This document shows positions 1 through 35,824 of a stretch of DNA of 35,824 nt, one piece after another. Under the pieces are notes generated by a model, which did no database searches, had not been told where the DNA came from, and saw only the letters and a list, made by a program, of their open reading frames with translations. Position numbers and translations under genes: made by a program. The stretch's first letter is position 1, and every line of letters starts with the position of its first letter. The DNA comes from Nitrospirota bacterium (GTDB lineage Bacteria; Nitrospirota; Thermodesulfovibrionia; Thermodesulfovibrionales; UBA6898): NCBI GenBank assembly GCA_021814475.1, contig JAKAIE010000030.1, positions 1 through 35,824 on the forward strand, in the 5' to 3' direction.

Positions 1-2
1 TC

Positions 3-602
3 CTCTCTGATGATACCGATATGACCGACGATCTCGTCTGACAGCCTCCTGGCGGGATCACGGACAAAGAACACAAGATCACCATTCCGGAGTCTTGCGG
101 CGCCCCTCTGCAGTTCCCCCCGGGACAAGATCCGGACCTGAGGGCGTCCGCGCGAACCGGCTATCCGGAGGGTCCCGCCGAGTTCCCCGGTTATCTCCCT
201 CCCCCACTTGCCGCTGTCGAGCATGTCCTCGCCGTACTGGAACCGGTCCTTGTAGTTCACAATCTTCCCGTTCTGCAGGATTCCCCTCTCCGGGAATCTT
301 TTATCCAGGGCAATCCGCACGGCACCTTCCTCATCCCTGGAGAATGACAGTTCAACAACCCGGAACGTCAGATACATACAGTCGACGCGCTCGTCGGCAA
401 TCACCACATTCTTCCGGACATATTCTCCGAGCGGGTCAGGGTCATACGGGGTGCCGACAAACCGCTCCGCCCAGAAGGCGATCCGGTCGCCGACAGGCCA
501 CTGTCCGGCCACGGCCTGAGACGCGACAATCTCCTTTTCGGACATAAATGCGGCGGAGAGAGAAGGAACCAGCAGAGCAATCAGCAATAAGACCCTCACC
601 AT
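3..602 (-). CDS. DUF1460-like NlpC/P60-fold secreted protein, partial (N-terminal 200 residues)
   Basis: Reading the minus strand from ATG at 602 gives an open frame that runs off the left window edge. Residues 1-18 are a hydrophobic signal peptide (LLLIALLVPSLSAA) with a signal-peptidase-I-like end and no lipobox Cys. The mature part has the hallmarks of DUF1460/NlpC-P60-type cell-wall amidases: RFVGTPYDPDPLGEY, then DERVDCMYLTFR carrying the likely nucleophile Cys, and near the edge NGDLVFF followed by VGHIGII, carrying the likely catalytic His. The expected role is cleavage of peptide or amide bonds in peptidoglycan fragments in the periplasm, inferred from the family. AGGAG lies only one base before the ATG, so the GTG one codon later, or leaderless initiation, is possible. 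The C-terminus is not visible. Confidence 0.72.
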   Translation of the reverse strand, partial: MVRVLLLIALLVPSLSAAFMSEKEIVASQAVAGQWPVGDRIAFWAERFVGTPYDPDPLGEYVRKNVVIADERVDCMYLTFRVVELSFSRDEEGAVRIALDKRFPERGILQNGKIVNYKDRFQYGEDMLDSGKWGREITGELGGTLRIAGSRGRPQVRILSRGELQRGAARLRNGDLVFFVRDPARRLSDEIVGHIGIIRE

Positions 603-637
603 GCTCCTATTCTACCCCGCATCAGCCGAAAAATGCT

Positions 638-667
638 TTGAAACGGGCCGCGTGAATAGGGTATCAT
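638..667 (+). promoter_or_regulatory. sigma70-type promoter of the metE-like/tmk operon
   Basis: TTGAAA at 638-643 and TATCAT at 662-667 are separated by 18 bases. The -10 box ends six bases before the ATG at 674, so transcription would start at or next to the start codon and the first mRNA would be leaderless. No Shine-Dalgarno sequence is visible before 674, which agrees. Confidence 0.55.
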
Positions 668-673
668 TGGTAG

Positions 674-1678
674 ATGATACGCCCATTTTCAACGACCGGG
701 ATCGGCAGCCTCCCCAACCGCAGCGCCGAAGAGGCCTGCAGACTGGTACTGGAGACTTTTGATATCCCGTTTTGGCCGCAGCTGCCTTCGCTGTCCTTCA
801 AAGAGTTCATGATACCCCAATATTCGGAGGGCATGCCCTGTTTCAGGCTCGACATTGAAAACAAGGCGTTTTATCTCGACCGGAGTCCCTCTGATGAGCT
901 GGAGCGTTTTTATGAAAGCTGGACTGAAGACACCCGTATCGCCATATCCGAGGATTACGCAAAGGGTCTTCACCGGTTCATCGAAATCATCAGGAACAGG
1001 CATTATCCCCTGCTGAAAGGGCATGTCACGGGTCCGCTCACCTTCACCCTGGGACTGAAAGACAGCGAAGGAAGGCTCGTGTTTTTCGATGAGGAGTTCC
1101 GGGAGATATCCCTGATGCTTCTCAAGGCAAAGACACGCTGGCAGATTGACCTGCTCAAGACCTATGCCGACGGGGCGATCATATTCATTGATGAACCCAT
1201 CCTCTCCGCCCTCGGCAGTTCAAGCTATCTGGGGGTGAGCAGCGGGGAGACCCTGAGGCTTCTAAGGGAGATGACCTCCACAATAAAGTCCGAGGGGGCG
1301 ATCGCCGGTATCCATTGCTGCGGAAATGCCGACTGGCAGCTCGTGCTCCAGAGCGGGGCGGATATCATCAATTTCGACGCCTTCGATTACAGCGATACCC
1401 TCGCGCTCTATCCCGATGAACTGACCCGGCATCTGGAGGCCGGCGGCTGGCTCGCATGGGGGATCGTGCCCACCTCCGATGCGATCAGGGATACAAGCAT
1501 GGAATCTCTCAGGGGCCGGTTCAATCACGGCCTGTCGCTGCTGTCACGTCGTATCCCTGAAAAGCTGCTCAGGGAGAAGCTCATCCTGACCCCTTCCTGC
1601 GGGACCGGATCGCGTTCGGTCGAAGAGGCGCTGAAGGTTTTCCAGTTATTGATACGTCTCAGGGAGGAACTCGCGTGA
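674..1678 (+). CDS. short MetE-like (cobalamin-independent methionine synthase C-terminal domain) methyltransferase
   Basis: A 334-residue protein of the UROD/MetE TIM-barrel superfamily. It opens with a glycine/serine loop (TTGIGSLPN) typical of short MetE-like proteins. It carries a likely zinc site: H214-x-C216 in IHCCGN, and C309 in LTPSCGTGSRS, matching the His-x-Cys ... Cys layout of MetE. The N-terminal half of classical MetE (about 750 residues in all) is absent, so this is a core-type protein. Known core-MetE proteins transfer methyl groups to homocysteine or another thiol, often from a methylated corrinoid protein rather than methyl-tetrahydrofolate. Here the donor is unknown. The stop overlaps the GTG start of tmk (GTGA), giving translational coupling. 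A uroporphyrinogen decarboxylase-like methyltransferase with another thiol substrate is the main alternative. Confidence 0.75.
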   Translation: MIRPFSTTGIGSLPNRSAEEACRLVLETFDIPFWPQLPSLSFKEFMIPQYSEGMPCFRLDIENKAFYLDRSPSDELERFYESWTEDTRIAISEDYAKGLHRFIEIIRNRHYPLLKGHVTGPLTFTLGLKDSEGRLVFFDEEFREISLMLLKAKTRWQIDLLKTYADGAIIFIDEPILSALGSSSYLGVSSGETLRLLREMTSTIKSEGAIAGIHCCGNADWQLVLQSGADIINFDAFDYSDTLALYPDELTRHLEAGGWLAWGIVPTSDAIRDTSMESLRGRFNHGLSLLSRRIPEKLLREKLILTPSCGTGSRSVEEALKVFQLLIRLREELA

Positions 1679-2307
1679 AGGGGGCGTTCATCTCTTTTGA
1701 AGGCATCGAGGGCACGGGGAAAAGCACCCAGGTCCGCCTCCTCGCAGAGGCGCTCCGGAGAAGGGGTCTGCAGGTGACCGAGACCGCCGAGCCCGGCGGA
1801 ACTCCGATCAGCCTGAAGATCAGGCAACTCCTCCTCTCCCTCGACAGCAGGGGCATGAGTCCTGTCACGGAACTCCTGTTGTACAACGCCGCACGCGTCC
1901 AGCATATCGGGGAGGTTATCATGCCGGCTCTGAAACGGGGCGAAATCGTCATCACCGACCGGTTCAGCGACTCCACCGTCGCCTACCAGGGGTATGGGAG
2001 AAATATCGATCTGAAACTGATAGCCTCCCTCGATGCGATCGCGACTGAAGGGCTGAGACCGGACCTTACCCTCCTTCTGGATATTGATGTCGAAACCGGG
2101 CTCAGAAGGAACCGGGATATCGGTAAGACGGACCGGATCGAGACAGAAGAGGTTTCTTTCCACGAGCGGGTGCGCAAAGGTTTCATCAGCCTGGCTGCCC
2201 TGGAGCCCGACCGGATAAGGCTCGTCGAGTGTTCGGGCAGTATCGAAGAGGTGCACCAGAAGACGATCCCGATTGTGGAAGACTTTCTCAGGATGCAGGG
2301 CGTATAG
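1675..2307 (+). CDS. tmk: thymidylate kinase (dTMP kinase)
   Basis: Phosphorylates dTMP to dTDP in the cytoplasm for DNA synthesis. The 210-residue length is normal. The P-loop FEGIEGTGKSTQ is at residues 5-16, the DRFSDSTVAYQG nucleotide-binding motif is at about residues 96-107, and an Arg-rich lid follows DVETGLRRNR. The start is GTG at 1675, preceded by GGGAGG about eight bases upstream, and it overlaps the stop of the methyltransferase gene. The delta-prime clamp-loader gene follows at once. The tmk-holB pairing is common in bacteria and couples dTTP supply to replication genes. Confidence 0.96.
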   Translation: MKGAFISFEGIEGTGKSTQVRLLAEALRRRGLQVTETAEPGGTPISLKIRQLLLSLDSRGMSPVTELLLYNAARVQHIGEVIMPALKRGEIVITDRFSDSTVAYQGYGRNIDLKLIASLDAIATEGLRPDLTLLLDIDVETGLRRNRDIGKTDRIETEEVSFHERVRKGFISLAALEPDRIRLVECSGSIEEVHQKTIPIVEDFLRMQGV

Positions 2308-2341
2308 CCGGCAGACGGATTTCCCTTACGCCAGGATATCA

Positions 2342-3322
2342 ATGTCACTAACCAATATAATAGGCCAGTCAAAGACGATCGCCATGCTCCTCGGAATGAT
2401 GCGACGGGGACGCATCGCTTCGTCATATCTTTTTTGCGGGGAATCAGGCATCGGGAAAAAGACAGCCGCGATCAACTTTGCGAAGGCGCTGAACTGTCTC
2501 GACAGGGGGCGGGAGACGGACACGAGAGGCTCGGGGCCGGACCGTTTTGACTCATGCGATTCCTGCGCATCATGCAGAAAGATTGATGCGGGAGGCCATC
2601 CCGATTTCCTGGCCGTGGCGCCGGAGGACCGCGTCATCAAGATCGAGGAGATACGGCTGATCGAGGATGCCCTGTCTTATAAGCCGTTTGAAGGCCGCTG
2701 GAAGGTGGTCATCATCGACGAGGCCGAGGCGATGAATATCTCCGCGGCGAATGCATTTCTCAAGACACTAGAGGAACCTCCCCCCGACAGTGTGATCATC
2801 CTCGTCACATCAAAGCCCGGCGCCCTGCCCGATACGATTCGTTCGAGATGCTCAAGGGTCAATTTTTTCCCTCTTCCGAACGAGGCATGCAGGCGGGTGC
2901 TCGGGGACCGCTACCAGGGTGATGACCTCGATCTCGCCGTGACACTGTCGATGGGGAGACCTGGCGCCGCCCATACGAATGACCTCAGAGAGGAACGCGA
3001 CTGGTTTCTGGAACATTTCAGAAACATGCTGAAGGCCGGAAAGGATGGCTGGACGTCCCGGGAAGACATGGACCGGTGGTTCGATCAGGCCCTGATCATG
3101 GTCCGTGATCTGGCAACGCTCAAGATCGCCGGGCCTGGCCGGATGATCAATCTCGATATTCAGGATTATCTCCGCGAACTGAGCAAATCGTTGGACCTGG
3201 ACGTTATAATATATCTGTACGGGGAGCTGAACCTTCTGAAAGGACAACTGCTCTACAATCTGAACAAATCCATCACATGGAACTATACCGCCTCGTTGCT
3301 GAGAAAGGAACTCTTGCACTGA
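2342..3322 (+). CDS. holB: DNA polymerase III delta-prime subunit (clamp loader)
   Basis: A 326-residue AAA+ clamp-loader subunit. It shows a Walker A-like GESGIGKKT at about residues 31-39, a four-Cys zinc module (CDSCASC and neighbours) at about residues 69-83, a Walker B region VVIIDEAEAM, the LKTLEEPP sequence, and the SRC motif in TIRSRCSR. In the clamp-loader complex delta-prime is a rigid stator that opens and loads the sliding clamp. The frame stays open upstream to 2273, but ATG at 2342 is preferred: AGGA lies six to seven bases before it, and the protein then begins MSLTNIIGQ as the family does. The gene is 34 bases after tmk and one base before ricT. Confidence 0.93.
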   Translation: MSLTNIIGQSKTIAMLLGMMRRGRIASSYLFCGESGIGKKTAAINFAKALNCLDRGRETDTRGSGPDRFDSCDSCASCRKIDAGGHPDFLAVAPEDRVIKIEEIRLIEDALSYKPFEGRWKVVIIDEAEAMNISAANAFLKTLEEPPPDSVIILVTSKPGALPDTIRSRCSRVNFFPLPNEACRRVLGDRYQGDDLDLAVTLSMGRPGAAHTNDLREERDWFLEHFRNMLKAGKDGWTSREDMDRWFDQALIMVRDLATLKIAGPGRMINLDIQDYLRELSKSLDLDVIIYLYGELNLLKGQLLYNLNKSITWNYTASLLRKELLH

Positions 3323-3323
3323 T

Positions 3324-4214
3324 ATGCCGGACACCGTCGGAATAAGATTCAGGAGCTGTGGCAGGGTGTATGATTTCGATGCCACAGGCATCGAAATAAA
3401 ACGGGGTGACCGGGTCATTGTCGAGTCTGAATTCGGACTCAGCATCGGCACGGTCATCACTGATGTCTGTCGCCAGGAAACGTCACCGAAGGATCTCAAA
3501 CGGGTGGTAAGAGTTGCCGGCGCCGACGACCTGAAACAGAAAAAGGATAACGAAGAATTCGAGAAGCAGGCACGAGGCTTTTGTGTCGAGAGAATCTCCG
3601 CCCGGGGAATACCGATGAAACTCGTCTGTTCCGAGGTGACGCTCGACAGGAAGAGGATCGTTTTTTATTTTACGGCCGACGGGCGCATCGATTTCAGGGA
3701 GTTGGTCAAGGACCTCGCAGCCCGCTTCAAGACGCGGATAGAGATGCGGCAGATCGGGGTGCGGGATAAGGCCAAACTCGTCGGCGGGCTCGGCATATGC
3801 GGCAAGGAACTCTGCTGCCGGCTCTTCCTGACAACATTCGAACCGATATCGATCAAGATGGCGAAACAGCAGGATCTGACTCTGAATACGGGGAAGCTTT
3901 CCGGCGTCTGCGGGCGATTGATGTGCTGTCTCGGCTACGAATACAACGCTGACCAGCCGGGAGGATCGGCACATGCAGAGTCGCGTCGCAGGGGAAGGTC
4001 AGAAAAGACCTCTCCTGCTGGACCGGCGGAGACCACCCCGGCGCCCGAGGAACCGCAGGCGGAAAAGATGCCGACCGAATCCCCGGAACCCACGGTCGAG
4101 CCCGAAACAGGTGAATCGGAAGGGCCGGCCGAAGAGGTCCAAAAAGAAGGCGAGGGCAAGAAGCGCAGGAAGCGGAGAAGGAGATTCAGAAAGAGGCCTC
4201 AAAAAAATGAATAA
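3324..4214 (+). CDS. ricT: PSP1-domain protein, RicT/YaaT-like, with charged C-terminal tail
   Basis: A 296-residue protein. Residues 1-215 match the PSP1/YaaT (RicT) family: an N-terminal beta domain (MPDTVGIRFRSCGRVYDF), RIVFYFTADGRIDFRELVKD, and the paired Cys motifs GICGKELCCR and GVCGRLMCCLGYE. In Bacillus, RicT with RicA and RicF forms an Fe-S complex affecting RNase Y-dependent RNA processing. RicA/RicF partners are not in this window. The last 80 residues are low complexity: first Pro/Glu-rich, then a basic run (KKRRKRRRRFRKR) that could bind nucleic acid. The stop overlaps the metG start by eight bases. The tmk-holB-ricT-metG order resembles the Bacillus tmk-yaaT-metS neighbourhood. 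Function outside Firmicutes is uncertain. Confidence 0.85.
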   Translation: MPDTVGIRFRSCGRVYDFDATGIEIKRGDRVIVESEFGLSIGTVITDVCRQETSPKDLKRVVRVAGADDLKQKKDNEEFEKQARGFCVERISARGIPMKLVCSEVTLDRKRIVFYFTADGRIDFRELVKDLAARFKTRIEMRQIGVRDKAKLVGGLGICGKELCCRLFLTTFEPISIKMAKQQDLTLNTGKLSGVCGRLMCCLGYEYNADQPGGSAHAESRRRGRSEKTSPAGPAETTPAPEEPQAEKMPTESPEPTVEPETGESEGPAEEVQKEGEGKKRRKRRRRFRKRPQKNE

Positions 4215-6177
4215 ACATTACTATGTCACGACACCTATCTATTACGTCAACGATATCCCCCATATAGGGCACGCGTACACTACGGTTGCTGCCGATATAC
4301 TAAGCCGGAGAAACAGGCTCAGGGGGAAAGAGGTCTTTTTCCTGACCGGAACCGACGAGCACGGTCAAAAGGTGGAAAAGGCCGCGAAGGAAAAAGGAAG
4401 GTCCCCGAAGGAACATGCCGACCTCATGGTCGGAAATTTCCAGGGTCTCTGGAAGAAGATGGAGATCACTAACGACGCGTTCATCAGAACGACCGATGGA
4501 CCCCATATCAAGACTGTCCAGGGGCTCCTGCAGCTTCTTTGGGACAAGGGAGAGATAGAAAAAAGGGAGTACTCGGGCTGGTACTGCACTCCCGATGAGC
4601 GGTTCTGGACTGAGAAGGACCTTATCGGCGGAAACTGCCCTGATTGCGGAAGGCCCGTCGACCAGATCCGTGAGGAAAACTACTTTTTCCTGATGTCCAA
4701 ATATCAGGAGCGCCTCATCCGTCATATCATGGAAAACCCCTCATACATCCTGCCCGAGACGAGGAGGAATGAGGTCCTTGGGTTCCTGAGGAACAACGAT
4801 CTGGGAGACCTCTGCATCTCGCGGCCGAAGCAGCGGCTCTCCTGGGGCATCTCTCTTCCCTTTGACGACAATTTCGTGACTTATGTCTGGTTCGATGCGT
4901 TGGTAAATTACTTCTCCGCTACACGTTATCTGGCCCCGCATGCCGATCAGGCGCGCCACGGCGACTTCTGGTGGCCGGCGTCGCTCCATGTCGTCGGCAA
5001 GGACATCCTGACAACCCACGCGGTCTATTGGTCCACAATGCTGATGGCGCTCGGCATGCCGCTGCCCGGGACGATCTTCGCGCATGGCTGGTGGACAGTC
5101 GAGGGGAAAAAGATGTCCAAATCGCTCGGGAATATGGTCGATCCGCGTGCGGTTATAGATACCTACGGGCTGGATGCATTCAGATATTTCATGTTCAGGG
5201 AGGTGCCGTTCGGCCTCGACGGTGACTACTCCGAAGACGCCCTCGTCCACAGGATCAATACCGACCTCGCAAACGACCTGGGGAATCTCCTCAGCAGGTT
5301 TCTGACGATGGCCGAGAAATATACTGGAGGAGTGATCGGTTCGTCCGATAACACGGCAGCGGTTGCAGAAACGACGGATGAACTCAGGCAGACCGGCAGT
5401 GCGATCGCCTCTGAACTTCTCTCCGATGGCTACTGGAACGAACTCCGCTTTCATGTGATCCTTGAGCGTCTCTGGGAGATAGTCCGGGCAGCAAACAATT
5501 ACATAGCTAAGACAGAACCGTGGAAGCTGGCGAAAAACGATCCTGACTCGGTCCGTTGCATTTTGGCAAATCTCTGGGAGTCGCTCCGCATTACCGCGGT
5601 TCTCGTATATCCGTATATGCCCGCTACAGCGGAAAAGATCTGGGTGCAGATAGGGCTGAAGGGACTCACGGATGAGGCGAAAAGCGGCGGGGTTGAGAAC
5701 CTCGCCCGGTGGGGATGGAGACCCTCCTATGGTGTTAAGATATCAAAGGGGGAACAATTGTTCCCGAGGATAGAAAGGAAGAAAGCGATGACAGGAGAGA
5801 AGACGGGTGAGGCTTCCGGCGTGGCCGCTGCGGAGCCTGCATCGGAAGAGTCTAACCTTATATCGATACAGGATGTAATGAAGGTCGCGCTGAAGGTCGG
5901 GCATGTGATCAGCGCAGAACGCGTAAAAAAATCGGATAAGCTGATAAAGATGCAGGTCGACACCGGTGAACTGAGGCAGATCGTTGCCGGCATCGGCAAG
6001 GCCTACACCCCCGAGGACCTGATCGGGAAGAAGATCGTGGTCGTTGCAAACCTGCAGCCGGCAAAACTGATGGGGGTTGAATCCCAGGGGATGCTCCTCG
6101 CCGCAACCGGAGCTGACGGGGTCCCGATCGTCCTTACGCCTGAAAAAGACGTCGAGGCAGGGGCGAAGATCAAGTAG
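4207..6177 (+). CDS. metG: methionyl-tRNA synthetase with C-terminal tRNA-binding domain
   Basis: Charges tRNA-Met in the cytoplasm. The 656-residue protein has the class I signature PHIGHAYTT near residue 17, a connective-peptide zinc knuckle (GWYCTPDERFW and GNCPDCGRP), the KMSKS loop (GKKMSKSLGN) at about residue 300, an anticodon-binding helical domain, a linker of about 40 residues, and a C-terminal Trbp111-like OB domain (KVGHVISAERVKKSDKL ... ANLQPAKLMGVESQG) that dimerises and holds tRNA. The start is ATG at 4207, overlapping the end of ricT by eight bases. The open frame upstream to 3973 is the out-of-frame tail of ricT. It is the last gene of the operon before a strong terminator. 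Confidence 0.97.
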   Translation: MNKHYYVTTPIYYVNDIPHIGHAYTTVAADILSRRNRLRGKEVFFLTGTDEHGQKVEKAAKEKGRSPKEHADLMVGNFQGLWKKMEITNDAFIRTTDGPHIKTVQGLLQLLWDKGEIEKREYSGWYCTPDERFWTEKDLIGGNCPDCGRPVDQIREENYFFLMSKYQERLIRHIMENPSYILPETRRNEVLGFLRNNDLGDLCISRPKQRLSWGISLPFDDNFVTYVWFDALVNYFSATRYLAPHADQARHGDFWWPASLHVVGKDILTTHAVYWSTMLMALGMPLPGTIFAHGWWTVEGKKMSKSLGNMVDPRAVIDTYGLDAFRYFMFREVPFGLDGDYSEDALVHRINTDLANDLGNLLSRFLTMAEKYTGGVIGSSDNTAAVAETTDELRQTGSAIASELLSDGYWNELRFHVILERLWEIVRAANNYIAKTEPWKLAKNDPDSVRCILANLWESLRITAVLVYPYMPATAEKIWVQIGLKGLTDEAKSGGVENLARWGWRPSYGVKISKGEQLFPRIERKKAMTGEKTGEASGVAAAEPASEESNLISIQDVMKVALKVGHVISAERVKKSDKLIKMQVDTGELRQIVAGIGKAYTPEDLIGKKIVVVANLQPAKLMGVESQGMLLAATGADGVPIVLTPEKDVEAGAKIK

Positions 6178-6260
6178 TGCTGAAAGCTGCCGCCACAATA
6201 TTGGTGGCTGTCACTACGGCGGGTCTGCACATACCCTGAATAATTAATGCATCCGTTCCT

Positions 6261-6296
6261 AAAAAAGGGAGGTCTCCTGAGAGACCTCCCTTTTTT
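6261..6296. terminator. bidirectional intrinsic terminator between metG and rnfB
   Basis: A perfect hairpin has 16-base arms at 6261-6276 and 6281-6296 and a four-base loop CTGA. The GC core is GGGAGGTCTC/GAGACCTCCC, and the arms end in A6 on the left and T6 on the right, so it works as a Rho-independent terminator in both directions. It separates two convergent operons: metG from the left and rnfB from the right. Confidence 0.95.
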
Positions 6297-6319
6297 AGAT
6301 TATCTGTCCGGATATCAGA

Positions 6320-7495
6320 TCATGCAGCTTCCGGCTTCTTCGCCTTCCTGGCCGCAGCCGCAGCAAAAACCTCCCTGGCATTGAAGGTCCCGTCTATCGC
6401 CTGGACAGGACATTTTGCCGTACAGATTCCGCAGCCTATGCACCGGGCCTTGTCGATCTCATGCTTCTTCTTCTGCTCGCCCGAAGGCGCATCGACAGGG
6501 CAGACCTTCGCGCAGATCTGGCACCCTATACAGCTATCCGTGATAAAAGCCCTGGAACGCTGGGGGATAAAGTCCCTAATGGCCTTTGTAGGACATTTCG
6601 TGACACAGAGCCCGCAGACCTTGCATTTATTGATATCGATACGCGACAGATTGTTCGCAACAGAAGGCGCGTCGAAAGGACAGACCTTGGCGCAGATACC
6701 GCAGGCGATGCAGCCGGTCTCGCAGTTCTTGCGCGTATCACCGCCCTTGTCCTTCGAATGACAGGATACCAGGACCTCCCTTGACGCCGGCAGGACCTCG
6801 ATCACCTTCGTCGGGCATGCCTGCTCACATTTCCGGCAGCCGGTGCATTTCGCGATATCGACAAAAGGCAGGTGGTCCTCCGTCATCGAGATCGCTCCGA
6901 ACGGGCAGACGCGGGAACAAGTGCCATACCCGAGACATCCGTACCTGCATGCCTTGTCACCGCCTCCGGCCAATATAGCCGCCCGGCAGTCCTGCACCCC
7001 TTCGTAGGTGAACCGCTTGACCGACTTCGACCATCCGCCCTGGCACATGATACGCGCGAACTGGGGCTCCAGAATCTCGGCCTTCTTGCCGGTGATCAGG
7101 GCAACAGCCTCAGCTCCCTTCGCCCCTGCCGGTATGCAGAGGTTAGGGGAAACATCCGGATTACTGACCACAGCCTCGGCATACTGTTCGCAGCCCGCAT
7201 AGCCGCAGGCTCCGCAATGGGCATGCGCGAGTACGTCCTTGACCTTTTCGACACGCGGGTCGATCTGAACCGCGAACTTCTTCGCGGCAAAGGCGATCCC
7301 CATGCCGAAGACCGTGCCGAGCCCCGCGAGAAAGATGAGGGTCCACTCGACCAGCGGAATGATATCGACCTTTTCCTTTCCTTCGACGCCGCCGCCGACT
7401 CCGGCAAATAGGGTCGACGCAGAGAAGAAAAGGACATAGGGCAGTATATAGGCTGCATACTTTATTATTCTTCTGGTTCTACCGTTTCCGATCAT
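6320..7495 (-). CDS. rnfB: Rnf electron transport complex subunit RnfB, extended multi-cluster form
   Basis: RnfB takes electrons from ferredoxin into the membrane Rnf complex. This 391-residue form is much longer than the roughly 190-residue proteobacterial type. In order it has an N-terminal hydrophobic signal or TM segment (AAYILPYVLFFSASTLFA), a second TM segment (about residues 45-70), the HCGACGYAGCEQ four-Cys FeS domain, then GYGTCSRVCP, CTGCRKCEQACP, CIACGICAKVCP, CKVCGLCVTKCP, CIGCQICAKVCP and CIGCGICTAKCP. This gives capacity for about seven [4Fe-4S] clusters. An Ala/Lys-rich tail ends it. I choose ATG at 7495, because AAAGGAG sits about five bases upstream; the ATG at 7522 has no ribosome site. 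It is the last gene of the rnf operon, just before the shared terminator. Confidence 0.93.
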   Translation of the reverse strand: MIGNGRTRRIIKYAAYILPYVLFFSASTLFAGVGGGVEGKEKVDIIPLVEWTLIFLAGLGTVFGMGIAFAAKKFAVQIDPRVEKVKDVLAHAHCGACGYAGCEQYAEAVVSNPDVSPNLCIPAGAKGAEAVALITGKKAEILEPQFARIMCQGGWSKSVKRFTYEGVQDCRAAILAGGGDKACRYGCLGYGTCSRVCPFGAISMTEDHLPFVDIAKCTGCRKCEQACPTKVIEVLPASREVLVSCHSKDKGGDTRKNCETGCIACGICAKVCPFDAPSVANNLSRIDINKCKVCGLCVTKCPTKAIRDFIPQRSRAFITDSCIGCQICAKVCPVDAPSGEQKKKHEIDKARCIGCGICTAKCPVQAIDGTFNAREVFAAAAARKAKKPEAA

Positions 7496-7553
7496 TTCAA
7501 CTCCTTTACGTGTACATAACATGATTCTATTTTAGCGCTCTCAGAAATCGAAT

Positions 7554-8147
7554 CTACAGCGTGATAAGTCCTGAAAAGCCGGTGAAGGCCAATGCGATGA
7601 GGCCCGTAATCACAAATGCCATCGGCAGTCCCTTGAACGGAGCCGGGACATCGGCAAGCTCCAGCTTCTCGCGGATGCTGGCCATGATGATAAGGGCCAG
7701 AGAGAACCCGAGGCCGGACCCGAACCCGAAGGCAATGCTCTCGACAAAGGTGTACTTTTCCCCGGCGTTGACGAGAGGAACCGCCAGGATGATACAGTTT
7801 GTCGAAATCAGGGCGAGGTAAATACCCAGTTTATAGTACAGTCCGGGGGAAACCTTCCTCATGATGGTGTCCGACAGCTGGACCAGACCTGCGATAATCC
7901 CGATAAAAACGATGATCTCAAGGAACGTAATATTCAGGGGCACCAGCACCTGATTGAAAATAACCCAGCTGACGGCGGCGCTGACCATCATGACCGATAC
8001 AAATGTGATGCTCATGCCGACCGCGGTCTCCATCTTCTTCGAGACGCCGAAAAATATACAAAGCCCCAGAAACCGGGTAAAGACAAAATTATTTATCAGG
8101 GACGCCGATACAATCAGCTCAAACAGTTTGGTGAATTCGCTGCTCAT
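7554..8147 (-). CDS. rnfA: Rnf complex membrane subunit RnfA
   Basis: A 197-residue integral membrane subunit with six predicted helices, homologous to NqrE. Conserved stretches include NNFVFTRFLGLC near the N-terminus and GIYLALISTNCIILA in the middle. These Cys-containing helices are thought to ligate an Fe-S centre between RnfA and RnfE within the membrane. The length is standard. ATG at 8147 follows AAAGGAGG by about seven bases. It lies 13 bases downstream of rnfE and about 60 bases upstream of rnfB in the same transcript. Confidence 0.97.
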   Translation of the reverse strand: MSSEFTKLFELIVSASLINNFVFTRFLGLCIFFGVSKKMETAVGMSITFVSVMMVSAAVSWVIFNQVLVPLNITFLEIIVFIGIIAGLVQLSDTIMRKVSPGLYYKLGIYLALISTNCIILAVPLVNAGEKYTFVESIAFGFGSGLGFSLALIIMASIREKLELADVPAPFKGLPMAFVITGLIALAFTGFSGLITL

Positions 8148-8160
8148 TTATATTCCTCCT

Positions 8161-8790
8161 TTAATGAGACGCATGAGCGTTTTTCGCCGCATATCGGGCG
8201 TTGATCCAGTTAAACAGGGCCATCAGGATGCCCACCGCGAAAAATCCTCCCGCGGGAAGTATCATGATGAGGAGAGGCTTTGTATTGATGATCGCATTCC
8301 CCCACAATGACCCTTTGCCGACCAACTCCCTGAAAAAGCTTATGACCGTGAGCGCAAACAGGAACCCGACGCCCATGCCGAGACCGTCAACCATCGACGG
8401 AATGATTTTATTCTTCGACGCGAACATCTCAGCCCTGGCGAGGATGGAGGCAAAGGCAACGATGAGCGCGATGTACAATCCCACCTTGGCGTACACATCC
8501 GGCACGAAGGCGGCCATCATCATCTGCGTCACCGTAACCCAACCCGAGATGACCAGCATGAATATCGGCAGTCTGACCTTCGGATGGATAACATTCCTCA
8601 GCAGGGAAATCGTCACATTGACCATGACCTGCACGAACAACACCGCAACCCCCATGAAGACGCCGTTTTTCAGGTTGTTCGTCACTGCGATCGACGGGCA
8701 GAGGCTGAGGGCCAGTTTGAAGATCGTGTTTTCCTTGACAATGCCGTTTAAGAATAATTCCTTGAGATTAGTGTTGCTCTGGCTGGACAT
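8161..8790 (-). CDS. rnfE: Rnf complex membrane subunit RnfE
   Basis: A 209-residue integral membrane protein homologous to NqrD, paired with RnfA. KLALSLCPSIAVTNNLKNG near the N-terminus and a series of hydrophobic helices identify it. The Cys in the LCPSIAVTN helix matches the position proposed to bind the intramembrane iron centre. It starts at ATG 8790 inside the end of rnfG (23-base overlap), and its GGAGG ribosome site lies within the rnfG coding region, so the two are translationally linked. Confidence 0.96.
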   Translation of the reverse strand: MSSQSNTNLKELFLNGIVKENTIFKLALSLCPSIAVTNNLKNGVFMGVAVLFVQVMVNVTISLLRNVIHPKVRLPIFMLVISGWVTVTQMMMAAFVPDVYAKVGLYIALIVAFASILARAEMFASKNKIIPSMVDGLGMGVGFLFALTVISFFRELVGKGSLWGNAIINTKPLLIMILPAGGFFAVGILMALFNWINARYAAKNAHASH

Positions 8791-9361
8791 TCGGATTGCC
8801 TCCTTCCTTGACTGTCTTTATCAGAAATGCGACACCGTTCTTCACGGCGTCTTCAGTTACCGCGCGGCTCGAGATGGTTGCCCCTGAGATGGCCTGAATG
8901 TCGTCTTTGGTGTCTCCCTTAATCACCTTAAGGTGCTCCAGAGTCTTGTCCTTAAACTGGTTCTGGAACCAGTCCGCCTCGATTTCGTCTCCCAGACCCG
9001 GGGTCTCCCCGTGGTGGAGGATATTGATCTTCTTGACCTTAAAATCCTTATCGACCGCTATCAGCGTATCAATATAGCTGGAGTATCCCTTTCCGAAAGA
9101 CTGAACAACGTATCCGATAATATCATTGCCCTTCTTTGCCATGTAATATTCAGCATGCTTTTCATGAGGTTTCCAGTCGCCTATTTTCTTAATGGAATCG
9201 GCATCAGGCATCAGCTGTTTCAGCGCCTGCTGCTTCGCCTCCTCATTGTTTCTGTATATCAGGGGCGAGGCCTTTGCATAGACCATGGCAAGGATAAACC
9301 CCCCGATGAGATAGACAATGACCAGATTCAGGGTTATCTTGATAATATCCTTTCCCGTCAT
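8768..9361 (-). CDS. rnfG: Rnf complex FMN-binding subunit RnfG
   Basis: A 197-residue protein with one N-terminal TM helix (about residues 8-27) and a periplasmic FMN-binding domain. The covalent flavinylation motif appears as SGATISSRAVTEDAV near residue 170; the Thr of SGAT is the expected FMN acceptor, attached through a phosphoester by the ApbE flavin transferase. No apbE is present in this window. ATG at 9361 overlaps the rnfD stop as ATGA. The family role is to carry electrons between RnfD and the rest of the Rnf complex. Confidence 0.95.
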   Translation of the reverse strand: MTGKDIIKITLNLVIVYLIGGFILAMVYAKASPLIYRNNEEAKQQALKQLMPDADSIKKIGDWKPHEKHAEYYMAKKGNDIIGYVVQSFGKGYSSYIDTLIAVDKDFKVKKINILHHGETPGLGDEIEADWFQNQFKDKTLEHLKVIKGDTKDDIQAISGATISSRAVTEDAVKNGVAFLIKTVKEGGNPNVQPEQH

Positions 9362-10401
9362 TTCGCACCCCCCTTTGCAGTTGCCGCATTCACCGATCCG
9401 AAGACCTTTGAACGGACACCCCGATCTATCAGAGGCGTGAAGCAGTTCATGATAAGTATCGCAAACATGACGCCCTCAGGATAGCCGCCCTTCAACCGTA
9501 TCAGCATCGTCAGGAGACCGCAGCCGATCCCGAAGATGATCTGGCCTTTTTTCAAGGACGGCGACGTCACGTAGTCGGTGGCCATAAACCAGGCACCGAG
9601 CATCATGCCGCCGCTCAGAAGATGGGCAACCGGGTCACCGGTAAAAAGCCCGTCTTTGCCGCCCATCACCCAGGCCATCAGGGCAGCCGCCCCAAGAAAG
9701 GAAACCGGGATATGCCACGATATGTAGCGCTTTGCCAGAAGGAAAAGTCCGCCGAGGAGAATTGCGATCGCCGAGGTTTCACCGATCGAGCCGGCCCTGT
9801 TTCCGGTAAGCAGATGCTCGTACAGGCTCATCTTGTCGCCGAAGACCTCAATAAGCTTCGAAACGCCGGCCTCCTTCAGTATGCCGAGGGGGGTCGCCGT
9901 CGTCTTCGCGTCCATGGAAAGAAAGGCTGCAGTGGGTTCGTTCCAGATCGTCATCGACTTCGGCCATGAGATCAGGGCAAAGGCCCTGCCGATCAGCGCC
10001 GGATTGAAGACGTTGAAGCCGAGTCCGCCAAAGAGCTGCTTGGTGATGACCACCGCGACAAACGAGGCGATCACCGGAATATGCGCCGTAAAAGGCGAAA
10101 ACGACCAGAGCGACGCCGGCATGTTCATGCCCAGAAGCAGCCCGGTCAGAAAGGCGCTCCCGTCGCCGACCAGGGACTTCTTGTCGACGACCCTCAGATA
10201 CAGATGCTCAAAAACCATTGAACTTATGATGCAGGTCAGCGTCACGAAGAGGGCCTTCGGCCCGAAAAAGTAGAGCCCAGACAAGAGGGCCGGGAGCAGC
10301 GCGATGCTGACCGTCCACATGATCCGGCTTGTCGTTTCGCCGCTCTTCACATGAGGGCTGACCGATACGATAAAATTATGTTCTTTTTTCGATGCCTCCA
10401 T
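9358..10401 (-). CDS. rnfD: Rnf complex membrane subunit RnfD
   Basis: A 348-residue polytopic membrane subunit homologous to NqrB. It begins MEASKKEHNFIVSVSPHVKSG and has about eight to ten hydrophobic helices. A region GGMMLGAWFMATDYVTSP near residue 255 corresponds to a conserved family segment, and a covalent FMN site is expected in this subunit, although I do not fix the residue. The start is set at ATG 10401 because AAGGAGAT lies seven bases upstream; the frame stays open to 10497 inside rnfC without a ribosome site. It overlaps rnfG by four bases. Confidence 0.94.
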   Translation of the reverse strand: MEASKKEHNFIVSVSPHVKSGETTSRIMWTVSIALLPALLSGLYFFGPKALFVTLTCIISSMVFEHLYLRVVDKKSLVGDGSAFLTGLLLGMNMPASLWSFSPFTAHIPVIASFVAVVITKQLFGGLGFNVFNPALIGRAFALISWPKSMTIWNEPTAAFLSMDAKTTATPLGILKEAGVSKLIEVFGDKMSLYEHLLTGNRAGSIGETSAIAILLGGLFLLAKRYISWHIPVSFLGAAALMAWVMGGKDGLFTGDPVAHLLSGGMMLGAWFMATDYVTSPSLKKGQIIFGIGCGLLTMLIRLKGGYPEGVMFAILIMNCFTPLIDRGVRSKVFGSVNAATAKGGAK

Positions 10402-10412
10402 CTCAGATCTCC

Positions 10413-11720
10413 TTAAGGCTTCACCATTGATTTTGATAATCTCACAAGCTGGACGATCGGCCTCTTCGCCGGACAGACATAGGCGCAGGAGCCGCATTCG
10501 AAACAGTCGAATAGATTAAACTCCTTCGCCTCTTCATAATGACCTATCTCGCCGAGGATGCTGAGCATAAAAGGCTGCAGCCCCATGGCGCAGGCATCGA
10601 TGCACCGGCCGCAGCGTATGCACGCGCCGAACTCCGCGGAGTGCTCCACAATCGATTCAGGCATGACCAGGATACCCGACGTCCCCTTTGTCACGGGTAT
10701 GTCGAGAGTTGAGAGGGCAAAACCCATCATCGGTCCTCCCGCCACAACCTTTACGGCATCGTCCCTGAACCCGCCGGCCTCTTCGATCAGGTCAGCAATC
10801 TTCGTCCCGATCCTGACCATGAGGTTCTTCGGCGACTGTATCCCTTCGCCGGTCACGGTCACGACCCGGTCGATCAGCGGCTTTCCGTAACGGGCAGCTT
10901 CGTAGATCGCCAGTGCGGTGCCGACATTCTGGACCACAACTCCTACGTCCATCGGCAGCCCCCTCGGCGGCACTTCACGCCCGACCACCGCCTTGATCAG
11001 CATCTTTTCAGCCCCCTGCGGATATTTCACCTCGCAGGCGATCACCTCGATGCCCTCTGCTCCCCTGGCCGCGTCCTGCATGATCTTGATCGCATCGGGT
11101 TTGTTGTTTTCAATGCCGATATACCCCTTGCTGACGCTCAGGATCTTCATCAGGACCTTGAGGCCCTCGACAATCTCTTTGGGTTTTTCGAGCATCAGGC
11201 GATAGTCGGCGGTAAGGTAGGGTTCACATTCGGCGCCGTTAATCAAAACGGCATTGATCGGCTTCTCCTTAGGCGGAGACAACTTGACGGCGGTCGGAAA
11301 GGCGGCACCGCCAAGACCGACTATCCCGGCGGCCTTCACCTTTTCCTTCAGTTCGTCGACCGGAAGGTTCATGTAATCGGGGTTGTCCTTCAGCGCGGTC
11401 CATTCTTCCTTCCCGTCATTTTCTATAACGATGGAATTCACCATACGGCCCATCGCATTCGGAAATTCGGCAATCGCAACAACCTTTCCCGAAATCGACG
11501 CGTGGACCGGTGCGGATACAAATCCCCCGGGCTCCCCTATCAACTCTCCCTTTTTCACATCCTGCCCGATGGCAACGAGTGGCTTGCAGGGGGCGCCTGC
11601 ATGCTGGCTGAGCGGTATTATCGCTATTTTGGGAGGTTTTGCATCGGTAATGGAACTGCCTGCAGCCAAGGCTTTTTTGTCCGGCGGATGTATTCCACCC
11701 TTAAATGTAGCAAGACCCAT
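10413..11720 (-). CDS. rnfC: Rnf complex NADH/Fe-S subunit RnfC
   Basis: A 435-residue peripheral subunit that exchanges electrons with NAD+/NADH and binds FMN, related to the NuoF type. It starts MGLATFKGGIHPPDKK. A biotinyl-like hammerhead region covers residues 40-90, and a Rossmann-type segment GIVGLGGAAFPTAVKL is near residue 130. Two ferredoxin motifs near the C-terminus (CIRCGRCIDAC and CFECGSCAYVCP) hold two [4Fe-4S] clusters. AAGGAGG precedes ATG 11720 by about ten bases. It is first in the operon (C-D-G-E-A-B), the usual order in anaerobes with ferredoxin:NAD Rnf. The pumped ion (H+ or Na+) cannot be read from this sequence. Confidence 0.97.
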   Translation of the reverse strand: MGLATFKGGIHPPDKKALAAGSSITDAKPPKIAIIPLSQHAGAPCKPLVAIGQDVKKGELIGEPGGFVSAPVHASISGKVVAIAEFPNAMGRMVNSIVIENDGKEEWTALKDNPDYMNLPVDELKEKVKAAGIVGLGGAAFPTAVKLSPPKEKPINAVLINGAECEPYLTADYRLMLEKPKEIVEGLKVLMKILSVSKGYIGIENNKPDAIKIMQDAARGAEGIEVIACEVKYPQGAEKMLIKAVVGREVPPRGLPMDVGVVVQNVGTALAIYEAARYGKPLIDRVVTVTGEGIQSPKNLMVRIGTKIADLIEEAGGFRDDAVKVVAGGPMMGFALSTLDIPVTKGTSGILVMPESIVEHSAEFGACIRCGRCIDACAMGLQPFMLSILGEIGHYEEAKEFNLFDCFECGSCAYVCPAKRPIVQLVRLSKSMVKP

Positions 11721-11750
11721 TGTGAAGATTTCCTCCTTGGGAAAATCGGA

Positions 11751-11764
11751 GGCCTAAAAAGGCC
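11751..11764 (-). other. small hairpin at the predicted 5' end of the rnf mRNA
   Basis: GGCCT, four bases, AGGCC forms a perfect five-base-pair stem. The predicted transcription start from the promoter at 11771-11799 falls at about 11763-11766, so the rnf mRNA would begin directly with this stem-loop. Terminal hairpins can protect mRNA from 5'-dependent decay. This is inferred from position only. Confidence 0.4.
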
Positions 11765-11770
11765 GTTATG

Positions 11771-11799
11771 TAATAACATGCAGTGAAGAGGTCTGTCAA
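11771..11799 (-). promoter_or_regulatory. sigma70-type promoter of the rnf operon
   Basis: On the minus strand, TTGACA (11799-11794) and TTATTA (11776-11771) are separated by exactly 17 bases. The predicted start at about 11764 leaves a 5' leader of about 44 bases before rnfC, containing a small hairpin and the AAGGAGG ribosome site. No other promoter-like pair as good is visible upstream of rnfC. Confidence 0.72.
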
Positions 11800-12041
11800 G
11801 TAAAGGCCGGGCAGCCCGAACCGGCAGCTGCTCAAACAGGTCCTGATATTTCTCTTCGTGACTCTTTCCCTGTCGGGAATATAGCTTATATGGCCTGTCG
11901 GATATTGCATCTCTGTTCTGTATCGTCTATACTCGTAATATGATAGATCATAGGGTGTCTATTTGGGAAATTTGCTGCCTGGGCGCGCGACAGCACAGGT
12001 CTTATCCGGCGGCGTCCCGGGTGTTCTCTGCATTTCTCCGC
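11800..12041. other. intergenic region between the rnf promoter and the plus-strand gene, no gene seen
   Basis: About 240 bases between two divergent promoters. Both strands have only short open frames without ribosome sites. The long open frame on the plus strand from 11963 is rejected as coding before 12080, because a good promoter lies inside it. I recognise no RNA gene, riboswitch or repeat here. Confidence 0.4.
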
Positions 12042-12070
12042 TTGACAGCCGGCGCATTTGGTGGTTTTAT
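12042..12070 (+). promoter_or_regulatory. sigma70-type promoter of the unrecognised secreted-protein gene
   Basis: TTGACA at 12042-12047 and TTTTAT at 12065-12070 with a 17-base spacer. The predicted start of transcription is about 12077, only a few bases before ATG 12080, so the mRNA would have practically no leader. Confidence 0.55.
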
Positions 12071-12079
12071 TGTAGTGAA

Positions 12080-12706
12080 ATGAATACCATGAAAAGAGAT
12101 ATGGCCGTATTTGCGAAAACGAGCGCCATCGTGGTTATCTGTCTTGCCATGGTCTCCTGCGCGGTCATTGCAGGAGAAAATGAACCGGAGGGGATCTCGT
12201 CCTCGCCGGAGATGGCACAGACATACCCCTATGACCGTTTCTCCGAGGGCAAGCCGACCTTTGACCTGAGGACCAGGGGCGGGATTTATATCTGGCGTAA
12301 CGGCGATTTCTGGCACTTCCGTGCCGCCCGGAGGATGGACAGGCCCAGGACGATGACTCCTCTAGGCCCGGTCATCGCCGGCAGCGTCACCATGAAAAAC
12401 GCAAATGCGGTCGATATGCGGAAATTTCAGATGAGTCCTGTCAGCACTGCGGTGATGAGGCGTGACTTGATAGAGTTCAGGATTGAGCAGCGGGACGACA
12501 TCGGAAAAGAGATTGAGGGGTTTGACTTCAGGGTAAGACCGATTGGCCTTGAATATTGTATCACCTTCACTATCACCACCGACGGCGTGCCGAAGGCAGA
12601 TGAAATTTACCTCGGGAGCTTCATGCAGAAAGCGGAGGAGCTTCCTCTGACAATCTGCCTGCACTCCTCTTTCAGGCCTTCGGGCTCCCTTCGCACCACT
12701 CCCTAG
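12080..12706 (+). CDS. unrecognised secreted protein, probable lipoprotein
   Basis: I do not recognise the family. From ATG 12080 the product is 208 residues: a basic start (MNTMKRDM), a hydrophobic segment TSAIVVICLAMVSC that could be a lipoprotein signal with Cys at +1 (the -3 residue Met is unusual), or else a signal-peptidase-I site near AVIAG. The mature part is a compact beta-rich-looking domain with RGGIYIWRNGDFWHFRAAR, an acidic/aromatic stretch, and EIYLGSFMQKAEELP near the end. It is likely to act in the periplasm or at a membrane. Other ATGs at 12089 and 12101 are possible; the frame open to 11963 is not used because the promoter lies inside it. Its 3' end overlaps convergent purL by 35 bases. 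Confidence 0.62.
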   Translation: MNTMKRDMAVFAKTSAIVVICLAMVSCAVIAGENEPEGISSSPEMAQTYPYDRFSEGKPTFDLRTRGGIYIWRNGDFWHFRAARRMDRPRTMTPLGPVIAGSVTMKNANAVDMRKFQMSPVSTAVMRRDLIEFRIEQRDDIGKEIEGFDFRVRPIGLEYCITFTITTDGVPKADEIYLGSFMQKAEELPLTICLHSSFRPSGSLRTTP

Positions 12707-15700
12707 CATTCTGGAACATACGCAGCCACGGAGAGGCCTTGAGGTCCCGTTTGAGGTCCTCGGGCATCCATGCCCACTGCCACGTCAGGAATGCCCTCTC
12801 CGGGTGGGGCATAATGGCAAGATGCCTTCCGTCCGGAGAACAAAGGGCGGCAATGCCTCCGGGAGAGCCATTCGGATTGAACGGATAGGTCTCGGTCGGC
12901 ATACCGGCGTCGTCTGCATACCGTGCAGGGGCAAGACCTTCTGACAGGACCTTCTGCCTGATTTCCGGGTCAGGGAAATAGGCAAGACCTTCTCCGTGGG
13001 CCACCCATACGCCGAGAACCGCATCTTCCATCTCCCGGAACATGATCGCGGGACTCTTCTGTATCCTGAGTGAAACGAACCTGGACTCGAACCTGCCGGA
13101 CACGTTATGGATAAACCTCGGCTGCATCGAATCGGGAATCCCGCGCCATGGCACCCAGCCGAGCAGGGCCATCAACTGGCAGCCATTGCAGACCCCCAGA
13201 CTGAAGGTATCAGGTCTTCCATAAAAGTCCTGGAACTGCTGCCAGATATGCCTGTTGAACCTGATGACACCGGCCCAGCCCTTTGCCGAGTCAAGGACAT
13301 CGGCGTAACTGAAGCCTCCGACAAAGACAACTCCCCTGAAGACCGAAAGAGCGGCCCTCCCGTCAAGAAGGTCAGTCATCGTCAGGTCCCATGGCTCGAA
13401 CCCCGCGGCAAAAAATGCGGAGGTCATCTCCCTGTCACCGTTGCTTCCTTCCTCGCGGATAATCGCCACCTTCGGCTTTTCAGCCCGATCGATCAGGTTG
13501 TCTGGCGTCGGCTCCGGGTTGAATGGAATATGGAATGCGGGCCCTTTGCGATCATAAACGTTTTTCTTTTCCTCTTCCGCACATGCCGGGGTCCTCTGGA
13601 GTTGTTCAAGACGGAAGCTCGTCTCCTCCCAGACCGCCCGCAGCACCCTCATATCTTCTTCCAGGACCGATCTCCCTCCGACCGACACCTTGACCACTTT
13701 GTCTGTAACCGTCCTGCCGATCACCGTACAAGGGATCTCACCTTCTTTCAGCTTCGAAAGAATAGCGCCCTCGTCCTCCGGCGCATATTCTATAACGAGC
13801 CCAAGTTCCTCGGAGAAGAGCGTGGCTATCTCCTCTGTCACCCCGCCGGTCTTACTGAGTGCGGGACCAGAAGAGGGTATATCAATCTCCAGCCCGCAGT
13901 TTCCTGAAAATGCCATCTCCAGGAGCGTGGTAATCAGGCCGCCGTCGGACCGGTCGTGACCTGAGAGAAGCAGGCCGTCGTCGATAAATTTCTGGACCTG
14001 TGCGAAACATCGCTTCAGTATTGCGGCATCGCCCAGGTCAGGGGATTCGTCGCCCACCTGACTATAACACTGCGCCAGGGCGGAGCCTCCAGTCCTGTTC
14101 ATGCCGGCGGCAAGGTCTATAAAAAGCAGTCTGCTCTTGCCTGGTCTCTTGAGGTCCGGAGTAATCACCTTCGTGATATCCGGACATGTGGCATAGGCGG
14201 AGATGACAAGGGTCCCGGGTGACTTGACGACTTCCGTATCCCCCGAAGGATCTGTCACCTTAGCAGCCATCGAAAGGCTGTCCTTGCCACCGTCGACCGC
14301 GATGCCGAGGTCGATCATCACGTCACGCATCGCAACGGCAGCGTCGTAAAGGTCAGCCCCCTCGCCGGGAAGTTTCGGGGCCCACATCCAGTTGCCCGAA
14401 CATTTTATATCTTCAAGCCGGCTGATACGCGCCCAGACCATATTCGTAAGGGCCTCGGCCACGGTCAGACGGGCCATCGCAGACGGATCGATCAGTCCCT
14501 TCAGTGGCTGCTCTCCGATCGATATCGCAGCACCGGTCAGACCGAAATGGCTCTGCCCGATGACCGCAACATCAGAGACCGTCAGTTGCAGCGGCCCGGC
14601 GCATTGCTGACGCGCAATGAGTCCGGTGACGGACCTGTCGACCTTGTTCGCAAGAAACCTCTTTGAACCCACCGATACCAGCCGCAGGACCCTGTCGAGC
14701 GCCTCCCTGACAGTAAGGCCTTCCGGCAGCACCAGCGGCGCCAGCTCCCGTTTGACACGCTCAAGAACAAACGTCTTGTTCGGCATATCCCCAAGGATCC
14801 TTTCGAGGTCCAGGTTGACCGGGGTGCTGCCGTCTGTCTCGTCGTGCAGGACGATATAGCCGTCTCCTGTAATCTCTCCGATAAACGCGCAGGGGACCTT
14901 TTCTCTCCTGCAGAGGGCCATGAAGTCGTCAGCCCGGTCCGGATGGACCAGCAGGGCATTCTGCTCCTGATACTCGGCCCCCCAGATCTCGAGCACGGAC
15001 AGGGTATTGTCTCCGAGCTGGATATTCCTCACCCCGATCTTTGCCCCGGCCGGGTAGATGATCTCCTTCACCACGTTGCAGTTTCCGCCTGCGCCCTGGT
15101 CGTGGATGCTCACGATAGGGTTTGCGTCTCCGAGTTCGACACAGGCCCTGATCACCCTGTTCATCTTCTGCTCCATCTCGGCATCGCCGCGCTGGACCGC
15201 ATTAAAGTCGAGTTCCGCAACATTCTGCCCCTGTATCATGCTCGATGCAGCGCCTCCGCCCATGCCGATCCGGTAGGCAGGTCCTCCGATCTTCGTAACG
15301 AGCATTCCCTTTGCAGGGGGGTTCTTTTCTGTATGCCGGGCATCGATCTGGCCAACCCCACCGGTAAACATGATCGGCTTGATCCACTCCCTCCGCTCGC
15401 CGCCGGGAAGCCTGAGGCCGAACGACCTCGTAAAGCCCTGTATAACCGGCTCTCCGAACTTATTGCCGTAATCAGAAGCGCCGTTGCTCGCCTCTACTTC
15501 TATGGTGAGAGGACTTGCGAGATTCGAAGGATAGACAAAAGAGTCATCTTCCCAGGGCAGGACATAGCCGGGAATCCTCAGATTTCCGACACAGTAGGCA
15601 GCAGTTCCGGCGATGACCAGTGCCCCGCGGCCTGTCCCCTGGACGTCGCGGATGCGGCCGCCGGTCCCTGTCTCGGCACCCGGAAAAGGTGCGACCCCGC

Positions 15701-16676
15701 TCGGGAAATTATGCGTTTCCGCGGTAAAAATAAGGTGATAGGCAGCCTCCGCCTTCCTGAATCCCGAGGCTGTCCCGGGTCTCTCAGGAATGATCGTCGC
15801 AACCCGATAGCCTCTGATTGCGCTGGAGTTATCCTTGAAGGCGATGACACTGTTGCCCGGGTTCCTATCGAGCGTCTGTTTGACGATCTTCATAAGGTTG
15901 TCCGGGGCCTCGACGCCGTCGATAACCAGCCTCCCGCGGAAGAACCAGTGGCGGGAGTGCTCGCTGTTCGACTGGCTCAGGTCAAAACATTCAACGTTCG
16001 TCGGATTTCTGCCGATCTCCTTCACAAAAAGATTGTAGTAATAGTCTATGTCCCAGTCGTCGAGACCGAGTCCCATCTCGGCATTGATCTTTGAGAGAGC
16101 GGACTTCCCTTCTTCGATCAGAGGGACGACCTTCACCGGCTCGGGTATTATCCCGGGATCGAAGTTTTCAAGCCTGCCGGCATAAGGACATTCCGTCATC
16201 CTGTCGTGGACAAGGCCCAGAAACTTGTCTGCGCCTGCTTTCTCCGGACCTTTTCCCTTCTCCCCAGACTCATTCTCGACGATTAATCTGTAGCGGCGCG
16301 AACGCTCGATCCTTGTGATTTTCGTCAGACCGCAGGCATGACATACGGAGACGGCATTGGTCGACCACGCGGTAGTGAAGTTCATGCGGGGACCGACCTC
16401 AAAGAAATGATCATCCCCCATGCTCTGGCCGGATATCGACCCTGGCTGGATAAAACTCGCATCGGAAAACCGGTCCGGCTCAAAGGTCTCGCTGAGGAGC
16501 CATCGAAGCAGATCTGTCTCCTGGTCATTGAGCGCGGCGGAAGCCTCGACATAGAAACAGTATTCAGTCCGGATATCCGCGACGCCCCCGGAGATGTGCT
16601 CCCGTGCAGAGGAGAGAAGTTCGAGTATACTCCCCCTGCCGGCGACAGGGGTCTTGTAGCGATAGATCATCGGCAC
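12672..16676 (-). CDS. purL: phosphoribosylformylglycinamidine synthase, large single-chain form
   Basis: Converts FGAR, glutamine and ATP to FGAM in purine synthesis. The 1334-residue protein is the large fused type: an N-terminal PurS-like domain (about 1-180), a linker, two AIRS-like ATP-grasping halves (SNSEHSRHWFF near 230; TAETHNFPSGVAPFPGAETG near 315), and a C-terminal class I glutaminase with nucleophile Cys in LGVCNGCQLMALLGW and the PHPERAF catalytic His/Glu. Many bacteria instead use separate PurS, small PurL and PurQ. GTG at 16676 follows GGAGG by nine bases; an ATG two codons later is the alternative. It lies 43 bases after purB in the same direction. Confidence 0.96.
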   Translation of the reverse strand: MPMIYRYKTPVAGRGSILELLSSAREHISGGVADIRTEYCFYVEASAALNDQETDLLRWLLSETFEPDRFSDASFIQPGSISGQSMGDDHFFEVGPRMNFTTAWSTNAVSVCHACGLTKITRIERSRRYRLIVENESGEKGKGPEKAGADKFLGLVHDRMTECPYAGRLENFDPGIIPEPVKVVPLIEEGKSALSKINAEMGLGLDDWDIDYYYNLFVKEIGRNPTNVECFDLSQSNSEHSRHWFFRGRLVIDGVEAPDNLMKIVKQTLDRNPGNSVIAFKDNSSAIRGYRVATIIPERPGTASGFRKAEAAYHLIFTAETHNFPSGVAPFPGAETGTGGRIRDVQGTGRGALVIAGTAAYCVGNLRIPGYVLPWEDDSFVYPSNLASPLTIEVEASNGASDYGNKFGEPVIQGFTRSFGLRLPGGERREWIKPIMFTGGVGQIDARHTEKNPPAKGMLVTKIGGPAYRIGMGGGAASSMIQGQNVAELDFNAVQRGDAEMEQKMNRVIRACVELGDANPIVSIHDQGAGGNCNVVKEIIYPAGAKIGVRNIQLGDNTLSVLEIWGAEYQEQNALLVHPDRADDFMALCRREKVPCAFIGEITGDGYIVLHDETDGSTPVNLDLERILGDMPNKTFVLERVKRELAPLVLPEGLTVREALDRVLRLVSVGSKRFLANKVDRSVTGLIARQQCAGPLQLTVSDVAVIGQSHFGLTGAAISIGEQPLKGLIDPSAMARLTVAEALTNMVWARISRLEDIKCSGNWMWAPKLPGEGADLYDAAVAMRDVMIDLGIAVDGGKDSLSMAAKVTDPSGDTEVVKSPGTLVISAYATCPDITKVITPDLKRPGKSRLLFIDLAAGMNRTGGSALAQCYSQVGDESPDLGDAAILKRCFAQVQKFIDDGLLLSGHDRSDGGLITTLLEMAFSGNCGLEIDIPSSGPALSKTGGVTEEIATLFSEELGLVIEYAPEDEGAILSKLKEGEIPCTVIGRTVTDKVVKVSVGGRSVLEEDMRVLRAVWEETSFRLEQLQRTPACAEEEKKNVYDRKGPAFHIPFNPEPTPDNLIDRAEKPKVAIIREEGSNGDREMTSAFFAAGFEPWDLTMTDLLDGRAALSVFRGVVFVGGFSYADVLDSAKGWAGVIRFNRHIWQQFQDFYGRPDTFSLGVCNGCQLMALLGWVPWRGIPDSMQPRFIHNVSGRFESRFVSLRIQKSPAIMFREMEDAVLGVWVAHGEGLAYFPDPEIRQKVLSEGLAPARYADDAGMPTETYPFNPNGSPGGIAALCSPDGRHLAIMPHPERAFLTWQWAWMPEDLKRDLKASPWLRMFQNAREWCEGSPKA

Positions 16677-16719
16677 CGGCAGAATCCTCCGGGTATGAGC
16701 AATCCCTCAGGCCGCATTA

Positions 16720-18021
16720 TCATTTCGTCTTCCCAAATACCCTTTCATAAATATAGTCGATATTTTTCAGATAATGCCGGAGATCGAATACATCTCCGAT
16801 CTCTCCGGCAGACAGATACTTTCTGATCTCTTTATCCTTGAGGAGGAGCGTCTTGAATTCCTTCTTCGTCTTCCAACTCAGCATCGCGTTCTTCTGGACC
16901 AGGGCATAGGCGTCTTCCCGTGTCATGCCCTTTTCGGTCAGCCTGATCAGGACGTTCTGGGAATTATGCAGCCCGTAGCTTCTGCCCATGTTTTCCTTCA
17001 TCCGTTCGGGGTAGACCTGGAGCCCCGAGAGGATGCCGGTCAGCCGGTTCAGCATATAGTCGACCAGGATCGTGCTGTCAGGGATGATGACACGCTCGAC
17101 GGATGAGTGGGAGATATCACGTTCATGCCACAGGGCCACGTTTTCGTAGGCCGCCATGGCATTCGCCCTCACCACCCGGGCGAGGCCGGAGAGGTTTTCG
17201 CACCCCACGGGGTTCCGCTTGTGGGGCATCGCGGAGGACCCCTTCTGCCCCTTCGCAAAAGGCTCCTCTGCCTCGAGCACCTCGGTCCTCTGCAGGTGCC
17301 GCAGTTCTACCGCGACCTTCTCGACCGAAGCAGCCACGATCGCAAGAGTGCTCAGGTATTCCGCATGCCGGTCGCGCTGGACGACCTGCGTGGCAACCGG
17401 CTCAGGTTTCAGGCCGAGTTTTTTGCAGACCTTCTCCTCGATCGCAACCGGTATGTTCGAAAAGGTGCCGACGGCGCCGGAAAACTTGCCGATGCTCACC
17501 GCCTTCCTGGCACGCTCCATCCGGTCAAGGTTCCGTTTCGCCTCTTCGTACCAGAGCGCGAACTTCATGCCGAAGGTCATCGGCTCCGCATGTACACCGT
17601 GGCTCCTGCCGATGCAGACCGTTTCCTTGTATGCAAAAGCCTGTGTCCTCAGCACGGCCATCAGTTTTTTCAGATCACTGATGATGATGTCAGCCGCCTC
17701 CTTCATCAGCAGCGACTGCGCAGTATCAACGATATCCGAGGAGGTGAGCCCTTTATGGACATACCGGGATTCCGGTCCGACCTTTTCGGCCACAGAGGTA
17801 AGGAAGGCGATCACGTCGTGCTTCACCACCGCCTCTATTTCGTCGATCCTCGCCACGTCGAACCCGGCCTTTTTTCTGATCACCTCAAGGGCCTTTTTCG
17901 GTATCTTCCCCAGTTCCGCCCATGCCTCGCAGGCAGCGATCTCGACCTCCAGCCATTTCCCAAACCGGTTCTGAGGCTCCCAGAGCCTGCCCATCTCTTT
18001 CCTTGTATAGCGTTCAATCAT
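16720..18021 (-). CDS. purB: adenylosuccinate lyase
   Basis: Cleaves SAICAR and adenylosuccinate, releasing fumarate, in purine synthesis. The 433-residue length is standard for the short bacterial type. The fumarase/aspartase superfamily signature GSSAMPHKRNP is near residue 260, TSSDIVDTAQS near residue 90 and GRSHGVHAEPMTFG near residue 140. ATG at 18021 is preceded by GAGGAAACC. It pairs with purL downstream. The 110 bases between nusB and purB hold an AT-rich stretch that might carry a weak promoter, but nothing convincing. Confidence 0.97.
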   Translation of the reverse strand: MIERYTRKEMGRLWEPQNRFGKWLEVEIAACEAWAELGKIPKKALEVIRKKAGFDVARIDEIEAVVKHDVIAFLTSVAEKVGPESRYVHKGLTSSDIVDTAQSLLMKEAADIIISDLKKLMAVLRTQAFAYKETVCIGRSHGVHAEPMTFGMKFALWYEEAKRNLDRMERARKAVSIGKFSGAVGTFSNIPVAIEEKVCKKLGLKPEPVATQVVQRDRHAEYLSTLAIVAASVEKVAVELRHLQRTEVLEAEEPFAKGQKGSSAMPHKRNPVGCENLSGLARVVRANAMAAYENVALWHERDISHSSVERVIIPDSTILVDYMLNRLTGILSGLQVYPERMKENMGRSYGLHNSQNVLIRLTEKGMTREDAYALVQKNAMLSWKTKKEFKTLLLKDKEIRKYLSAGEIGDVFDLRHYLKNIDYIYERVFGKTK

Positions 18022-18131
18022 GGTTTCCTCTTGTTTTATTATTTCTCCAGGGTATCATGCAGAACCAACCGGGCACACACGCCCCTCCCCCCCTGCCGAG
18101 AAGAGAGGGTGCAGCGGACCGAGGCGGTTGT

Positions 18132-18539
18132 TCAACCCTTGTCTATCGTATGCGCTATCTTGTCGAGCAGGCCGTTGATAAAGGGGACTGCATCAAGTGA
18201 CGAATATTTCTTGGCTATCTCCAGCGCCTCGTTTATGGTAACGGCAGGCGGTATGTCCGGCCGAAATGCCAGTTCATAGGTTGCGCACCGAAGAATATTA
18301 CGGTCAACGACCGCCATCCGGCCCAACTCCCAGTTGTCCGCAGCCTTCTGGATGATTGCATCGATCTCCCCGAGATGATCTAGTGTCCCGGTCGCAAGGT
18401 CCTCGGCAAACTTCTTCAGGTCAGAATTTGCGAGGCTGCCGATCTGGAGACCCTCCGGCAACGGGATTGTGTCATCGCCGGCGAATTCGGCCTGGAAAAG
18501 CCTCTGGAGCGCATATTCCCGCGCATCGCGACGGTTCAT
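18132..18539 (-). CDS. nusB: transcription antitermination protein NusB
   Basis: A 135-residue all-helical protein that with NusE (S10) binds boxA RNA to help rRNA antitermination. It begins MNRRDAREYALQRLFQAEF, with the arginine-rich N-terminal helix typical of NusB; VDRNILRCATYEL and INEALEIAKKYSS in the second half are standard. It lies after ribH in the same direction, the ribH-nusB order common across bacteria. No strong ribosome site precedes ATG 18539. Confidence 0.95.
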   Translation of the reverse strand: MNRRDAREYALQRLFQAEFAGDDTIPLPEGLQIGSLANSDLKKFAEDLATGTLDHLGEIDAIIQKAADNWELGRMAVVDRNILRCATYELAFRPDIPPAVTINEALEIAKKYSSLDAVPFINGLLDKIAHTIDKG

Positions 18540-18642
18540 ACAGCGTCAGCAAGGGGGAATGAGCGCAGAGCGGTCAGCGGGATATACAGTGCTCCCGGAA
18601 CAAACGGATGCAGCCTGCAGTGACCTGCCCCTTGCCCCCTGC

Positions 18643-19104
18643 TCACAGTTTCTTCATAACCTGGGCCATCTCGATAGCGGTCATCGCGGCATCGAAGCCC
18701 TTGTTCCCGCTCTTGGTGCCTGCCCGTTCCACCGCCTGTTCAATCGAATCCGTAGTCAGCACTCCAAAGGCTATCGGGACGCCAGTCTCGAGCGAGGCTG
18801 AAGCAACTCCCTTGGAAACCTCTGCCGCCACGTAGTCAAAATGGGGGGTCGCGCCGCGAATAACCGTGCCGAGGCAGATAACCGCCTGATAGCTCTTTCC
18901 AGCTGCAAGCGTCTTGGCCGCTAGCGGAATCTCAAAGGCGCCCGGCACCTTCACCACGTCAATGTCATCCTCTTTGGCCCCATGCCGCACCAGCGCATCC
19001 ACCGCGCCCTCAAGCAGCTTCCCGGTTATGAAATCGTTGAACCTGCTGACGACTATTCCGAACCTGAGCCCCTTCGCCTGCAACTCTCCCTGAATCACCT
19101 TCAT
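18643..19104 (-). CDS. ribH: 6,7-dimethyl-8-ribityllumazine synthase
   Basis: Condenses 5-amino-6-ribitylaminouracil with dihydroxybutanone phosphate to lumazine, the last-but-one step to riboflavin. The 153-residue length is normal. Motifs: [17 protein letters not shown] (residues 50-66), [17 protein letters not shown] with the catalytic His (about 75-91), and [14 protein letters not shown] at 19104 follows GGAGGCAGGC. It is downstream of ribBA by 15 bases. Confidence 0.97.
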
Positions 19105-19119
19105 GCCTGCCTCCGTCGT

Positions 19120-20334
19120 CTAGACATTATTCAAAATATGTCCGAGTTTTTTCTTCTTAGTCGTGAGATATTTGATGTTTTTTTCATGAGGGCTGCTTTC
19201 CATCGGCACGCGTTCCACGACCTTCAGCCCATAGCCTTCAAGCCCGACAATCTTCTTGGGGTTATTCGTCATCAAACGCATCTTCCTGACGCCGAGATCA
19301 ACAAGAATCTGTGCGCCGATGCCGTAGTCACGAAGGTCGGGTTTAAACCCGAGCTTGATATTTGCCTCGACGGTATCGAGCCCCCTGTCCTGCAGTTCAT
19401 ACGCCTTGAGCTTGTTCACCAGACCTATGCCGCGCCCCTCCTGCCTCATATACAGAATAATGCCCTTGCCGTTTTCCTCGATCATCCGCATCGCCTTGTG
19501 CAGCTGTTCGCCGCAGTCGCACCGGCGTGAGCCGAAGACGTCTCCTGTAAGGCATTCCGAGTGGACCCTGACCAGAACTTCGTCGTCCGGCCTGATATCG
19601 CCCTTGACCAGCGCGATATGGATATTGCTGTCGAGCTCGTTCGAATACGCGATCGCCGAGAACTCCCCCCCGTATTCGGTAGGGAGCTTTGTCACGGAGG
19701 TGCGATGCACAAAATGCTCGGTGCGGGTGCGGTACTTGATCAGGTCCTTGATCGTCACGATCTTGAGATTGTGGTGTTTCGCGAATTCCATAAGTTCGGG
19801 CACGCGGGACATCGTGCCGTCATCGTTCATGATCTCGCAGATAACGCCGGCGGGCGAAAATCCGGCCATACGGGCCAGATCAACGGACCCCTCCGTCTGG
19901 CCTGCACGCTGCAGAACTCCACCCGGCTTCGCCTTAAGAGGGAATACATGCCCCGGCCGTGCAATATCCTCGGGCCTGGTCGCAGGATTTATCGCCGTCA
20001 GTATAGTCGTCGCGCGGTCCGCTGCGGAAATGCCGGTGGTCACCCCCTTTTTCGCCTCGATGGATATGGTGAAGGCGGTCCCGAACGAGGAGGTGTTGTC
20101 CTCGGTCATCATCGGCAGTCCAAGCTCTTCCACACGCTCAGGGGTCAGGGACAGACAGATCAGCCCCCGGCCGAACTTCGCCATGAAATTGATCGCCGCG
20201 GGGGTGATCTTCTCCGCCGCCATGCAGAGGTCCCCTTCATTTTCACGATCTTCGTCATCCACAAGGATCACCATCCTGCCCTTGACAATATCTTCTATCG
20301 CTTCATCAATCGTATTAAATGTATGTTTCTGCAT
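19120..20334 (-). CDS. ribBA: bifunctional dihydroxybutanone-phosphate synthase / GTP cyclohydrolase II
   Basis: A 404-residue fusion that makes both early riboflavin precursors. The N-terminal RibB domain (1-200) keeps the acidic metal loop [11 protein letters not shown] and the RPGHVFPL region. The C-terminal RibA domain (about 205-400) keeps the zinc-binding Cys cluster in [19 protein letters not shown] and the [10 protein letters not shown] and YGIGAQIL segments. Both halves look intact. AAGGAG lies 12 bases before ATG 20334. It lies between ribE and ribH. No ribD is present here, so the deaminase/reductase must be encoded elsewhere. Confidence 0.97.
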
Positions 20335-20376
20335 CAGTCCGTGACTCCTTACCTACAGATTGACCGGCATGTATTC

Positions 20377-21018
20377 TCAGGCAAATCCTTCCCTCACGAG
20401 TGTATCCATGAGGGCGTCGGCCCTGCCCGTATCCCGGCCCAAAAATTTTGCAACATATTTGCCCAATATATCAACTTCTATGTTGACGGTGTCCCCCGCT
20501 GCCTTAAACCCCAGCGTGGTCATAAGAGCGGTATGGGGGATGACTACAAGAGAAAATGATTCAGGCGCGACGTCGACTACCGTCAGGCTGATACCGTCAA
20601 TGGCGACCGACCCCTTCCCCACAAGATAACCGGTTATTTTCGGGGAGACATCAATAATGATCCTGTACACATCGCCTGTCAGCACCTTTGACCGGATCGT
20701 CCCCACCCCGTCTATATGCCCGGTCACAAAGTGACCTCCCATCTTCGCATTCGGCCGGAGTGAGGGCTCCAGATTGACACGGTCCCGTCCCTGCAATCGG
20801 CCCACGTTTGAAGAACGCAGCGTCTCATCAGAGATATCAAAAGACAGGACACTGCCCCTTATCTCCACGACGGTCAGGCAGGTGCCGTTCACCGCGATGC
20901 TGTCACCAATCTCCGCATCGACGGCAAGGTTCCCGGCGTCGACGCTGAGGCGGGCACCGCCGTTCTTCCTGACAAGACCTGACACACTGCCCAGTCCGAG
21001 AACCAATCCGGTAAACAA
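20377..21018 (-). CDS. ribE: riboflavin synthase (alpha chain)
   Basis: Dismutates two lumazines to riboflavin. The 213-residue protein has the two tandem lumazine-binding barrels: MFTGLVLGLGSV at the start, NGTCLTVVEI near residue 45, HFVTGHIDGVG near 100 and DGISLTVVDV near 145. The start codon is TTG at 21018, directly after the TGA of the upstream gene (TGATTG) with GGAGG a few bases before. This start gives the conserved MFTG N-terminus. No FMN riboswitch is visible upstream, because the preceding sequence is coding. Confidence 0.96.
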   Translation of the reverse strand: MFTGLVLGLGSVSGLVRKNGGARLSVDAGNLAVDAEIGDSIAVNGTCLTVVEIRGSVLSFDISDETLRSSNVGRLQGRDRVNLEPSLRPNAKMGGHFVTGHIDGVGTIRSKVLTGDVYRIIIDVSPKITGYLVGKGSVAIDGISLTVVDVAPESFSLVVIPHTALMTTLGFKAAGDTVNIEVDILGKYVAKFLGRDTGRADALMDTLVREGFA

Positions 21019-21387
21019 TCAGTCCTCCACATTCATCTCAAAATTCAGCCGGGTAGAATAATAATCCCAGAAGTTGACCACCTCGGACCACTTTGCCCTG
21101 ACCGTAACGACTTTGCTCGCGCCGTTGAATGAAAGACTAATATTATCCTCGCTCAGGGGAATTTTGAGCTTCCTGGCCTCTTCCAGTATCTTCTCTTTCA
21201 GCCGGGGCAAGTTCTCGCTATAGCCCGTCTCCACCACAAGGATATCCTTTGTATGCGACTCCAGCGTATTATAGCGATAATAAGGTTTGCCGAATGAAAT
21301 GCCCACATAGGCAAGCGCCACCAGGACAACAAACCAAAACAGCCCCTTGATGAAGCCTCTGTTATCCCGCGCACCATTCCAAGTCAT
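21019..21387 (-). CDS. small membrane-anchored protein, DUF4845-like
   Basis: A 122-residue protein from ATG 21387, which overlaps the lepB stop (ATGA). A single hydrophobic helix (GLFWFVVLVALAYVGISF, about residues 14-31) is followed by a soluble domain of about 90 residues, consistent with a membrane-anchored extracytoplasmic domain. The layout and the position after lepB match small DUF4845-type proteins, but function is not known and the family call is tentative. The stop TGA directly abuts the TTG start of ribE, so the two are coupled. Confidence 0.6.
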   Translation of the reverse strand: MTWNGARDNRGFIKGLFWFVVLVALAYVGISFGKPYYRYNTLESHTKDILVVETGYSENLPRLKEKILEEARKLKIPLSEDNISLSFNGASKVVTVRAKWSEVVNFWDYYSTRLNFEMNVED

Positions 21388-22016
21388 TTGACAATTTTCC
21401 CTATCCTGTTGAAACGCGGCCATGACTTGGTGCTGTCCCAGGACCAGTAAATAATTACCGCATCACCCTTTATTTTGTCCAGGTCCACAAACCCCCAGAA
21501 ACGGCTGTCATAGCTCTGGTCCCTGTTGTCGCCCATCACGAAGACCGATCCTTCCGGCACGGTGATCGGCCCGAAATTGTCCCTGGGGTCCGCGCCCCTC
21601 GGCCGGATATCAGGATCGACATGCTGCACATATGGCTCGACGAGTTTCCTCCCGTTGACGTAGACCACCTTGTCCCGGGACTCCACGGTATCACCCCCGA
21701 TTGCGATGACCCTTTTGATAAAGTCCCGTTTCGTATCTTCGGGATACTTAAAAACGATGATTTCACCGCGCCCCGGCTTCCGCAGGCCCGGCATCCTGAA
21801 GAGGCTGATATTCGTAAAAGGGATGTCCACCGGGGTCCCGAGAACTATCTTGTTTACGAGGATATGGTCGCCGATCTGCAACGTTTCGAGCATTGAGCCT
21901 GAAGGAATCTTGAACGCCTGGATAATAAAAGTCCTGATGACAATCGCGATCAGGAAAGCAATGACAACCGCCTCGATCGTCTCCCTGATGCTTGACGTAG
22001 TCTTCTGTTTCCTCAT
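21384..22016 (-). CDS. lepB: signal peptidase I
   Basis: Removes signal peptides from exported proteins at the outer face of the inner membrane. The 210-residue protein has one N-terminal TM helix (about 14-35), the Ser box IPSGSM with nucleophile S41, the Lys box [13 protein letters not shown], and the C-terminal [14 protein letters not shown] box. ATG at 22016 overlaps the lepA stop as ATGA. The longer frame to 22145 lies inside lepA and is rejected. lepA-lepB coupling is widespread in bacteria. Confidence 0.96.
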
Positions 22017-23800
22017 TTGAGTTTCAGGACCGCGAGAAAGGCCTCCTGCGGGAGCTCGACCCTTCCGACCTGCTTCATCCTTTTCTTCCCCTCCTTCTGT
22101 TTTTCGAGCAGTTTCCGCTTCCGGCTGATGTCTCCACCATAACACTTCGCAATAACATCCTTCCGAAGCGCCCGGACACTCTCACGCGCGATGATCTTGC
22201 TGCCGACTGCGGCCTGAATTACCACTTCGTACATCTGGCGCGGAATAATCTCGCGGAGCTTTTCGGTCAACTGCCTCCCCTTATAATACGCCTTGTCTTT
22301 ATGAACTATCAAGGAAAGGGCGTCGACAACCTCCCCGTTCAGCAGGATGTTCAGTTTGATAAGTTCGGATTCGCGGTAACCGATGAACTCGTAATCCATC
22401 GACGCATACCCCTTCGAAAAAGACTTCAGCTTGTCGTAGAAGTCCCAGAGGATCTCGTTCAGAGGCAGTTCGTATTCGATCTTGATCCTGTCCTTCCCGA
22501 TGTACCCGAAGCTCTTTTGGACCCCCCGTTTTTCCTGGCAGAGGTCGAGGATAGGGCCGATGTAATCTTTAGGCACAAAGATCGTCGTCAGGACAAAGGG
22601 CTCCTCGATCAGTTCAAACCGGTCCGGAAGACTGGCAGGGTTTTCGATATACAGGACCTCGCCGGCCGGCTTCGTTACCTTGTAGACAACGGTCGGAGCC
22701 GTACTCAGGAGCGAAAGACCGAACTCGCGTTCGAGCCGCTCCTGGATGATCTCCATATGCAGGAGCCCGAGAAACCCGCACCGGAACCCGAAGCCTAGCG
22801 CCAGAGAGGTCTCGGGCTCGAAATTGAACGACGCATCGTTCAGTCTCAGCTTGTCAAGAGCGTCCCGCAGGTTCTCATACTGGTGGGTCGACGTCGGATA
22901 AAATCCGCAGAAGACGAGGGGTTTGATATCCTTGTAGCCCGGACAGGGTTCAGCCACCGGCTTCAGCGCATCCGTAATGGTATCGCCGATCTTCGTCTCA
23001 TGGACATTCTTGATCCCTGAAATGATGTATCCCACCTCCCCTGCAGAGAGCTTAGATACCGGCTGCATCTTCGGTGAAAAGATACCCACTTGTCCGACTT
23101 CGTACTCTATACCGGCCGCCATCATCCTGATCTTCTGCCCGGCCTTGACGATCCCGTCAAAAACCCTCACCAGGATGATAACCCCCTGATAATTATCGAA
23201 CCAGGAATCGAAGATCAGGGCCTTCAGAGGCCTGCGGTCGTCACCCGTGGGCGGGGGTATCTTCCTGACAATCGCCTCGAGGATATCCTTTGTGCCAATC
23301 CCCTCCTTTGCACTGGCGAGAATTGCCTCGGAGCAGTCGATGCCGACCGCATCCTCGATCTGTTCCTTTGTCTTTGCAGGCTCGGCGCTCGGCAGATCAA
23401 TCTTGTTGATGACGGGGATAATCTCAAGGTTATGGTCGACCGCGAGATACGCGTTCGCCAGGGTCTGTGCCTCAACGCCCTGCGTGGCGTCGACCACAAG
23501 GAGCGCCCCTTCGCACGAAGCAAGGCTGCGCGAGACCTCGTAGGAAAAATCGACGTGGCCGGGGGTGTCGATCAGGTTAAGGATATATTCATGCCCGTCA
23601 TCAGCGTTGTAGCCGAGCCGCACAGCATGGGCCTTGATCGTAATGCCCCGCTCCCGCTCCAGATCCATCGAGTCGAGAACCTGTGCCATCATTTCACGTG
23701 CGCTGAGTGCCCCGGTATACTCCAGCAGACGGTCGGCGAGCGTGGACTTGCCATGGTCAATGTGGGCGATGATCGAAAAATTGCGGATATGCTTGGGCAT
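22013..23800 (-). CDS. lepA: elongation factor 4 (LepA), ribosomal back-translocase GTPase
   Basis: A 595-residue translational GTPase. G1 [10 protein letters not shown]3 DTPGHVDF and G4 NKID are all present in the first 150 residues, followed by EF-G-like beta-barrel and alpha/beta domains and the LepA-specific C-terminal domain (VALVIH-type region and [19 protein letters not shown]). ATG at 23800 overlaps the stop of the ROK gene by one base (TAATG) and gives the family start [15 protein letters not shown]. The frame upstream to 23848 lies within the ROK gene and is rejected. Confidence 0.97.
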
Positions 23801-24744
23801 TACAATCGCGGCGGACAGGTCTTTGCGAGATTCATGAAAACAAGACACGCGGCGCCAACAATGCCCGCCTCGTCTCCCAGGGACGAGGGGATGATCTTCA
23901 CCGCATCGCCGAGATCCTTGAATGCCCTGCGGGAGGCCTCCTTAATCGCCTCCTGGACATAAATATTCCAGGCTCCGATCAGCCCTCCGGTAAGAATTAT
24001 CGCCTCGGGGCTCAGGATATTGATCAGGTTCGCAAGCCCTACCCCCAGGGCCTTGCCTGCCTCCCGGAGGACCTCGCGGGAAAGGGTGTCGCCCTCCAGG
24101 GCCGCCTTATAAATGTCCTCGGGTGTCACCTTGTAAATACTTCCCTTGCAGCACTCCTTCAGGAGGCTCTCCTGCCCCTTCTCAAGCATCATTATCGCCT
24201 TGGATATCATGGCGCGCGCAGATGCATAATTTTCGAGGCAGCCGTTGTTGCCGCACTGACATTTTTCTCCTTCGGCGCTGATGCTCATATGGCCGACTTC
24301 CGCCGAAACGTCGAGGAGCTCACCCTTATGTATGATACCGCCGCCGATGCCTGTCCCGAGCGTCAGCAGGACAAAATTGCCGAAGCCGCGGCCGGCGCCG
24401 CTCACCTTTTCACCAAGGGCTGCAACATTCGCGTCATTCTCGAGAAACACCGGCAGATTAAAACGCCTGCGGAGTTCCTGTACGAGGTCAATGCCTTCAA
24501 TCGTCCTGAGGTTCGGCGAGGTAAAAACCCTGCCGTGCCTGCGGTCGACCAGCCCGGCTACCCCGAGCCCGATGCCCGCGATATTATCCTGCATCAGCTC
24601 CCCGATCGATTCGATCAGGGATTCGAAGACACGCTCGGCAGAGGCCTTCCGGATCTTCCGGGCGATCTCGCCGTCTTCCGAGACCAGAGCCACCCTGAGG
24701 TTTGTCCCGCCGAGGTCAATTCCTATGGCAAATTTCTTGGTCAT
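23800..24744 (-). CDS. ROK-family sugar kinase, probable glucokinase
   Basis: A 314-residue ROK protein. The N-terminal phosphate loop [15 protein letters not shown] is present, as are the substrate and catalytic region [21 protein letters not shown], and the zinc motif [16 protein letters not shown]. This fits ATP-dependent phosphorylation of glucose or a similar hexose; the sugar cannot be fixed from sequence alone. No Shine-Dalgarno is visible before ATG 24744, and TATTAC lies five bases upstream, so initiation may be leaderless or weak. It heads the minus-strand run and is coupled to lepA by TAATG. Confidence 0.88.
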
Positions 24745-24807
24745 ATAGTGTAATATTCAGTTGTATTCATACGAGGAACTTCATGGAATAACTAATTTAT
24801 CACAAAG

Positions 24808-24840
24808 TGCGGTGTTGAGTAAAGAAGCCCGGACACCGCA
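24808..24840. repeat. 8-base inverted repeat in the ROK/ArsR divergent region
   Basis: TGCGGTGT at 24808-24815 and ACACCGCA at 24833-24840 are exact reverse complements separated by 17 bases. It lies between the divergent ROK and ArsR genes and could be a protein-binding site. No T-run follows either arm, so an intrinsic terminator is unlikely. Confidence 0.5.
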
Positions 24841-24879
24841 GATCCCAGGCACGATTCGCAACAAGGTGTCTGATTTTGC

Positions 24880-24909
24880 TTGACGTTTTGCGCTGGTTGA
24901 AAATAGAAT
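24880..24909 (+). promoter_or_regulatory. sigma70-type promoter of the ArsR-type gene
   Basis: TTGACG at 24880-24885 and TAGAAT at 24904-24909 with an 18-base spacer. The -10 box ends seven bases before ATG 24917, so the transcript would start at or just before the start codon. A GGTGG run at 24911-24915 is the only possible ribosome site and would lie at the very 5' end or outside the mRNA. Confidence 0.6.
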
Positions 24910-24935
24910 AGGTGGCATGAAGCAGAGCAAAACGT
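24883..24935. repeat. 9-base inverted repeat flanking the ArsR promoter, candidate operator
   Basis: ACGTTTTGC at 24883-24891 and GCAAAACGT at 24927-24935 are exact reverse complements, 44 bases centre to centre (about four helical turns). The left arm overlaps the -35 box and the right arm covers codons 4-7 of the regulator gene. This layout suits autorepression by bound dimers or a DNA loop. The function is inferred. Confidence 0.5.
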
Positions 24936-25249
24936 TGTTTGAACTCCAGTCTGAGGTCTGCAAGACCCTCGCGAGCCCCAAGAGACTCGAGATTATCAAC
25001 GCGCTCAAGGATGGCGAAAAGACGGTCGGGGAGCTCGTCGTGATCCTCGGGGTGCCCAAGGCAAACGTTTCTCAGCATCTTGCGGTAATGCGGCATAAGG
25101 GCATTCTCAATTCACGGAGAGACGGGGTCAATATTCATTATCGCATCGCAAACCCCAAGGTAGTGCAGGCCTGCGTGCTGATGCGCGAGGTTTTGACCGA
25201 GCAGATGCAGGAAAAGTCAAGACTTATTGATATCTCGGGAGGGCATTGA
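24917..25249 (+). CDS. ArsR-type winged-helix transcriptional regulator
   Basis: A 110-residue ArsR-family repressor. Residues 12-78 form the winged HTH: EVCKTLASPKRLEIINAL, GELVVILGVPKANVSQHLAVMR (recognition helix about 47-59), and the wing GILNSRRDGVNIHYRI. The ELCVCDL metal box of classical arsenic sensors is absent. Two Cys, C15 in helix 1 and C86 in the C-terminal helix, lie where the dimer interface forms, so a thiol- or redox-type sensor is possible. It is divergent from the ROK-lepA run and upstream of the envelope operon. Its targets and ligand are unknown. Confidence 0.88.
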   Translation: MKQSKTLFELQSEVCKTLASPKRLEIINALKDGEKTVGELVVILGVPKANVSQHLAVMRHKGILNSRRDGVNIHYRIANPKVVQACVLMREVLTEQMQEKSRLIDISGGH

Positions 25250-25395
25250 CTATCCGTTGCATGGCAGGTCTCCGGTTCATATCGAACCCGCGGACAATGG
25301 CATTCACCCCGCTCCACGTCGGGTCCCTGCGTTGCTCTCCTGACTGAAAACATTATATTTCTTATCCAAATGCAGAGGGTTCCCCGTGCATGCAC

Positions 25396-25425
25396 TTCCT
25401 TTTTTCCCAGAGTACTTTATATACT
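25396..25425 (+). promoter_or_regulatory. weak candidate promoter of the ftsEX operon
   Basis: TATACT at 25420-25425 is a good -10 box in an AT-rich stretch. The -35 candidate TTCCTT at 25396-25401 (18-base spacer) is poor. It would give a leader of about 58 bases before ATG 25490. The rest of 25250-25489 shows no gene or clear terminator. Confidence 0.35.
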
Positions 25426-25489
25426 ATAGCCGGAAACACATACCGGATCTGATGAGGCGCGTCTGTAATCATAAACCGGTGCGGGGCCT

Positions 25490-25912
25490 ATGCTCGTAGG
25501 TTACAACACCAACATTCCCTATAAGGGAAACCTGTACCATGTCCAGACTGAAGACAGCGGGCTGAAGAATCCTGTCATCACTACGCTTCTTTATTTCAAG
25601 GGGACAATACTTTCGTCCAAGAAGATCAGCTACGCCCACATCGCGGCAAACCCCGATTACAAGGAAAAGGTCCGGGAGCTGATGAAGGAGCAGCACAAGG
25701 CAATGATGAAAGAGCTCATCAGCGGCAGACATACAGGCGATGCGGAAGGCTCGCCACAGGGTGGGGATACGATCGCGGAGGATGCGGGGGCAAAGCCCGG
25801 CCAATCCTCTCCCGCCGCGACGGATCAGCCCCCCCCGGCCACCAGCAACGAGGGCGCGGTCAGGAGTCTGGACGACATCCTGCTGGATTTTATCATCAAT
25901 AAAGGCAAATAA
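25490..25912 (+). CDS. uncharacterised small protein heading the ftsEX operon
   Basis: A 140-residue cytoplasmic-looking protein without signal peptide or TM helix. The N-terminal 70 residues look like a folded domain (MLVGYNTNIPYKGNLYHVQTED, then ITTLLYFKGTILSSKKISY), followed by a charged helix rich in Lys/Glu/Met. From about residue 82 to 122 it is low complexity (Gly, Pro, Ala, Asp), and it ends with a short hydrophobic-acidic peptide, SLDDILLDFIINKGK. I recall similar proteins in Deltaproteobacteria and Nitrospirota without a named function. It lies 15 bases upstream of ftsE. The disordered linker with a terminal peptide suggests an adaptor that docks on a partner, which is inference. 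Confidence 0.75.
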   Translation: MLVGYNTNIPYKGNLYHVQTEDSGLKNPVITTLLYFKGTILSSKKISYAHIAANPDYKEKVRELMKEQHKAMMKELISGRHTGDAEGSPQGGDTIAEDAGAKPGQSSPAATDQPPPATSNEGAVRSLDDILLDFIINKGK

Positions 25913-25927
25913 GACAGAATTGTTCCC

Positions 25928-26590
25928 ATGATACAATTTTCGAACGTTACCAAGGATTACGAGAACCAGACGGCCCTGAGAGACATCTCTTTTGTGATCG
26001 AAAAGGGAGAAATGGCGTTCATCACCGGCCCCAGCGGATCCGGAAAGACCACTCTTCTCAAACTTATCTATTCGGCCGAAAAACCGGACAGGGGAAACAT
26101 CTCCGTGGCCGGCTGGGATCTGGATCAACTGAAGGCGTCCAGCATCCCCTACCTCAGGCGGAACATAGGGGTCGTGTTCCAGGACTTCAGGCTCCTTGGA
26201 AACAGGAATGTCTTTGATAACGTTGCGATGGCCCTGCGCATACGCGGCATGGGAGAGCGGGAGATCAGAACGAAGGTGTTCGAAACCCTCAAGTCGGTCA
26301 ACCTCCGGCATAAATCAGACAGCTACCCGAAGGGGCTCTCCGGCGGCGAGCAGCAGAGGGTGGTCATCGCAAGGGCGATGGTTGCCGACCCCACCGTGCT
26401 CCTGGCCGACGAACCGACGGGCAATCTCGATCCTGACACTGCCGAGAGTGTGATGAGGACCTTCAAGGATATCAATGCACGGGGCACGACAATGCTGATC
26501 GCCACCCACAACCGCGAGCTGTACCGGAATACAGGCAGAAAGGTGATCCGTCTCGAAGGCGGAACACTTGTCGGAGTGGGCCCGGGATGA
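25928..26590 (+). CDS. ftsE: cell division ATP-binding protein FtsE
   Basis: The 220-residue ABC ATPase of the FtsEX complex, which couples ATP hydrolysis at the division site to activation of peptidoglycan hydrolases. Walker A is GPSGSGKTT (about residues 36-44), signature LSGGEQQR (about 138-145), Walker B LLADEPTGNLD, and H-loop IATHN. Length and sequence are typical (MIQFSNVTKDY start). No strong ribosome site precedes ATG 25928. The stop overlaps ftsX as ATGA, so the two subunits are made together. Confidence 0.97.
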   Translation: MIQFSNVTKDYENQTALRDISFVIEKGEMAFITGPSGSGKTTLLKLIYSAEKPDRGNISVAGWDLDQLKASSIPYLRRNIGVVFQDFRLLGNRNVFDNVAMALRIRGMGEREIRTKVFETLKSVNLRHKSDSYPKGLSGGEQQRVVIARAMVADPTVLLADEPTGNLDPDTAESVMRTFKDINARGTTMLIATHNRELYRNTGRKVIRLEGGTLVGVGPG

Positions 26591-27465
26591 GCATGTCCCC
26601 TTATTCATTCAGACTGGCTGCACAGAGTCTCCACAGGGAAAAATGGATCAATCTCCTTTCGGTGCTTACAATCGCCTCCGGACTCCTGGTGATCAGCGTC
26701 GCCCTTCTGGTTGCCTACAATGTGAACGCGGCGACTGGAAAACTTCCGGAGAAATTCGCCCTGACCGTCTACCTCAACGATAATCTGGGCAGGGAGAAGA
26801 TCGACGCGCTCATCGGCGCCCTGAAGAAGAAGCAGTCGGTTGCTCAGGTCCGTTTTATTCCGAAGGACGAGGCGATGAAGGAATTGAAGACCATGCTGAA
26901 GAATGCCAACTATGTCTTTGAGGGCCTCGATGAAAATCCCTTGCCGGACTCCCTGGAAATCAGACTGAAACGGGAAGCGGTCAGCCCGGAAGAAGTAAAG
27001 AAACTGACCGGGGACATAGGCAGAATGCAGGGCGTCGCAGAGATCGATTACGGAGAAAAGTTTCTGGCCGCCCTCCATTCGGTAAAATCCGGGGTAAGAA
27101 CGGTCGGCCTCTCGATCATCACGATCATCGTCGCAGGAATCATCTTCGTCTGTTACAGCACTGTCAAGATCTTGTTTTACCGGCGGACCGAGGAGATCGA
27201 GACCTTTAAGCTGCTCGGCGCCACGCGGGCATTTATACGTGCCCCGTTCATCATCGAGGGAGGGGTGATCGGGATGGCAGGAGGGCTCATCAGTCTGATG
27301 TCGGTATATGTGCTGTACTATGTCGTTCTCACCAGGATGAGCAGCGTCGTACCTCTCCTGTCAAACATCCTTTTCCCCCTCGATCTTTTTCTCCTGCTGC
27401 CTCTGTCCGGTCTGCTGCTCGGCGTCGCCGGTGCGGTGATCGCTGTCGGAAGGCTCCGCTACTGA
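26587..27465 (+). CDS. ftsX: cell division membrane protein FtsX
   Basis: The 292-residue permease-like partner of FtsE. A cytoplasmic N-terminus leads to TM1 (about 23-45), a periplasmic domain of about 125 residues rich in charged residues, then TM2 (about 172-195), TM3 (about 220-245) and TM4 (about 265-287). The periplasmic domain is the known docking site for EnvC-type activators, and the gene for one follows directly. ATG 26587 overlaps the ftsE stop, and the ftsX stop overlaps the next start as TGATG. Confidence 0.95.
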   Translation: MSMSPYSFRLAAQSLHREKWINLLSVLTIASGLLVISVALLVAYNVNAATGKLPEKFALTVYLNDNLGREKIDALIGALKKKQSVAQVRFIPKDEAMKELKTMLKNANYVFEGLDENPLPDSLEIRLKREAVSPEEVKKLTGDIGRMQGVAEIDYGEKFLAALHSVKSGVRTVGLSIITIIVAGIIFVCYSTVKILFYRRTEEIETFKLLGATRAFIRAPFIIEGGVIGMAGGLISLMSVYVLYYVVLTRMSSVVPLLSNILFPLDLFLLLPLSGLLLGVAGAVIAVGRLRY

Positions 27466-28604
27466 TGCCCGCTGCCGCATCTATCCTGCTCCTCCTTTTC
27501 CTCTTTTTCCCGCAACATGCCTCCGGAGCCCACTCTCCTGAGGAAGAATACAAGAATATTCAGGAAAAGATGCTCGAACAGAAGAAAAGGCTGAGTGAGG
27601 CGCAGGAACGTGAACATTCCATTCTGGGCGAGATCGACGAGGTCAACGAGAGGCTCGGGAAGATAGAATCCGAACTCGGCGGGTACAAACGGGACATGGG
27701 AAAGACAGAGGCAGAGATCAGATCCGTCGATGCGGAGATCGAAAAGACCCGCGCGAAACTCGACCGGCAGAAAAGCTGGCTGAAGCGAAAACTCAGGACG
27801 ATTCACCGGTTCGGATATTCCGCCGATACGATTGTCCTGCTTCTGAGTTCTTCGGACGTTTCCCAGACAATGAGGATGATAAAGTACCTTGAGCGTATCA
27901 CCAGCCATGAACATGCCCTGCTCGGCAATTACCGCAAAGACCTCGAAGACCTGAAGATAAAGCAGGGCAGGCTGCAGGCCCTCAGGGCAAATCTCAAAGT
28001 CACCGCGGATAAGGTCAGAACAAAGGAAGGCGAACTGGCAGACCAGAGACGGTCCAAAGAAACGATCCTGGACAGCGTAAGACACGAAAAAGCGGCCCGC
28101 CAGAAGGTCCTAGCTGAACTGAAGGCCGCCTCGAAGCGCATGCTCGACATCATCACAGAATCGGCCAGGACAGACACCTATACCGCAACAGGCTTCGCAC
28201 GGCTCAAGGGAAGGCTTTTGTGGCCGGTCGACGGCAGGATCGCGGTCCCCTATGGCACGCACAGGGATCCGCAATTCGACACGCCCGTTTTCAGAAACGG
28301 CGTGCACATCGAGACCGCGCCGTCCGCAGACGCAAAAGCGGTCTTCGGGGGAAAGGTCATCTACGCCGAGGGGTTCAGGGGGTTCGGTCAGCTGATCATC
28401 GTCAACCATGGCAGCGGGTACAACACGCTCTACGGCAATCTTTCGGAGATTTTTTCAAAGGTTGGAGATATAATAAGGGAAAACCAGGTGATAGGAAAAG
28501 TGGGAATGTCGGGGGTTCTGAACGCCCCGGGCCTTTATTTCGAAATCCGGTACAAAGGGAAACCTCTCGATCCTGCACAGTGGTTGCGACACAGAAGAAA
28601 ATAG
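27465..28604 (+). CDS. EnvC-like murein hydrolase activator with degenerate LytM domain
   Basis: A 379-residue periplasmic protein. A signal peptide (about 1-23) is followed by a long coiled coil (about 24-225, Glu/Lys/Arg-rich heptads), then a C-terminal M23/LytM domain (about 250-375). The zinc ligands of active M23 peptidases are not kept: the first motif reads GVHIETAPS, without the Asp of HxxxD, and the HxH position reads LYGNLS. It should therefore be an activator of cell-wall amidases, as EnvC is, not an enzyme. FtsEX controls EnvC through its coiled coil. The gene overlaps ftsX by one base. No amidase gene is in the window. Confidence 0.88.
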   Translation: MPAAASILLLLFLFFPQHASGAHSPEEEYKNIQEKMLEQKKRLSEAQEREHSILGEIDEVNERLGKIESELGGYKRDMGKTEAEIRSVDAEIEKTRAKLDRQKSWLKRKLRTIHRFGYSADTIVLLLSSSDVSQTMRMIKYLERITSHEHALLGNYRKDLEDLKIKQGRLQALRANLKVTADKVRTKEGELADQRRSKETILDSVRHEKAARQKVLAELKAASKRMLDIITESARTDTYTATGFARLKGRLLWPVDGRIAVPYGTHRDPQFDTPVFRNGVHIETAPSADAKAVFGGKVIYAEGFRGFGQLIIVNHGSGYNTLYGNLSEIFSKVGDIIRENQVIGKVGMSGVLNAPGLYFEIRYKGKPLDPAQWLRHRRK

Positions 28605-28622
28605 CCAGGAGGACATGCATAC

Positions 28623-29915
28623 ATGCCAGGTAAAAAAATCATAGCTATATGGTTGCTGGTCGTTGCGATCGCGGCGACGGGCATTTCGATCGGAAGGCTT
28701 TCCGTAAGCAGCGTGAGCGCGGCGGGAGAAGGTTACGAAGAGTTGCGGACATTCACCGAGGTGATGTCCATGATCAAGAAGCACTACGTCGAAGAGGTGA
28801 AGACCAAAGACCTCATTTATGGTGCGATACGCGGGATGCTCAGTTCCCTTGATCCCCATTCGAGCTTCATGCCCCCGGATGCGTTTAAAGACATGCAGGT
28901 CGAGACAAAAGGAGAGTTCGGGGGGCTCGGGATTCAGGTGGGCATAAAGGACAAGGTCCTCACCGTGATAGCGCCTATCGAAGATACCCCCGCTTCCCGC
29001 GCAGGCATCAAGGCCGGGGACAAGATCGTCAGCATCAGCGGCGTATCCACCAAGGATATCACTCTTCAGGATGCGGTTTCGAAGATGAGGGGGGCTCCGA
29101 AGACCCCGGTGACCATCGGCATTATGCGCGAGGGCTGGGAAAAAGCCAAAGACTTTACGCTGATCAGGGACATCATAAAGATCAAGAGCGTGAAGGCGAA
29201 GATGCTTGAGGGGAAGATCGCATATATCAAGCTGACCCAGTTCCAGGAACAGACCGCCGCAGACCTGAACGACGCTCTCTCCACACTGGATGCTCAGAAG
29301 TTCAACTCGATCATCCTCGACCTCCGTAACAATCCGGGTGGGCTGCTCAACAGCTCGATCGATGTAGCCGGCGATTTTCTGCCAAAGGGAAAACTGGTCG
29401 TCTACACCAAAACGCGTTCGGGAGAAAAGTCCGAATTCCTTACCGAGGGCACCAAGTATTATTCCCAGCCGATGATAGTCCTTGTCAATCAGGGCAGCGC
29501 CAGCGCGGCCGAGATCGTTGCCGGAGCGCTGAAAGACTGGAACAGAGCGGTCATTCTAGGGACACAGACATTCGGCAAAGGGTCCGTGCAGACGGTCATC
29601 CCGCTGAGCGACGGCGCGGGGCTGCGCCTGACCACCGCCAAATATTATACCCCGAATGGGACGTCTATTCAGAACACCGGCATTACTCCGGATATCGTCC
29701 TGAAGCTCGAGGCGAAGAACGGCGCGAAGGAGCACCCGGTCCTCAGGGAACGGGACCTCGCGCACCACCTGAAAAACGAGCAGTCGGATCTGAAACCCGA
29801 GGAAACTGAAACAGCACCGCTCGAGGTGGATGAAAAAGATGATGTCCAGCTTCAGCGTGCAATAGACATACTGAAGACCTGGAATGTCTTTAAAGGCCTT
29901 CCGAAGGCCTCGTGA
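28623..29915 (+). CDS. ctpA: C-terminal processing serine protease (CtpA/Prc family, S41)
   Basis: A 430-residue periplasmic protease. An N-terminal signal anchor (about 5-25), a PDZ domain (about 85-175, GGLGIQVGIKDKVL and PASRAGIKAGDKI), and an S41 core with the Ser/Lys dyad: S294 in GSASAAE and K319 in TFGKGSVQ, spaced 25 residues apart as in Prc. A Lys/Glu-rich tail ends it. Family members trim C-termini or degrade periplasmic substrates, including peptidoglycan hydrolases in some bacteria. ATG 28623 is ten bases after GGAGG. Its place after ftsEX-envC suggests control of cell-wall hydrolysis. Confidence 0.94.
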   Translation: MPGKKIIAIWLLVVAIAATGISIGRLSVSSVSAAGEGYEELRTFTEVMSMIKKHYVEEVKTKDLIYGAIRGMLSSLDPHSSFMPPDAFKDMQVETKGEFGGLGIQVGIKDKVLTVIAPIEDTPASRAGIKAGDKIVSISGVSTKDITLQDAVSKMRGAPKTPVTIGIMREGWEKAKDFTLIRDIIKIKSVKAKMLEGKIAYIKLTQFQEQTAADLNDALSTLDAQKFNSIILDLRNNPGGLLNSSIDVAGDFLPKGKLVVYTKTRSGEKSEFLTEGTKYYSQPMIVLVNQGSASAAEIVAGALKDWNRAVILGTQTFGKGSVQTVIPLSDGAGLRLTTAKYYTPNGTSIQNTGITPDIVLKLEAKNGAKEHPVLRERDLAHHLKNEQSDLKPEETETAPLEVDEKDDVQLQRAIDILKTWNVFKGLPKAS

Positions 29916-30601
29916 GCCGTTTGTCACGTATCGTCTTCGACATAGAGACCGCAGGAAGGGATTTTGACTCCCTTGAACCGCCTGTGCAGGAGTATCTCCT
30001 GAGATGGGCAAACACGGACGAGGAGCGGCAGGAGGTGAGAGAAAGCCTTTCCTTCTATCCGCTCACCGGCGAGGTGATCGCCATTGGGATGTACAATCCG
30101 GACTCGTGCAAAGGTGCTGTTTTTTTTCAGAACAACAGCGATCCCCTGCTCCCCTTTGAAGAGGAGGGGATCACGTACGAAACCGGCACGGAGGCCGAGA
30201 TCATCCGGCGGTTCTGGGATACCATCAGGCAATATGACCAGTTCGTCACCTTTAACGGGCGAGGGTTTGATTGTCCTTTCCTCATGATCCGGTCGGCGGT
30301 TCACAGGATCAGGCCCTTGCGCGATCTTATGCCCAATCGTTACGGCGATCAGCATATTGACCTTTTCGACCAGCTCACCTTTTACGGGGCAAGCAGGAGG
30401 AAGTTCAGCCTCGACATGTGGTGCCGGACCTTCGGCATCAGGAGCCCCAAGGAGGGCGGGATCACGGGGTGCGACGTGAAGCATCTCTATGCATCCGGGA
30501 AGTACAGCGAGATCGCCCGTTACTGTGCCGGTGACCTCAAGGGGACTGCGGAACTGTTTGCCGTCTGGGAGAAACACATAAAGGTATCAGGCCACCGTTA
30601 G
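29912..30601 (+). CDS. predicted DEDD-family 3'-5' exonuclease (PolB-exonuclease-like, RNase H fold)
   Basis: A 229-residue single-domain protein. The first metal motif is FDIET (D10, E12), the second VTFNGRGFDCPF, and the third falls in YCAGDLKGTAELF near the C-terminus, the spacing of DEDD exonucleases. HIDLFDQLTFYG and KFSLDMWCRTFGI are typical of the uncharacterised PolB-exonuclease-like group. It probably degrades DNA or RNA ends in the cytoplasm. GTG 29912 overlaps the ctpA stop (GTGA), and its own stop overlaps the stop of the convergent kinase gene by three bases. Confidence 0.83.
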   Translation: MSRLSRIVFDIETAGRDFDSLEPPVQEYLLRWANTDEERQEVRESLSFYPLTGEVIAIGMYNPDSCKGAVFFQNNSDPLLPFEEEGITYETGTEAEIIRRFWDTIRQYDQFVTFNGRGFDCPFLMIRSAVHRIRPLRDLMPNRYGDQHIDLFDQLTFYGASRRKFSLDMWCRTFGIRSPKEGGITGCDVKHLYASGKYSEIARYCAGDLKGTAELFAVWEKHIKVSGHR

Positions 30602-31542
30602 CGCCGGCATCCGCCCTGCCCGAAATTGTCCGTGAATCTCTTCATGAATTCGTCATGCGTAAATGCGTGTTCCTGCGTGCCATAGTGTTCGATCGTGTAG
30701 ACCGCAGCAACTGCCCCCATCTTCGCAGACGACTCGATATCAAGGCCTGAGGCAAGCCCTTTCATTAGTCCCGCCCGGTATGCGTCTCCTGCCCCGGTCG
30801 GATCGACCACCGTGCCGGGCTTCGCAACAGGGACCGTTTTCTCGCCGCCCGGCTGTCTTATGACAGAGCCATTTTCACCGAGAGTGGTAATGAGACACCC
30901 GGTCATCCCCAGCAGATCTTCCTTCATAAGACCGGTAATTTTCATGATCATCTCAAGTTCGTAGTCATTCGAGATCAACATAAACGACCCTCTGATCCAC
31001 TCACGCAGGTCCCCGCCCTTCCATTGTGTCAGAGACTGTCCGGGATCACAGATATAGCGGATGCCTTTCTCACGGCATTTCCCGGCATACGCCATCATAT
31101 CCTGCAGGTTCCCGGGCGCTATCAGGACGATCGTATCTTCCGGCACGGCGTCAGCAAAATCATGGTCGGTCGGAAGCCTCATGGCACCGGGATTGAATCC
31201 CGTTATCTGGTTGTCCGACATGTCGGTCGTGATATAGGCCCCTGCAGTGAATTCGGATTCGACGATGCGGATATGCTCGAACGAAATTCCGTGCTCTTTC
31301 AGCCAGTCGAAATACCGGTCATAGTCCTTTCCGATAGATGCGAGGATCAGCGGTCTCTCCCCGAGGAGTGCCAGTGAATAGGCGACGTTTCCCGCCGTGC
31401 CGCCGAACTTTTCGACCATCCCGTTGACGGTAAAACATACGTTCAATATATGGATCTTGTCAGGCAGGATATAGTCCGAAAACTTTCCCGGAAAGTCCAT
31501 GATCCTGTCATAGGCAAGAGAGCCCGAGATAAAGATATTCAT
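30598..31542 (-). CDS. PfkB-family sugar/nucleoside kinase
   Basis: A 314-residue ribokinase-fold kinase. The N-terminal GSLAYDRIMDFPG and the glycine motif FGGTAGNVAYSLALLG near residue 47 bind the substrate; DPTGAGDAYRAGLMKG near 250 is the PfkB signature with the catalytic Asp. The substrate is not clear; adenosine kinase-like members share the MDFPGKF start. AAAGGTGA precedes ATG 31542. It lies 55 bases downstream of uvrC in the same direction and its stop overlaps the convergent exonuclease gene. Confidence 0.88.
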   Translation of the reverse strand: MNIFISGSLAYDRIMDFPGKFSDYILPDKIHILNVCFTVNGMVEKFGGTAGNVAYSLALLGERPLILASIGKDYDRYFDWLKEHGISFEHIRIVESEFTAGAYITTDMSDNQITGFNPGAMRLPTDHDFADAVPEDTIVLIAPGNLQDMMAYAGKCREKGIRYICDPGQSLTQWKGGDLREWIRGSFMLISNDYELEMIMKITGLMKEDLLGMTGCLITTLGENGSVIRQPGGEKTVPVAKPGTVVDPTGAGDAYRAGLMKGLASGLDIESSAKMGAVAAVYTIEHYGTQEHAFTHDEFMKRFTDNFGQGGCRR

Positions 31543-31597
31543 GATGCGTTCACCTTTCCCATAATATTTATGCCCTCACCCCGGCATACAACGCCGT

Positions 31598-33421
31598 TCA
31601 CGCGCTACTGTCCTTCAACCCTTCGAGGAGTTTTATTGTCACCTCACGGGTAAACCCCTTCACCTTCGAGATCTCTTCCGCCGAGGCATGACGCACGCCT
31701 TCGAGGCTGCCGAAGTGCCTCAGCAGTTCGAGCCTCCGCTTCCTGCCGATGCCGGGAATCTTTTCCAGGGGCGACTCGAATGTCCTGCGGGCCCTGAGTT
31801 TCTTGTGGTACTGGACCGAAAAGCGATGCACCTCGTCCCTGATTCTCCTCAGCAGCAGGGCGGCACGGCCTCCGTCTTCAAGCCCTACAGGAAGGTCCCG
31901 GCCGGGGATGAATGCCCTGTCCGGATCTTTTGCGATACTGATAACACAGGTCCTTATCCCCAGCGCGCTGAGGGCGTCAATAGCCGCATCGAGCTGCCCC
32001 TTACCGCCATCGATAATGACAAGATCCGGGACAAGAACTCTTTGCCTGTCTTCCGTATCATCCCCTTCCCGCTGACCTTCCTTCTCAAAAGTTCTTCGCA
32101 CCATCTCCTTCATCATCGCATAGTCATCAGGCCCTTTGACAGCATCCATCCGTATGTGGCGGTAGCGGTCCTTTCTGAAACCGCCGTCCATCCAATACAC
32201 AAAGCCGCCGACAGGCTCACTGCCCGAGATGTTGGAGATATCAAAAGCCCCGATTTTCGACGGCGGCTGTATCAGCCCCAGAAGATCCGCCAATTCCTGG
32301 CCAATGCCTGACGCGGGTCCGGGACTGTCTTTGGCGCCGTACGTCTTAAGGAACATTGCGGCGTTTTCTACGGCCATATCCACGAGCTTACGCTTTATAC
32401 CCCGGACGGGCCTGAAGATGCTGACTCTTCCCTCCCTCTTCCCGGAGAGCCATTCAGAAAGGAGCGGATGGTCCTCGGGGACGAGGGAACAGACAATATC
32501 TCCGGGCGGGAGAATCTCTTTTGAATAGAACTGTTCGATCAGGCTTTTCATGAGATATCCGTCGCCCACGCCAGCGGTATGATCCAGTGCAAACTGCCGG
32601 TAGCCGATCATGATGCCGTTTCTCACGAAGAGAAGCCTGAAGCACGCCTTCCCCCCCTCTCTGGATAACCCGATCACATCGAGGTCCCCCAACTCGGGGG
32701 CGACGACCTTCTGGGATTCCGATATCTTCCGTATCGCACTTATCCGGTCCCGCAGGACCGCGGCCTCTTCGAAGCGAAGCTCTTCCGAGCAGCGCTGCAT
32801 GCGTCCCTCCAGGGCCTCGAGGAGTTTCCGGTTCCTGCCTTCCAGCAGGAGCCTGATCTCCTGGATGATATTCATATATTCCGCATGGTCGACGCCGCCA
32901 CCGCAGGGGGCAATACATCTCTTGATCTGGTGCTGGATGCATGGCCTGAGGGATCTGTCGAAAGTATGTGTGCAGGTGGGTATCCTGAAGGTATTCCGGA
33001 TAAAGGCGAGGATGTTCCACATGTCGCCGGAAGGCACATACGGGCCGAAATACCTGGCCCCGTCCTTCTTTATCCTTCTGACCACCTCCAGGCGGGGCCA
33101 GGTCTCATTGATCGTAAGCTTCAGGTATGGATAGCTCTTGTCATCCCGCAGGAGAACATTGAACCGGGGCCGGTACTGCTTGATCAGGTTCGCCTCAAGG
33201 ATAAAGGCCTCGAGTTCGTTTCCTGTAACCGTGTACTCCAGATCATTCACCATCTTCATCATCCCGGACTTCCGCTCGTCCAGTGAAGATGACTTCTGGA
33301 AATAACTCCGGACCCTGCTCCTCAGCCCTTTCGCCTTGCCGACGTAGAGGACGGAGTTATCTTTGTCCTTAAAGATATAAACGCCCGGCTTGTCAGGTAT
33401 GTCGGGCAGACGGTCGAGCAT
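31598..33421 (-). CDS. uvrC: excinuclease ABC subunit C
   Basis: Makes both incisions in nucleotide excision repair. The 607-residue protein has the GIY-YIG domain (1-95: KPGVYIFKDKDNSVLYVGKA) for the 3' cut, a four-Cys-like stretch with HxIKRCIAPC near 165, the UVR helix pair (about 200-235), the RNase H-like nuclease domain (GAFDISNISGSEPVGGFVYW, and VIIDGGKGQLDAA) for the 5' cut, and C-terminal tandem helix-hairpin-helix motifs (LEKIPGIGRKRR). ATG 33421 has no clear ribosome site but is 12 bases after the TPR gene stop. Confidence 0.96.
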   Translation of the reverse strand: MLDRLPDIPDKPGVYIFKDKDNSVLYVGKAKGLRSRVRSYFQKSSSLDERKSGMMKMVNDLEYTVTGNELEAFILEANLIKQYRPRFNVLLRDDKSYPYLKLTINETWPRLEVVRRIKKDGARYFGPYVPSGDMWNILAFIRNTFRIPTCTHTFDRSLRPCIQHQIKRCIAPCGGGVDHAEYMNIIQEIRLLLEGRNRKLLEALEGRMQRCSEELRFEEAAVLRDRISAIRKISESQKVVAPELGDLDVIGLSREGGKACFRLLFVRNGIMIGYRQFALDHTAGVGDGYLMKSLIEQFYSKEILPPGDIVCSLVPEDHPLLSEWLSGKREGRVSIFRPVRGIKRKLVDMAVENAAMFLKTYGAKDSPGPASGIGQELADLLGLIQPPSKIGAFDISNISGSEPVGGFVYWMDGGFRKDRYRHIRMDAVKGPDDYAMMKEMVRRTFEKEGQREGDDTEDRQRVLVPDLVIIDGGKGQLDAAIDALSALGIRTCVISIAKDPDRAFIPGRDLPVGLEDGGRAALLLRRIRDEVHRFSVQYHKKLRARRTFESPLEKIPGIGRKRRLELLRHFGSLEGVRHASAEEISKVKGFTREVTIKLLEGLKDSSA

Positions 33422-33433
33422 CCGGATGAGAGG

Positions 33434-33988
33434 CTATTTTGATGCCTTCAGATTCTGGATCTCCTGCCGGAGTTGGGGCGCATCCGGCGCATTCGGCGCC
33501 AACTCCAACGCCTTCTCGAACTCCCTGATCGCCTGGGCCTTATCCTTCAGGTCATATGCCAGTACAACCCCCAGGTTCTTATGCGCGTTGAGGTGATTCG
33601 GATTGAGGTCAAGGGCCTTGCGGTATTCCCTGGCCGCAACGTCAGGCTTGCCCGAATTCCGGTAGCACGTCCCGAGGTCGACCCTGACATCAACGTTCTT
33701 CGGATCGAGTTTCAGTGCCTTTGTGTACGCCTCGATTGCATCAGGGAACTGGCGGGTATCCATCGATATGTTGCCGAGACGGATCCATGCCTCCGCGTTC
33801 TTCGGGTCCTTCGAAACCGCCTCTTTCAGCAATTTCATCTCCTCCTGGCCCTGGAGGGGTGCAGGCTGGGTGACACCCCCTGCCGGTCCTCCCCCCGAAG
33901 GAAACTGGTACTGGGGCTTTGATTCGTCTTTATTCTGGCAGGCAACGAACAGAAGACCGGCAATAATGATCACAACGAGTTTTTTCAT
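33434..33988 (-). CDS. TPR-repeat lipoprotein
   Basis: 184 residues from ATG 33988, which follows GGAGGAGCC. Signal sequence MKKLVVIIIAGLLFVAC with a likely lipidated Cys17 (lipobox-like FVAC) gives a membrane-anchored periplasmic protein. A Gln/Pro/Gly-rich linker is followed by three tetratricopeptide repeats (about residues 70-103, 104-137 and 138-172) with the usual Ala/Leu/Tyr and DPxx pattern. It should bind peptides or scaffold a complex; the partner is unknown. It lies 28 bases after accA and 12 bases before uvrC. Confidence 0.88.
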   Translation of the reverse strand: MKKLVVIIIAGLLFVACQNKDESKPQYQFPSGGGPAGGVTQPAPLQGQEEMKLLKEAVSKDPKNAEAWIRLGNISMDTRQFPDAIEAYTKALKLDPKNVDVRVDLGTCYRNSGKPDVAAREYRKALDLNPNHLNAHKNLGVVLAYDLKDKAQAIREFEKALELAPNAPDAPQLRQEIQNLKASK

Positions 33989-34016
33989 GGCTCCTCCAAA
34001 GTCATATAGTACATTG

Positions 34017-34985
34017 TCAGGCAAAGCTGCCTATCTTTTTCAGTCTCTTATACCGGTCTTCTACTAGTTTGCCCGGCGTTCTGACTGAAAGCTCCTCGAT
34101 CGCGGCGACGATCTTTGCGCCGATGTTTTCGGCCGTCTGTTGCACGTTCCTGTGAGCCCCGCCTACCGGTTCGGGGATGATATCGTCAATGATCCTGAAC
34201 CTCAGCAGATCCTGGGAGGTCAGCTTCAGGGCCTCAGCCGCCCGGGAGTAGTCTTCCTGCGAGAGATCGCCGCTCTTCCTGAAGAGGATCGCCGCGCATC
34301 CCTCCGGGGAGATGACCGAATAGACCGCATGCTCGAGCATATAAAGCCTGTCAGCGACACTGAGGGCAAGAGCGCCGCCGCTGCCTCCCTCGCCGATCAC
34401 GACGGATATCAGCGGTGTCCTCAGACGGGACATCGCCATAAGGTTGACCGCTATCGCCTCGGCCTGCCCTCTTTCCTCGGCGCCGAGTCCGGGATACGCC
34501 CCGGGTGTATCGACCAGGGTGATGACCGGTTTTTTGAATTTCTCGGCAAGTTCCATCAGCCGCAGGGCCTTTCTGTATCCTTCAGGGTTCGGCTGGCCAA
34601 AATTGCGATAGATCCGCTCTTTTGTACCGCGTCCTTTCTGATGGCCTATGATCACCACACTGTGCCCCTGTATTTTTCCGATGCCGCCGACGATCGACTT
34701 GTCATCAGCGTACCGGCGGTCGCCATGCAGTTCAACAAAATCCTCTGCGATCAGAGTGATATAGTCGAGCGTGTAGGGTCTGTCGGGGTGGCGCGCAAGG
34801 AGAGTCTTCTGCCAGGGGGTGAGGTTCGAAAAAATCTCGGTCCGCATCTCCTTCACCCTTTTCTCGAGCTTCTTCACCTCACCCGAGAGATTGATATCCT
34901 TGCCGTCGGAAAGGCGCTTCAACTCCTCGATCTTCAGTTCAAGATCCTGGATCGGTTTTTCGAATTCCAGATAATATTTTATCAT
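34017..34985 (-). CDS. accA: acetyl-CoA carboxylase carboxyltransferase subunit alpha
   Basis: With AccD, transfers CO2 from carboxybiotin to acetyl-CoA in fatty-acid synthesis. The 322-residue length is typical. It starts [19 protein letters not shown], and carries [41 protein letters not shown] and [11 protein letters not shown] of the crotonase-fold carboxyltransferase. ATG 34985 overlaps the dnaE stop as ATGA. The dnaE-accA pairing is widespread. accB, accC and accD are not in this window. Confidence 0.96.
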
Positions 34986-35824
34986 GACAGGCTCACCGCA
35001 CCGCAGCCCGTCACCGTCTCTATGGACGATATCAGCACCTTGTCGGGCTTCAGACCGATATCGGTCGCGATAAGGGTCTGCAGTCCGTTCGTCCGAATCC
35101 GGAGATAGAGCTGGCAGTCGCCCGGGTACTGAGAGACAAGAGTCCTGATCTCCTTCAGCCGTTCGCCCGACGAATCATTCGCCCCCAGGGATATCTCGAC
35201 GCGTTTAAACGCGCTGGATCCTGCATTTTCGAGCCGGGCAACCTCTCGCGCCCTGAGCCTTACCCCTTTTTCGTCGCGGTCGATACTCCCCTTTATCAGG
35301 ACCAGGACATCTTTTTTCAGAAGCAGGTTAACGCTTTTATACAGCTCGGAGAAGATGATCACCTCGACGCTCCCCTCGTCGTCCTCAAGAGTCACGTACG
35401 CCATCATATCCCCCGTGGATTTCACATTCTTCTTCTTGATCGCCCGCAGGACGCCTCCGAGAATCACGTCTTCCTTGTCCGCAGCAGTCTCGATATCAGA
35501 GGTCCTTTTCGCCCTCATCTTCTCCAGGACAGGGGTATACCGGGTCAGGGGATGGCCGGTGATGTAGAAGCCGAGGGCCTCCTTCTCGCGCATCAGCAGT
35601 TCGGCCTCGTCCCATTCAGCCACCTCAGGGGCGACCCCGTCGGATTCGTCGCCGAACATGCTCTGTTGGCCGGTATTCCTCGCCTTGGAGCCGCCGTTGA
35701 GGATATCGGCCACCGCGTCCATCGCCGCCGCACGCCCGGTTCCGAGCGAGTCAAACGCCCCGGCCTTTACCAGCCCTTCAATCACCTTCTTGTTCACCTT
35801 CCTCGTATCGGCCCGTTCGATGAA
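34982..35824 (-). CDS. dnaE: DNA polymerase III alpha subunit, C-terminal part (5' end beyond the window)
   Basis: About 280 C-terminal residues of the replicative polymerase. The frame is open from 35824 and begins inside the protein (FIERADTRK then [15 protein letters not shown]). It continues through [16 protein letters not shown] and the OB-fold region [19 protein letters not shown], then a short C-terminal domain ending [10 protein letters not shown]. The GTG at 35795-35797 is internal, not the start. The stop overlaps accA. Confidence 0.95.

Follow-up and report, generated by a model that had tools for sequence, protein, structure and literature searches.

The window, the whole 35,824-nucleotide stretch of Nitrospirota DNA analysed here, carries on its forward strand a genuine open reading frame of 140 codons that heads a set of cell division genes (Table 1). 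The frame opens with ATG and its stop codon lies 15 nt 5′ of ftsE; the start is backed by conservation, with M1 retained in 71 of 72 homologues, and the members of this alignment of 72 open with the same N-terminus, M-L-x-G-x-N-T-N. Downstream, ftsX overlaps ftsE by 4 nt and the envC-like gene overlaps ftsX by 1 nt, so that the gene set reads as one operon. The first-pass annotation had put the protein directly before ftsE-ftsX-envC-ctpA, and the shared strand, the 15-nt gap, the overlaps or short gaps between genes and the profile matches all agree with that placement. Scans for promoters and terminators around the 140-codon gene gave nothing above chance level.

Table 1. Features of the romY-ftsEX locus, numbered from the first letter of the window
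Feature	Position	Strand	Basis and remarks
romY homologue, 140 aa	25490..25912	+	NCBIfam NF053858 RomY_Nterm; homologues in Nitrospirota and Myxococcota
RomY N-terminal domain, residues 1-80, four strands and one helix	25490..25729	+	AlphaFold2, conserved residues
Gly/Pro/Ala-rich linker, residues 81-125, variable, disordered	25730..25864	+	low pLDDT, high column entropy
C-terminal peptide SLDDILLDFI, residues 126-135, conserved	25865..25894	+	entropy, motif counts
ftsE	25928..26590	+	TIGR02673 FtsE, 291 bits (cut-off 264.85); starts 15 nt past romY
ftsX	26587..27465	+	PF18075 FtsX_ECD and PF02687; 4-nt overlap with ftsE
envC-like M23 peptidase/murein hydrolase activator	27465..28604	+	PF01551; best NCBIfam match EnvC, under its cut-off
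ctpA-like S41 peptidase	28623..29915	+	PF03572; TIGR00225 prc over its cut-off

Judged by its profile match, the 140-residue protein is a Nitrospirota member of the RomY family. Residues 1-80 match NCBIfam NF053858 RomY_Nterm at E 4.3e-33 and 113.6 bits, covering positions 1-80 of the 83 in the model and lying well over its curated cut-off of 50, and a search of the whole genome with the same model scored the protein at 114.5 bits; the model spans the N-terminal domain only, with the linker and tail outside it. The earlier description of the protein as uncharacterised and of no known function is thereby superseded. Candidate Pfam families, SnoaL and GerD, gave sub-threshold matches only. A sequence search of the PDB with the RomY alignment found no related solved structure, Foldseek with the RomY model returned no match at E < 0.001, and the best VIA-align matches (Z up to 6.4) were scattered across unrelated folds, such that no fold relative is claimed. 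The same genome also encodes a second RomY-domain protein of 257 residues (L044:979-1752, minus strand, contig 60), in which RomY_Nterm (57.5 bits, cut-off 50) is followed by TPR repeats; similar frames of 249-280 residues are found in many genomes of the order.

The anatomy of the protein, proposed earlier from the letters alone as a folded domain at the N-terminus that a disordered linker joins to a C-terminal peptide, is borne out by both structure prediction and column entropy. With the 72 aligned homologues as input, AlphaFold2 predicts a confident fold for residues 1-80 (mean pLDDT about 96; strands 5-11, 14-22, 29-36 and 39-47, helix 57-77), a disordered linker (pLDDT about 47-56) and, at moderate confidence, a tail helix over residues 127-138 (pLDDT about 69-79). 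Within the RomY domain G4, N6, H17, Q19, E21, G38 and Y48 are invariant, and M65, Q68 and H69 nearly so. This alignment was drawn from tail-bearing sequences; over it, column entropy averages 1.49 bits in the domain, 2.99 in the linker (81-123) and 1.31 across residues 124-135. Conservation of the tail is thus on a par with that of the domain and does not extend to the linker, the pattern that the first reading had expected. In an unselected non-redundant set, 58 of 77 Nitrospirota and 27 of 44 Myxococcota proteins bear the tail motif, as opposed to 0.014% of shuffled sequences. Tail ends of another kind exist as well: seven Myxococcota loci (L188-L193 and L195) carry a different acidic-hydrophobic C-terminal end on RomY, e.g. 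DLSLTELVEAFIGG.

In Myxococcus xanthus, where it was described in 2022, RomY binds the roadblock protein MglB with low affinity and stimulates MglB GAP activity on the Ras-like GTPase MglA (PMC9481161). Both partners are encoded in the present genome, where mglB (164 aa, Robl_LC7) lies directly before a canonical mglA (195 aa) on contig 35, with one copy of each. In its MglA the usual conserved Asp is replaced by Thr (LYTVPGQ), and Thr78 is reported as the MglA hallmark (PMC3000849). We followed co-occurrence across two phyla, in 198 evenly sampled Nitrospirota and 113 Myxococcota genomes, many of them draft assemblies in which an absence may be an assembly gap. Among the Nitrospirota genomes, 75 have both RomY and MglA, 2 RomY only, 13 MglA only and 108 neither; the corresponding counts for RomY and close MglA are 62/2/2/47 in Myxococcota and 23/1/0/8 by Nitrospirota family (p about 9e-7), the family counts being tallied by hand from the result tables and the family-level count being the one statistic that takes kinship into account. 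Association with FtsX is weak, at 71/6/98/23 when counted by Nitrospirota genome (p 0.04), and at family level p is 0.44; of the 198 genomes, 169 carry FtsX, and RomY is missing from 98 of those. Conversely, the four genomes of family f15, three of which are 98-99% complete, retain RomY and MglA together with a roadblock protein, and FtsX is not detectable in them; two have ctpA immediately after romY, as though the cluster had lost ftsE, ftsX and envC. Taken together, the counts and the f15 genomes indicate that RomY follows the polarity GTPase, not FtsEX. Three RomY genomes (G007, G146 and G175) are without canonical MglA and MglB, and in them romY still stands beside ftsE.

Presence of the C-terminal tail was compared in the same way with MglB and with ftsE linkage. 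By a hand count from the tables, MglB is found in 52 of 55 Nitrospirota genomes with a tail-bearing RomY and in 9 of 20 with a tail-less one. The three tail-bearing exceptions (G016, G031 and G175) are also without canonical mglA, and an assembly gap is therefore possible there; in G146 and G007, MglB and tail are both absent. In nine genomes of family f21, RomY is 78-86 residues long and lacks a tail, MglA has about 60-69% identity, and the whole genome yielded no roadblock domain, while romY adjoins ftsE or ftsX in 8 of the 9. Tail-less RomY is linked to ftsE in 11 of the 20 tail-less genomes overall, and tail-bearing RomYs without an adjoining ftsE exist (e.g. L075 and L087). Given the MglB counts and the tail-less f21 romY genes beside ftsE, the tail thus tracks MglB better than it tracks ftsE linkage. 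The nine genomes of this one family, MglB-less and tail-less at once, offer a clue that the tail serves MglB rather than FtsE, and the most likely role of the tail is to give a firmer hold on MglB or on a roadblock protein akin to it. A strict rule by which the tail is present if and only if MglB is present was rejected, as it is broken by families f9, f12 and f15 and several Myxococcota, where MglB is present and RomY is tail-less or different. MglB alignment columns checked for residues that track tail loss gave no clear signal. The f21 loci with RomY and MglA and no roadblock protein are L104-L111, L162 and L167-L170; FtsX open frames in this family run to about 690-740 residues, twice the usual length, and are possibly fused, e.g. 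to the M23 protein. In family f9 (L163-L166) the RomY domain continues into a long C-terminal region of another kind, giving proteins of 185-272 aa, a glycosyltransferase-like gene adjoins romY at the three loci read, and mglB and mglA lie elsewhere in the genome.

The acidic-hydrophobic character of this short peptide, its position after a disordered linker and the place of its gene in a division operon would also be compatible with mimicry of the FtsZ C-terminal peptide, by which the RomY tail would bind readers of the FtsZ tail such as FtsA or FtsE. The pattern known for FtsZ tails is LxIPxFL. That pattern occurs in 0 of 121 RomYs, proline occurs in 0 of 85 tail motifs, and RomYs that have no tail adjoin ftsE likewise, making such mimicry highly improbable.

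Gene order around romY is strongly conserved nonetheless, in line with the earlier expectation that the gene would lie next to ftsE in most genomes. Of the Nitrospirota genomes with listed positions for both RomY and FtsX, 53 carry the two genes on a single contig, and romY precedes ftsE in 52 of these: the two are direct neighbours in 32, 20 have room for one or two intervening genes, and in the remaining genome they are 39 kb apart. In Myxococcota, ftsE or a diverged FtsE-like gene directly follows romY on the same strand at 25 of 46 loci, and at one diverged locus Pfam identifies an ABC ATPase and, after it, a protein that bears an FtsX extracellular domain. The FtsE-like gene after romY is strongly diverged at L188-L193 and L195, and at L190 an ATPase without the usual LSGGE signature is followed by an FtsX-like gene. 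At one further locus (L103, genome G283) the romY match contains an in-frame stop with ftsE adjoining, and mglB and mglA are kept in the genome. A literature search found no paper that names RomY together with FtsE, with the proviso that a Deferribacteres link may show in the romY-locus figure of PMC9481161, and the romY-ftsE synteny looks to be the new part of these observations.

What this synteny means can be read in more than one way. RomY may simply have come to sit in a stable, well-expressed division operon through an old accident of gene order, co-transcribed with ftsEX and functionally uncoupled from it. The neighbourhood does admit unrelated genes, since a split transketolase (tktN-tktC) forms the intervening pair in the loci read, many though not all of the 20, and romY is located elsewhere in several lineages, including f9, G170 and many Myxococcota. 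The linkage has, however, been retained over two phyla, even where FtsEX has diverged and the tails differ, and we consider pure co-transcription a tenable reading that nevertheless falls short of even odds. The two-gene split transketolase itself, seen at L038:5396-7265 and many other loci, separates romY from ftsE in several families of Nitrospirota.

In a second reading RomY, perhaps in addition to its GAP-related role, serves as an adaptor that physically links FtsEX or the divisome to MglA/MglB. It would deliver GAP activity to the septum, letting the two new poles begin free of MglA-GTP, with the tail bound to FtsE, FtsX or another division protein. A cytoplasmic FtsEX adaptor was also the proposal of the first-pass annotation, and the part of it that stands is the conserved ftsE linkage: romY lies before ftsE with zero to two genes between in 52 of 53 Nitrospirota genomes and directly before ftsE or a diverged ftsE at 25 of 46 Myxococcota loci, its stop overlaps the ftsE start in several genomes, and it keeps its ftsE neighbour both where MglA and MglB are lost (G007, G146 and G175) and at loci with a very diverged FtsEX (L188-L193 and L195). 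Polarity proteins are moreover allocated at cytokinesis in M. xanthus (PMC11255338). The functional part fares less well, because RomY presence follows MglA, FtsX occurs without RomY in 98 Nitrospirota genomes, f15 has RomY without detectable FtsX, 11 of the 20 tail-less genomes are ftsE-linked, some tail-bearing RomYs (L075 and L087) have no ftsE beside them, and M. xanthus RomY functions without a reported motility gene nearby. An adaptor role is thus unlikely and not the best-supported function, which is that of a RomY co-GAP; direct contact between FtsEX and RomY may nevertheless occur. A broader version, in which RomY is a conserved bridge from the FtsEX divisome to MglA/MglB that marks division-born poles, and in which the tail-less RomY domain alone regulates MglA in the roadblock-less f21 genomes, strikes us as speculative and quite unlikely.

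The reading we prefer, with a probability of roughly 0.78 for the whole, is that the 140-residue protein is a Nitrospirota RomY which acts as an MglB co-GAP on MglA and is made together with the division operon. By homology, its N-terminal domain would bind the MglB roadblock dimer together with MglA-GTP, close to the nucleotide pocket of MglA, and RomY would raise MglB GAP activity such that MglA-GTP is removed from one cell pole. We infer that the linker holds a short C-terminal helix which most likely firms docking on the roadblock dimer, of MglB or a relative, and that the likeliest reason for romY heading ftsE-ftsX-envC-ctpA is joint production of the co-GAP and the new-pole machinery. 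Production of a co-GAP from a division operon would fit what is known of M. xanthus, where, at cytokinesis, polarity proteins are allocated to the nascent poles under a cyclase of the division site that is encoded in an operon with ftsB (PMC11255338). The nine f21 genomes have no roadblock protein, and RomY there therefore cannot act through MglB alone; genomes with RomY and MglA and no MglB suggest a RomY role that is independent of the roadblock GAP. RomY function is known from one gliding bacterium. The conserved synteny would open a connection between polarity and division of the cell to testing, and if the romY-ftsEX linkage across two phyla has a reason, it provides a concrete candidate for setting polarity on poles made by division.

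Set against the characterised system, the protein shares with its family a folded RomY N-terminal domain followed by a region of low confidence, as in the AlphaFold2 model obtained here, and its C-terminal tail motif is common to Myxococcota RomYs. It is shorter than M. xanthus RomY, at 140 versus 188 residues, and differs in evidence and in setting: binding to MglB and MglA-GTP has been demonstrated for the M. xanthus protein, no motility-related gene is reported to flank M. xanthus romY, and the main text of the study makes no mention of FtsE for it, whereas the Nitrospirota gene heads ftsE-ftsX-envC-ctpA (PMC9481161). The closest model for the tail comes from RomR of the same polarity network, in which a C-terminal helix after a disordered linker docks on the roadblock protein MglC (PMC12719032). 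RomY and RomR have the combination of linker and C-terminal helix in common, and we claim no homology between the two tails; the partner is demonstrated for RomR, whereas for the RomY tail a roadblock partner would be its counterpart by analogy.
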